A DNA stretch of 64,000 nt from Micractinium sp. NFX-FRZ (Eukaryota > Chlorophyta > Trebouxiophyceae > Chlorellales > Chlorellaceae), in contig JAPTJF010000294.1 in the NCBI GenBank assembly GCA_029339195.1, positions 1 to 64,000 of the forward strand, in the 5' to 3' direction. The notes under the pieces are model-generated. The model did not search any database. It was not told where the DNA came from and was given only the letters and a program-made list of their open reading frames with translations. Each line of letters begins with the position of its first letter. Within the stretch, counting starts at the first letter, position 1. A program made the position numbers and the translations under genes. Positions 1 to 64,000 of this stretch are shown here, piece after piece.

Positions 1-1164
1 TATCAAAGCCTCCCTCCCTCCTCTCTTTTCTGAAAGTTTGAGTTGCCAAAACAAAAGATCCAGGCGCGGCGGCCTTAAAAGAAGGGCAGTTGACAAAAGC
101 TTCGTTGTGGCGAAGTGGGAATTATTTAAATGATTTGTCGCACGGGCAAGCTCGATTGCCTTGGAGCAGATGATGTGCACCGTGTCGGTCAGATGGCGGA
201 AAGTCAGGCCACCTTCTACTCGGCGGGTACACGCCGGCACACCCGCCCACACCCATTCCTGGCAGGTGGCGATGTACGGACGCATTGCATTTATGGCGGT
301 AGATGCATTGCCTGGTGGGTGTGCAGTGTGTGTTCGCACCGCAACATGGGACGGAGAAGGCCAGGGGACGGCTTGGGCTGAAACGCGGAATGCAAAAGCG
401 AAGCAATTGAAAGATGGTTGCTGTGTGGTTTGGAGACATGTGTGACAGGTGTAACTGGCTCATAAGCGGGTATGGTTTGTGAAAGGGCGGCGCTGGTGTC
501 ACGGGGTGATGGGCGGGGACAGGTTGGGAGGAGGTATTCTCAGCGGCCTGCCATCCTTGGCGGCGTGCAACACCTGGCGGGGCGGGAGAAATGTGTGCAA
601 GGTCCGATGGACAAGTAAGGATGGATGGAAAAATAGGAAAGAAAGACCACCGAAGCGGGTGCGGGGAGACGAGTAATAGGGCATTGGAAGGTCGTGTGTG
701 CTGCTGCCTCTGTGCCGCCCTGGCAGTGGGGGCACAGGCGGTGCTTTCATGGGAGTTGCTGCAATCGGTCCGTTTTTCCAGCGCCCCAGTGGGAGCCTGT
801 GGCAGTGCCAGCGCCTTTCGGGGTCAGTGAGGCACAACATAAAAGCAAAATTAAGGTGGGTGGCAAGTGTTTGTGAGTGTGCGTCCATGCCAGTCCAAAG
901 CTTTGGCGTCAGCCGGTGCGTTCCAAGATGCCAGCCCAGCCTGCCTGCTCACTTTGTGCCTGCACGCATGGAGGGGGCAGCGGCAAGAGGACGGTCACAG
1001 CACGGCACAGCGTGCGTGGGCAGACCCCACGTCATGCTCGGGTGGCCAGTGTGCAGCAGCATGGCACAGCCACAACCGTGCCTGGCTGCAACCACGCCGT
1101 TACTACCATGCCTGGCTGCCCTGCCTCTGCTGGCGCAACCGTGCCTGGCTGGCTGGCACAGGGT
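1..1164. other. No gene recognised at left edge
   Basis: No reading frame here has family motifs or a convincing exon chain. The first 130 bases are AT-richer than the rest and may be untranslated sequence of a gene outside the window. Around 1070-1160 a 14-base phrase (accgtgcctggctg) recurs with small changes about three times. The 3' end of the gene at 1165-4896 probably reaches into this stretch. Confidence 0.5.
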
Positions 1165-4100
1165 TTACAATCTGATAAACCTGGAGCCTGGTCGCTCACC
1201 CAGGACCTCGGCCCACACCATCTGGTGGGGCGTGCGGAACGCCGGGTTCGGGTTTGCCATTGGGTCCACCTCCTCCTCCCTCTGGAACTTGGAGTAGGTG
1301 ACCAGCAGCACGGAGCTGCAGGGGGAAAAAAGGGCGCCACAAAGATGGAGAGGGTTGCAGCAAGTGGAGGCTGAGGCGCAACTAGAGGTTGAGGCGGAGC
1401 CCAAGCCCAAGGGGTGGCGGCTGTGGCTGCTCCGGTCTGCTCCCGGCCAGTTGCTGGGTGTGTGCGCATGCGTTGCACCGGCACGGCAAGCCAGCTCACC
1501 TCTCGTTTGCTGGCTTGGTGTAGCTGCCCTTGCACTCTGTCCAGTAGCACACCGTGCCGCTCACCGCCTTCCCCTCCTTCCAGATCGCGCTGTAGTCGCA
1601 CACTGCACCGCAAAAGAAACACACCTGGTGTGCTCGAACGGGCAAGTGCTGCGCACGTTGCTGGGCACAACAAACTGGCTGTGCAGCAGGAACACGGGCA
1701 TGTCCGCACGCATGCATGCAGGCGGCAGCCGCAGCAGGCAGATGTCAACCCATGCATGCAGCAGCTGCAGGGCTGCAGGCAGAGCAGAGGCGGCGGCAGA
1801 GGTGCCGGAGGTACCGCTGAACCTCAATCAAGCGTAGCAGCAAGCGCACAGCATGTGCACCTGTGAGTGGGGGCGGGCAGACATAGAGGGCGACCGCCGA
1901 GGGGACGACCATAACCAGGACCTGGCTCTCCGCCTTCACACGCCACCTCACCCTCCGCAGCCCGTCCAGCCTGGCAGGGGGCAGCCAACACCATGTGGGG
2001 GATGTGTGAAACCAGGCCTGGACAGCCGCGGAGACGGGGTGGGCGTGAAGGCAGCAGTCCTTGAAGGCAAGCACCATACCAGGGGGCGTGAGGCACGCAC
2101 CAGAACCCTGTCGAGCGGTAGTTGAGCGGCGCCGCCTCCACTTGCAGCTGGTGGCCTGGCACGCCCATTGGGAAGGTGCCGCCGGCGCGGATGGTGGCTC
2201 CCATCGTCTCTCCTGGCTTGCAGGGGTGGTCTGCGGGTGGGTGAAGATGCGTGTAAAGTGATGGAGTTGGAGGCAGGCGAGATGAGACAGTCTCTTGTAC
2301 CCAGCTGTGTCGCGCAGCTCGGGTCAGATGGAATTACCAGCAGAGACAGCGGCCAGGCGCAGCACAGCACATGCATGCAAAGTCAAGTCAAGCCGGCCCG
2401 GTGGTTCCTACTGCGCCGACCGGGTGCCATCCTCTCCACAGAAGCGGTGCAGCAGCAATATGAGCGGCTCCAGCAGCGGCGGGAGCAGGACCAGCAAGAG
2501 GAGCGGGCTTGTGTCTTCATGCGCCTTCCAGATGCATGTGCGTGAGGTGTGGGTGTCGCTGCGTGTCGCCCCCACCCCTGCTCACTCGTGACCACGACGT
2601 GGTAGCGCAGGGGCGGGTTGGCGGGTTTGCACTTTGTGCGGTTCTTTAAGGAGGAGCTCAGGCAGTCCTCGCCCCTGCTCGTCAGCTGCGCCACAATCTT
2701 GGGGTTCTGCACAGGCAGTGCAAGCGCTCAACAAAGAGGGGCGGGCAGGGAGGTCAAGCCAAATCTTGGGGTTCTGCACAGGCAGCGGAAGCGCCCAACA
2801 AAGAGGGGCAGGCAGGCAAGCAGGCAGGTGAAGCCACCACTGACGCACGCCTTTGCGGTTACTCACGGGCGCACGGCCTGGGTCGGGTAGCAGCCCCCAC
2901 AGGGAACCATTATGAAACAGACGCTTTAGCCAGCCACCAGCAGCCAGCCACCTTGCGGTGGCATCACACCAGCCCGCCCTCCCGCCCGCCCGCCGGCATG
3001 CGCACCCGCGTCCAGAACTCGCGCGTCGACATCTGCCAGCGCACGTCCGGGGTGTTGAAATATCGCAGCTTGCAGGAGCGAGCCGGCGCCTTGATGTAGC
3101 AGCTGGCATCGGGCATCCAGCCGCCGGGCACCTGCGAGCCATCCTTGTCGCTCTCGCCCCTCCCGTAGACTGCACATGGCAGTGCGGCAGCGTAGGCAGC
3201 AGCAGCAGGCGAGATAGGGTAAAGGAGGGGCCCCTCGGCAGGAAGTGGTGCTGCAGCACCAGCACTACGTGCACCAGAGTGCAGCTGTCGGTCCCGCTTC
3301 GGAGCGTCAGTATAAACAGGAGGGCACAGCCAGCAGTCCGCAGCTGCTGCCCCTGCTGCTTCCGCTACTGCCCTGCTCTGCCATGCCATGCACTCTGCCC
3401 TGCCCTGCCCTGCCCCCTGCCCTCCCCTGCCCCACCTGCAAAGTAGGCTGCGTGGTAGTCTGTTACCGGCGAGTCGATAAAGTATTCCAGGGTGGCGCCA
3501 CACGTGTTTGCTGCAGTCATGCGCAGGACCACAGGGGGGGAGGAGGGCTGGCCGCCAGTCAACCCGCAGCTAGCTAGGGCAGCCCAGCTGCCAGCACTCG
3601 GCAGGCCAACAGCGCAAGCTGTCCACACCCTCCTTCGCAGCCCTGTTGCATACCTATCCGGTTTGCATACGAAAAGGGGAAATCTGCAGCAGCAGGGGGG
3701 GGGGGGTGAAAGCAGCAGAATTTTGCAGTCTTTCTCAGACTTTTACAAATTTTCGTGCGGCGGGCGCACAGCAGGCACCGCAGCGTTCAGATTATCAATC
3801 CAGGTGGTCGGCAGCAGGAGGGCACAGGCTGGTGCAACTGCCAAAAGTGCAGCCTGGAGCTGCGCCGCCCAGGTGTGCCATGAAGCGCCCCAGGTATGCC
3901 ATGAAGCGCCGCACCACATAAAAACCCACAGGCAGGCATGTATGGGCGCCAGGCGCAGCTCACTGATCCCCAGCGTGATGTTCAGCGACGCCGCCACCTC
4001 CCCCGTCTTCTCCACCAGGCTCAGCCAGCGGCAGCTCTGCCGGTCTGCATGCACGCATTGGGGGCAGGGCAGGACGCTGGTTTGAGGGGTGGGCGGTGCA

Positions 4101-4896
4101 TTGGCTGGTGGGCCGCATGGCAATGTGATCATGTGTGGGGTGGGTGGAAGTTGGGGGTGGGGTGCAGCTGCCACCTGCACATTGCCTGCCTGCCTCAACT
4201 GCCCACCCCGGCATCGCCCTCCGACCCTGGTTCTGGAGCCGGCCCGCCAGGCTGTCACCCTGCCCCGGTGCGGTAGGGGCCCACCAGGCATGGTCGCATG
4301 TGCAGCCACAGCAAGCCCTGTCGTGCGCACCTAGCCCCTGGCTCTGAATCTGGCCCGTCATGCTCTCGTGTCTGAAGCAGGCGGCACGTGTCGTCTGCCT
4401 GCCGCACGCTGCGCACGCACGCTGCTGCGCGCGTGTGAGCACAGAGTCGTTGCAGGACTTTGGGAGGATGTCGTTCAACAGCTCGTAGTTTCCTTGAGCC
4501 ACATACGGCATGCCCGTGAAGCCTGACCAGCTGCACCACGCACAGGGCGGCAAAAGAGTCGGCAAGGGGGGAGTCGGCGGCGGAAGGCGGTCCCGCCTGG
4601 TGTTGTGTGTGCCCCGGTTTACCGCTTCCGGGCATAGCGAAATCAAGCATCTCGTTCCACATACGCAGCTCGGGGCATTCGCGAGTCACCGGCTCGCTGC
4701 AGGCCCAGCGCAGGCCGCGGCCGCCGGCGGAAGCGCCCCCCGCAGAGGCTGCCGCCCGCGCAGAGGCTACCGCCCGCCCTGGCCCCCCTCACATGCAACT
4801 GGGCTTGAAGCCGGGAGGAGGCGCTTGCCCCGCAACCAGCAAGGGGCCGCCGCCCACGACTACCAGAGCGACCACGAACGCTGCTGCTACAGCCAT
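1165..4896 (-). CDS. Secreted Cys-rich protein of unknown function
   Basis: I do not recognise the family. The start at 4896 opens a clear signal peptide (MAVAAAFVVALVVVGGG, then a VAGQ cleavage-like site). Exons that join in frame are 4896-4793, 4696-4623, 4522-4421, 4044-3964, 3510-3436, 3169-3006, 2706-2586 and 2212 to about 2100. Two more follow near 1640-1500 and 1315-1165. The product of roughly 370 residues has scattered cysteines, N-glycosylation-type sites (for example NIT) and conserved-looking stretches such as GGWMPDASCYIK and RYFNTPDVRWQMSTREFWTR. No transmembrane segment was seen after the signal, so it is probably exported or in the cell wall. The junction between the exons ending near 2100 and starting near 1640 is unsettled, and the last exon may instead splice onward at a GTGAGC near 1185. 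Existence as a gene is well supported; function is not. Confidence 0.6.
2695..2816 (-). repeat. Splice-acceptor echo, two copies 67 bases apart
   Basis: Copy 2695-2749 holds the acceptor and first bases of the exon starting at 2706. Copy 2762-2816 repeats it upstream inside the intron, including the CAG acceptor and the first bases of the exon (NPKI). The first 24 bases are identical and the rest differ at a few sites. Confidence 0.85.
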
Positions 4897-5877
4897 AGCG
4901 CAGTGTGTTGGGTGGCTATGATGCAGTGTGAAGCTTCGAGCATGGCGCTAGCCGAGCGGCCAAGTATCCATGCCACGCATGTCCAGTATCCGTGGTAGCG
5001 GCAGTAGCCGGCGGGGACTAATCCAGAGCCCATTGGTGCATCAGGAACGCAGGAACAGGGTCTCCACCTCTAGGGGTGGCATCAGTCAATGCAAGCGGTC
5101 TGTGGCAGGCCGAAGCAGCTGCGCGTGCTGCTGCTTGGCTGGCGTAGGGCAGCGGCAGCCTGCAGGCGTGCACGCCTCACGTGAGGCAGCCTGCCAGCTG
5201 TTGTGCTGCATGGCAGCTGCAGGCAGGTGTGGCGACAGCAGCCTGCCAGGCTGGTTCACCTCACATGTGGTCAACTCTACTGCCCTTAGCACTGGTAATG
5301 AACATCTGATATCTGAATGCTGCTAGTAGCGTGTAAACTGGGCCTACTGCTGCTCCGGAGGTACGGGCGCATGCAGGGGGCCAGGTCTGTGCCTTCATCA
5401 GCCTTCAAAGGCACACCCAGGCACCATGCACGCGTGGGCAAGTTGGTCGTTTCAGTGGGCCACTGCCCGCAGGGGCATTGCCACTCCCTGAAGCTGATCG
5501 GGCATCATATGCGGGGAACGGATGCAAGTGCCAACAAAGGGGCAAGGCAGCTCGATTCCAGCAGCCCCGCTGGCAATGCCTCTTCGGTCACCCCCGCTGT
5601 GCTGCCCTCCAGCATCTCCTCAGGCAGTCCTTACGATTCGAAACATGACAGCTAAGCATTGGCCTGTTGTTACACATGTGTGGCAGCATGCAGGCCAAGA
5701 GACGCATGCCGCGCCATGCCGGGGAGCCAGCAGAGCAGGGCCCCAAACCGAGGCCAACCACACGTGGCTTGGGAGGCCCCCTCGTGACGCTGGCACGAAC
5801 AGATGAGGCACCGCTGGTGCCCTTCTGCCGGCCCAACTGGCCCGACTGCAGGCCCAATCGTAGGCCCTGCTGCTGCT
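4897..5877. other. Intergenic stretch
   Basis: No supported gene. It should hold the promoter of the secreted-protein gene (start 4896, minus) and the 3' untranslated region of the RRM-like gene (stop 5878, minus). Open frames here, such as plus-strand 5317-5655, lack motifs and exon neighbours. The segment 5777-5850 resembles 6761-6845 (both begin cccctcg-ga-gctggca), a diverged direct duplicate about 1 kb apart. Confidence 0.4.
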
Positions 5878-7119
5878 CTACTGCCGGCCCTCCAGCTGGC
5901 CCTGCAGCAGCCGCTCCAGGGCTGCCCGCACCTCCTTGCGGTGTGGCGTGATCCACAGCCGGTGGCCCCGCACCTGCCAGTGGGTGGGTGCAGCGGGACA
6001 GGCGGGGGCAGGCGAGGGCGGTTGTGCGGCGGTGCGGGAAGTAGCGGCAGGTGTAGCTGAATGCCCGGCGCCGAGCGGGCAGAGGAAGCATGCAGCAGGC
6101 AGGGCAGCATGCCAGCAGGCAGAAGGGCCAACATCAGCAACGGCACATGGTTCGGCGAGGCCTCGGCACCATGTGGCAGGCAGCAGCCACGCACCCGCGC
6201 TGAGTCCAGCTTGAAGCGCAGCTGGCGTGCCGCCAGCTGGGCGGTACGGTACCGCACAACCGCCGCGTAGCCAGTTGAAGAGCGGCTGTCGGTCACCACC
6301 ACCACCTCGCCAATGGTGCCCGCGTTACCGCAGCTGCGGGGGCAGCGGGCAGAGGCAGGGGAGCGGCGGGGGCCCGTCAGGGTGCATCCTGCACAGGCAC
6401 GGCACCAGCACAGCACAGCACAGCACAGCACAGCACCAGCGCTCTTGGTGGAGCCAGCGGCAGCACCCACACATGGCATCACCAGCGCCCCAGGCCCCTC
6501 ACCCCCATGCCCCTCCCCTCAACCTCCTCTCCACTTCTCTTTTCACAGGTGCACACCAGGAGGACAGTAGCCGCAGCAGCCATAGTACGCAACATTCAGC
6601 ACCATTTCTGCCAACAACGCTTCCCTTCCCTCAGCCACAGCCACAGCAGGTGGACCAGCTGTCCTGCCCCTGCCACAGCAGCCGCAGCGCATCAGACACC
6701 CAACGAGTGAGCCGCGCCTTGCTCCAGCCGGAACCGCTTGCAGCCCTTGCCAGGGAGCTCCTTGGGAGTCCCCCTCGCGATGCTGGCAGTGCACAGATGA
6801 TGATGCCACAATGGCGCCCCACTGCCGACCCCACTGGGCCAGCAGGGACAGCAGCCACAGCACAGCAGCACGCGAGCACACCCGCTGCCCAAAACCCTTG
6901 TCTTCAGCCGGAACACGCTCAAACCTCTCACCACAGCTCCCTCTTCAGCCCAGCCCCCAGAGCATCCAAGTCGTGCGCATCCTGCGGGGCAGGCAGGTCC
7001 CTCACGCGCAGCGACCGCCCCACATAGCGGCACTCGCCGGCACCCGCCTCCTCTGCACAGCAGGGGGGCAGCGGCGGTGAGGTGCCAGCAGCACAAGGGG
7101 CCAGGCAACCGCGGAGCAT
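5878..7119 (-). CDS. Small RRM-like RNA-binding protein
   Basis: Three exons (7119-6932, 6333-6195, 5973-5878) join in frame and add to 423 bases, 140 residues. The fold reads as one RRM: a first strand around SLRVRDLPAP, a helix DAHDLDALGAGLKREL, a second strand GTIGEVVVVTD, an RNP1-like strand TGYAAVVRYRT, a helix AQLAARQLRFKLDSA, a last strand HRLWIT, then a basic helix and stop. RRM proteins bind single-stranded RNA; nothing shows the target. The start chosen is the first ATG after the stop of the upstream GATA-finger gene, 89 bases away on the same strand. The first exon could instead be spliced from further upstream, but the phase from that gene's last exon does not fit the donors I tried. 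The aromatic RNP residues are only partly kept, so RNA binding is inferred. Confidence 0.5.
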
Positions 7120-7208
7120 TGGGGCTGCCGATGCACACCAGAGTGCTGACTGGCCGCCAGGCACGCGTCACCCGCCACCAAGCGCCTTGCCCCAGCCTGT
7201 GGCGGCGG

Positions 7209-8510
7209 CTAACACAACACCTGCCGCCGTGCCTCCGACCTGCCCGCTCGCTCACCCAGTGCGCGAGACACGGATGGCGGCAGAGACTGCAGATCCTCGG
7301 AGGCTGCATCATCTGGCACCGCTGCTGGCGCCGCTGCTGCCTGCTGCTGCTCCCGCTTGCTGCTGCTCCTTCCTGCTGCAGCAGCAGCACCTGCTCCTGC
7401 CCGCTCCCCTGCTGCTGCTGGCGCCGCCACCTGCGGCCTCGCCGTCGCAGCTGCCACTGGCCGCGCTGCTGCGTCTGCTGCGCCTGCCTGCTGCGCATCT
7501 GCTTCCACTGTCGCTACCAGTGCAGTTGCTGCATGCCATGCTGCCGCCGCCTGCCCTGCCGGCAAGGCGGCAGGCCCCTGGCTGCTGGCGGCAGGGAAGG
7601 CGCCGCCTGTGCCAGCGCGTGCGTGCCGGCTGTCGCTGTCGCTGCCCTGCTCGCTCTCAATGCCGCTTGCCTGCTCGCTGTCGCTGTCGGCTGCCTGGTA
7701 ATATGGTGGGCCGAAGCCGAGTGGGAAAGAGGGGTCTGTGGGGGAGTAAGGCGGGGCACGGCTGGGGCTGCGGTCCAGGATGCGACCGGGGCTGGGGACC
7801 GGGGCGACCGGGGCGGGGGAATGCAGGGAAGCAACGTAGACAGGGTAGGCGGGGGAATAGGGGTGGGCGACGCAGGCAGGGAAGGCAAGAGGGTTGTAGG
7901 TGGGGCTGGAAAACGGGTTGCCCGGGGCGGGAGGGGCGTCCAAGATTGAGGGGGAGTAAGCGGGGGAGGAGGCAGGGTCGTAGGCAGGGGAGGCGGGGCT
8001 GTAGGCGGGGCTGTAGCGCTTGGGGGAAGGGGCGGGAGGGGCGTCCAGGGGGGAGGGGGAGTAGGCGGCGGAGGCCAGCCGGTCCCAGGCACGCTGGCGG
8101 CCCCGCTGGCCATGGCAGGGCTCCTCCCACTCCCAGTCGCGCCGCCGCCGGCGCAGCTGGCGCTCCTCCTCGCCTTCTGATGCATCCTGCTGCCAGTGCT
8201 GCACCTGCTGCTGCTGCGCCTGCTGCTGCACCAGCTGCTGCTGCTGCTGACCGACCCTCTCGCCGCTCTGCCCAGCCGGCAGGTGCCCTGCCCCCGCCTC
8301 CCAATCCATGCATCGCTCCTGCTGCCGCTCCTCCTGCTGCTGCTGCTCCTGCCTCTGCCACTCCTCTGCTTGCAGCAAGCTCAGCGCTCCCAGGGGCTCC
8401 AGCTCCGCCCCGCCCGTCTGCACACGCTGCAGGCGAGGCGCAACCTGGTGGCCACCCCCCGCTGGCCCCCCTCCCGCCTGCTGCTGCTGCTGCTGCTGCT
8501 GCTGCGGTTG

Positions 8511-8541
<31 letters not shown>

Positions 8542-8549
8542 CGCGGTTG

Positions 8550-8592
<43 letters not shown>

Positions 8593-10424
8593 GGTTGTTG
8601 TTGTTGCTGCTGCCGCTGCTGCTGCTGCTGCTGCTGACCCAGGGCGCCGTCTGCCCTGCCAGCGTCTTCGCCAGCAGCAGGCTCGAGCCGCCGCCTGGGG
8701 GGCCTGTGCCGTGGCGGCGGCAGCGTCGGCGCCGCCCAGCGCGGGCCATGCAGGGCGGGCTGCCAGGCTGCAAAGGCAGGGAACACCAGAGCAGCATGGC
8801 TGGGGCCTCTGGTCAGGTGACGCGCTCTCAGCCAGCCGGCATGCACTGCACGCATGGCCCTGGTCCGGCAGACATGAACACCAAGCATGCTCCCCACCCC
8901 GCAAATGCTCACAGCCACTGCCGACAAAACACCAGCCCCTGAGGCAGCAGCAGCTGCCCCCTCCCCTCCTCCCCAACTGGCAGGCCCCCACTAACCTGTT
9001 GGGTCCACCCCGCCCTGGCTTCCCTGCTGCTGCTGCTGCTGCTGCCCCTCCCCCTCCTCCTCCCCGGCCCACTGCACCAGCTCCAGCCAGCGCTGCCGCC
9101 GCTGCGCCCGCTGCCGCTCCGCCTCCCCACCGCCGCCATGCGCCGCGCGCCTCCTCGGCTGCCGGTGCCCAGCAGGCGCAGCGGCCACGTCAGCATCGTC
9201 CTCCGCCCCAGGCGGCAGCCAGCCCGCCGGCAGCTCCCAGTGGGCATGCTTAGCCGCCCGCTCCTCGACACTCATCCGCCTGCCCCCCTTCCTGACCTCC
9301 ACCGCACGCCCTGCATTCTGAACCTCCCCCTCTGCCGCCACCTCTTCGTCGGCTGCCGCTGCCCCCTGCCGCTGCCGGCGCTGCCGCCGCAGGCCCCGCG
9401 GCTGGTGCGGTGCCGCCTGGCCCCTCCTGTTAGCCTCCACTAGCTCGTAAGGCCTCATCACCCCATCGTGCCTCCAAGAGTAATGGTAGCACGTGGCACA
9501 GATCCTCTGGTCTGTGCGCGGGTGGAACACCGGCTGGTTGGCCTTCCCCTCTGCATCAGGAGCAGGGCGCAGCGGCGGGGGGTGGCCACTTGACCGGGGG
9601 GCGGTAATGCCAGGCGGGATGGCACAGCAGCAAAGAGGCAACAGGTGGAGACAGACGCTGAGCCTTCACAATGAAAACATGACTGTCTGAAACACACGGG
9701 AACACACAACACACGAGTTGCGGCCCGCACAACACAGCTGATACAGCCACCAGCAGACGCTCGGGCAGCCGCCCGCCCCCCGCACCTGGCGGCAGGCGGC
9801 CGCAGTGGCAGCAGCGGTGCAGGCGGGAGTCGGCAGGGTTGCAGGCCTCCAGCCAGCGCTGCCGCTGCCGCGCCCACAGCAGCGGGGGGCGCGGGGCGCC
9901 GCCATGGGCCAGGCTGTATGAGTGGCACGCGCTGCACAGAGGCTCGTTACGTTGCGGGTGGCGGCTCCAGTGGCTGGCTGGCAGGCCAAACACGCCGCAG
10001 TTGCAGCAGCACGGCTGCAGGGGACGTGTGCCAGGGAGCACAGGTGTCAGGTAGGGCAAAGAGGCAAAGATCAGGGTGCGTGGCCATGCAGCACCACCCC
10101 AAAGCGTGTTGTTCGCCTCGTGCCGGCGCGCCTCACCTCCCCGCCGCGTCCGCCGCCCGCCGGCGCAGCCTGCTGCTGCCTTCCGGCTTCCATCAAGCCT
10201 CCGGGCAGGTCTCGCTCCGTTGCATCTGCAGGCGACTGTGAAGGCGCTGTCCTGACCTCGGGACACTGCTGGGCGAAGATCGCAGCGGACCAGTGAAGGC
10301 CAGCGGTGCACCAAGCGTTTGTGACGTGCTCGGAGGTACAGCTGCGTGACGGGTTGGCAATGGAACAGCTCGGGAGCTCGGCAAAGCGCGAAAAGAGGGT
10401 GGGCCGACCAGTCACTTCAGTCAC
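7209..10424 (-). CDS. Tandem GATA-type zinc-finger protein, polyQ and YSP repeats
   Basis: Four exons (10424-10137, 10014-9786, 9550-8996, 8767-7209) join in frame to 2631 bases, 876 residues. Residues about 97-145 form a GATA-like finger: Cys-X2-Cys, a 20-residue loop with HWSRHP, LCSAC, then HGGAPRP, matching the LCNAC...LHGVxRP shape of GATA factors. A second finger (RCCHC, 22-residue loop, ICATC, HDGVMRP) is split by the second intron. Then come basic and acidic stretches and a very long interrupted polyglutamine region. A Ser/Tyr/Pro region follows with YSPAYSP-type repeats resembling degenerate RNA polymerase II CTD heptads. GATA fingers bind DNA, so a nuclear transcriptional role is likely; the loops are longer than the usual 17-20. 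A second tandem-finger gene lies at 13496-15852. Confidence 0.7.
8478..8637 (-). repeat. Interrupted CAG/CAA polyglutamine tract
   Basis: Coding trinucleotide tract in the GATA-finger gene. Pure CAG runs are broken by short CAACAACAACAACCG or CGG interruptions, giving several Gln blocks separated by single Pro or Arg. Such mixed-codon tracts are more stable than pure repeats but are still likely to vary in length between strains. Confidence 0.9.
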
Positions 10425-10988
10425 TTCCTTTGCTACTCAGCTGAATAGTTGGAGAGCGTGATAAATCATAATAATCAGCAGCGCTCATTCACCCGTGCGT
10501 TCCTCCGGCCTGAGGGCGCTTGCGCCCAGGCCGAGCCGTGCTGGCAACCGACACCACCACGGCGGGCCTGTAATGAATTCACATTGTGTAATGTACGTGC
10601 CAAGTCAACAAGTTGTATGATGCCAGCAGTGTCTGGCATATCATTTGGACAGCTGGCTGCTGCCTGTGGCCCTTGCCCAGTGTGGTTCCGACCAGGTGCT
10701 AGGCCGGAGTGCCGGCGCTCACCACGCGCCTGCTGCCGCCCCACAAACACACTCTTTCCTTTCCCCGTGAGTTGCATTCGCTACTCAATCGTGCCTTCAC
10801 TGCCCTGAACTTTGTGTTCAACTTCATCACAGACCAACCGTCATTGAGCATTGACAACAAGGATGAGGTTCGGGTGAGGGGCGGTGAGTGCAGGTTGGAA
10901 AAAACTGGGGCCGGGCAGGCAGTACCCCTTGGTGCAGGGGTGTTGTTGTGGAAGGGTGCTGCGGACAGCGGCTTCAACTGGCATGCAA
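10425..10988. other. Intergenic, relatively AT-rich
   Basis: Lies between the start of the GATA-finger gene (10424, minus) and the stop of the small paralogue at 10989 (minus). It should contain the promoter of the former. A plus-strand open frame 10709-11002 includes a protein-like stretch, but its codon choice (cta, caa, tca, att) is unlike neighbouring genes and it has no splice partners. I call no gene. Confidence 0.4.
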
Positions 10989-11841
10989 TCAGCTCCAGTT
11001 GACGTGCGTCCTTGTCCACCCCTCTCCACAGGGTGTGAAGGGCTCGGCTGCTGCGGCGGGGCGGGGCGAGAGGCAGGTGGCGGCAGCCAGGGTGCTGCGC
11101 ATGCGGCGCATGCTGCCGCTTGCTGTGCATCCCAGCCGCCTGCCCGCAGTGCGCAGGCTGGTGGCGGCACGGCGCAGCATGGCTGGGGCGGCAGCGAAGG
11201 TGCTTGCGGCGGTGCACTGGTTGACGCTGCTGCTGGTGCCGGCGGACAGGGCGGGAGGCTGCACCAGCCACTGGGCCTGCAGGGGAGAGGGGGTGGGGTG
11301 GTGGGTGGCAGGTCAGAATATGTGTCGAAGAGGAGGGAGGGCGCCTTAGTAGCAGGCAGCAGTGCGGGCAGATCAAGCAGCACCACCCAAGAAGCAATCC
11401 ACTGAGCGGAACTGCCCAGGACCCGCCTCACCTCCTCGGCGGTCAGCTCCAGGTCGAGGGTGAGGGTCTGGCTGAAGGGCAGCACAGCTGGCTCTGCATC
11501 TGCGCTGGGCACGCCGGCGGCAGCCCGAATATACCAAGTCGGACTCCACCCGCTGGCGGCGGCGGCAGCGGCAGACGCCGCGCGGCTTGCAATCTTGCTG
11601 CTTCCCGCATCAGCGGACAGGCATGGCGCGGTTTTGACGTTGCCGCCTGCGAAAGGGGAAAGGGAAAGGGAAGGTGCCTGGGATGTCAGATGTCAGATGC
11701 TCGGCGCATCACCAGATGGCGCGCCTGCTCTTGCGAGCCCCGGCCTTGCGGACCCTGTGTATCGCGTTATAGTCCCCAAAAAGACTCGCCGGCGTAGCAG
11801 GGGCCCGGGGTAGGGATGGAGGACTGCAGGAGGGACGACAT
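10989..11841 (-). CDS. Small paralogue A, unknown function
   Basis: Two exons are well supported: 11646-11432 and 11276-10989 (stop). The first ends in the phrase LTLDLELTAEE and the second opens AQWLVQP. The divergent neighbour at 12179-12921 has LSLDLELTAEE then ARCLAQP, with the intron at exactly the same place and phase, and a similar Ala/Arg-rich helical tail (LRRAATSLRTAGRRLG here). They are therefore paralogues. The first exon is uncertain: the intron before 11646 needs one base of a codon upstream. The ATG at 11841 (MSSLLQ...) is the nearest plausible start but its donor is not clear. The N-terminal part is Ala/Ser-rich and might be an organelle transit peptide. No known domain seen. 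Confidence 0.5.
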
Positions 11842-12178
11842 GGCTGGGGATGGACGGCGGCTTGGGGGTGGCGGCGGCGGCGGGGAGGGGGACAGGCCGG
11901 GGAGGGGGACAGGTCCCGTGAGGTAGGGCAGGAATTTGTGAATGCGTTTCACTCTACACCGGGGCCCTCTTGTAAGCCCCAGGCATTGTGCATGGGCCGG
12001 ATCTCGCGCCGCGTTGGCTGCCGGGCGCGCTGTGGTCCGGCACTGTACTTCTTGGCTCTGCCGGGCGGTGCACGTCATTCTGTCACTTTACAGTTCTGTC
12101 AAAAGTTCGCCTCGCCGATACATCCCGGAAGCCCTCAACCAAGCTCCCAGCTCGCCCTCTCTGCGCGCACAAGCAGTC
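11842..12178. promoter_or_regulatory. Shared upstream region of the divergent paralogue pair
   Basis: The two paralogues are transcribed away from each other across this interval of about 340 bases, so it probably carries both promoters. I see no clear TATA box. GC-rich purine or pyrimidine stretches lie near 11870-11910. Confidence 0.4.
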
Positions 12179-12921
12179 ATGCGCCTCCTCCCCGCCACCC
12201 TCGCCGCCAGTCGGCTCTCCAGCCCAGGTGAGAATGCGCAAGTGCTGCAAGCTACTCGGGCGGGCGGCGGAGTGCCGCAATCTGCAGACGTGTGTCGCCG
12301 TCCTCACCGCCATCTTGCTGCCACTCACCCAAACTTACCTTATGGTGCCCCCGCAGCCTGCAAGTTGCCGGCAGCTGAGGCCCACTCGCTGCCGCTGAAG
12401 CAGCAGTCGCCTGCCGCAGCCGCAGCCGACCGCGGCTGGTGCATACGTGCCGCGCCCCTCTCGCCCCGCCTGAGCCCCGCCGCCCCGGCAGCCGTGCTGC
12501 CTGCCTCCGCTGCCGCCAGCCAGGACGAGAGCCCCCTTGTCCTCGCCTCCAGCCTGTCCCTCTCCCTCGACCTGGAGCTGACCGCCGAGGAGGTGAGCGG
12601 GGGCCTGCTTGCGCCCTCGTCTGCCTGCTTGCCCTGCCACAGCCTTCTGTGCCTGCCCCGCTGCTCTCAACCGTCCATCAACCGCCCATCAACCGACCCG
12701 CCCTGCTTGCTACCCTCACGTGCGCCCTCCCGCAGGCCCGGTGCCTGGCACAGCCCTTGTCGACGCAAGAGGCAGAGCTCGGCGCCGCCACCAGCCAGGC
12801 TCCCCGCCGGCTGCAGGCGCCCCGTGCACTGCTGCGGCAAGCAATGGCCAGCCTGCACCGCATGGGCGGCCAGCTGCGCGGCTCAGCCTGCCTGGCGCGG
12901 CCCGCTGTGGCGGCGCCGTAA
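12179..12921 (+). CDS. Small paralogue B, unknown function
   Basis: Three exons (12179-12227, 12357-12592, 12736-12921) with canonical GTGAG donors and CAG acceptors join to 156 residues. The N-terminal 90 residues are rich in Ala, Ser, Leu and Arg without acidic clusters, as in algal plastid or mitochondrial transit peptides. Then come LSLSLDLELTAEE and, after an intron in phase 0, ARCLAQPL and a helical Arg/Ala tail (ALLRQAMASLHRMGGQLRG). The LDLELTAEE phrase and intron position are shared with paralogue A on the other strand. No catalytic or binding motif is recognisable. The gene itself is well supported by splice signals, frame and its paralogue. Confidence 0.6.
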
Positions 12922-13495
12922 TACAGGAAACCTTGTTGATACACCAAACCGAACTGTACCCATCTAATGTATCATTTTCTTACCCCCCCCTGCACCAAGG
13001 GGCTCCCACTCGAACCTATGCTTCCCTGCAAACCATGTGCTCCCACCCTTCTACTCTGCTGTCACTGAACGCTGTTGACTGAATTAATCAGCTCCATGTT
13101 ACACATTGCAACACGTCAGAGGAGTTGGGGTGAAAGAGACCTGCTATGGGAGCATAGACGAGCACAGGTGTATCAGGAGAGCAATGCGGGTCACGAGTAA
13201 AAGCAGCCAGTGCTGGAGGGCCGGTGGCGCCGGTGCGCACAAGAGGGGAAGATTCAGCGAGAGGCAGGGGCGGTGGCAAGTGCAGTCACACAACCAAAAG
13301 AGGCTGCTCAAGAGGGTCGCACAGCACAAGCAAAACTGACGAGGCCGACAAAAATGTAAGGCGCGCTGATTTGGGACAGGCGAGGTTGGAGCCGAAGAGC
13401 AACACCGGCTGCCTAGGGAGGGCGTAATCACAAAACAAAACCCCAAAGAAAGAATACTGCCGACGGGCAGGGCAGGGCACCCGCTGCCTGGGGCC
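12922..13495. other. Convergent intergenic region
   Basis: Lies between the stop of paralogue B (plus) and the stop of the GATA/AT-hook gene (minus). It should hold both 3' untranslated regions. It is AT-richer than its flanks and no open frame has motifs. Confidence 0.5.
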
Positions 13496-15852
13496 TCATC
13501 CCCGGCTGCCCGACAGGCGCTGTATGGCCGCCGCCACCAGCGCCATCCCGCCCTCCCTGCCCGCCATGTCCTCCAGCATGCCCACCTCCGCCTCCTGCCG
13601 CTCCGCATCCAGCTGGCGGTTGAGCAGCATGCGGTACAGGAAGCCAGCCTGCTGGGAGACCAGCCCCTCCCCCACACAGCGCCCCACCAGCCGCTCTGCC
13701 CGCGCCTGCAGCTGCTCCAGGGCGGCATGCCCTGCCACAGGTGCCCGGGCTGTGGGCGCTGCCGCCCCTGCTTCCCCCTCGGCTGGCTGCTTGGGCAGCC
13801 GCCCACGCTCCTTGGCTGACAATACAGGCTGCTCGCCCTGCCCCTCCGCTGCCGCTGCCTCCTGCTCGGCGGCCGCCGCTGCCGGCTGCTTGCGTGGCCG
13901 CCCAAGCTTGCTGCCAGATGGCGGGCTGGCAAGCGCACTCTGTGCCAGCGCAGCATCGCGCGATGGTAGCTCCCCTTCCTCCTCAAAGCAACTGAAGCAG
14001 GGCAGGCACAGCCGCTCGCCCGTGTCGGGATGGCTGCTCCACGCCTTGCGGCCCCGCTTGCCTGGCTTGGTGGTGCCGCAGTGGCTGCACACTTTCTTGG
14101 GCTCCCCTGCCGTCGCCGGCGGCTGCCCCTCAGCTGTCGCCCCCTGCCGTGCCTCCCCCGCTGCCTCGGGGCCCAATTGCTTGCGGGGTTTGCTCCGCTT
14201 CTGGCCTGGCTGTCCCGGCTCCGCCTCACTCCCCTCCAAGGCTCCTGCTGCCTGCTTTGGCGGACGCCCGCGCTTTTTGGGCGACGGCGCAGCTTGCTGC
14301 TCCTCAGCTGGTGCATCGCTATGCTCCGCTCCTTCAACTGCCCCCGCTGCAGGCTGCTTGCCTGGCCGCTGGCGCTTGTCGGGCGACGGCGCCGGCACAC
14401 TCAGTGCCAGCACCGCTTCAACAGGCAGCTCCCCTTGCTCCTCAAAGTGACTGAAGCAGCGCAGGCACAGCCGGTCGCCCGTGTCGGGGTGACTGCTCCA
14501 CGCCTTGCGGCCCCGCTTGCCCGGCTTGGTGGTGCCGCAGTGGCTGCACAACTTCCTGGGCTCCCCTGCCGGCGCTTGCGGCTGGCCCTCCCCATCATCC
14601 TCGTCCTCCTCGTCATCATCACCATCGTCCTCTCCCTGCTTGCCGCCGCCGCCAGCGGAAGCCCGTCGCTGCCGCCCGGGCTGCTGCCGCTGCTGTGGCT
14701 GCCAATCCTCCCCAGAGTCCTCCTCTGTCTCCTCCTCTGATGCCTCCTCTGACCCCTCCTCCTCTGACCCAATTGCCTCTGACCCAGCGTCCGCTTCCTC
14801 AGCATCCTCCTGCTCAGGCTGCAAGGCAGACGACAGCCGGGCGCTGTGCCGTGCAGCCCCCACGACTGCCGTGGGCTCCACACTGACGCCTCCTGCTGCT
14901 GATGCTGGTGCTGCTAGTGCTGCCGCACGCGCCTGCAGCTGCTGCCCGACTGGCACAGAAACCTCGAGGGGCTGCTGCTGCTGCTGCGTGGAGGGCTGCT
15001 GCTGCTGCGGCGGCGGCTGCTGGCCTGATGCCAGCGCCGCAACCGCCGGCGGAGGCACGCTGCTGCTCCCAAGCGGGGTGCCTGGGACGGCGGCTGCACA
15101 GAGCAGGGCAGGTGCAGGTGTGGGCTGGGGTGACGGGTGAGTGCAGGCATGGGCAGGGGCCGAGCTCAGCTGCCAAACACAGCAGCGTGCCGATCCCTTG
15201 TTCAGGCAGCCAGGCAGGCCGTGCATGCCGCAGCAGAATCGAGGTTGTGGTTGTAGTAGGCAGGCAGGCACGCAGGCAGCCAGGGTGGCCGCCAAACAGC
15301 TGCAGCAAGCTGTACCATCCCACACCAGCCCTCCTGTGACAGCCATCGCCTGCTGCCGCATCCCGCCCCAGGCTCACCGGTGTGCGAGCCGCTAGATCCA
15401 GGGGCGCCTGCCGCATTGAGGGCCGGCACGCCATGTGCTGCCGTCAAAGGGGTGCCCCCTGCAGCTGCCGCCGACATCGCAGGTGTTGCCGCTGACTGGG
15501 CCTCGGCAGCCGCGGCAGGGGGCTGAGTTCCACCGGTCGCATCTGCAGGCGGCGCTTGTAACGCCTGCGTCCACCACGGCTGCCGCTGTGCAGGGATTCC
15601 ATGCGCCTCTGCAGGCGGCGCTTGTAACGCCTGCGTCCACCACTTCTGTTGCTGTGCAGGGTTGCCATGCACCTCTGCAGGGCGCCAGTGCACATGCCGC
15701 TGCTGCCGTGCCACTGCACACTGCTTAGGCTGCCCCATGCCTGCCGGCCAGGCGGAACAGCTGCTGAGCCCGCCTGCGGCGGTGGCGGCGGTGGCGGCGG
15801 CGGGTGGCGGGCAGAAGCTGTGTGCTTGCGGCGCTTGCACGGCGCTCGCCAT
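13496..15852 (-). CDS. Tandem GATA-like zinc-finger protein with AT-hooks
   Basis: Two exons (15852-15378 and 15093-13496) join in frame to 690 residues. Two nearly identical fingers lie at about residues 338-380 and 491-533: LCSHCGTTKPGKRGRKAW, then HPDTG, then LCLRCF, giving Cys-X2-Cys-X23-Cys-X2-Cys. The GTT and W-SHP features echo GATA factors, though the loop is longer than usual. AT-hook motifs (KKRGRPPKQ, KLGRPRKQ) and degenerate ones sit between and after the fingers, and acidic Glu/Asp runs precede the first. AT-hooks bind the minor groove of AT-rich DNA, so a nuclear DNA-binding role is likely. The C-terminus (about 100 residues, leucine-rich helices) could dimerise. The N-terminal exon has a 22-residue tandem repeat. 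An in-frame start further upstream cannot be excluded. Confidence 0.75.
13974..14573 (-). repeat. Duplicated zinc-finger coding block
   Basis: About 140 bases encoding the finger and its flanks occur at 13974-14114 and again at 14433-14573, offset 459 bases (153 codons), with only scattered differences. The high DNA identity shows a recent internal duplication, or gene conversion keeping the fingers alike. Confidence 0.85.
15543..15643 (-). repeat. 66-base in-frame coding repeat
   Basis: A 35-base string at 15543-15577 is repeated exactly at 15609-15643. The 66-base offset equals 22 codons and produces the repeated phrase WWTQALQAPPA in the N-terminal exon of the GATA/AT-hook gene. A degenerate third copy begins near 15674. 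Confidence 0.85.
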
Positions 15853-16712
15853 CGGGGCGATGCCCTTGAAGGTAGTTATTTGAAGCTGCAACGAGCACAC
15901 ACAGGAGGTCTCAGAAGCTCTTCGATGTGCACATTTCAGGGGCTCTGCAAGGCTGTCACCCTTTATAATGATGTCAACACCGTTTTCACACCGATGGGAT
16001 GTGCAAAGCGCAGCTGGTGAGCAGGTCATGCTGTACAGGGGCTTTGCGGGACCCACCCGGTCGGACGCTTCCGCGTTTTGATGGTTTGAGACGGAAAGCC
16101 TTTACAGCCAAAGTGAAAGCACCGTCTGCTGTGTCGTCGGAAGGCTGCCCAGTCGTGTTGGCTGCGGCGCCTCTCCTCTGGGATCTGCACCCAAGGTGAA
16201 AACGTTTGTGAAATTGGTGCCGAATTGTCGACATAATTGCACGCTAGTAGCTGTGACCTGACAGCCTGCATGAAGTCCACTCACCGCCAGCACAGCCTCC
16301 CTGGTTCCAAGTGACAATTGGAGGCTCGTCATTTACCGTTGAGCAAACATGGCTTGCAAGGAAAAGCTGTTGTTAGCTGCCAGTGTGCATGGCTATCATG
16401 AGCAGTCTGAAGGAGCGCAGGCATCGGCAGTCGGGCGTGCCATTCCGAGTATGAGCAGGGGAGATGGAGCAGGGAAGAGCGCACGGCGTGCCAGCAGCGC
16501 AGCAGGAGGAAGGCCGGAGTCGAGGGGAACAGCAGCCCGTTGCTGAAAAGCTGCCTGGGGTAAGTGCAGGGTAAGAGGACAAGGGGTAAGGTAGTACTCT
16601 GGGTGACAAGGGTGTGGTGTTGTGACGTGTGAGGGTGTGGGGGGCGGGCCCGGTCCGGCACGCTGTCGTTGCCCCTCCTGCTACACGCTGCTGTGGCTGC
16701 CAGCCGTCAGCG
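15853..16712. other. Intergenic region
   Basis: Lies between the start of the GATA/AT-hook gene and the stop of the glycosyltransferase gene, both on the minus strand. It should hold the promoter of the former and the 3' end of the latter. The part 15880-16350 is AT-richer than its flanks. No gene seen. Confidence 0.45.
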
Positions 16713-19700
16713 TCAGAGCAGGCGGTTGAGCGAGACGGGGATGGGGTTGGCGACCTGCAGGGTTGGCAAAGACGACGAGGCACCCAGTGAGGCGGGCATG
16801 GCTGTGCCTTCTGTGCAGCCTTCTGTGCAGCATAGCAAGCTAATGCACCCACCCCTACTCCTCCTGCTGGCAGGCCATGCTGCGCAGGCCCAGCACTCGC
16901 CACCTGTCGTCGTCGTCCTCCTCCTCCTCCCACCTGCCTGATGCAGGCAGCACCTGCACCTGCAGCCGCCCCACCCCACCCACTCCTGCACCCCCCTCTC
17001 ACCGGCTTGATGCCCGCTTTTGCCATCGCCTCATCAATGTAGGGGCCAAAGTGCTCCATGTCCACGTACGTGTTCTGACGTGGTGGGAAAGGGCGGAGAG
17101 GAGGGGTGGGACAGCAGGGGAGAGCGGTTGGCATGGGGGAGGGGGGTTTGCTGGAGAAGGGGCAGTTGGGGAGCGAAGCAGGAGGAGGGGCAGCAGCACA
17201 GGCTGATCCCAAGGGTCGGTGCGGGGTGGCTGGCTGCCATGGTTGGGCCCACTGCTGCCCCGGCGACCCACCTGGTACACCCAAGGGTTGCCTGGCCATC
17301 CGTCCACGGGGTGCGGGCCGTGGGGGGCGGGGTGCAGAACGTACTCCATCCTGCGGGTGTGGGGTGCGGATGGGTTACCGATGGGTGGGTGTGGGAGAAG
17401 GGGTATGAGCCGGCAGAGTGTGAGCTGGAGTGCACATGCTGAGCAGGCGCAGGTGAGGGCTGAGGCAGGGGAGCAGAGGCGGGCATGGGTGGGCGGCTGG
17501 AGCATGCAAAGCATGGCTTTGGGCGCTGGCAGGCAGAGGCCCAGCAAGCCACCGAATCCCCACTTGCAGGGCCCCAAAATGCCAGCCTGTGCCCCTGCTC
17601 AGCCCCCACCCCAGCCGTCAACCCCGTGGTTTCATCGGATGCGCCGTTTGAGGCCGTCATGTTGGATTCCAGCAGCTGCCCGCCCGCCCTCAGAATGGCC
17701 CCACAAATGTTGAACCAACCAATGCCGCTGCACCCGGCACCCCCCTCACTTGACGCGGCGGTTGAAGTCGATGCGGCGGAAGAAGGCGTAGTCCCAGCGC
17801 TGGCTGACCCACTCGACGTAGCGGCACTCCGAGGCCAGCACAATCTCGCGGTAGTTGTAGCTGCATGGGGGCGGGGAGGGATGGGTGGGGGGTGGGGCGG
17901 GGGATGTGGGGTGGGGCGGGAAGGGGCAGGCGAGGTGCGGCTGTCGCAGGCGGTGGCGCGTGTGAGGCAGCCCTCGCAAATGCCCATCCCGCCCCACCCC
18001 ACATCCCCCGCCCTTGCCCCGCCACACCACCCCATTGCATCCCTTGCCCAACCTCTACTCACCTCCCTGCTCCTCACACCCCTCACGTACGCCCCTCCCT
18101 CCCTCCTTCACCCTGTGCACTCCCACACCCCTTCCCCCTCCCGCCTCCCCCCCTCACCCGCGGATGGTGGAGTTGTCGGGGAGGCGCCAGCCGTAGGGGT
18201 ACATCTGCATGGTGACGGCGCCGTGCTTGATGAACATGCCGTTGGTCCACCCCGCGCCATGCATGCCGATCAGCACGTCGGTGTGCTGCAGCAGGTCTAT
18301 TGCCTCCAGCAGGGGCTCCTGCAGGGAGAAGGGATGGGAGGGGCGTGGGGTTAATGGATGAGGGAGCATGGGAGCGAGGCGGTGTTGCCGGTGGGGTGCT
18401 GGCTGCAGCGCGTGCTGCTGACCAGCATGCCGCGCTCAGCACCTTGTGCCCCTGCCCGCGCCACCCTCGCCTCAACGTGGAGACGCTCAGGGTGACATTC
18501 TATCACGGCTGCATGCCTGCCCCTTGCCCAAGCCCTGACACCCTGCCCCAAGCTACACAAACCGACACACGCAGACACACACGCAGAGGCACACGCACAC
18601 GCACACACACCTCAAAGGTGGTCACCCTCAGGGTGATGTTGTAGTTGGCCAGGATGTAGCGCAGCACGTCGTGTTCGTTGAGCACGCCGCGCGAGAAGAA
18701 GTTGCGGGACATGTAGGTGACCACGGGGCGCGGCGCCTCCAGGCGGAACGAGTCGGACTGCACGCACACACGACGGGGGTAGGGTGGGGTGGGGTGAGGG
18801 TTGAACACAAGGTGCGTCGAGGTGATGCCAGGGGGGTAGTGCCGAGCATCAGATGGCGCAGCAGCGGCGCAGCCGCACATGGGGCAAGGAAGTGCTGCGC
18901 TGCCGCTCCTTCCACACCCTACGGAACACAGCTGTACCCACAGACAACCCCCGTGCCAGCACTCCCTGCCCGCCCTTCCCGCCCAACCCACATGCTGCAC
19001 GATGGCCGGCATCCTCTTCAGAATCGCCTCACGACCCTGCTCCTGCTCCTGTGGCTGCTCCTGCGGTTGCTGGCCGGCCGCCTGCTCGGCGGCACCGCCA
19101 GTGCTGCTGCTGCTGCTGCTATCAGCGCTGCTACCAGCGGACGGCACGGCAGCGGCATCCTGCGCCGCACCACCCCCCGCCTGCAGCAGCGCACGGTGCG
19201 GCATCCGCCGGCGCGAGCCCTCCCCGCTGGCCTTCCCCAGCCTGCTGCTGCCGCCCACAGCCCCCGGTTCCAGCAGCGCACGCCGCCGATCCGCCTCCCC
19301 GCCCTTCTTGCCGCCCTCACCGGGCGCAGCCGCGCTGTCGCCGCCCTTGCCGCCAGCAGCAGCCGTGTCGCCCCCCTTCTTCCCCTGCTCCGCCGCCTTC
19401 CCGCCGCCCGCCGCCTCCTCCTCCCCTGCTCCCTCCTCATCCTCGTCTTTGACCACAATCTTGCCCGCCTTCCAGGCCGACTCGATGCGCGCAATCTCCT
19501 TGCGCCGCTTGGCCCACATCCTGGCGGGGAGGGATGAGGCGGGGAGGCAAGGTGAATGGGGAGTGAGAAGTTTGAATGTGAAGAGGGGGAGGTGTGGCTG
19601 GGGAGCGCCTGGAGGGGCGGGTCCCAGGCCGGGGCGGCTGCAATGCCTGGGAGCCAGGCCCGCAGGGCGGAAGGCGAGAGGAGGCAGCCATGCAAAGGGG

Positions 19701-22700
19701 CGGCAGAGGGCAAGGCTTCTACGCTGCTGATTCCACCGCCGTGGCTGCCATCCACGAAAGGGACCAGCCCTCGCCTCTCCCTTCCACCAACCTTCCGCCG
19801 CCACTGCCCTCTTTGTCGCACTTTAGGCGCGCACCGAGGCCCAGTCCCGCTGCCTCGCTCCTCCCCCTGCTGCCACCCCCCACCCGACCCCACTCACTCC
19901 TTGAGCTGCGGCAGCTCCTCGCGCAGCAGGCCGGGCACCTCGCTGGGCGCAATGTACTCCACCAGCTGGATGTCCTCGGGGCCGATGCCCCGCCGCAGGC
20001 GCTCCATCTTGGGGTTGGCGTAGCCCTGCGGGTGGGTTGAGGGGGCGGTGGGCAGGTGCGGGTGTGGGTGCACAGAGAGTATCAAGCAGCACCCATGCTG
20101 GGGTGGGCGTGGCGCTGCGGGTTGGTTGAGGGAGGGACTAACACACCGCCCTCAGCCAGCCTCACCCTGAACTCCACGGCCGCCGGGTTCTTGCGCTTCT
20201 CCGCCGCCACAAACTCGCGCTGCGCCGTGCCCACAAAGTGCTTGAACACGGCCATGGCCTCCACGCGCTCACGCACGTGCACCTGCACGGGGGGAACGGG
20301 AGAGGGCGTGTGGAGGGCCATGAGGGGTGCGCGGGGTGGAGAGGTAGGAGGCAGGCAGGGAGGCCAGAAGGCACACGGCCAGGAGGCCGTGCGCCTGGCC
20401 AGGCGCGACCGGCCGGCGCACTCCCAGGGCGGGGCATGCAGCATGAGGCTGCAGCACAGCATGCCCGCCCACCTAGCCACCTGTCACGCCTGTCACCACC
20501 CCCGCCCTGCGACAATACCTGGGTGGTTTGGCTGCATGCACACGGCCTGGCATACGCCCTGGCGCGCGCCTCACCGTGGTGTTGGCCGTCATGTTGGCTG
20601 GCTGGTAGTAGTTGAGGGTGTTGGACTTGCCCACAATGAGACCCTTGAAGCAGTGGCCGTCCACCAGGCTCAGGTCACTGCCAGGAGGGAGAGGGTAAAG
20701 GCAGCGGCAGATGGGGAGGAGTTAGGCAGCAGCAGGAGGCGCGGGTGGCCCCAGGGATGGCAGCAAAGGCTGCCGGCACTGGTCGGGTCATCATTGCGCG
20801 ACACGACCACGCCTTTACCCTTCAACCGCCGGCAAGCCACAAGAGTAAGGCGCAACCTACCCACCATATGTCTGTGGTCATTGCGCCATACTCCCGCGCC
20901 CACCAGCCCAACATCAACCCAACCCCTTCACAGAACTACCCAACCAACACCGCCCCTGTTCACCGTATGCCTGTGGTCATCGCGTCGTACACCTGAGCCA
21001 CACCATCGTGTTACTACCCTCGTTCAACTGCCGGCAAGACGCCCCACCCACCGTATGTCTGTGGTCATTGCGTCGTACACCTGCGCCCATCGGTTCATGA
21101 CCGAGGCCGCGGTGAAGGGCAGGATGACGGGGCCGTCGAAGCGGCGGTAGGAGACGACGCCGGGGCGGCACCAGGGCTGCGGGGGGGGGGGGACGTGCAG
21201 GGGAGGTCAAGGGTGGGGGGTGGCCTAGGGCATACGACAACATGGAAGGGACCCAGGAGCAAGCAAACAAGCAGGCGGGCTGTGCATGCATGCGGCTGTG
21301 CTGTGTGGCAGTCCCGCCCTACCCTTCTGTCTGCAGCCTGCACAGCCCGCACAGCGCACGCAGGCTTCCCCCATGGGCCAACGGTCTCAGGCCGCACCTG
21401 TGTGGCCGGGTCGCAGCGCTCGCCTTTGACCACCCCCACGCGCTGCGTGCACTCGTCCTCCTCCCGCGTGCCATTCAATGCCGTGTCCCAGATGGTGGGG
21501 CACTCCACTGACAGGCCCTCGGCCACCTCGCTGCAGGGCAGCAGCGGCAGGCAGCGGTGGCATCGGCGGGAGCAAACAGTTGAGGTCAGGCGCAGGCGCG
21601 GGGCGGCAGCAGGGCAGCATCCATGCAGAGCCTGCTGCTGCCTGCTGCTGCTGCTGCAATCCGCACGGCAGCCCATAGTTGCTGTCCCACGCACTCTTCC
21701 CTGCCTGCTTTCTTCCAGGTCCAGGCTTCCCCTGGCGCCTCCCTCCCAGCCTGCCCTGCCCCTGCTCCTCTCACCCTGGGCCCTCCTTCCCCACCCACCC
21801 ACCCACCGCATGTTGTGCTGCTCGTCAATCTGCGCCAGCGGCAGCAGCCCCTGCTCCCGCAGCGTCTGAAACGCGCCCATCAGCCCCTCATTCCATGTGT
21901 GCCAGATGTTGTAGCTGCAGCGTCACATCAGGGGGCGGTGAAGCAGCCAGACGGCCAAGAGGTGAGCCGCACTGCATGGCGCCTTCACAGCAGCTGCCAG
22001 CTGTGGTTGTGCAGGCCAGCAAGCCTGCCTGCCTGCCCTGCCTGCCTGCCACACTGACACCGCTTACCCCCTGTCTCCCACCCCACCACAGTCACCCACC
22101 TCCACCGACCCCACAGTCCCGGCACCCCCACCTGCCCCACTCTTGCAGCCGCCATCACCCTCCCGCTCGCCTCCCCTGCCCCACTCTTGCCGCCGCCGTC
22201 ACCCTCCCGCTCACCTGTACCGCACTTGCAGGAAGAAGGTGGGCTTCTTGGTCCAGGCGGAGCAGCTGAGCGGCGCGGTGGTGTACTTGATGGGCAGGTA
22301 GTACCACTTCTGCCGCTGCACCTCCCCCTTGATCACAATCATGGTGGGCAGGCGCGGCTCCGTGGCGTTGCCGCTGATGAAGTCCACCCAGTGCTCCGCG
22401 GGGCGCTTCATGCCTGGGGGGCGGGGGAGGGCGGGGAGGGGAGGGGAGGGGACACGCGTGCGCGCATGGTGGGTGGGAAAGTGCTCGGGCGGGGTGCGGC
22501 TGAAGAGCTGAAATGCGAGCAGGCCCGGGCCCCGCTGCCTCCCATATGGTTGATGGAAAGGTCAAGGTGCGGCCAGAGAGCTGAAGCGCAAGAGGGCAGC
22601 CCCAAACTGCCTGCCACACTTGGGACCCTTGCGTGCGCTGCCTCCCACCCGCCGCCCCACCCTGCCCCGCCCGCCCGCCCACCTGGCGGCATGTGGAAGT

Positions 22701-23817
22701 ACAGGAACTTCTTGGTGAGCCGCACGTTGGAGAACTTGAAGTAGAACTTGGCAAAGTTGCCGTTGCCGTTGCGCACGGCGTAGATGGTGGCAGAGGAGTA
22801 CAGGCGGTCCGGGTCGCTGGCACCCGCCTTGGCCCCCCCTGCCTGCTGCTGCTGGGTGCTGCCGGAGGCGGCGCCGCCTGAGGCGCCGCCGCCTACTGTG
22901 GCAACCACCTCTGCTTGCTGCTGCTGGGTGCTGCTGCTGCTGCTGCCGCTGCTGCCGCCGTCGTCGGGCTGCGGTGACCAGTCAACCACGTCGGTGTCAC
23001 GCTGCAGCTGTCCGTCGTCGTCGTCATCATCGTCTGTTTGTTGGGTGCTGGACTTGTCGCCACGGACAGCTGCCATTTTGGTGCCACGGTCTGCCGGGTG
23101 CTGATCGGAGTCCGCTGCAAGGATGTCGGCGGCTGCAGAGCGGCACAAGTGGGACAAGGGCAGGGCAGCGCGTGAGCAGGGCAGGGCGAGAGGGGTGGGT
23201 GGGGTGAGAGGGGGGCATATGTTGCACGATGCGTGCACCACAGCACTGCCGTATGTGCAACAGTCGGGCAGGCAAGCAGATAAGGAATTCGGGCGTCAGG
23301 GCGCTGCACGAGGCCAGGCATAGCACATGAGGCGGGTGCTCCGGCCGGAGGGGTTGTAGAGCAGCTGCCCGCCCAGGCGGTGCTGAGTCGGCATGTGGGC
23401 GTCTGACGCATGGCAAATGGGGTTTTAGAGCAGCGCGCAGGTGAGAGGGGTGGGGTGCAAAGCGTGTATCGCACCCCTTATATTGCATCCACTGCAGGCT
23501 GCCACACGCAGGGATCCAGTTGGCGCACCTGTCGTGTACCGCGTGGTGCCGCCGCTGCCGCCCAGCACGCTGCTGCTGCCTGGGTAGGAGGAGATGAGCC
23601 ATAGCAGCAGCAGGGGCCAGATGGCGTACAGACCATACTGCACCGCCCGGCGCTGCCAGGGCTTGTTGGGTGCCTGCAGGGGCAGAGCGGCAGCGCGGAG
23701 GCTTGCTGCATACACGCTCACTCGTCCGGCAGCTGGCAGCGACGGCGGCGGCGGGGGGCAGTAACAACCGCTGGCTGCAAGGGCCCGCCGAGCCCATTCG
23801 CGCACCTTGGGCCGCAT
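16713..23817 (-). CDS. GT61/DUF563-type glycosyltransferase, type II membrane
   Basis: About 17 exons. It opens at 23817 with a 4-codon exon (MRPK). The second exon (23673-23529) encodes a basic stretch and a membrane anchor (YGLYAIWPLLLLWLIS), the layout of a type II Golgi protein. Next come an acidic and Gln/Ser-rich stem, then conserved segments from 22413 downward (for example SYNIWHTWNEGLMGAFQTLR). The family signature is near 18300-18190: LLQHTDVLIGMHGAGWTNGM, the HGAGxTN motif of GT61/EOGT-like enzymes that transfer sugars such as xylose, arabinose or GlcNAc. The tail is rich in Tyr/Trp and ends PVSLNRLL. Exon 19521-18990 inserts a low-complexity Glu/Gly/Lys/Ala/Gln block between the two halves of the domain, which is unusual. 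Role in wall or glycoprotein synthesis is inferred; donor and acceptor sugars cannot be told. Confidence 0.75.
17894..18014. repeat. Intronic inverted repeat, 27-base arms
   Basis: Arm 17895-17921 and arm 17987-18013 are reverse complements over 27 bases, separated by 65 bases. It lies in an intron of the glycosyltransferase gene. The RNA could fold into a strong GC-rich hairpin. Confidence 0.85.
20821..21093 (-). repeat. Triple donor-side splice echo
   Basis: The true exon end and donor lie at 21040-21093 (coding RWAQVYDAMTTDIR). Diverged copies occur downstream in the same intron at 20953-21004 and 20852-20905, each with the phrase tgtggtcat-gcg. A further shared string (ttcaac-gccggcaag) at 20821 and 21023 shows the outer copies are a unit about 200 bases apart. 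Confidence 0.85.
22132..22216 (-). repeat. 44-base tandem duplication beside a donor site
   Basis: The sequence from 22132 recurs from 22176 with few changes (shared ctgccccactcttgc and tcaccctcccgctc). The second copy includes the donor (rc of tcacctg) of the glycosyltransferase exon that ends near 22216; the first has cgcctcc at that place. Confidence 0.75.
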
Positions 23818-24743
23818 GCCCCTCCTACGCGTGTGAGGTGCGGGCGACGCCAGCGCTGCGCATAGGGGGGCTCCCTCGCGGCACAGTTGGGGCGCCGCTG
23901 CCTATAGCCAGCACTCCAGCCTCCCCTTCAGCCGAGCTGCTCAGCCCCGAGTGCTCCAATGGCGCGGCTTGATTGCCTGCAGGCGCTCAAGACTGACACC
24001 GCGTCGGCCCTGAACAGACAGGCGGTTGTGCGCACACAGCCGATTGCAGGGAGCCCACTTTGTAAACAGTACTTGGCAGTTGCTCAGATCCACCTGCTGC
24101 TTGTGCTGCTCGTGGGCGTCGACTTCAACTGGTGCCAGCGGCAGCCAGGCTGGCAACGTCGGCTGGGCTCAGATGAACATCAATAGTGTTGAATTTGATG
24201 CTTCAACGCCTGAGGCCAGAAGTTGTGGTCGATCAGAGACGCTACATGGAGTCGGGGGGTGCGCAGGTCACTCAGGTGTACCTGCCAACCTTGAGCACCG
24301 CATGTTGACATCCTGTGGTTCAAACTAGGGTGGTGCTGTTAACCAGTTGCCTCGTGGCGGTAGTGTAGCATGCGTTGCTGGCACGGCTTGGTAGGGCAAT
24401 TCAACGCAACCATTGCTTGCTGCCGCCTCTGCCGCCAGAACGGGGACCTGCCCGCCCTGCCGCCCACTGCAGCCTCTCAAGTTGCCCGGGCCGACGCCTC
24501 ATGATGTCAACAGATAAGCGATTACAGTGATGTTGGAAAAGTGATAAAATGCGCGCTCAAACACGCAGCAGCTGGATCATATTGACAAGCCTGGGTGAAT
24601 GCTCGTGAGTGCGGCATTCAAGCAATGCTTCGGGCAATCGTGCCCCTGCCACTGTGCTGTGCACGAGTGCATGTGCCCGCACAGCCTGGGCAGCAAAGCC
24701 ATGCCGGCACCATCTCGCAGCAAAAAGCCCGCCAGCCGCCAGC
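23818..24743. other. Intergenic region
   Basis: Lies between the glycosyltransferase start (23817, minus) and the glycyl-tRNA synthetase stop (24744, minus). It should hold the promoter of the former and the 3' untranslated region of the latter. The part 24170-24600 is AT-richer. No gene seen. Confidence 0.5.
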
Positions 24744-27700
24744 TCAGAAGCCGGGCAGCTCGGCCAGGTCAAGGATGCCGGCAGGCAGGGCCGCCAGGTC
24801 CCGCAGCATGGCCAGACGGTTCTGGCGCACCGCCTGCGCACGGTAGGTGGGCAGGTGGGGTTGGGGCGGTGAGGGGTGAGCGGGGGAACCGTACCAGGGG
24901 CGGGTTACGTGGGTGGTGGCAGGGCGGCGGCTAGGCGGCGCTGCTGTCCCTCGTCTCCCCTTCCCTCATTCTTGCATGCACATCAAACACAACATGTCAA
25001 AGTGGCACCCAGCGGCGTGATGAGCCATCAGGAGACACCTGAACACACATTCACACACACTGGGACATGACGCAACACAGCCACACACCCTTCCTCCCCA
25101 CCCACCTCGTCCTCGCACATCACAAAGACCTTATCAAAGTAGGCATCCAGCGGCATGATGAGCGGCTCGGCAGCTGCCAGGAAGGCGGGCACAGGCATGT
25201 CGGGGGACACCTGCGCAGGGGTGGGTGGAGGCAGTGGAGGGCGTGGAGGGCGTGGAGGGAGTGGAGGGAAGGCATGGTAAGTTAGAGTGGGGCGGCGGAT
25301 GACAGGCGGCAGGGTGAGAGGAACGTGGATGTGCAGGCGGAGGGCCACGAGGTTCCAGCAAAAGAACGTCGCGATTTAAGCAGCAATGACAGGCGCATCT
25401 GCCGGCTTCCCACCAGCTCCCCACAGCCAGCTGCACACGTGTACACGTGCTGCAAGTCTCTTCTCCTCAGAGCACCCCACTCCAAGCTGCCAGGCAAAGA
25501 CACAACCTCTGCAGCAGCAACAGCACATTCTCCTGCCTGCCCACCTGCGCCGCCGCCTGCTGGAATGCCGCCCACAGCGCCCGCTCCTCCTCCTGCTCAA
25601 ACAGAGACTCCTGCACCGCCCAGGAGGCGTCGATCTGCTTGCCGCGGGTGAGCCGCACGGGGCGCGCCATGGCGGCCATCACCTGCAATTGATTAAGGTG
25701 AGAAGCGACAGACCATGCTTTTAATGCTGAGAAGTACCGCCACATGGGGGGGGCACCATGGCCGCGATCGGCTGCGAGGGGTCGGGGAGAGGGGCCCCAG
25801 GCAGGTTGGGTGTTGGGGAGCCGGCATGCTTGGCGGTGTGGCAGGTGGTGGCAGCGACAAAGGACAGCGGGCCGCGGTGGGGGTGAGGCAGGGCAGGCTA
25901 GGGCAGTGGGCAGGGGAGGCAGGGGAGGCAGGGGCAGGCTGGCAGCGCTCCCCAGCAAGCCCAGCGGGGTTGCGCCACCATGCCGCTGCCAGGAGCGGGG
26001 CTCACCTGGTACAGCCGGCCCGCCTCGCCCGACAGCATCTCGTCCTGCGGGTGCGGGGTAAACATGGCAGGCCAGGGCATGGGTCATGATGTGTGGGGGG
26101 GTGGCAACAATGGTGAATGGGCAGGTCTGCACAGCAAGACGCCCAGGTGGCGGCGGCAGCACCGCCAACCACATGTGACAGCGGCGCCCAGGTGTGGCAG
26201 CGGAGCACGTGGCTCTGCTGCACAGCCCAGCAGCAGCAGTACAACGCAGGCGGCGGCGGGGCCTCACCCGGATCTCGCGCGCCGTGCGTGCCGCCAGCGC
26301 CACGTTGCTGCCCCGCTCCCTCAGCGCCGCACGCACAGCCTCTATCTGCAGGCAGGCAGGCAGGCAGGCAGGGGCACAGCAGAGCGAATGTGTGTGTGTG
26401 GGGGGGGGGCACACTGGAGCAATGAGTGGAGCGTAGTTGCCCTGCTGCTGCAGTGAAGCGCGCTCTCCACCCCTGCCTGCAGGCAGCCAGGCAGCCAGGC
26501 AGGTGCTGGGGCTGAGCAGCCGGCCAGGATGCAGAAGAGCAGAGATGGGGGGCCAGACCTGGAAGGGTGAGTGAGTGGAGCAAAAGAGGGCACCCGGTGC
26601 GTGGGTGCTTGCATAGCCGCCCACCTTCCCAGCAGCAGCGTCTGCCCTCAACCTGATGCCACGACTGGTGCCCCAAACCTCCCAACATACCACCCCCCTG
26701 GATGCCTCGCTGCTTGAGCCTTGATGTCATGCTTGGAAGCCCTTGCATGCACACCAAACCCAACGAAAGTGAGCTGTGACCCACCTGGACGCCGGCATCC
26801 ACCAGCAGCTGCTCCAGCCGGCGCTCAATAAACTCCAGCACCGCCGCCTGGCTCTCCGCCGACACCTCAATCGGCTGCACAGCCGCCGCGGCCGCCACCG
26901 CCGCCTTCAGATCCAGCCGCGCTTCGCTGCCGATCAGCGCCTGAAAAATGGGGACAGGGCAGGTGGGGAGGGAGGGATGAAACACAGCAGCCCAGGGGGA
27001 GGCAACGAGGGGCGGGGTGGGGTGTGGGCAGGGTCCCGGGCTGCAGGCGCTAGAAGCAGCTGGCAAACGCGCGCAGCAGGCACTGCCATCATTCCAGCCA
27101 GGCTACCAACCAGGCAGCCAACCTGCCGCCCACCCCAGTCCCAGCCGCGCACCTGCAGCATGCCCACAGCCGCGCGGCGCAGTCCGTAGGGGTCTGCCGT
27201 GGCGGTGGGGGCGCACTTGGCGGCAAACAGGCCAACCAGGCTGTCCAGCCTGCGCCAAAGAGACGAGGAGACAGGGTGGCAGTTGGGCTAAAGGGGAGGC
27301 AATTTGCTGGCAAGAGCGCAAGCCGCCAGGGGAGGTTGGGAGCGGGATGAGTGTGAGGCTCGGCAGAGGTGTGAGGGCAGGGGCGGAAGGAAGCGGAGTA
27401 GTCTGTGGCGCCACCCGCCTCCGCACCTTGCCAAACTGCCAATCCCTGTGCACCCGATCCTAAACTGCCCCCCACCTGCCCCCCAACCCCCAAGCCTGCC
27501 CTACGGCCTGCGCCCGCACCCACTTGTCTGCCACCAACACCAGCAAGCCTTCCTGCCTGTTCAATACACAATCGACCCCTGCCCGCTGCACCCTGCCTGC
27601 CCCCACGCTCACTTGTCCGCCACCGACACCAGCAGGCCGGCGGGCGTCTGTGGCAGCAGGTCGCCCGCGTTGCGCGGCAGCACGCTCTCAAAGATAGCCT

Positions 27701-30700
27701 CCGCCACAGCTGCAGGGCGGCCGTGGGAGAGGAGGATTCTGTCAAATCAAGGAGTGGCTGGGGTTGGGGGAAGAGTGAAAGCAGGTGCAAGGGGCAAAGG
27801 GGGCAACAGCGTTCGTTCTCATAAACGGCCTCCGTTGCGCTCACCTGGCGGCTGCCCCTCCTTGAGCGCATAGTGCCGCCCCATGGTGCCCGCCAGCGCC
27901 GTCATCTCCGTCACCATGCTGGTGGCCAGGTCGGCCTTGCACAGGTGCGCAGCCTGCACCGCCACCGGCACCGCATCTGTAGGGGGTAAGGGTGGGGCCA
28001 AGAGTGGTGATGGTTGAAGAGGAAGAGAGGCGAGGGCAGCGGTCGGGTGGCAGAATGCGCAGGCCGTAGACACGTCCGTACTTTGGCTCCTTCCATCCAC
28101 TGCCGGCATCAGCAACGCAACACCACCCAGGCATCCCCCAAACCAACACCCTGATTTCCTTCAACAGGTGCTCACCCTCCCTCCCCGCGGCCGCCCCCAG
28201 CGACGGCACTAGCTTTCGCTAGTCCGCAGTCCCCTCCTCCGTCCCTGCGGCCGCCCCAGGCCCCCACACATCCCCCCATCCCCAGTGCCCGCTCACCCTC
28301 CATCCCCGCGGCCGCCCCCAGCGCCGGCACCAGCTGCTCCACCCTCTGGCTCTTGTCCAGCAGGCTGCCCAGGTCCTTTTGGAACATCGTGCCCGCCAGG
28401 CGCGGCCTGCACACAACGAGAGGGCGGGTGCAGCGGGGGGGGCAAGGTTGGTTGGAGCGGGGTCAGAAGAGAGGCACACAAGTTGCCGGTTTGTTCTGGG
28501 TCCGTTTGTTTGTTTTGGGGCGTGGTGAGGAGGGTGCTGCCATCCTCCCTCCCCCCAGTTCCGTGACTACCAAGTTTGATGGCCCTCACCTGGCGTCCTT
28601 GAGCGGCGCGGTCAGGTCGTTGGTGTAGAAGAACTGGGCGTCCTCAAAGCGCGCACGCAGCACGGCCTCGTTGCCAGCCTGTGGGTGGGCACATGAATGA
28701 GTGAGGGTTACGCGGGCAGAAACAAAGCAGGGGCAGAAACAAAGCAGACGCGCCTTGGCTGCCGGCGTGGGGACCCGCACACTTCAGAGCCCTGCTGTGA
28801 GATGCAGCGCCGGCCGTGCAGGAGGCACCTCGCCCATGCCAGGCCATCCTGCGCCTCCCTCGTACTGACCAGGTACGGTGGCTGTGGTTCGAACCCATAC
28901 CCACGTGCCTCCCGTGTGTACACACACACACGCAGCCAACCGACCTGCACGGTGGGCAGGTCCACCGGTCCGTTGGCCACGGTCACAAAGTAGGGCATCA
29001 GCTCGTCTGCGGAGAAGCAGAAGGGGGGGGGGGGGGCGCAGGGAAGTGACAAAAGGGAGGGCTGTGGAGTGGGCTGCTGCTCCGCTGGGTACACAACAAG
29101 GGGCACGGAGTTGGCACAGTGCTTCCGCTGGCCAAGCAGCACGCAGCAAGCACACGGTGTGCACCCTCACATGCACACAGGCCTCTCGCCGCCCCTCACC
29201 CGACTGGTGCTTGCAGACGGGGAAGTAGCGCTGGTGCTTGCGCATCACCATCACCAGCACCTCCCTGCAGCAGGCAAAGTGGGGGGGAAATCCTTTGTTA
29301 CTTGTTACTTGAAAGGAGAAGAAGAAAGCCCTGGTTAAAACATGGGGTGGGACAGGGGGGCGGAAAGGTCCAGAGCAGGGACCGCCCCACCACCACAACA
29401 ACCATGGCCGTCACCTCCCAAGGACATCGGCACGCCACATCAGAACAACAAGGGCGGGTGCAGTGCGGAGCTGCTCTGCTCTGCCCGCTCGGTCCCCAGC
29501 CGGTCCCAAAATTACCCACCGCGGCAGCTCCAGGAATGCGGGGTCAAAGCCGCCCAGCACCACGGTTGGGCTCTCCACAAGGTTGGACACCTCGTCCAGC
29601 AGGTCGCCCCGTGTGCCGTCGGGCACCACGCCGCCCACCCCCTCCGCCGCCGCCGTCACCTCCTCCCAGATCCGCTGCTTGCGCTGCTCAAGGCCCAGGC
29701 TGCGTGGGTGTGGGGGAGGGTGGGATGAGGTGCAGAGGGTGGGCAGGTGGCAGGGGAAGAGGGGGCGGAGGGAAAGGTAGGGAAGGGTTGCCCAGATGCG
29801 CAACCTGCGCTGCTAATGCATGCCACTGCAGCTAGAGCCTACAGCAGCGGCAGCCACGGCGCATGGTGCCGTAACCGTGGAGAGGGCGGGAAAACATGTG
29901 CAGCGGGCCCAGGGCAATCATTGCATCAGATCTCGTGCTGCCACCCCGGCATGAGCCCCGCACCCCGCCCTGCCTCGAGCCATGTCCCCAAACGCCCTTC
30001 CCCGCCCACCTGATCCTGCCCTGCTGCAGCACGTCCAAATACTGCGCAGCAGAGGCCACCTGCTGCTCAGGGTGGTCGCCGTTGCGCAGCAGCCGCGTGG
30101 TGGCGCCTGCAGGGGCAGGCGGGCGGGCAGGGCGGGCAGCAGGGCGGCTGGTTCGGCGCCTGGGCTACGCTGTAGGCAAGCATGCTGCGCGGCCAAAAGC
30201 AGGTCCAACAAGCAGTTGCGGAGCGTGCTGCCCTGCCTGCCCGGCCCTGCCGCAACAGTATCCCTGCCCCCCACGCCACAATAGCAGTGCTGCCAGGACT
30301 CGCCTGCCTGCAGTCCGGCGTAGTTGAAGGGCAGCACCACGTCGCCGTGCAGCGCCAGCAGCCAGCGCAGGGGCCGCGAGTAGGCTGCCAAGGGGGGACA
30401 GGGGAGGGAAGTTTGGGGCAAATGGTTACAACATGTGGTGGTTATCGGATCGTGATAACAGGGGGTGAAGGCCAGGGATGGCAACAGCCGGCCAGCTGGA
30501 TGTGCACCGCAGCTGCACACAAATTGTGGCTCACAGGCACGTGCTGCAAGCAGGCGATCCAAGCACCTCCCGCAGCAGACACCTCCGGTGCAGCCCCCCT
30601 CTCTCATCGCCTAACAGAACATCCCGCCCCCCGCATGCGCCTCACCTGCGTCGGGCCGCCAGCGCATGCTCTTCTTGAAGGAGAGGGAGGCCAGCAGGGC

Positions 30701-33700
30701 GGGCAGCTCCTGCGTGAGCACCTCGGCCGCACCCCGCCCCACCTGCTTCACCTCCGCCCACACATACTCCACACCCTTGGCGTCCGCCTCCGCAAAGCAG
30801 TCCTCCACTGCGCAAGGGAGGAGGGATGGGGTGTGTGGGGTGGCAATGTGTGAGACGCGCATCATGCGTGTTAGGGATTGAACAGAAGGGGGGACAACGG
30901 AGCGGTGGGGAAGGCAAGGGCGGCGGTGACAGGAGTGGAGGGCGCAGGTCAAGGCGAGGCACGGGGCAGGGGCAGCGGGCAGCAGGCGGCAGGCGGACTA
31001 GGCAGCACAGCAGGCGCGGCGTGCACAGCACGCACCCGTCACTCCGTTCTTCTTGCAGAAGCCCAGCAGGGCGGGGGTGGGCTCGCCAGAGGGGGCGTAC
31101 GCCACCTGCGGGAGGCGAGGAGGCACAGGGGTGTATTGCAGTCAGTTGAGGGGCCAGTAATGGGCAGGGGACGCGAGAGGGGGCGGCACGACTCCCTTCA
31201 CCCAGCCCAGCCCAGCACATCGCTGCACGCTCTGAGCCTGGCAGGGCTAGGAGGGCTCAGACCCACACCAACAGGGCAGGCATATCCCGAAATCTCCTTG
31301 TCCACAGGTGGTAGGCAGGTGCTGCCCCGGCATGCCCCCAGAGGAGAGGCAGACGGCCGCATGTTACTACCTTGGCGGGTGGTCCGCGCACGTTCTCCGC
31401 GCTGTTGCTCTGCCGCGCCGCCAGCTCGTGCACCATCACAGCCAGCCGGCGGGGGGTGCCCTCCACTGCGGGGCGGGGGAGGCAGGAAGGTGGGTAAGCT
31501 GGGAGGGGTGCAGGGGGCGCCGGGGCCAGGGGGTGTGATATGGGTATCTTGCACGAGCATGCAACGGCAGCACAGGCGCCAGGCGGGCGGGCCCGGCAAG
31601 CACGCGTGCCGTGGCGCTGGAATTGTACACAGCAGCGCGATAGGGCAGCTGGGTGACCGGGCAGGGCAGTACCCAGGCTGCGCACCCGTGACGCCGCCGT
31701 GGCCCAGCCTCAGACGGTCCAGCAGTGCCGGCACGCGGTCCCTGCACCAGAGGGGGAAATCTGGTATGAAGGTGGTGGCATAGGGACGGCACTGCAGAGT
31801 GCGTGGCAGGCAGCGAGGCCGGCAGCCTAAGGCAGGGCGCAGCGGTAACACGGCGGCACACATCCAGCCATCACATCTTGCTAATGGCAGCAGAGACAGC
31901 ACGTGCCAAGATTTAAGCAGCCGTATAACTACTCACCGCAGCTGCTCCAGCGCCGCCACCACATCCTCGGGCGGCAGCTCCTCGGACCCAATCTCCAGGA
32001 CAAGCGGGGCTGCATGGGGGCAGCGTGACGGGGAGCGGTGATGCGCACTGACAGGTCGGGTCTGGCCAGGTCGGCATGCAGGGCGCAGGACAGGGCAGGG
32101 GGCTAGGGCAGCCCAGAGGCATCGGTAGTGGCCAGCCGAAACGGTAGGAGAATCACACATTGTTGGGCACACCACCCGCCCGCCACCCGTGTGCCAACTC
32201 CACATCCCAAGAGTCTCAAGCGCACTCACCCGCCTCGGCGCTGTGCTCCTTCGGGGGTGCGGCCGCGGGCGGGGCAGCCAGCGGCGGCACCACCCCCAGC
32301 GGGTACTCCTGCTCCTCCCGGCGGGTCAGCCACAGGCCCGTGACCTCGCGAGCCAGCGAGCGCATGGTGGCAAAGCAGTTGGCGCGCTCTGCACGCGGGA
32401 GCGGGCGGCAGGAAGGGGTGGGGACGGGGAGGGGGCCGTGAGGGGGAGACAGAGGTTGAGCGGAGGGTAAAGCACATGACGGTGTTCAGGCAATCCGAAC
32501 ACGTGGTGGCAGTGCAGTTGGCGTGCGCAGGGAGGGAGGGAGGGGAGGCCGGCCTGCCCACCTGTGACGCCCACCGCCCCGCGCGCGTCAAGCAGGTTGA
32601 AGGTGTGGCTCAGCTTGAGCAGGTGGTCGTAGGCGGGCACGGGCAGGCGCTTGGCCAGCATGCGGCGCGCCTCCTGCAAGGCGGAGGGACAGGGCGGGCG
32701 GGTGGGTGTAGGTAGATAAGGCAGGCGGGCGGGAGCGGCAGCTGGTAAGCTGTGTGCAGTCCAGCCCAGGATGCCACCCCTCCCAGGACCGCCGCCAGCA
32801 CCCCTCTTGCAACCTGCCAGCACCGCCCCCAGCACCCCCATCATGCAGTCATCCCACAAACACCCTGGCCAAGGGTGGTACTGCCATCAGTCAATAGAGG
32901 CACCGCCAGCGGTACGCACCTCGTTGTACAGCTCAAACCGCTTGCGCTGCCCCTCCACGTCAGCTTCATCCAGGTTGTACACTGGGCAGGGGGGAGGGAG
33001 GGAGGGAGGGAGGGAGGGACGTGTGTGGGTGAGGGCGTGGGCGCGGAAGGACGAGAGGCAGGCCAGGGAGATCAGTGGAGCGTGCGCCGCTGTGCGTGTT
33101 GTTGCACTTTGTGGTGCGCACTGCTAGAAGCAAGCGCGGCCTCAGGAACAACCCCAGCTGGGCATGAGCACACGCCTCACCCGACATTTCGTACTCGTTC
33201 TGCAAAAACATCTCGCCGTAGGTCACCCCCTGCGGGCTGTACTTGATATCCTTGAAGTGCTTGACGCCCTGTTGAGGGTGGTGGGGTGTGTGGCAGCGAG
33301 TTTGACAGCCGGCATGGCAGGTGGGGGGAGGGTGGGAAGCCAAGCAGGTGGGGGCGGGGGAGGGGGTCTTGCCCCACAAGCACGCCGACGCTCACAGCGT
33401 TTAAGCAGTGCTCCACACTCTGGTCACTCCATGGCACATCAAACCCAGGAAACGGCACAGCAGCAGCCCATGCACCTGCAGCGACATGAGCAATTCCTGC
33501 AGCATGAGTATGTGACCCGCCCACCTCTACACGCCCTTCCAACTGCACAATGGCACCAATCAACGCAGCCCTCCCCCCCTCGCCACCTGCAGGGACATGA
33601 GGATGCGCTCCAGCCCGTACGTGATCTCCACCGACGGCACCTCCAGCACCTTGCCCCCCGCCTGCTGGAAGTAGGTGAACTGGGTGACCTCCATGCCGTC

Positions 33701-36064
33701 CAGCCACACCTGCAGGGCGTTAAATGTGAATGACGGACTGATTGAATGAATCATGCATTGTTTATTTATTTAGTGATTGGGTGACCTCCATGCCGTCCAG
33801 CCACACCTGGTGCAGGGGGCCACAAACACGGGGGGGAAGAGGGACGGCAGCAGCATAGGCATCAGGGGAGGGGTGAGCCAGTGCCGGGCACACGCCGGCT
33901 GAAGCTGCTCTGTATGTGTGCTTGCTGTGTGACCAATTCCAAGTGGGTGAAGAATCAGCGGAGGGGCCGAGTTCGGCGTCCAGGCGAGCAGCGGCGAAGG
34001 CGGCAGGGCGCAAAGGGCTGCAGGGCGCAGGCAGCTCGCCTGGCGGAGAAGCGGAAGCAGCGACTCCCCTTCCAAACACCTGCCCCTCCCTGCCCGCTCA
34101 ACTCCCAGCCCAGCCCCCAGGCCCCCAGTCCATCCCCCATGACAGGGGGGCTCCCTCTTGTCCCCCACCAGCCTCACGTCTATGAACCAGGACCCTTTTG
34201 CTGCCCATCCCAACTCCCCTTCAACAGCAGCACCCCAGCCCAGGAACCCTCAGCCCTGCTCCCCCCACTCCACCCACCCTCCCCCACCCAGCTCCCACCC
34301 CTCACGCCCTGCCCGCCCTGCCCGCTCACCTCCCAGCCCAGCCCCCAGGCCCCCAGCACCGGGCTCTCCCAGTTGTCTTCCACAAAGCGGATGTCGTGCG
34401 CCCGCGTGTCGATGCCCAGAGCCTCCAGGGAGCCCAGGTACAGCTCCTGAGGGTTGCCCGGGTCCGGCTTCAGGATGACCTGCAGGGGACGGCATAAGGC
34501 GGGGGGGTGTGGGGGAAGGAAGGAGCCCAATGGTGGCTTGGCAGTTTGCCCAGGGGGGTGCCCGGGTCCGGCTTCGGGATGACCTGTGGTGGACCAAGGC
34601 ATATGGGGGATGGAAGGGGGGCCGGTCGCCAAGAGGCAGGTGCTGCAAGGCTGGGCAGGGCAGGAGGGGGCCGCCAGGCGGTCCTAGCCGTGCTGCTGTC
34701 CGCCCGCCCATCGCAGCGCCACCCCTGCGCCCCTTCCCACAACCCCAACTCCCACAACCCAATATGCCTGGAACATGGTCTCAGTGCTGCACGCGGTCGG
34801 CTTTCCCGCCGTACCATGATAACCTCCCCCACTTACTGTACTCCCACAACAGTACAGACACAAGGCAGCAGCCGCACCTGGAACTGGGTGTGGCGCTGCA
34901 CGCGGTTGGGGTTGTCGCCGTAGCGCGAGTCGTCGGGGCGGATGGAGGGCTCTGCGTAGGCCACGTTCCATGGCTCGGGGCCCAGCACCCGCAGGAAGGT
35001 GGCGGGGTTCATGGTGCCAGCACCCACCTGCGGGAGGATGTGCAGGCAGGGCAGGGAGGAGCAGAGGAGGTGCACAGGGTGAGGGGAGGAAAGGGGGGCC
35101 AAGGGGGGTGCTGGAAGGTGGCGGGGTGCATGGAGCCCGCGCCCACGCCCACCGCGGGAGGCGAGGAGGGGCAGAGGAGGTCGGGAGGGATAGCACAGCA
35201 TGGGAAGGTAGGGATGTGGGTGTATGGGGAGCAGGAGGCGGTACATGGGTGACCAGAGGGAGCGGAAGATGGGAGGCATAGGACGCGCATGCGAGTTGCA
35301 CGGCCGGTGTACACTGCGTGAACAGAGCAGCTGCTGCTATGCTAAGCAGCCACCCGCTGCTCAGCACGCAGCAACACATCTGGTCAATGGGGCTGCTGCC
35401 AAGGAAGGTGGCTGGCAGCCGGCTGCTGCACACAGGGCGGGCTGACAGGGTACCAGGCACAGCGGCATGGTCCAGCTGCAATTCAGTGCCTACCATTGAG
35501 TTGCCTGTGCCGCAAAATATTGATGCAATGCAGCTGCTCAGCGGCACTCATTGTCACGAGTGCTTTGTGCCACAGCACTGCCCGCCCGCCCGCCAACTGC
35601 ACACGGCCAACTTGCCCACAGCCAGTGTAGCTAAGAAGCAGCACAATTTGTCCCTGCAATTCGTGCACACCCTGCCCTATGCCTACCTCGGTGTTGTGGG
35701 GCAGCCAGAGCGCGCACCCCACGCCGGCCCAGTACTCTTGCAGGCGGGCAATGGCCTCCTGAAAGCTGGGCGCCCCCGCCGCCGCTGCCGCTGCCTGCGC
35801 CGCGCCATTTGCGGGCTGTGATGCGCTGTCGGCCGCCTCCACAGGCGATGAGGCCTGGGAAACCGCCCGGGTGGTGGTGCCCAAAGGCCGGGCGGGGGTG
35901 GCGAGCAGGTGGGGCAGAGGGCAGGCTGCGGGCAGCGCCCGGAGCGTCTTGGAGCCACCCAGAAGGCGATGCAGGGGGAGCTGCGAGGCCACGGCGCGCC
36001 TGGCCAGCGCCAGCCCCCCTCGCAGAGCCGTCTGCATGTGGGGCGCGGTGCTGCACTGCTGCAT
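24744..36064 (-). CDS. EDD1: Glycine--tRNA ligase, bacterial type, fused alpha and beta, organellar
   Basis: Charges organellar tRNA-Gly with glycine. The start at 36064 (or the in-frame ATG at 36037) opens an Arg/Ala/Ser-rich transit peptide. Then comes the alpha-subunit catalytic core: [77 protein letters not shown] and [15 protein letters not shown]. After a Pro/Ala linker the beta subunit begins with [15 protein letters not shown]. It continues through [26 protein letters not shown] and [14 protein letters not shown], ending with [13 protein letters not shown] and AELPGF. The chain has about 29 short exons; the last is 24833-24744. Bacteria make the two parts separately, whereas plants and algae fuse them and usually send the enzyme to both chloroplast and mitochondrion. 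At least seven introns hold copies of their neighbouring exon edges. The start diverges from the SRCR gene. Confidence 0.93.
24979..25163 (-). repeat. Donor-side splice echo ([14 protein letters not shown] exon)
   Basis: The exon end at 25106-25163 is copied at 24979-25024 in the downstream intron. Shared strings are cacatca, tcaaagt and cagcggc-tgatgagc, with small indels. Confidence 0.8.
27521..27640 (-). repeat. Donor-side splice echo (VSVADK exon)
   Basis: True exon end 27610-27638 and copy 27521-27549 agree at 26 of 29 bases. Both read through VADK into a GTGAG or GTGGG donor, so the copy keeps a usable donor. Confidence 0.85.
28170..28334 (-). repeat. Donor-side splice echo ([11 protein letters not shown] exon)
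   Basis: True exon end 28291-28334 and copy 28170-28213 are almost identical over 44 bases and both keep the GTGAGC donor. A weaker partial third copy lies at about 28225-28258. Confidence 0.9.
33681..33819 (-). repeat. Acceptor-side splice echo ([10 protein letters not shown] exon)
   Basis: The first 32 bases of the exon (33681-33712) recur exactly at 33778-33809 in the upstream intron, 97 bases away, with a CAG before each. The copy then runs into in-frame stop-rich AT sequence. Confidence 0.92.
34452..34592 (-). repeat. Acceptor-side splice echo ([10 protein letters not shown] exon)
   Basis: The exon start at 34452-34486 recurs at 34557-34590 in the upstream intron with few changes; the copy would read [10 protein letters not shown]. 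Confidence 0.88.
34766..34925 (-). repeat. Donor-side splice echo ([12 protein letters not shown] exon)
   Basis: The exon end at 34874-34925 is copied, more diverged, at 34766-34814 in the downstream intron. Shared strings are cctggaac and gctgcacgcggt. Confidence 0.7.
34996..35160 (-). repeat. Acceptor-side splice echo ([11 protein letters not shown] exon)
   Basis: The exon start and acceptor at 34996-35037 recur at 35115-35160 upstream in the intron; the copy would read [10 protein letters not shown]. Confidence 0.88.
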
Positions 36065-37279
36065 GCGCGTAAAAGTGCTCCGTGCAGTTCGGAGCAAACG
36101 ATGATCGGATGCCGGCCACAATGCACGTGTGCCCATCCCTCGGGCAGGTGGCGGCGGCGCCAGCCTGGCGGCGGATAGGAACGCCGGCTGCCGCTCAACA
36201 TGAGTGTCATTCTGTGCCTTGCTGTGCGGATGAGCATGCATTCTTCTGACTTCAAACATGACACCACAGTGTGTCCACTGCTCTGTCACACTCCTATAGC
36301 CCACACACAGTGTGCCGGGTCTGCCACCGCAGGGAGGTGCGGCCGAGGGGCCGCCCAGGAGGCGGCATGCGTCCTGTGGATGGAGCACCATTTTGGCCGT
36401 GCAGGCAACTACTGCTTGCAATGTTCTAGGCACGCCCAACTACATGTAGCATGGGAAGATGTGGAGCGGCAGGGTTGGAGTATGCAGAGTGGTGTTGAGG
36501 CTGCCGTGTTCCTGGAGTGGCGGCTGTCCACACTTGTGGAATGCATGCCCTTGGGGGCGGCATGTGTGATCTGTTTGGAGCTGCGCAGCGCCTGCGATGA
36601 CCACGCAGTTGGCGCCACAGTGAGACTGCACGCTCTGCACTGCACGCACTGCTCAGTCGGGTTTCAAGACGTTGGAGCCGGCTTGTCATGCGTCATCCCC
36701 CAGCATCTGTCAACCATGACGCAGTGACGCAGCTACAATCGAGGCGAGCATGATTGAGGTGGTCCTGCAGACAGGGCAGGAGGCGGACTTTGTGAATCAA
36801 CGCAAGGCAGATGGGTACCGCAGTAGTGGCGGCTGACGGAATTCCAAGAAGAAAGGGAGCCTGTGCGTTGGGAAGGACATCCCCTTGGGGCGGGCATCTC
36901 AGGAGGTGCAGGATTAGTTCCCACTTCCCTGCATATCTGCTGATGTCAACAACACCCACACTGATGAGTGCATGGGTCATCAATGGAGGAAGGCTGGACT
37001 GAGTTTTTGAAGCATGCCCATGCACTGCGCGGTGTGCACAGCTGCACGGCAGGATACCATGCAGGGCAGTCCTGGGGAAGTTGCCCTGGCAGCGCGTTGT
37101 CTTTCCAAGCGTGCATTTCGTGTTTCGACTTCCTGTTGCTGTGATTGAGAACAGGCTAGCATTCCTTGGCCCTGCACGCCCTCTCAGAGTGTGGCCCAGA
37201 GCGGGCACTCCCGTCAGCGAGCAAGCGAGTCCACTAAACCCGCCAAACCCAAGCCTTTGAGCATCGAAGGACCGCAAAA
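36065..37279. other. Divergent intergenic region
   Basis: Lies between the starts of glycyl-tRNA synthetase (minus) and the SRCR gene (plus), so it probably carries both promoters. The plus-strand frame 36200-36727 is open for 175 codons but has no motif, no GC-rich third positions and no splice partners, so I do not call it. Confidence 0.5.
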
Positions 37280-40200
37280 ATGCGGTGGCTGGCGCTCCTG
37301 CAAGCAACTCTGGCGCTGGGAGCGCTCTTCGCGCCAGGTGCGACCGCCCGCTCCGGAACCCTACCGCGGCTTCCCCCAGAATGCGTGAATCCGCGTATGG
37401 AGCCACCGGGCGCACCTGCGGACCAGCACACCCGCGGCCACCACTGGTGCCGCCCTGCCGCCGGCGGCGATGGGCATAGCGCGCCCAGCGCCCTCCCGCT
37501 GCACAGGCGTTGTCGCCGCTGCACAGGCGTTGTTGTCACCAACCAAGAGCGCCTGCCTCGATGCACTCCCTGCCCCCCTGACCAGGTGCTGCGGCATCTG
37601 ATGCGGACTGCGCTGGCATGACGACGCCGCCTGACTGCATGGTGCTGCCGGGCGCTGAGCAGCAGACCTGCAGCGCGTCGTGTGCCGCCTGGGTGGCCTC
37701 CACCGTCCAGGCCGACTGCTGGCAGTCTATTGTGGACATGGCCGGTAGCATGGGATTAGGTGGCGGCTTGTGAGTGATGTTTTGAGTGCTGGGTCATAAG
37801 GGCGCTGGACTTGGGGGCTGTGCCTGCCTGCCCCGGGGGCATCTGCCTTGCTGCCTGCCTGGCAGTTCGTGCCACAGTGCGTCCTGCCCTGCCTGCCTGC
37901 CAACCACAGCCTTTGACCAGGTGCGCGCCACCCACCTCCCACCTTGCTCTGCCCTCTTGCAGTGAGGCCTTGAAGGTTGCCTGCGAGCAGGGCAGCCAGT
38001 CTCCGGGCCCGGCTTCCTCCCCTGTGCCCTCCTCGCCAACACCCAGCCCCAGCCCCACGCCCAGCCCAACTCGCAGCCCCAGCCCCAGCCCTACGCCTAC
38101 GTCCAGCCCAAGTCCCAGCCCCAACCCCACGCCAAGCCCCAGCCCGACCCCAAGCCCAGTCCCCAGCCCTCCCCCCTCTTCCCCCTCCCACCCCGGTGAG
38201 CTGTCAGGCTGTGGTGTTCGTCGGCTGCACAAGGGAGGGAGGAGTTGTGGGCTGGGTCACGGCATGCAGGGAGAGATGTCCAGCAGCCTCATGTAGTGCA
38301 CTGCGCAGCGCTGCGCAACGACTCCACTCAGTCAGCTTGCGGCGCCCTCGAGCCATGTGGAGCCATGCATGCACACACTGTCATGCTGTGCACGCTGGGC
38401 GCAAGCTCGTGCTCTCGCTTGCTCAGGCACTGCCGTCCCCCCTACCTTGATGTGCCCCCAACCTGCGCGCGTGTGCCGGGCGCAGGCGTGGTGCTGACGT
38501 CCCGCGACGGCACCGGCCCGCAGTACAACGGCACCAGCAGCATCGTCAAGCTTGTGCCAGTGGGCATCGATGCCCCCTTTGGAATGTATGCCGCGGGCGG
38601 GGCGTTGTATGCCCTGGATGCCGCCGGCACCTGGGGCGCCGTGTGCGCCAGCGAGGACGGCGACAGCGAGGCGGTTGCGCTGGCGGTGTGCCGAGCGCTC
38701 GGGTGGAGCGGCCGCGCATCGGTGGAAACCCTGCCCCACTGTTGGAGCACCATTATGGGGGAGGACTGTGCGGAGGAGGTTGGCAATCTGACAGTCGCCT
38801 GGACCAGCTTCTCCTGCCTGGGGTCGGAGAGCGCCGCCGCCGCCTGCAGCCACCAGGATGCCAACTGGGCGGCCTGGTGCAACTGCAACGGCACCATCAA
38901 GGAGGTGTGCGCCAGCGGCAAGGGCCTGAGGGTCAAGTGCCGCGAGGAGCCAGGTGGGCGCTGCCGCTGCCGCTGCCGCCCAGGCGTCCTGGCATCCCAC
39001 CTCTGGCAGTGAAGAGTGCTGGTGCATGCCTGCCTTGCTGGCTCGTCAAGCTGCCTGCCCGCCTGCCCGCAAGCGTGATGGCATGCCTACTGGCCTGCCC
39101 GCCTGCCCGCCTGCCTGCCCGCCCACTTGCCTGCCCGCCTGCCCGCCTTCCAACCCACTCAACCCTCCTCCCTGCGCCAACTGAGCTATGCTGCAGGCGA
39201 GGCGGGCGATGTGCAGCTTGCCGCTTCTAGCGCCTTCTCTGGCGCCACCAACTCCACTGGCCCTCTGGAGGTCTTTTTCGACGGCTTCTGGCAGCGCATT
39301 GCTGGCTCAAGAGACGGAGGCAGCGGCTTGACAGCCAGGAGCGCCTGTGAGGAAGGGGTGTGGCCGCTGGAGCTGCAGTAGCGGCGGCATTGGCAGCAGC
39401 AACCGCAGAAGCCGCAGAAGCAGCGGCAGCAGCAGCAGTATCCCCGGGTGCCATGCGAAGGAAGGGAGGGTGGAGAGGGAGGAGAGGGGGAGACAAAAAT
39501 GGGGGAAGAGAGGAGGGCAGCAGGGGAGGCAAGCATGCATTCGTCTACATCTTATGGTAACAGCCACCCTCCCGTGCCACCTGCCTCCCTGCCTGTGCGG
39601 CCCCCCAGTGGTGGCGTGCCGCCAGATGGGCTACAGCTCGGGCGAAGCCGCCAGCTGGAGCACCGACGGCGCCGGCACGATCACCAACCTCACCTGCTCG
39701 GGCAACGAGACTTCCCTGGAGGAGTGCCCCTTCGACTTCCTGCCTGCCAAGCTCATGGCCTCTCCGTATGCCGCGGGCGTGAAGTGCATCAACGACACGG
39801 GTGAGCACGCTTGGGACAGGTCAATTCTAAGAGGTCTCTTGGGGGAGAGAGGGCGGGGGCAGCTATGCGGCAGGGATTGGCACCTCTGTGAACTGGAGAT
39901 ATCTCCAGCTGGGGTGGGTTGTGCGCTGCAGTTTCAACAATGGGCTAGTTTGGCTCACGGCGCATGCATGGCAGCCATGGTGGCAGGCTGCCTGCCTGCC
40001 CGCCTGTCTTCCTGCCTGGGTACCTGCCTGCCCGCCTGCCCGCCTGTCTGCGTCGCCAGTACCTCCCCAGTGGCTCATCAAGCCAGCACGTTGCGCCTTG
40101 TCGGTTTGCCCCCTGCAGCTGCCGTGCCCGAGGATGGCAGCGTGAGGATTGAGGACTGCAGTGAGGGCGCGGTGCAGGTGGCTGTGAGCGGCGCCTGGGG

Positions 40201-42981
40201 GGGCATCTGCATCGATACATCCGAGTCGCTTTGGGAGCAAAACCAGCGCAACGCTTGGGTACGACAAAGTGCACAGCAACACCTCTAAAAGAACGCTCAG
40301 CTGGTGGGGTGTGCTGCAAGCTGCCGCCCACCTGCCCCCAGCCATGAGTCCGGCTGGTTGGCCCGGCTGGCAGGCCCAGCGGGCGGGCAGGCAGGCAGGC
40401 AGGCAGCAGGTGGGCCAGCCTGCCAGCGGCTCCCCGGGTGCACCTGGCGGGAAGCGCAATGAGGTGTGCCGCCCAAACTGCTGCAAGGCGGCCAAAGAGA
40501 AGCAGCATCCACCTCTCACCCCAGCTCCTCCTCCTGCTTTTTTACTGCCCGCAGGTGGCGTGCAACCAGTCGGGCATTCCCACAGCGGACGCCACCTTTG
40601 GGTCGAGCACAGAGACTCCTGCCAGCAGCACCCCTCTGTGGATCGAGGCGCTGGCCTGCCAGGGCGGGGAGGCATCCATCGCAGACTGCCCCCACGAGCC
40701 TCTCGACCCCAGCGTGGCTTCCTGCAGCGTGCTAACAGTCAGATGCACCCCGACCGGTAAGCGCTGCGGCGCTGGGGCTGCCGCCGCTGGCACCACATGC
40801 TTGCATGGCGTTGCTGGCTGCCAGGCACATACGTTGCCCCCCCGTGCCCCTCTGTTTCCGCGGCTGCGCAGACTGTAGCCTTAGCACCTGTTCAGATCTG
40901 ACACATCAAGGTGGGGTCTGTAGCCCACCCCAGCCCCCACGCAACACCCGCCCCTCCTCCCGCTCTCCCTCCACTGCAGATGGCTTCAACTTGACGCAAG
41001 CTTGCCCCGGTCCGTGCGATGTGCAAAAGGACGGCACGGTCCCCTGCTCCACGCCGCCACCCTGCCAGACCCTGCCTGGCACGTGCAGCAGCTTTGATGG
41101 GCAAGCGACGTGCACGTATGGGAATGCTGCCGCCGGCCAGCCCTGCCCCGGCGGCTTCTGCAACACTGCCGGGGAGTGCGTGGTGGCTGGCGCCAACAGC
41201 AGCGCGCCTGCAGGTGCGGGCACTTCCGTGGGGTGCTGGACAGGACGGGCCCTGGGAGGACTGCTGTGCAGGCAAACGGCACGGGCAGCAGCCTTCCCAC
41301 ACCTTTGTCACTTGCTCCCTTGGGACCACGAGCCTGCAAGCACTGCTTTGCTGGGCCTTGCGCTCCCCCAGGGAGCAACCAGGTGATGTGCCGCCCTTCT
41401 GAAGCAGCTCACCACCCGCTGTTGCGCCCTCCTGCCCTGCCATTGCCCCGTCACCCTGCTGCTGCGTGCAGCGTGCATTATCACCAAAGCGTCTGCCTCC
41501 GACTATGGTGGTTTCGACAGCGCCTTTTCTGTGGATTTCCCAGAGGGCACTAGCGGTTACGTTGCGTGGGTGGAGGACAAGGTGGGTGGAGGGAGTTGTT
41601 TAGAGTACGGGTGCCGTGGCTGTGCAGGGTGCCATTGGGACAGCGGTGCCGGCGTGCGGGTAGGGTGGGGTGGGGGTGGCCGTGCTCGAGGGCGCGGCGT
41701 GGGTGTGGGCGGAGGTACAGCGCAACTGTGCTGGCATGCCCGGCACACTGCTTGTTCGAGCTTGCCGCCGCGCCTGTTCCCCTCCCTTCCTGCCCGCCGA
41801 CGTGCTGCCGTCCTGCCTGCCCCCCTCCCCCCCTTGCCCTGCAGGCCTGCTGCAACGACACAGCGTTCATGCCGGCCTTCACGGCTGGCTGGGCCGAGGT
41901 GACAGGAAAGGGCCAGGGAGCTAACCCAGCCTGGTCACAGTGCGACCTCACCGACACGCCACAATTCCAGGACATGCTGAGGCTGGAATGCGCCGGAAGC
42001 ACGGAATGGATGGACCAGCTGAAGGCGGCTGTCAAGGCGCCCAACGCCACCTGCCCCGACAACTACGCCACTGCACTTGGCAAGGTGGGGTGCCCCTTGG
42101 CTTGGGTGGCCTGCCTGCTGTGCGTGCCTGCAGTGCGTTGCTCTGCCATGTCAGAGCTCAGGCTGAGTCCTACCCGTGCGTGCGGGATCGATGCAAACGC
42201 CGTGCCAGTGGCAGCACTGGCAGTGGCGTTGGCAGCGGCGCCGATTCTGGCTGGAGGGGCAGAACGCTGTGCGGCCTTGTGCTTCCGTGGCACCCTCAGC
42301 TGCTGGCGCTGGAGCTGTACTCTGCGTGCCGCCCGCTGCGTGCCGCCCGCTGTTGCCCATGCGCTGCTGCCTCCCACCTGCTGCTGCCAGCATGGCACAT
42401 GCGATCCATTCCACGCCCCGCTTGCATGGTGCAGGTCACGCCTGGCTGCCGGTCGGCCTTGGCGTCGTGGAAGACACCAGAGGGGAAGGACCTGCCTTGG
42501 TACAAAAACCTCTTCCAGTCGTGTGGCGTCACCTTCGCTGCGCCAGGTGGGCACTTCTGTGTCTCGGACAGGTTGCGTTGCATGGCAGGCCAGCTGGATG
42601 CCTGGTGAAATGAACGGCCCATTGAAGGAGCCGTGGACATGTTACGGCAGGCATGCAGCTTGGCAGCTTGGCAGGTTTTGTCCACACGCACGCCTCTTCC
42701 CGCCGCTGCCCCTGCTCTCCACTGTGCTATGCAGCGAACACGACCACAAGTGCTTAGTGCGCCCTGACCGGACCTGGCCTCTGTTCCGCATCGACAGCGG
42801 CCAGGCAAACGGTAGCACCTGCGGCGGGTGCAGCCTCGCCGCTTGTTGTTTCTGGGTGCCTGCAGGACGTAGACATCCTCTCCACGTCAGCGCGGCAGTG
42901 CAGCTGCAGGGCAGGCTCATTGCTGGGCAGATGCGGTGTGCTGGAGTGACCCTGCAGATGCACAGGCTTGCGACAGGCTGA
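37280..42981 (+). CDS. Secreted scavenger-receptor Cys-rich (SRCR) domain protein
   Basis: Starts at 37280 with a signal peptide ([19 protein letters not shown]). A short Cys-rich module ([13 protein letters not shown]) follows. Then a Pro/Ser linker of PSP and PTP repeats near 38030-38185, like hydroxyproline-rich wall glycoproteins of green algae. Three SRCR domains come next: about 38490-38950 ([25 protein letters not shown]), 39200-39800 ([21 protein letters not shown]) and 40120-40755 ([30 protein letters not shown]). An EGF-like Cys-rich part ([15 protein letters not shown]) follows, then two further extracellular modules ending near CGVTFAAP (42545). SRCR domains bind ligands in animals and are common in green algae but absent from land plants. 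The last exons after 42550 do not join cleanly, so the 3' end is uncertain. Many N-glycosylation sites (NGT, NLT, NET) fit secretion. Confidence 0.78.
38030..38185 (+). repeat. Pro/Ser/Thr-rich coding repeat (PSPSPTPSP type)
   Basis: Imperfect repeats of ccagccc and cccacgcc encode alternating Pro with Ser or Thr. This is the extended linker between the N-terminal module and the first SRCR domain, and probably a hydroxylated, glycosylated rod. Confidence 0.85.
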
Positions 42982-43094
42982 GCACCTCGAAATGCTCCTG
43001 CTGCCCCTGCCGCTGGCCGGACCCGTTATCACCGCAAGAGCAACCAGCGCGATGCTGCACTCTAATCCCCCCAAGCCACCCGTTCGATTTTCTT

Positions 43095-43372
43095 GTTACA
43101 CGCCTCCACCCCTCATCCTCTCTTCTTGCCTCCACGCCCACCATTCATCCCTTTTCTCGCTGTGCTACACCCACGTGGGTGCATCCCTCTTCTCTTATCT
43201 TGCTCCGCGACACCCGGCGCCTCTTCCCTTTCGTTGGTCCAATACCCCATCCCTCCTCTTTTGTTTTTTAGTTTTGCTCCGTGACGCCAATCCCCCTTCC
43301 CTGTTGTGGCTCGCAACACCGACCTATTCTCCTGTTGTTGCACCCCCGACACCCACCCCTCTTTGCTTTTCA
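43095..43372. repeat. Degenerate pyrimidine-rich tandem repeat
   Basis: About six or seven diverged copies of a phrase like ttgctccgcgacaccc are spaced 25-70 bases apart in a C/T-rich stretch (for example near 43200, 43270, 43305 and 43335). It lies after the SRCR gene and before the MLLE gene. Coding value is doubtful. Confidence 0.45.
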
Positions 43373-43851
43373 GCTAGCACTGGCACTGGCGACCGCAGGC
43401 TCCGCCCTCAGGAGGAGATTGCAATGGGAGGCACCCCAGCCTTGCACGATTCCCGACACTCAGGCAGAATCTCTGGGTGAGCCAGGCATTTGCGGCTGTT
43501 GACCAGCTGCAGCCAGGAGGCTGCAGCGCAAGCTTGGGTGATCGCCTCCGTTTGAACTTGGCGCCAGCCGGCAGCAGCTCCGCGCAGCACCCACACCATG
43601 GCGCATTCTGCATCCTGCCATCATGGCCACCTGAGCTTGTAACTGTTTATTTGACTTGACAGTGTACACGGTGACCTTTGGAGGAGCATCAGTGTGGGTG
43701 CAGCGTGCAGCGCCCACTGCGACAGGCGGGCGGGTGATGTGGCGGCGGCGCAGATATTGGCCAGCCTCGGTTCAACTGCATTTGGACGCCCTATAATCCC
43801 TCGGTGACTACTGAAGGCTTCCCTCTACGCACTGGCTTGCCGAGGGACACC
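43373..43851. other. Intergenic or 5' region of the MLLE gene
   Basis: No exon recognised. A TGTAA (about 43639), the poly(A) signal type of green algae, is followed by AT-rich sequence and could mark the end of the SRCR transcript. Confidence 0.35.
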
Positions 43852-46186
43852 ATGAACGCGCACCGGCCGTCGCAACCGGCGCGACACGCCTGCGCGGCAG
43901 ACCAAGCGAGTGAAGCAGTCACTGCTGCGGGTGAGAGACAGTTGCGCCTGCGCAGCATGCCCCCGCAGCAGTGCAGCGGTTGCCTCTTCGCCCCGGCGCC
44001 GGCGCCCGCCTGGCTGCCGCCGCCTCGGGCGAGGACTGTGTCCAAGTGCCTTCCACGGTTTGCTGATATGGTGCCTAACTTCGATTGTTTTTTTCCCCCG
44101 CACAAGATTTGATCAATCTTCTGGCCAGGGTGCCCGCTCACCAGCGCAAGCAGGTGCTGGGTGAGCAGCTCTTTGACCAGGTGAAGGCCGTCCAGGTGGG
44201 TGCTGCACAGAGGCAGGTTGACCCATCGTGGGTGCTGCCATGCATGGGCGTCTCTGGGCATTGCTGACTCTGCGTGCCTGTGGTAGTATGCACAGCAAGT
44301 GGATGGCGCTTTTCGCAGGTGCTGGCCGGGCACAGTGCGAGGATCTCCCGTCGTCCACAGACCGCTGGCGGCTGCCCGCTCTGACCTCCGCCGATCGCCT
44401 CCGACCCTCCCTTCTCCTCCCCTCAACCACCCTCGCGCACCGTGCAGCCTAACCTGGCGGGCAAGATCACGGGCATGCTGCTGGAGATGGACAACCGAGG
44501 CAAGTGCTCTGTGCGGGTCTTGCTGTCTCTCCTGCGAGTTGGGTGCTGGCAGCCTGGGCTCCCACCTGCCTGCCGCACTCTTGCCATTTAACCGTCCCCC
44601 CTATTTGCGTTCAAGCAAGCAACAGGGCATGCACCGCACGAGCATGAGCCCTTGGGTGGCATTGCTTACCCCGCACCCCCCTGACACACCGCTGTTTGAA
44701 TGCAGAGCTGGCGGGGCTCTGCCGCAATCCCCCCAAGCTCTTCCTCCGGGTGGCCGAGGCTGTGGAGGTCGGTGCACCGCGCTCTTCTGCTGCATGCCAA
44801 GGCGCTCTTGTGCGTACTTTGAGCACCATGTATGCCTGATCAAGCCCTCCCATCGGTTTCTCTGCCACGTTACTGCAGGTGCTGTGGGCCAACCATGCCA
44901 TCCCGGCGGCAGCAAAGGTGGAGGAGCTGGATCTGGAGGGGTGGCTGCCGCCAGCGGCGCGCCCCCTGCTGACGCGCCGCCAGCTGGCGAGCATGCCGGC
45001 AAACGAGTGGCGCGAGATGATGGAGGCCCGCCTGTTCTACCAAGTGCACCGCCTGCAGGTGGGTGCTGGTGCAGCAGGGGTGGTCGTCTTGCTGGCACGC
45101 TGACCAATGATTGGGATGTCGGTGGGCGGGTGCCCATGGGTGCAGGGCAGACAGCCAGCACACGGCGCCACTGGGTGCAGGGCAGGATGCGCAGCGTAAG
45201 CGCGCACGTACTTGAGGGCTGCAGTGCCGTTGCACCTGCATCGCACTGCCCCGGCCGCCTCAAGCCCGCCAGCACGTGCATTGACTGTCGCTGCGTCCTG
45301 CGCTTTTCCTTCACTGCTCCCTCCCCCCGCAGCCCCTGTTTGCCTGGAACACAACCCGCCGGCTGCTGGCAGACGTGCAGGACCGGTCAAACCTGTACTC
45401 TGGCTGGACCCAGGAGGGGGCCCGCTGGGTCAGCAACACAGGTACGGCCTGCGTGCGCATGGGTGTGGTGAAGCAGGCGGGCTTGCACAGCCTGCATGTT
45501 GTGTATGCATGCCCGTCTACCTGATATTGCCTGCGGGCCCCGTCGGGCGCAGGTCTCCCTTGGCCTGCATGCCTGCCACCCTGTTTAGCCGTTCTCAACC
45601 AGCTCACAGTACCGTGCACTGCCCCGTGCACTCGTCTGTTGATCTTTGCAGCCGACTTCAAGGCCACCACTGCCCTGTCGCTGCTGGACAACCCGCTGCA
45701 GCTGGGCAAGGAGGTGTGCAGGCTGTGCCCCAAGGTGAATGGCAGGCATGGGTGCGCCCGGCAGCCCAGTCACGAGTGTGCCTCCCCTGCTGAGCAGCAC
45801 TGCAAACGGACCCGGCCCGCATGTATGTCTTCTCACGCCCTCACCCTCTTCCACCTTTTTGGGCGCACTGCTCATGCTGCCCGCAGGACGTGCGCCTGCG
45901 CTCAGACGAGGCGGTGATGGAGGCGGCGGCAGCCCTGTCTCCCCAGGGCGAGGCCCTGCCCTGGGTGCCCACTGCCAACGTGCACGCCCGCTTCCCGCCC
46001 CTGTTCCGCCGCGCCACACGCACCCTGCTCCTGAGCAAGGCCCGTGCACGCCGCCTGGTGGCGGCGGCCACGGCCAGCGGCAATGGGCAGGTGTCAGAGG
46101 GCATGTTCCTGCTGGACTGCCTGCCGGATGAGCTGGTGCCGCGCATTCTGGAGCTGGCGGCACGCCCGCTGGACGCCTGGGTTTGA
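43852..46186 (+). CDS. MLLE (PABC) domain protein with F-box-like C-terminus
   Basis: Firm exons are about 44106-44195, 44448-44499, 44706-44770, 44879-45057, 45333-45440, 45653-45735 and 45888-46186. The first three encode an MLLE domain as in poly(A)-binding protein C-termini: LARVPAHQRKQVLGEQLF, then KITGMLLEMDN (the KITGMLLE peptide-binding pocket). MLLE domains bind PAM2 peptides of mRNA-decay and translation factors. No RRMs occur, so this is not an ordinary PABP. The rest is not recognised until the end, where LPDELVPRILELAARP resembles an F-box-like motif that recurs at algal protein ends. The start is uncertain: ATG 43852 is the only long upstream frame, but its junction to 44106 is not clear. 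One intron (44500-44705) uses a GC donor. Confidence 0.65.
44500..44705 (+). other. GC-AG intron inside the MLLE domain
   Basis: The exon ends ...GAC AAC CGA G and the intron begins GCAAGT and ends TGCAG. Only this junction keeps the frame into ELAGLCRNPPKLF. GCAAGT is the strong consensus form of the rare GC donor. Confidence 0.7.
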
Positions 46187-47394
46187 AAGCGGGCTCGACT
46201 GGCTCGGCCTCAGTTGCCGCGACGGCAGCTGGCGCGCTGGCTGACAGGGAAGGGACAGCTGTCAATGATGAGAGAGGGGCCAGCTTCCTTACAGCCGTGG
46301 GCACGACACAACGGAGGTTAATTTTAGCAGGGAGAGACAGGAGCATAGGTAGATCTTAAGTTATTTTCCACACCAGTGTGGCGATTTTGGTAAGGCTGTA
46401 CAGTATGCTTCTCTGGCCTGCTCACCAGGCAGTGCTTGAGCTTTGCCTCGGCAATGCAATATTCGCAGCATCGCACCACAAGAGCAGCTGACAGCAAAGG
46501 TCTGCAAAGAAGGCTTGGCCTGCGAGGCATGGGGAGCTGATCGAGGGGCAGCGGCTGTTGCATGATCACGGCAGGTGGCTAGCTGTCATGAGAACGGTGG
46601 ATGCAGTCAGGCAGGGGCGGCTTTCTGAGTGGTTGACGTGTATGCACACTGAGTCCACTCAGCTTCCCAGAGGTCTTCAGGTATGGTGCGCCTGAATGTG
46701 TGGCAGGGAGGTGGGCAGGCACCCACGGGCGGGCATTGGACGGCTGGCGCCCCGAAAGGGTTTCATGTGAATCCGCCCCCACCTTGTGACTGGAGGCGAT
46801 CGCCAGCATTTCACGGATTGTTTGCAACGGTTTGTCACGGCCATTTGACACAAGCAGCCGTTGGCAGCGACACTGCCGCACAGGGTGGCACAGGGCGGCG
46901 CCGAAGACTTTGAGTTTGCAGAGCGTTCTGCAACAGCTAGTTTATGTTCCGTTCGCCCCAGCGCTTCCAATCGTCCCGGTCTGGGCGTGGTGACAAGGCC
47001 TTGGGAGGTCGTTCGTGAGGAGCAGCTGCGCCAAGGGCCTGTGCCCAGTCTCAGCAGCCGGTTGTTGTCAGCTTGCACCCCTCCAAAGGCTGGCTGTGAT
47101 ACGTGTCAGGGTGAGTGTGAGAGGAGGAGGTGCAGAGTGAGTGGGCCCTCGGACCCTTGTGCACGCTGGGCACCCCATCACGGAGACCTGTCATTTGCAA
47201 AACCTTCCACAACGAAGGCTGGTTGAGAGCTGGCTCCCATCCAAGGCACTAGCCTGCCACACGCAGCCAGCCCACCCCACCCACCGCCGCCACCGCCACC
47301 ACCGCCGCCGCCACCTGCTGCAGCCCCCCCGACCGCTGCCCGTTGCCCACAGCAGTCCCCCACCACAGTCCCCCACCACAGGCCGGCAAGGAAG
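46187..47394. other. Intergenic region
   Basis: Lies between the MLLE gene stop and the Gln/Ala-rich gene start, both plus strand. It should hold a 3' untranslated region and a promoter. It is AT-richer at 46260-46560. A minus-strand open frame 46677-47078 has no motif. Just before 47395 there is a short purine/pyrimidine run (47275-47320). Confidence 0.45.
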
Positions 47395-50300
47395 ATGGTG
47401 TCAGTGGCTATGCGGGAGCCGCGGCCTGGCACCGCCGCCAAGAAGCCGGACCTGCTGCGCCCGGGGGCCACCCTCACCGTGATTGGGGTCACGCCCGAGG
47501 CAGGCGCCAGCCTGGCGGCAGTCAGGTGCGTGGGTTGAAACTGTGTGTCCCCTGCTGCACGTGCTGTTGTTGTGGTAGGAAGTGCAGGGCTGGTGCAGGA
47601 GTGCAGCGCCAGCAGCTCTGCTGTCATTCTGGCGCACTGCGGCCGGCCCCTCTGCGCGCTTCCGTCTCCACCCCCCCACACACCCTGCCGTCTCACCCCG
47701 CCCCGTCCCACCCCTCTCATCACATTCCCTGACTCCCTTACCTTTCTGCCTGGCGGACCCACCCGGAGAACCTTACACAGCCCTGTGCCACCCAATCGTC
47801 TCACCCTTTGCACTCCACCCACCCCCTTCCTTCACCGCCCCCTGCCTCTCCGCCTCCCTCCCCCGCCTGCCAGGTGCGCAACCCTGGGGCACCAGATCAA
47901 GATCCTTTCTTGCCAACATGCTGGTTGCAGCACTTCACTGGCTGTCTTCAACCCTATAGCCTTCCTCCCTCCCTCCCTGCCAGGTGGACCAACCCTGGAG
48001 ACAAGATCAAAACCCTGGACGCCGCCAGCATGCAGGTCGTGGCCCTCCAGGAGCTGCCCTTCACCAAAGAAGGGGCGGGGGCGCCCAGGTGGGGCCGGAC
48101 GCCAGCAGGGTGCCAGCAGGGCGGGTTGCCAATGCTGTGGGGGAGCCGGCCAGGGCCAGCCGTGGGCATGTGAGGCCTTCCTTGTGCCCAGACTTCGGTC
48201 CCCCATGCATTGGCGACTGGAGCACAGCTTCCACCCACACGCCGGTCATTCACGTGCAAGCAGCTGGAATTGGGTGCTTTCCTGTGGGCTCCATTCACTC
48301 ATGCCGTTAAACTCGTCAAACCTTGTGCCTTACCTTATTCTTCATGCCTTGCAACGCCTTTACACCTGACAACCGTGCAGGGAGCTGGATGTGGCGGCGG
48401 CGCGCGCCGCCATCGCCAGCTTGCTGCCCCAGCCCCCCTCCCCCGACTCCCCGGTGTACCTCTACACCAAGGACAGCACGGGTGGGGCGGGCATGGTGGA
48501 GGAGGCGGTGCTGGAGCGCATGAGAGTTAACCAAGAGGCGATGCAGCAGGTGAGGGTAGTGGTGAGTCTTCAAGAGGGGGGGCAAGGACGGTTCGGGGTA
48601 AGAGCACCCCCTTCAGCCTTAAGTACGCCTTAAAAGAACTGACGGGGGTATGAGCATTGCGGGTGCGGCTGGAGGAGGCAGCGCCAGAGGGCATGCGGGC
48701 CGAACCGAGCAGGCGTTGCAGCCTGTGATGGAGTGAGGCTTACCCTATAAGGTAAAGGGAAGGGAGGACGGCATGGGGGTGAAGCGAGCAGGGGGGCGGC
48801 GCTGGAGTGCGTGCGGGCTGAGGACCGGGCGCTGCAGCTGGTTCAGAGACGTGTGGGGTGCGCGGTGAGGTGGTACTGGAGAGAGATGGGTGAAGGCGTG
48901 AAGGGGATAGCCTGCACGAGGCGGCGCGGCAGCGTGCACACAGTCAGTGGAGCGCTCCGGTGTGCACGGACAGAGTGGTGAGTGAACAGGCAGCCAGATG
49001 TGGGTGCTGAGGCGCTGCCACCTAAGCGCCTTCACTGAATCGTGTGTCTTCACTGAAGGCTTGGACAAGTGGCCATTCCCCCGGTGCAGGCGGTGGCCGG
49101 GCTGCCAGTGACGGGCAGCAGCATGGTGGGAGCCAACGTGCTGAGCAGGCAAGTGCGGCTGACACCTCACACTGAGCCGCACCGCGGGTTGGTAGCAGGG
49201 GGGACCTTCACCGGCGGGTGGTTGGGGGACACCATGGTGACAGGGGTGCTCTTCCGCGGCCCGCTGCTGCCGCTCTCCGCCCCTTGCTGGCGTCCTGCGG
49301 TGTGTCACGCTCTTTATTGTGCCCCCGCTGGCCAGCTGAGGGCCTCGCCCAAGTGGCCGTTCCCCGCAGGTGGCTGGGAAGGAGCTCCAGGGCCCCGCCG
49401 CACCTCTGCACCTGCCACCCCCCCAGGCACCACACCCGGCCGCCTGCTGCCTCTCCTGCTCTCCCCCCTCTGCGCCACGCCCCTTGAATCCAACATAAAA
49501 CCTGCTGCTTCTGCTCTGCCAGTGTTGAAAGCTCCCGCACCCCCTGCCCCACCCCCAACAACCGTGGGCACGCTGCAGGTCTCTGGGCATCAACGCCAGG
49601 ACCCGCCGCACCTCCACCGCGCTCAACACCGCCCGCGCCGTCTTCCCGCAGGCAGCGGACAGGCTCAAGTCAGCACCCAGCGGGGGGGCCTGGGTGCAGG
49701 GGCAGGGGCCTCTGGGGTTCAGGGGCCAGGAGGCCTTGACAGCTGGGGCGCAGCTGTCACTGGGGGCACACCTGAAGTGGTATGCTGCCTGCAGGGGAGA
49801 GCGGGGGCAGCCGGTGCTCAAGGGCCAGTCAGCTGTGACAGCTGGGGCGCAGCTGCCTGGCACCAGTCCCCGGTCGGGCGTCGGTGCCCCTCCTGCCTCC
49901 ACAGCTGCCTCCCCGGGCAATGTTGAGCGGTGCTGCAGGCTTGCGGCGGACCACTGGTGTTGTGTGCTCGCACTGCGCTGCGCCGCGACTTCGGCTGCAC
50001 CTGCCCCACCTGCTCGCAAGCAGCCAGCCTGCCCCGCCCCCTGCCTGGCCCCACTGCTCCCGCAGGACTGTCAAGCACGACATAGGGCTGGCCAATGCCC
50101 TGCTGGTGGTGGCTCATGTGGTGGGGGCTGCCGCCCTGAAGAGAGAGGCCTCCCCGGGAGCCGAGGCTGGCGGCACCTCGACAGCCGCTCAGGCGGCAGC
50201 TGCAGAGGCAGGAGAGGGCGTGGGGTTGCCCACCCCGGCAGCCGCGGCAGGCGCCTCGACGGCGGTCGGGCGCAGCAAGCGCAAGCGGGAGGCAAAGGTG

Positions 50301-51626
50301 AAGGAGGATGCGGAGGCAGGGGGAGGGGCTGGGGCGCGTGGCAGGGCTGCCGCCGCTGCCTCGCCTGCCGCCTCACCTGGAAAGCCCTCGCCGGCAGCTT
50401 CCCCTGCCTCTGCCGCCTCCACGGCTCAGCCGCTGCTGCTGCAGCAGCTGTACGCAAGCGCAGTGGCCCAGCAGCTGCAGATGCAGGCCCAGCAGCAGGC
50501 ACAGCAGCAGGCACAGCTGCAGCAGGCACAGCAGCAGCAGGCACAGCAGCAGCAGCAGCAGCAGCAGCTGGGTGGCGGCTGGGGGCAGCTGGGCATCCTT
50601 GCCAACGCGCCCTCCACTATGGCGGCCGCTGCCTCTGCCCCCGCTGCCCAGCCTTGGGTGTTCTCTGGCGTGCTCCCCATTGTCGGAAATGTGCCGGTAC
50701 CGGCACCCCCCGCTGCCTCCCCGGCCCACAGTGCCTCGCCGGCCCCCTCGCCAGCCGCTGCAGCTGCAGCTTCCCCCGGGTCGCCGCCACCGCCGCCGCT
50801 GCCGCCGGCGCAGCAGCAGCAGGCGCAGCAGGCTCAGCAGGTGCAGCAGGCGGCAGCAGGACAGATGTGGAGCTGGGAGCAGTACCAGTCGTACCTCATG
50901 CACCTCACCCACCTGCACAGCATGCAGCAGCTGCGGAGCGCAGGCCTGCAGGGGGGCAGCGGTGGCCTGGCTGCCGGCGGCGGCGGCGGGGACACGCAGC
51001 CGGATCGCGTGCCAGGGCTGGGGCTGGGTCCTGGGCTGGCCGACTTGGGCGCCGGCACGGCGACCGCCTCGGCTGCGCACATGGGCGTGGGCGCATCGCT
51101 GCACGAGCATGGGGCACAGCAACAGGCAGAGCAGCAGGCGGCGGAGGGGCAGCAGGCACAGCAGCAGGCACAGCAGCAGGTGCAGCAGGAGCAGCAGGGG
51201 CAGCAGGGGCAGGGGATTCACCTCAGCCACTTCCTCGCCTCTCCAGGTGGCAGCCCCGATGTTGCCGCCGCTATTGCCGGCGGCAGTGGTGCCGGAGCGG
51301 AGCGGTGCAGCCGGGGCGGAGCGGTGCAGCCAGCCGGGGGTGGGGCGGCCGCTGGGGACGAGGCATCGCCAATGGATGTGCCTCCCGCCGAGGCGGCTGC
51401 GGCGGCTGCAGAGGAATCCCCGGCCGGTGTGGCGCCGGCGGGCGGGGTGGCACAGCAGCCGGCAGCACAGCCTTCCCAGGCAAGCAAGCGCTCTGCCTGC
51501 TTGCTGTTTTTGTCACGTGCGCGGCACAGCGGGTGGCCCAGCATACGTCGCATGCTCACCAACCGTCCTCGGCTGACGGCTGCACCACCCTGCCCCCACG
51601 CTGCAGGCGGCACCCCCACAGTCTGA
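47395..51626 (+). CDS. Gln/Ala-rich protein of unknown function
   Basis: Exons 47395-47525, 47984-48088 and 48381-48549 join in frame (MVSVAMREPRPG..., KIKTLDAASMQVVALQE, ELDVAAARAAIASLLP). A later exon near 49580-49669 (INARTRRTSTALNTARAVFP) joins in phase to the large last exon starting at 50067 (TVKHDIGLANALLVVAHVVG) and ending at 51626. Exons between 48550 and 49579 are unsettled because that stretch is full of diverged duplicates. The last exon is mostly Ala, Gln, Ser and Pro with AQQQAQQQ repeats, a basic patch (SKRKREAKVKE) that could be a nuclear signal, and acidic spots. Such composition is usual for transcription regulators, but no DNA-binding domain is visible and I do not assign a function. 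The extreme 3' end may carry one more short intron. Confidence 0.5.
47857..48040 (+). repeat. Acceptor-side splice echo (NPGDKIKTLDA exon)
   Basis: The acceptor and exon start at 47963-48040 are copied at 47857-47929 upstream in the intron, including ctgccaggtg, caaccctgg and agatcaa. The copy keeps the CAG acceptor but is diverged and shifted by small indels. Confidence 0.8.
50490..50570 (+). repeat. CAG/GCA coding repeat (Gln/Ala)
   Basis: Imperfect CAGCAGCAGGCA repeats encode QQQAQQQA-type sequence. Similar repeats recur at 50813-50852 and 51115-51215 in the same exon. Confidence 0.85.
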
Positions 51627-52651
51627 GTGAGCATCTTCAGTAAAAGGCATCCGCTGCTGCCCTGGCCAGGGTACTTTGAGCGTGACCCAGGGCTTGCCCT
51701 GGGGGCAGGGGCCGCAGCCGGGCCAGGCAGAGCGGGGCATTGCGCACATGCCCATGCTGGGGCCGGCTAGCTTGTCAGTATATATTAGCTGCAGTAGATT
51801 AGCGATGACTGCGTCCGCTTTTTCTGTACCTGCGCCTTTTGCTCGGTGAAGTGCAGCGAGAGGTGCAGGCAAGTGGAGGCCACCCGCACACCGTTTGGCC
51901 CCACACCACTCTGATGCCCCCCTGCCCTTGCCAAGTGACCCGTCTCGTGTCGATCACATGGAGCAACGTTAGAGCATGGCCTGGTGCAGCAGCAGGCGCG
52001 CAGCACGGCGAGAGGGGGCGAGCCAATTCAAAAGGCGCTAGCAGAGCAGAACAGAGGGCGGTAGAAGGAGAGAAGGAAGCGGAAGCAACAGGGGCCGCAT
52101 CGGGGGGCAACAAAAGGCGGCAGTGCTGCAGTGTGTCAGAAATGGGGGGCTACAGAGGAATGGCCAGCCGGCCGCAGGGGGAGCGAGCGGGTGGGCAGTA
52201 AGTGAGGGCATTGGTCAGGGTGCGGGGGCGGGGCCGGCGGTCGGTTTGCCGGGCCCTGATGGGAGCGAAAAGAGATTGTGGGCAGGGCAGAGAGCCAGGC
52301 AAGGGGAAAGGGAGGGTAGGGCACAGCTACAAGGGCAGAGGGGGTGCAAGGAAGTCTGCGGAAGAAGGCGTGGGGATCGATGTGCAAAGGCACGAGCGTG
52401 CGTCATGGCGGGATGCAATGGGTGGCGCGCGGGGCTTGAGGGGGGCGACAGGCGAGGGGAAGAGAGGCGTGCCCTGGAAAAATACACAGCCGCAAGCGGC
52501 GCAGCGCTGGCGGTTTGGGTTTCAGGACCGGGGTTGGCTGGCCGGCAGCCGAGCGTCCCAAGGTGGCATGGCTTGCTGGCGGCCTTTCAGCCATCCAGCC
52601 ATGCGGGCCTGCCTGGCTCACACAGCGGCAGTTTGAGCGAGGCGGCCGCTC
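51627..52651. other. Convergent intergenic region
   Basis: Lies between the stop of the Gln/Ala-rich gene (plus) and the stop of the PSR1-like gene (minus); it should hold both 3' untranslated regions. Open frames at 52123-52845 and elsewhere have no motifs. Confidence 0.5.
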
Positions 52652-55600
52652 TCACGCCGTGCGCTGGCGCTTCAAATCTGCTTCCTCCCCGCCTTCACCT
52701 GCGGCGGCAGCGCAGCTGTTGCCGCGCCCAGGGGCCTCAGGCCCCGCCATCGCCAGCACCTCTGCTAGGAGGGGGTCGCCAGCGCCGCTGCCGCCAGCGC
52801 CCGCTAGCGCCGCCGGCCGCTGCTGGTGCAGGTGATGCAGGTTGATGGCGTGCCCCTCACCCCCTGCAGCGGCATCCCACGCGGCCGCCAGCTCTGTAAG
52901 CTCCCGCTCAAGCAGCGTGCCCGGCGAGACGGGGTGCACACTGGATGCGGCGGCATGGGGGGCGGAGACAGATACAGCGGTGGTGGTGGCATGGAAGGCT
53001 GTCAGGCTGCCGGTGCCGCCAGTCGTGGCGGCGGCAGCGGCGGGGCCCTGCGGAGGCGCCTCGCACACCACGGGTGCCACCGCCGCCTGCGCCTGCTGAG
53101 CTGCGGCCGGCAGCAGGCTGGCCAGCTTGCTCTGCAGCTGCTGGGTCGCCTGCTGCTGCTGCTGAGCAGACACACCGGGCTGCTGCTGCTGCTGCTGCTG
53201 TGCAGGTAAGCCCGGCAGCTGCTGCTGCTGATTCGCAGCTGTGCCCGGCTGCGGCTGCTGCTGCTGCTGCTGCTGAGAGCTGGCGGGCTGCTGCTGCTGT
53301 TGCCGATGCTGCTCACTTGCTGCCGCCGCCGCCGCAGCGTCAGACCCCGCCGCCGGCAGCACCGAGGCTGCTGGCAGGGAGGCCTGAGAGGCCGGCGTGC
53401 CGCTGGCCTGCTGCAGCGCCTGCAGCGCCGCCTGCGCGTCGCCGGTGCTGCCTGTCACCAGGCCAGCAGGCACCCGGCTCCTCAGCTCGCTCTTCTCCAG
53501 CAGGCTGGTGATGTAGCGGCTGTGGGCCTCCAGGCTGAGCTGCAGCTGGCGCTGGGCCTGCCGGGGGAGGGAGGGAGGGCGGGTGGGAGGGTGGGGGGGG
53601 CAGGGGAGGTGGGTGCAGTCAGGGCAGGCAAGCGCTGCAGTCCAGGCTGCCTAGCCACAACGCGCCAAGCTGCACCCATAAATCTCTCATCCTGCCAGGC
53701 GCTACATGTTCAGAAGCCAAGCACGAACGCCTCCACTCCTCGGGGCATCGCCCGCCCGCCTCCCGCCCCTTCCGGGCAGCCGTGCCTGCCATGCCATGCC
53801 AGGCTGGCGCCAGCTCAGCGCACCTCCAGCTGCTCGTGCAGCTTCTTCTGCATCTCCATCTGCAGCAGCAGCGCCTCCTCCAGCTGATGCCGCCGGGCAG
53901 ACTCCCGGTTGCCGCCGCCGCCGCCGTCGCCGCCGGCATCTGCCTCGCCAGCACCGCTGCCGCTGCCGCCGCCGGCGCTGCTGGCGACAGGCTGGCTGTC
54001 CTGGCGACCTGCAGGTGGAGGCAGGAGGAGGCAGGAGGAGCAGGAGGAACGAGGAGGGGTGAGAAAAGGGACAGTTTGGCGGTGCTCTGAAGTTCCGCTC
54101 CAGCGCAGCCGAAAGCAAGCCAATTGCGCACAGCCGGTACCCCTGCGTTCCTGCCAGGCTCCTTGCCGATACCCGCCTGGTCCACGGCACCGCACTCCCC
54201 AGCTCCGCACCTGGCAGCTCCTGCCTGCCCTGCTCCGTGGCACCCCCCCCCTCATCATCGTCATCATACTCGTCATCATCATCCTCAAACATCGACTCGC
54301 CTGCAGGCAGGGCGGGGGAGGCAGGCGGCACATGACGTGAGCCGCGCACGGCGGGGGAGGCAGCCGCGTCAGGGAGGCAGGCACGGCGCCCCAACCCGCT
54401 CGCCTGCCGCACCCTGCTGCACCCTTCTTCTGCCCCCAGCCAGCCAGCACCGCATTCCCATCCGCAGCGTTTTGCCGTGCCATGCACCCTGGCCCTCGCA
54501 CCCTCCCTCCCTGCTGCCCGCGCTCCCGGCCCCCGCAAGCGCTGCTCACTCTTGCTGCGCGACATGCGCCGCCGCCCGCGCCGCCGGTCTCCCTCCTGCT
54601 GGTCTGCCGGCAGCTTGATGTTGAGTCGGTACTTCTGGAGGTGGCTCTTGATGTGGTAGATGGTCAGGCCTGCAGATGGGGAGGGACGGGGGCAGGGAGG
54701 GAGGACAGTTTACCAACAGGGGGCGCTCAGGTCAGGGCTGACCCTGAGGGTACTCCTGCAGGCAGCATGTGGGGTGGTACCGTTCGGGGCCTGCAAGCAT
54801 GGAGGGCAAGCTTTCCATTGCGTGCACCTGTGAGGGTAGCTGCAAGCGGATATGGCTGGTGGTGCCTGCATGGAGAGGTCCAACAGAAAGTTGATGAGAA
54901 TGTTGAGTGTCTCCTCCCACCCTCCAACCTCACCCGCCCCACCCACCCTCCATGCCCATCAGCTTGAGGATACCCTTGGGTGTGGCCTTCTCTGGCCCCC
55001 CCAGCGTGTTGACCGCCGACACAAAGCGGCCGTGCAGCTCGGGGGTCCAGCGCAGGCGGGACTTGGGATTGGGCTGCTGGGCGGCCGCCGGGGGCACTGC
55101 AGGCGGGCAGGGCGGGGCGGGCATTGCAGCGTGGAGAGGAGAGGGGCAGGCTGGTGAGGGAGGGGGGAGGGAGGCAAGAAGGGGGGCACCACCTGCTGCT
55201 TCTTAGCATGAAGACTGGATGTTTGGGGGTCATGCCAGCGTGCACAGGCAGCACCCCAACAGCCAGCATTCCGAGGTGCATTCCATGCTGGCAGCCCTGC
55301 CAAACCCGCCCCCGTGGCTGCTGCCCTACAAGCGCATCCCCACTTCGAAACGCACTTGCTCCATAGGGCGGCATGCCGTAGTGGTGCTGCTGCGGGTGCA
55401 CCATCGCGGGCGGCTGCTGGTAGATGTGCTGGTGGTGGTGGTGGTGGTGACCCGGCAGGTCAAAAGGCAAGTGTTGAGGGCCGCCCATGGGGCCAGCACC
55501 CATGGGGCCAGCACCCATGCCCGCCATGCCGAGGCCGCCCACCCCCGCTGCTGCCACGCCCGCCTGCTCGAGCGACATGCCGCCAGGGCCGCCGCATGGC

Positions 55601-56199
55601 AGGCTGCCCGGGTGCATGTGGTGCTGCTGCAGCAGGTGCAGGCCGGCAGAGCCGTCTCCAGGGCCCCCGCCGGCACTGCCGCTATACAGCTCGTTGCCCC
55701 TGCCCGCCACGCCGCCGCCCAGAAGCTGCAGACAGGCAACCACGTAGTGCGTTGTTGAGTGCCAAGGGGAGGGGGCATGGCCACAGGCGGGCCGGTAGGG
55801 TTGCTGCCCACCCTCGCGTCCAAACAGCACGCGGCAAAGCAGCGGCGGTGCCTAGGATGCGGGCCTGGCAGCAGCTCAAGGCAGCCGCCCCGCCCCACAT
55901 TACGCCCACGAGCAACTCACCGGATCGCCGCCCAGCCCCAGCATGGGCGGCAGCGAGTGCAGCAGCTGGCCGTTGTTGTCGGCGCCGCCGTGGGGTAGCG
56001 GCAGCGGTGGGGGCAGGGGGCCGGCTGTCGTCGGCAGGGCAGGCACCTCGGGCGGGCCCAGCCAGTCCGCCAGGGCGGTGCCGTGGCTGTTCATCGCGTC
56101 TAAGAGGCCCAGGGGCTGCTCCGCGGGCCAGAACTCTAGCTGCAAAGGGTCCTGCTCGTGGTGCTCGCCGGTCCCACTCGGCGAGTCGCCAGCGCTCAT
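52652..56199 (-). CDS. PSR1: PSR1/PHR-like MYB-CC phosphate-starvation regulator
   Basis: Seven exons (56199-55921, 55725-55356, 55096-54947, 54669-54550, 54300-54211, 54008-53824, 53557-52652) add to exactly 700 codons, 699 residues. The GARP MYB domain is split over exons 3 and 4: [20 protein letters not shown], then [15 protein letters not shown] with the family's SHLQKYR. The coiled coil spans exons 6 and 7: [14 protein letters not shown] then [16 protein letters not shown], the LHEQLE motif of MYB-CC proteins. Chlamydomonas PSR1 and land-plant PHR1 are of this type; they bind P1BS sites and switch on phosphate uptake and polyphosphate metabolism. An acidic Asp/Glu run, a His run and a long Gln/Ala C-terminus are typical algal insertions. 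Family assignment is firm, orthology to PSR1 likely. It is divergent from the bS20c gene. Confidence 0.88.
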
Positions 56200-57136
56200 T
56201 GGTGGGTGCACTGCTGCGCAGTTGCTGCCCGCAGCCTGCCAACACCGCGAGTGCGGTGTGCGGGCTGCGGCACTGCGTGCAGCTGCGGATGGGCTCGGTG
56301 CTGCTGCTCACAAGTCCCGAGGGGACGATGGCTACCAGGGAAGGGCGCCGGGGACACCTGCAGCCTGTCCGGAAATGGTGCTGCGCCCACGCCCAGCAGC
56401 ACTTGTCCAAAAGAGCGCTGGGCAGCGACTTACAGGACCTTACAATGCTGCCGTGCAAATTGGATGGGGAGATGGCCGGCTGTGAGCGCACGTGTCCACG
56501 GCTGGCAGTTGGCTGGCGCCGCGTGGGAGGGCCTTGGAAGGCATGCACGCCGTGCCGGAGCGCGAGCTGCCGTTGGCAACAGAACACAGGTTGAGCATAC
56601 ATGCGTGCTCCTCACATCAGTTAAAAGCATATAAATTGTTTTGGTATACACAGAAAGCTGGCGTTTCTTATGAAGCTGGTGCAGAAAGGCGGCAGCGTGC
56701 GCCCTGACGTCCACCAGGCTAGTTGGCTTGACGAGCGCGTGACCTTGTATGCTCCTGACCTTTTGCAAAAACCACGACTTTCTATCTGAAGCACATGCAT
56801 TCTGCCACGATGTAGGACATGGGCAGGCTCGAGCAGAAGCAGCACCGCGACCCGCCCCTTGCAGGCGTCAAGGTGCCGCCCTGGCTGTGCTCCAACTGCC
56901 GCTGTGCAGCCCAGCGGTTCGCTGCATGCATTTTTGGGGTGCCGAATAATGGGGAGACACGCGGCGAAAGCCGACACACCATGCATGCATTCCCCTCAGC
57001 CCTCAGCAGTGGCTGAGCCTCCGTGGCAGTAGTGAAGCGCCCACAGAGCCTCCCAAATCCGCTAGCCGCTCCTCTCTGTCGAGCGTTTGGAGTTGCTGGA
57101 ACAGCGGGCCGCCTGTGAGGACGAGCAGACAGCAAG
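56200..57136. promoter_or_regulatory. Divergent promoter region (PSR1-like / bS20c)
   Basis: Separates the starts of the PSR1-like gene (minus) and the plastid bS20 gene (plus). A TATA-like tataaat at about 56630 is the clearest motif, but it is far from either start codon. No gene seen. Confidence 0.4.
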
Positions 57137-58277
57137 ATGGCGTCCCTGTGCCAGGCCTTCTCCAGCATGTCCCTGCAGCAGCGGCCTCGTGCCCTGCAGA
57201 CGCAGAAGGTCGCCATGGGTGGGCAGCGGCTGGTGGCTGGTGAGTCTCTCCTGCTTGGCACAGCCATGTGCGGCGTGCAGCCGCGCAGCCGGCTCCAGGC
57301 CCCCCCAGGCCTAGCGCATTGTGGCTTGTGGAGCGCGTGCGGGCCACCGCATGGCATATTGTGGCCGTCACCCGCGCGCCGCCTGCAGCACCCCGCCCCT
57401 TGGCCCGCGCCGCCGCCCCGCCTCGGTCCTGCCGCCGCACTTCCGCGTGTGCCTGCGCCGAGGCATCGCCGCTGACGGCCCCACCCCCCTGTTACCCCCT
57501 GTGTTTGAGCAGCCGCGCCGCAGCGCAGCGTGTCTGTCTCCGCATTCGTGGTGGAGGCCAAGCAGAACAGTCTGAAGCGGCAGCGCGTCGCCGAGAAGTC
57601 CCGCCTGCAGAACAAGAGCCGCAAGAGCGAGATTGCCACCCGCATGAAGAAGGTGGGAGCGAGGGCTGTTGCTGCTGATGCTTCCGCCATCTGTGCTGCT
57701 GGCGACGCTGCTGGCCACTTGCGGTCTCTGCTGCAGCTGCTTGCAGCACGTGTGCGGCAGTGAGGGCGACGCGCCGTCGCGGCGCCGCCCAGCGGTGCTC
57801 TACCGCGGCTGCCCTGGGGCGGTGCACTGCCTGATGTCGAGACCTCAGCTGACAGCCCGGCCTCGCCATGTTCCTCTGTCCTGGGCTGCAGGTGTTCACT
57901 GCTCTGGATGCCTACAAGTCGGCCCCGCCCGCGGCTGAGGCTGACCTGGCGCCCGTGCAGACCCTCATCTCTGAGGCCTACAAGGGTGGGTGCTGCCGCT
58001 ACCAAAGAGAGAGATACACACTGCCTGCCGCACTGTGCGGTGCAGCACCATGGCTGTGCACATGCTGGGCTGGCCTGGGCTAGGTTCAGTGCAACAGGCG
58101 CGACCCTTCCTCACGTTCCCTCAACCCCATCACTCTCTTGCCTGCCGTGCAGTGATTGACAAGGCTGTGGGCAAGGGCGTGCTGCACAAGAACACCGCTG
58201 CCCGGCGGAAGGCGCGGCTGGCGACGGCGCGCCGCAACGTGCTGGTCGCTGCCGGCCTGTACACTCCGGCGCAGTAG
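57137..58277 (+). CDS. RPS20: Plastid ribosomal protein bS20c
   Basis: Part of the small subunit of the chloroplast ribosome, binding 16S rRNA. Four exons (57137-57239, 57513-57652, 57892-57985, 58153-58277) join in frame to 153 residues. The first 40-50 residues ([18 protein letters not shown]...) are a plastid transit peptide. The mature part follows bacterial S20: [20 protein letters not shown], a central helix, and the hallmark [15 protein letters not shown] near the end. Bacterial S20 is about 87 residues, so the mature length fits. The next gene, CDC26, begins 547 bases downstream on the same strand. Confidence 0.93.
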
Positions 58278-58824
58278 GCTGCCACGCCTGGCTGGCTAAG
58301 GGGCCCCTCCTCGCTCGAGGGGTAGCTCAGTGTGAGCGCCCCGCGGCTGCACCGACACCACACTTTGCTTTGCTTGCTCCCGTTTCTTCTGTTCAGAAAC
58401 TATTTCAGCTGTTCTTCTGGGCCCCCATTACTGGCCCGCCGTTTCCCCATTGCAACCCAACTGCGCTCACCCAACAGCGGCAGCCCAGAGGTAGGGATAG
58501 GGAAAGCGTGGCGAGGCAGGCCGGGCAGCAGTCACCCAGGCATCGGCAAGGTTGAGAGGCTGTTGCTCAGCAGCTTGTCATGCTTCAACAGACCATCGTG
58601 GCAGTGAGGCATTCAGAGTGTGCATGCAAAGGTGCTCCCACCAGTGGCAGCCACGCCAATGGTTGATGATGAAGTCTTATGCACTGCCGGCGGCTGCCAG
58701 GCGGGCAACCTGGGACCTGCATTTGGGCGCTCTCAAGCGTGCTGTCGCATTCCCAGCGCGCGTCCCTCCTGCATGCTTGTGGGCCTTGTGGTTCGCTCGG
58801 GGCGCTGCGTGCGCGCACACTCTT
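58278..58824. promoter_or_regulatory. Upstream region of the CDC26-TTM3 pair
   Basis: Holds the 3' end of bS20c and presumably the only promoter of the CDC26-TTM3 unit. The unspliced stretch contains ATGs (for example near 58660-58680), so the 5' end of the mRNA or an upstream intron decides whether they are scanned. No TATA box is obvious. Confidence 0.4.
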
Positions 58825-59243
58825 ATGCTGCAGCGCAAGCCCACACGCATCGAGCTCAAGTCGGAGGACAAGGAGGAGGTGATGAAATGGGCGAATGCGC
58901 GTTATCTGGCCTGCAGCAGCTGAAGTCTTCACAGCGATCATCTCCTCCTGCCTCATTCTTGCCTCTGTCATTGCCTCTGCCGCAGTACGAGTTGGTGCGC
59001 GAGGAGCGGGAGCAGGCCAAGTTGCAGGCAGCCGCACAGGCAGCCGGCAAGACGCCACTGTCGCCGCTCTTCGCGGTGCGCCGCCAGGCCCTCTGCCTCC
59101 TGCGCCGCCGCCGCTGCCTGCTCTTTCCTGTGGTCAGTGCGTACCACAGCTCAAATGAGCACGGTCTAATGGCCAACATGTGCATGCAGGCCCCGGCAAA
59201 GAAGCCCACGGCAGCGCAGCGCATCGGCTTGGTGCCACAGTAA
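58825..59243 (+). CDS. CDC26: APC/C subunit CDC26
   Basis: Small subunit of the anaphase-promoting complex, the ubiquitin ligase that drives exit from mitosis; in other eukaryotes its N-terminus packs into the TPR subunit APC6. Three exons (58825-58878, 58986-59075, 59190-59243), all in phase 0, encode 65 residues. The start MLQRKPTRIELKSEDKEEYE matches the diagnostic CDC26 N-terminus (MLRRKPTRxELKxxDxxEYE), and the end QRIGLVPQ matches its short conserved tail. The frame contains no other ATG in any phase once spliced. The start context is weak (C at -3, C at +4). The stop is 86 bases before the TTM3 start, the arrangement known in Arabidopsis, where one mRNA gives both proteins. Confidence 0.92.
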
Positions 59244-59329
59244 GGGCGTCGCAGGGCAGCGGCGCCGCTCCGCCAGCACCCACCACCGCCGTGGCAGCAG
59301 CAGCAACAGCAGCAGCAGCAGCGGGAGCA
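59244..59329 (+). promoter_or_regulatory. CDC26-TTM3 intercistronic spacer, ATG-free
   Basis: 86 bases with no ATG on the sense strand, ending in CAG-type repeats (cagcagcagcagcgggagca) just before the TTM3 ATG. Too short for an ordinary promoter between genes, so TTM3 is probably read from the CDC26 mRNA by leaky scanning or reinitiation. Confidence 0.7.
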
Positions 59330-61092
59330 ATGGAGGTTGAGGTGAAGCTGCGCCTTGCGGACGCCACTGCGCACGCCAAGCTGGCGGCAGCGCTGCAGCC
59401 GGGCTACCGCACCACCCACCAGCAGGAGAACTTTTTCTTTGACGGGGCAGGCAAGGAGCTGAGCAGCCGGCGCGTGGTGCTGCGGGTGCGCTTCTACGAT
59501 GTGGACAAAAAGGCGGTGATCACAGTCAAGGTGAGTGCCAAGCTGTGCGTGTGTGCATGCGTGTGTGCGTGGAGAGTGCGACGAGTGTGTGTGTGTGTGC
59601 GCGTGGACAGTGCAGCATGCGAGTGTGTGGGAGGTGGGCGCATTGGTGCTGCAGGGGCACCGCTGATGGCCTGATGGCAGCAAGAAGGTTGGGTTGAGTG
59701 CAGGTTGGTGGCGGGGCAGGGCAGGGGGTCAATCTGCAGGGGGCCAGGCGTGGCAGGACGGCATTGGGCGGGCACTCTATCTGATGCCGTTTCTGCTGCT
59801 TGCTTCTGCCGCAGGGCAAGCAGGTGCTGCAGGACGGCATTGGGCGGGCTCCCGAGGAGGAGGAGCCAGTGGACCCGGCAGCCGCCCGCGCATTCCTCAC
59901 AGACCCAGCCCGGCTGCTCAACCTGGGCACCCCGCTGCTGGAGGGGCTCAAGAGGTGGGGGATTGGGGGAGGGGATGGACGTGCTTGCGCTTGATGCAAG
60001 GGCGCAGGGTGTGGAGGGGGGCGGCGGGCCGGGACGTGGTGGGCAGGCGCTTCGTGGCGTGCTCTGCTTGCTGCTGGGTTCCCCGGCCGTGCCCCAGATG
60101 CCCTGCCTCCCTGCCTGGTAACCCCCCGCCCTGACCTCTCACGCTGCGTGCTGTGCCGCCCTGTGCTGTGCTGCAGCTCCACCGGTGTCACGGAGCTGGT
60201 CTGCCTGGGGGGGTTCAACAACACGCGGCAGGAGTTTGAGGTGGGTGGCAGGGCGGAGTGTGTGTGCTTGCATGACCGTGGCTTGCCTGCCAGGTTGATC
60301 CGCAGGAGTGGCGCTGTGTGTGGGGGGCTTGAAGTGAGGCCTGGAACGGTTCCCAACCTGGCGTCGCCCCTCCTTGACACACCCCGCCACACCATTCCTA
60401 TCCTCGCCTTGTCATTCCTACCCCGCCCGCACGCTGGGGTGGCAGCCTCCTGACGCTGGATGAAACCCTGCTTTGCCTAAACCCATAACCCTCCCTCCCA
60501 CCCTGCCCGCTCCCCACCCCTGCCCTGCCCTCCGCAGTGGGGCGGCCACCTGCTGGAGCTGGACGAAACCAAGTTTGAGTGGGGCACGCTGTATGAGCTG
60601 GAGTGCGAGACGGTGAGAGGCCGAGGCTTGGGGCGGCTTGATGAGGGGCTGCCATGAGGTTGTTGGTCGGCCTTGGGCATGGTAGGCGGGCATTCTCATC
60701 TGGAATGCGAGATGGTGCGCGCAAAGGCTGGGTGGGGGGGTGGGGGGGGAGGGGTGCGGCTGGATTCGGGCGGGCTGGCGGGCAGCAATGACGATGCTCT
60801 TCATTGGTTAGCACAGCGCACACAGTGCACCTGCTCCAAGTGCCTGCTTGCTTGCAGCACACGCACACACCGTGTCACACTGCACACCACATGCACGCGG
60901 CGCTGGCCACCACCCCCTCCCCCGCCCTGCCTGGACCTTTTCCAACTGCCCCCGCCCTGCCCTCTGTCCCCGCAGGCGGAGCCTGAGCGGCTGCGGGGCG
61001 AGCTGGAGGCGTTCCTGACCCAGCAGGGCGTGGCCCACAGCTACAGCACCACCAGCAAGTTTGCCAAGTTCCGCAACCGCACACTGGAGTAG
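59330..61092 (+). CDS. TTM3: CYTH triphosphate tunnel metalloenzyme TTM3
   Basis: Hydrolyses inorganic triphosphate and short polyphosphate using a divalent metal inside a beta-barrel tunnel (established for the Arabidopsis enzyme). Five exons (59330-59530, 59815-59954, 60177-60240, 60538-60612, 60976-61092) join in frame to 198 residues, close to the plant protein. The signature ExExK stands at the very start (MEVEVKLRL). Others follow: RVRFYDVDKKAVITVKGK with the basic tunnel residues, and LELDETKFEWGTLYELECE near residue 145. The start at 59330 is in a strong context (G at -3, G at +4). The frame stays open upstream into CDC26 and an in-frame ATG at 59180 lies in the CDC26 intron, so it is not in the spliced message. 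Introns around exons 2 and 4 contain echoes of those exon edges. Confidence 0.92.
59731..59850 (+). repeat. Acceptor-side splice echo (TTM3 exon 2)
   Basis: Exon 2 begins at 59815; its acceptor and first 30 or so bases are echoed at about 59731-59777 in the upstream intron. Both share gcaggacggcattgggcggg, and the copy is preceded by its own ctgcag. Confidence 0.88.
60421..60577 (+). repeat. Acceptor-side splice echo (TTM3 exon 4)
   Basis: Exon 4 starts at 60538. A diverged copy of its first 40 bases lies at 60421-60470 upstream, sharing tgggg-ggc, cctcctg or cctgctg, and ctgga-gaaacc. Confidence 0.78.
60581..60720 (+). repeat. Donor-side splice echo (TTM3 exon 4)
   Basis: The exon 4 end at 60581-60620 (ctggagtgcgagacggtg) is echoed at 60676-60720 downstream (ctggaatgcgagatggtg), 16 of 18 bases alike across the junction. 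Confidence 0.75.
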
Positions 61093-61919
61093 GCCAGCAA
61101 TGGCAGCTAGCTACGTTACCAACACTCCAGCACCGCCAGCCCAGCAATGGGGCAGCAAGGCAGGTGGCGATGCAGTGTGGCCATGCCTTCCTGGGCTGAC
61201 CCCCGCCTGCTGGCCCCTGCTTCCCGCAACTGCTGCAACCCGCACCCACCCATGCTGTGCTCCTCTCGCAGCGCTGCAGTACTGATTTTGTTGAACATGA
61301 GCAAACTGCTGCGCCTGTCTGGCAGCCAACAAAGGACAGAAGAGAGGAGGGGCGTCAGAGGCGTCAGGGTAAGCAGCCACGGCCAGCCGGAGGAGGCCCA
61401 AGTCAGGATGGGCAGAGGGGGCCGGCACTTGGTGCCAGGGTGCCACTTGGTGCAGTGGGGCAACGCGCTGGCGGGGCCGCAAGAAGCGGGAAACAGTGTC
61501 AATGGGAGGAGCGCGCAGTGAGCGCAGGAGCGGAACAAAACTGGAGAGGTAGAGGATGAAGGAATGGGGCGGGGTCAGGGGTCAAGTTTGGGTGAGGGAG
61601 GCGCAGGGCCGCCGAGAGAGGCGACACGTCCTGCCGCCCAGCTAGCTACTCTAAAGGGAGAGGTACAGATACACTGGTGGGCTGCTGCTGGGCCACGGCC
61701 TTTGTGAAGGCCTGGCCGTGCAGCCTCCATTTTGCTATTGCTGTGTCTATGAGCCGGCCTGGTTGGCCGCTAGTTTGGTGCCGCGAGCCCAGCTTCTGCC
61801 GAGCGTGTGGCTCTACGGTGGTGGGTACCACACTGCCGGCCTGCACGGCACCGACACATGGCGCCGGCACGGCATGCAGCTGCCCTGGCGGCGGCGCCAG
61901 CGCAGTGCCAGCAGGGCGC
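61093..61919. other. Convergent intergenic region
   Basis: Lies between the stops of TTM3 (plus) and Aurora kinase (minus); it should hold both 3' untranslated regions. Open frames here lack motifs. Confidence 0.5.
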
Positions 61920-63945
61920 CTATGTGGCACGCGACAGCACCGCGGGGTCTGCATTGGCGATGATCCAGGGGTGCTGCAGCACCTGCTCCAGCGGCAGGCG
62001 GTCCCCCGGCTTCTTCACCAGCAGCTGCAGCAGGAAGCAGTGGGGGGGCGGGGCGGCGGCGCATGGTGAGCGTCCAAGCTGCCAGCACCGCACTTCAGCT
62101 GTACGTGATCCGGCTGTCGAGCACAGCAGTGCACCGACACTACCACTGCTGCTCTTCTGCCCAACCCAGCCACATGACCCCACCAGCACCCATTGCCCAC
62201 TTGTCTCGCGAGCCTTGCCCCACATCAGCACCCCCTCAAGCCCCACCCAACAAACCCTCACCACCCCGCCCACCTTCTTGATGAGGTCCTTGGCGCCGTC
62301 GGTGCGCTCCGGGGCGGGCGGGAATTTGAGGTCGACGCGCAGGATGCGCTTGTACGTCTCGCTGTGCCCCGCAGCCTCAAAGGGCGGCTGGCCGTACAGG
62401 AACTCGTAGCACAGCACGCCCTGCGGGGAGCAGCGGGGGGACAGTGGGAGGGGACGTGCTCAGATCTTAGGGCCAGGCGGTGCCAGTGGAAGCGTGTCCA
62501 GGAGGCAGGGGGACCCCAGGCAGCACAGTTCCCACACTGTTCCCCCGCCCGACAAAGACATCAGCAAGCCCAGCAAAACTGCTGCTATCTGCCGTGCCCA
62601 CCAGGCCGGCCCTGGATCACGTCAGGCACCCAGCCCCCGCCACTCACCAGGCTCCACACATCCACCGCCGCGTCGTGGTAGCTGCCCTCCACCATCTCAG
62701 GGGGCAGGTAGTCCAGCGTGCCGCACAGCGTCTTGCGCCGGCTGTTGGGCGCGTGCACCGACCTGTGGGTGCAGGTGGGGAGGGCATCGGGTGGGCGCTG
62801 AGCAGCAGCAACGGTGTTGCAGGGAACAGTGCACACGCTTGGTGTGCCATCAAACAGGCCTCTTCCGTCCAGCTCCATCTTCATCACTTGTCTGGTTCCT
62901 CCGAATTGGTCTTAACGCTCACCACCCACCCAGCCCGCCCGCCCACTCACCACCCAAAGTCTGCGATCTTCAGCTCCCCATTGAGCCCCAGCAGCAGGTT
63001 CTCGGGCTTGATGTCGCGGTGGATGACGTGCTTGGAGTGGCAGTAGGTGAGCGCCTTGGCCAGGCTGGCAATGTAGGTCGCGGTGCGCCGCTCGTCAAAG
63101 CTGCCCGCACGCTGCAGCAGGGCAGGCAGGGTGGGGGGAGCAGGTGGGCGGGGTGAGGGAGCAGGCGGTCAGCCGGGTGCCCACTCACCTCCCGCCGCTG
63201 CTCCTCCTCCTCAGGCAGCTCTCACCCCGCCTCCCAGCACCCACAACATCGTTGCCCCCGGCTCACCCCACTTGACACCTTCCCCTGCCCAGCAAAGTGA
63301 ACCCGGCCTTGCGGCCCACCTGCAGCTCCTTGTACAGCTCCCCCCGCGCCGCATACTCCAGGATGAGGTACACGCGCGTGGCGTCGTAGAAGTAGCCGTA
63401 GAGGCGCAGGATGTTGGGGTGGCGCAGGTGGCTCTGGATCTCAATCTCGCGGCGCAGCTGGTGCTCAACGTTGGACTGCTGCAGCTGGTTCTTGAACAGC
63501 ACCTGCGGGGCAGCGTGGAGATGGCAGGCAGACGGGCGGGGTGAGGTGCACGACTTGGAGAGAAGGGGAGGGCTAGACAGCGATGAGCATGCCGGCACCC
63601 TGGAGAGGGTGTTGACGGTGAGAACTGGTGGCAGGGTGTGGTGAGAAGTGGTGGGCATGTGAAGGGAGGGCAGATGATGTCTGCCGGCTGCTGATGCCAA
63701 CCACTGCCGCGGCAAACCTGTGGGGCACCCATGCGCGCAAATGCAACACCTGCGAGCCTCCGTCCTGCACCCCAACCTGCACCCGTGCTCCAACACACCT
63801 TGAGCGCCACAATGTACTTGCTCTTGCGCTCCCGCGCCAGGTAGACGTTGCCAAACTTGCCGCGCCCCAGCGGCTTGCCAATGTCGAAGTCGGTCAGCTG
63901 CCATCGCCGCGCCACGGCGGCGCCGCTGGTCGACCGCTCCCGCAT
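61920..63945 (-). CDS. AUR1: Aurora-type Ser/Thr protein kinase
   Basis: Mitotic kinase that phosphorylates histone H3 and spindle proteins in plants and animals. Six exons (63945-63799, 63502-63320, 63111-62951, 62762-62648, 62420-62274, 62024-61920) join in frame to 285 residues, the usual Aurora size. Visible parts are the Gly loop [13 protein letters not shown], catalytic Lys in [43 protein letters not shown] and the activation loop [19 protein letters not shown]. The Thr in RRKTLCGT is the expected autophosphorylation site. [16 protein letters not shown] and a C-terminal helix follow. DFGW plus the [10 protein letters not shown] loop is diagnostic for Aurora rather than other AGC-like kinases. 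The frame stays open upstream to the window edge, so a longer N-terminus is possible, but the ATG at 63945 gives a normal length. It lies near CDC26, another mitotic gene; no functional link is shown. Confidence 0.93.
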
Positions 63946-64000
63946 GGCTGCCACCCCCGCGGAGGCTGCCTCCGCAGCATTGCTGGGCGCACGCCCTGAG

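Follow-up and report, generated by a model that had tools for sequence, protein, structure and literature searches.

The bicistronic arrangement of CDC26 and TTM3 reportedly goes back to an Arabidopsis study by Lorenzo-Orts et al. 2019. In green algae, bicistronic gene pairs have been described in which the first open reading frame (ORF 1) opens with a weak start, AUGs are depleted and the second (ORF 2) is reached by leaky scanning, CDC26_TTM3 being one of the pairs named (PMC11892635). The parts of that study drawn on here place CDC26_TTM3 among 36 high-confidence Chlamydomonas loci selected with ribosome-profiling evidence, and report weak ORF 1 starts and depletion of AUGs before ORF 2 in the published sets, with median inter-ORF spacings of 40–183 nt in bicistrons as against 2,518–3,415 nt between collinear monocistronic genes (PMC11892635). 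In reporters of the A. protothecoides TOM22 and OST4 loci, ORF 2 output rose when the ORF 1 start was removed and increased over twofold when its context was weakened; it dropped by factors of 1.5 and 1.7 when the context was strengthened, and to below half when an extra AUG was placed in the spacer (PMC11892635). In Arabidopsis, translation of TTM3 is described as raising the abundance of CDC26, with ribosomes recruited to a transcript otherwise open to nonsense-mediated decay (PMC11892635). The original prediction for the present DNA had cited an Arabidopsis bicistron conserved in the plant lineage, which agrees with the passages of three sources that describe CDC26_TTM3 as conserved across plants and green algae (PMC11892635, PMC7943633, PMC6973038).

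The locus analyzed here lies in a window of 64,000 nt (bases 1–64000 of contig C294), and the genome searched comprises 66,065,352 bases in 838 contigs. Its assignment to a green alga follows the original prediction, the GC-rich genes with introns and the set of bicistrons described below. We conclude that the locus is a further instance of the published arrangement with the published mechanism, and assign a probability of roughly 0.8 to its being a conserved plant and green-algal CDC26_TTM3 bicistron that yields both proteins from one mRNA by leaky scanning. The identity and order of the genes and their frame offset can be read directly from the sequence, as can the AUG content and the start contexts; three more of the published bicistrons occur elsewhere in the genome. 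The features of the locus, in window coordinates, are as follows.

58773..58775, plus strand: nearest ATG upstream of CDC26, 52 nt before it and in the frame of TTM3; possibly included in the mRNA
58825..58827, plus strand: CDC26 start codon with C at both -3 and +4, a weak context; the protein aligns with human CDC26 from residue 1
58825..58878, plus strand: CDC26 exon 1; the spliced protein matches Pfam ANAPC_CDC26 (E 3.7e-9)
58879..58985, plus strand: CDC26 intron 1, 107 nt, GT..AG, 3 ATGs; predicted splice sites
58986..59075, plus strand: CDC26 exon 2
59076..59189, plus strand: CDC26 intron 2, 114 nt, GT..AG, 4 ATGs, without an in-frame stop; predicted splice sites
59190..59243, plus strand: CDC26 exon 3 including the stop codon
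59244..59329, plus strand: inter-ORF spacer, 86 nt, 0 AUG, 3.5% T, with a GCA repeat at 59294–59322
59330..59332, plus strand: TTM3 start codon with G at both -3 and +4, a strong context; placed by alignment with solved plant TTM3-type proteins from residue 1–2
59330..61092, plus strand: TTM3, with a CYTH domain (Pfam CYTH and Arabidopsis TTM3 5a5y matches)
59330–59530, 59815–59954, 60177–60240, 60538–60612 and 60976–61092, plus strand: the five exons of TTM3

Joining of the three CDC26 exons, whose splice sites were set by homology and consensus alone, gives an ORF of 198 nt with its stop codon; its 65 codons end 86 nt before TTM3, exactly as predicted. The score of the spliced protein lies above the 24.5-bit cut-off of the ANAPC_CDC26 family, and the match to human CDC26 has an E value of 4.2e-5. 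The five-exon model reproduces the TTM3 protein exactly, which matches Pfam CYTH (E 9.6e-19) and solved plant-type proteins (E 6.6e-47 for the best; E 3.7e-43 for 5a5y, Arabidopsis TTM3). The TTM3 start was placed at 59330 because the alignment with the solved proteins begins at the first residues. By these family and structure matches, the predicted product of ORF 1 is confirmed as CDC26 and that of ORF 2 as a TTM3-type CYTH enzyme.

The genome contains two CYTH matches. One is the TTM3 described here; the other, in contig C263, lies inside a longer kinase-like protein that we take, by eye, to be probably of the uridine kinase-CYTH type (TTM1/2). A second CDC26 match (two in the genome in all), in contig C445, fell below the cut-off and was judged by eye to be a chance match. 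With these other matches dismissed by eye, the genome appears to hold a single candidate each for CDC26 and for a TTM3-type gene, a count read from exon-by-exon searches, which a divergent second copy could escape. Pattern scans for TTM3 gave 10 matches in viral_contigs and 75 in genome_contigs, with no confirmed relative in either, and the locus had no megablast match among phage records.

The introns of CDC26 carry three (intron 1) and four (intron 2) AUGs upstream of TTM3, as had been claimed. Retention of either intron would change the CDC26 protein itself: the translated sequence stops after 32 codons if intron 1 is kept, whereas keeping intron 2 adds 38 in-frame residues, producing a 103-residue CDC26 and four more ATGs. 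The original prediction had suggested that such retention could tune the ratio of the two proteins, a proposal that found no support in the analysis. Since intron 2 is a multiple of three without an in-frame stop, the absence of AUGs from the run before TTM3 hinges on its removal. The Pfam score is the same, 37.8 bits, for the spliced and the intron-2-retaining proteins. The T content of intron 2 (21%; intron 1, 28%; CDC26 exons, 10.6%) favours its being a true intron.

With both introns removed, the CDC26 frame and spacer make up 284 nt in which the only AUG is the start of CDC26, leaving 281 nt free of AUG up to TTM3; the AUG-free layout is confirmed as originally described, as are the start contexts, C/C for CDC26 and G/G for TTM3 at -3/+4. 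The two ORFs lie on the same strand, each with its own start and stop, and TTM3 is in a different frame (offset 2); this excludes both readthrough of the stop and a 2A-like fusion. The weak first start followed by a strong second start is consistent with leaky scanning. In the proposed mechanism, both ORFs would be carried by one capped, spliced mRNA, and some of the scanning ribosomes would start at the weak AUG of CDC26, making the 65-residue APC/C subunit. Ribosomes that pass it would meet no AUG for 281 nt and would then initiate at the strong AUG of TTM3 and produce the triphosphate tunnel enzyme. The RNA fold of the 299 nt spanning CDC26, the spacer and the TTM3 start showed no excess stability (z -1.00; of 200 shuffles, 35 were as stable or more so).

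In a rival reading, the single shared transcript presumed here would give way to two same-strand neighbours that are transcribed separately. TGTAA is a poly(A)-type motif, and it is absent both from the 86-nt spacer and from the 608 nt after TTM3, so that it does not discriminate between shared and separate transcription. The inter-ORF gap is just 86 nt, which argues against separate transcription when set against the published spacings of bicistrons and monocistronic genes, as does the description of the conserved pair as bicistronic in the text of PMC11892635. We regard mere adjacency as very unlikely.

The portion of PMC11892635 drawn on here names both members of four pairs (CDC26_TTM3, REX1S_REX1B, TOM22_SDHAF3 and OST4_FAM32A); all four were sought in the genome, and all are collinear. 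For the three further pairs, family matches were found in L062, L065 and L074, respectively. The search with the Ost4 family gave no match in the genome; an intron-split Ost4 is present upstream of FAM32A, making that result a false negative. The properties of the four pairs are listed below, with start contexts given as -3/+4.

CDC26_TTM3: ORF 1 internal AUGs, 0; spacer 86 nt, 0 AUG, T 3.5%; CDC26 C/C, TTM3 G/G
REX1S_REX1B (L062): ORF 1 internal AUGs, 0; spacer 219 nt, 0 AUG, T 6.4%; REX1S C/G, REX1B G/A
TOM22_SDHAF3 (L065): ORF 1 internal AUGs, 1; spacer 163 nt, 0 AUG, T 11.0%; TOM22 A/G, SDHAF3 A/G
OST4_FAM32A (L074): ORF 1 internal AUGs, 0; spacer 85 nt, 0 AUG, T 10.6%; OST4 T/A, FAM32A C/T

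A purine occupies -3 at one of the four ORF 1 starts and at three of the four ORF 2 starts. Two starts in this genome break the weak-then-strong pattern: TOM22 has a strong start of its own (A at -3, G at +4), together with a single in-frame AUG inside the ORF that is flanked by G at -3 and +4, and the start of FAM32A is weak (C at -3, T at +4). All four spacers are U-poor (T 3.5–11.0%). The layout is common to the bicistrons of this genome; codon-level selection against AUG is not apparent from it. Because the three other published pairs are collinear in the same genome, the CDC26-TTM3 locus is best read as working by leaky scanning too.

The original prediction had left the route to TTM3 as leaky scanning or reinitiation. 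The pair is real and its layout matches green-algal leaky scanning as described in PMC11892635; the sequence of the locus does not itself choose between the two routes. Were TTM3 made mainly by reinitiation after translation of CDC26 on the same mRNA, the short ORF (65 codons) followed by an 86-nt AUG-free spacer would suit it, and the shortage of AUGs is compatible with reinitiation too; in the text of PMC11892635 drawn on here, its authors do not fully exclude some contribution of this kind. Against it, removing or weakening the ORF 1 start at the two other loci in A. protothecoides raised ORF 2, where reinitiation predicts the opposite (PMC11892635). It is because of these reporter results in another alga, and not because of the sequence here, that leaky scanning is preferred as the main route and that we consider predominant reinitiation unlikely.

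The AUG desert itself had been attributed to selection. By itself, the absence of AUGs is marginal against chance. At the density of a coding reference from the same genome (49 coding pieces, 9,045 nt, 96 ATGs), a 281-nt run would be free of ATG with a probability of 0.049 by a Poisson estimate or 0.078 by random draws, and 5.6% of 281-nt pieces of the plus strand of the window and 5.9% of those of the minus strand lack ATG. The spacer alone is ordinary, 38% of the 86-nt pieces of the window being free of ATG. A codon-shuffled control had been proposed for the CDC26 frame. Synonymous resampling of CDC26 gave a mean of 0.15 internal AUGs with none in 85% of trials, or 0.18 and none in 82% with a smaller codon table, and given the protein, zero internal AUGs is the expected outcome; the claim of selection at the codon level finds no support in this control. 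Shuffles of CDC26's own codons never produced an internal AUG (mean 0.0), but this shuffle is unable to test selection, having the same limit as the dinucleotide shuffle of the spacer. The latter gave no ATG in any shuffle of the CDC26 or the REX1 spacer (P 0.0), making it uninformative on selection, and because it cannot yield an ATG, the 82% figure reflects CDC26 alone. TTM3 is likewise AUG-poor, with two internal AUGs in 597 nt where synonymous resampling expects 1.5 and base composition about six (the latter computed with one base missing from the exon set); at the codon level, the desert is therefore no peculiarity of CDC26.

The low U content of the run is less ordinary than its lack of AUGs, which it accompanies: 24 of the 284 nt are T, and 24 or fewer are found in 0.1% of plus-strand and 1.8% of minus-strand pieces. 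Genome look-alikes of the CDC26-TTM3 spacer were mostly matches to its GCA-repeat part.

Support for selection for leaky scanning beyond the demands of protein and base composition comes from pooling the four bicistrons. Their ORF 1s hold one internal AUG where coding density predicts 8.0 (P 0.003), their 553 nt of spacer hold none against 7.0 at window density (P 0.0009), and AUG depletion is significant across the published sets described in PMC11892635. However, given the proteins, the expectation over the four ORF 1s drops to 2.35 internal AUGs, with one or fewer in 24% of resamples, and CDC26 taken alone is without an internal AUG in most resamples, as above. The spacers of REX1B and SDHAF3 are AUG-free by construction, since the first AUG was taken as the start of each; the spacers of TTM3 and FAM32A, whose starts were set by homology, give P 0.11. 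The published observed/expected ratio of AUGs rests on length and GC content (PMC11892635) and is not a protein-conditioned control. We hold it doubtful, though conceivable, that selection for leaky scanning maintains the desert; selection on amino-acid choice or U content is possible.

Upstream of the core TTM3 start, the frame of TTM3 stays open for 167 codons in the unspliced genomic leader, through CDC26 and including the ATG at 58773. Neither of the two non-CDC26 frames has a stop across the 284-nt run. If the 58773 ATG is included in the mRNA, translation from it would give TTM3 with a 112-residue Ala/Arg/Gly-rich extension that overlaps CDC26. Transcription starting upstream of 58773 would then offer three useful starts (the weak 58773 AUG, the weak CDC26 AUG and the strong AUG of core TTM3) and two translated frames over the CDC26 exons, and the extension could be an organelle-targeting leader. 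The resampled chance that the TTM3 frame stays open over CDC26 and the spacer is 0.34, the 58773 ATG is flanked by T at -3 and C at +4, and a Pfam search gave no family for the extension; we therefore treat the extension, and the open frame, as probably due to chance and give the three-start possibility almost no weight.

Genes were also recognized on both sides of the pair. Hand-joined exons at 57509–58277 on the plus strand encode a bacterial-type ribosomal protein S20 (Pfam E 9.4e-21), and this gene ends 547 nt before CDC26 on the same strand. At 61920–63168 on the minus strand is an Aurora-type kinase whose exons, joined by hand, align with Aurora kinase A chains (E 4.6e-75). It is a second cell-cycle gene, placed tail to tail with the CDC26-TTM3 pair, probably by coincidence.

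Leaky scanning on a shared mRNA is the preferred reading, and one more green alga joins those with this deeply conserved eukaryotic bicistron. The locus also illustrates that in a GC-rich genome, a short ORF that is charged and lacks methionine can acquire a striking AUG desert through its protein and base composition; claims of selected AUG avoidance thus need a protein-conditioned control.

Compared with CDC26_TTM3 of green plants as described in the sources drawn on here, the locus showed no distinguishing feature in its sequence. The reporter evidence belongs to the TOM22 and OST4 loci of A. protothecoides and not to the CDC26-TTM3 locus analyzed here (PMC11892635). TOM22 of this genome, with its strong start and one internal AUG, is unlike the ORF 1 expected under leaky scanning. 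As far as these sources describe them, TOM22_SDHAF3, OST4_FAM32A and REX1S_REX1B, the pairs of green-algal leaky scanning, resemble the locus in a short ORF 1, an AUG-poor run and, presumably, an ORF 2 on the same mRNA, and CDC26_TTM3 of Arabidopsis, Chlamydomonas and green plants shares with it the same genes, order and strand, a short ORF 1 and separate frames.
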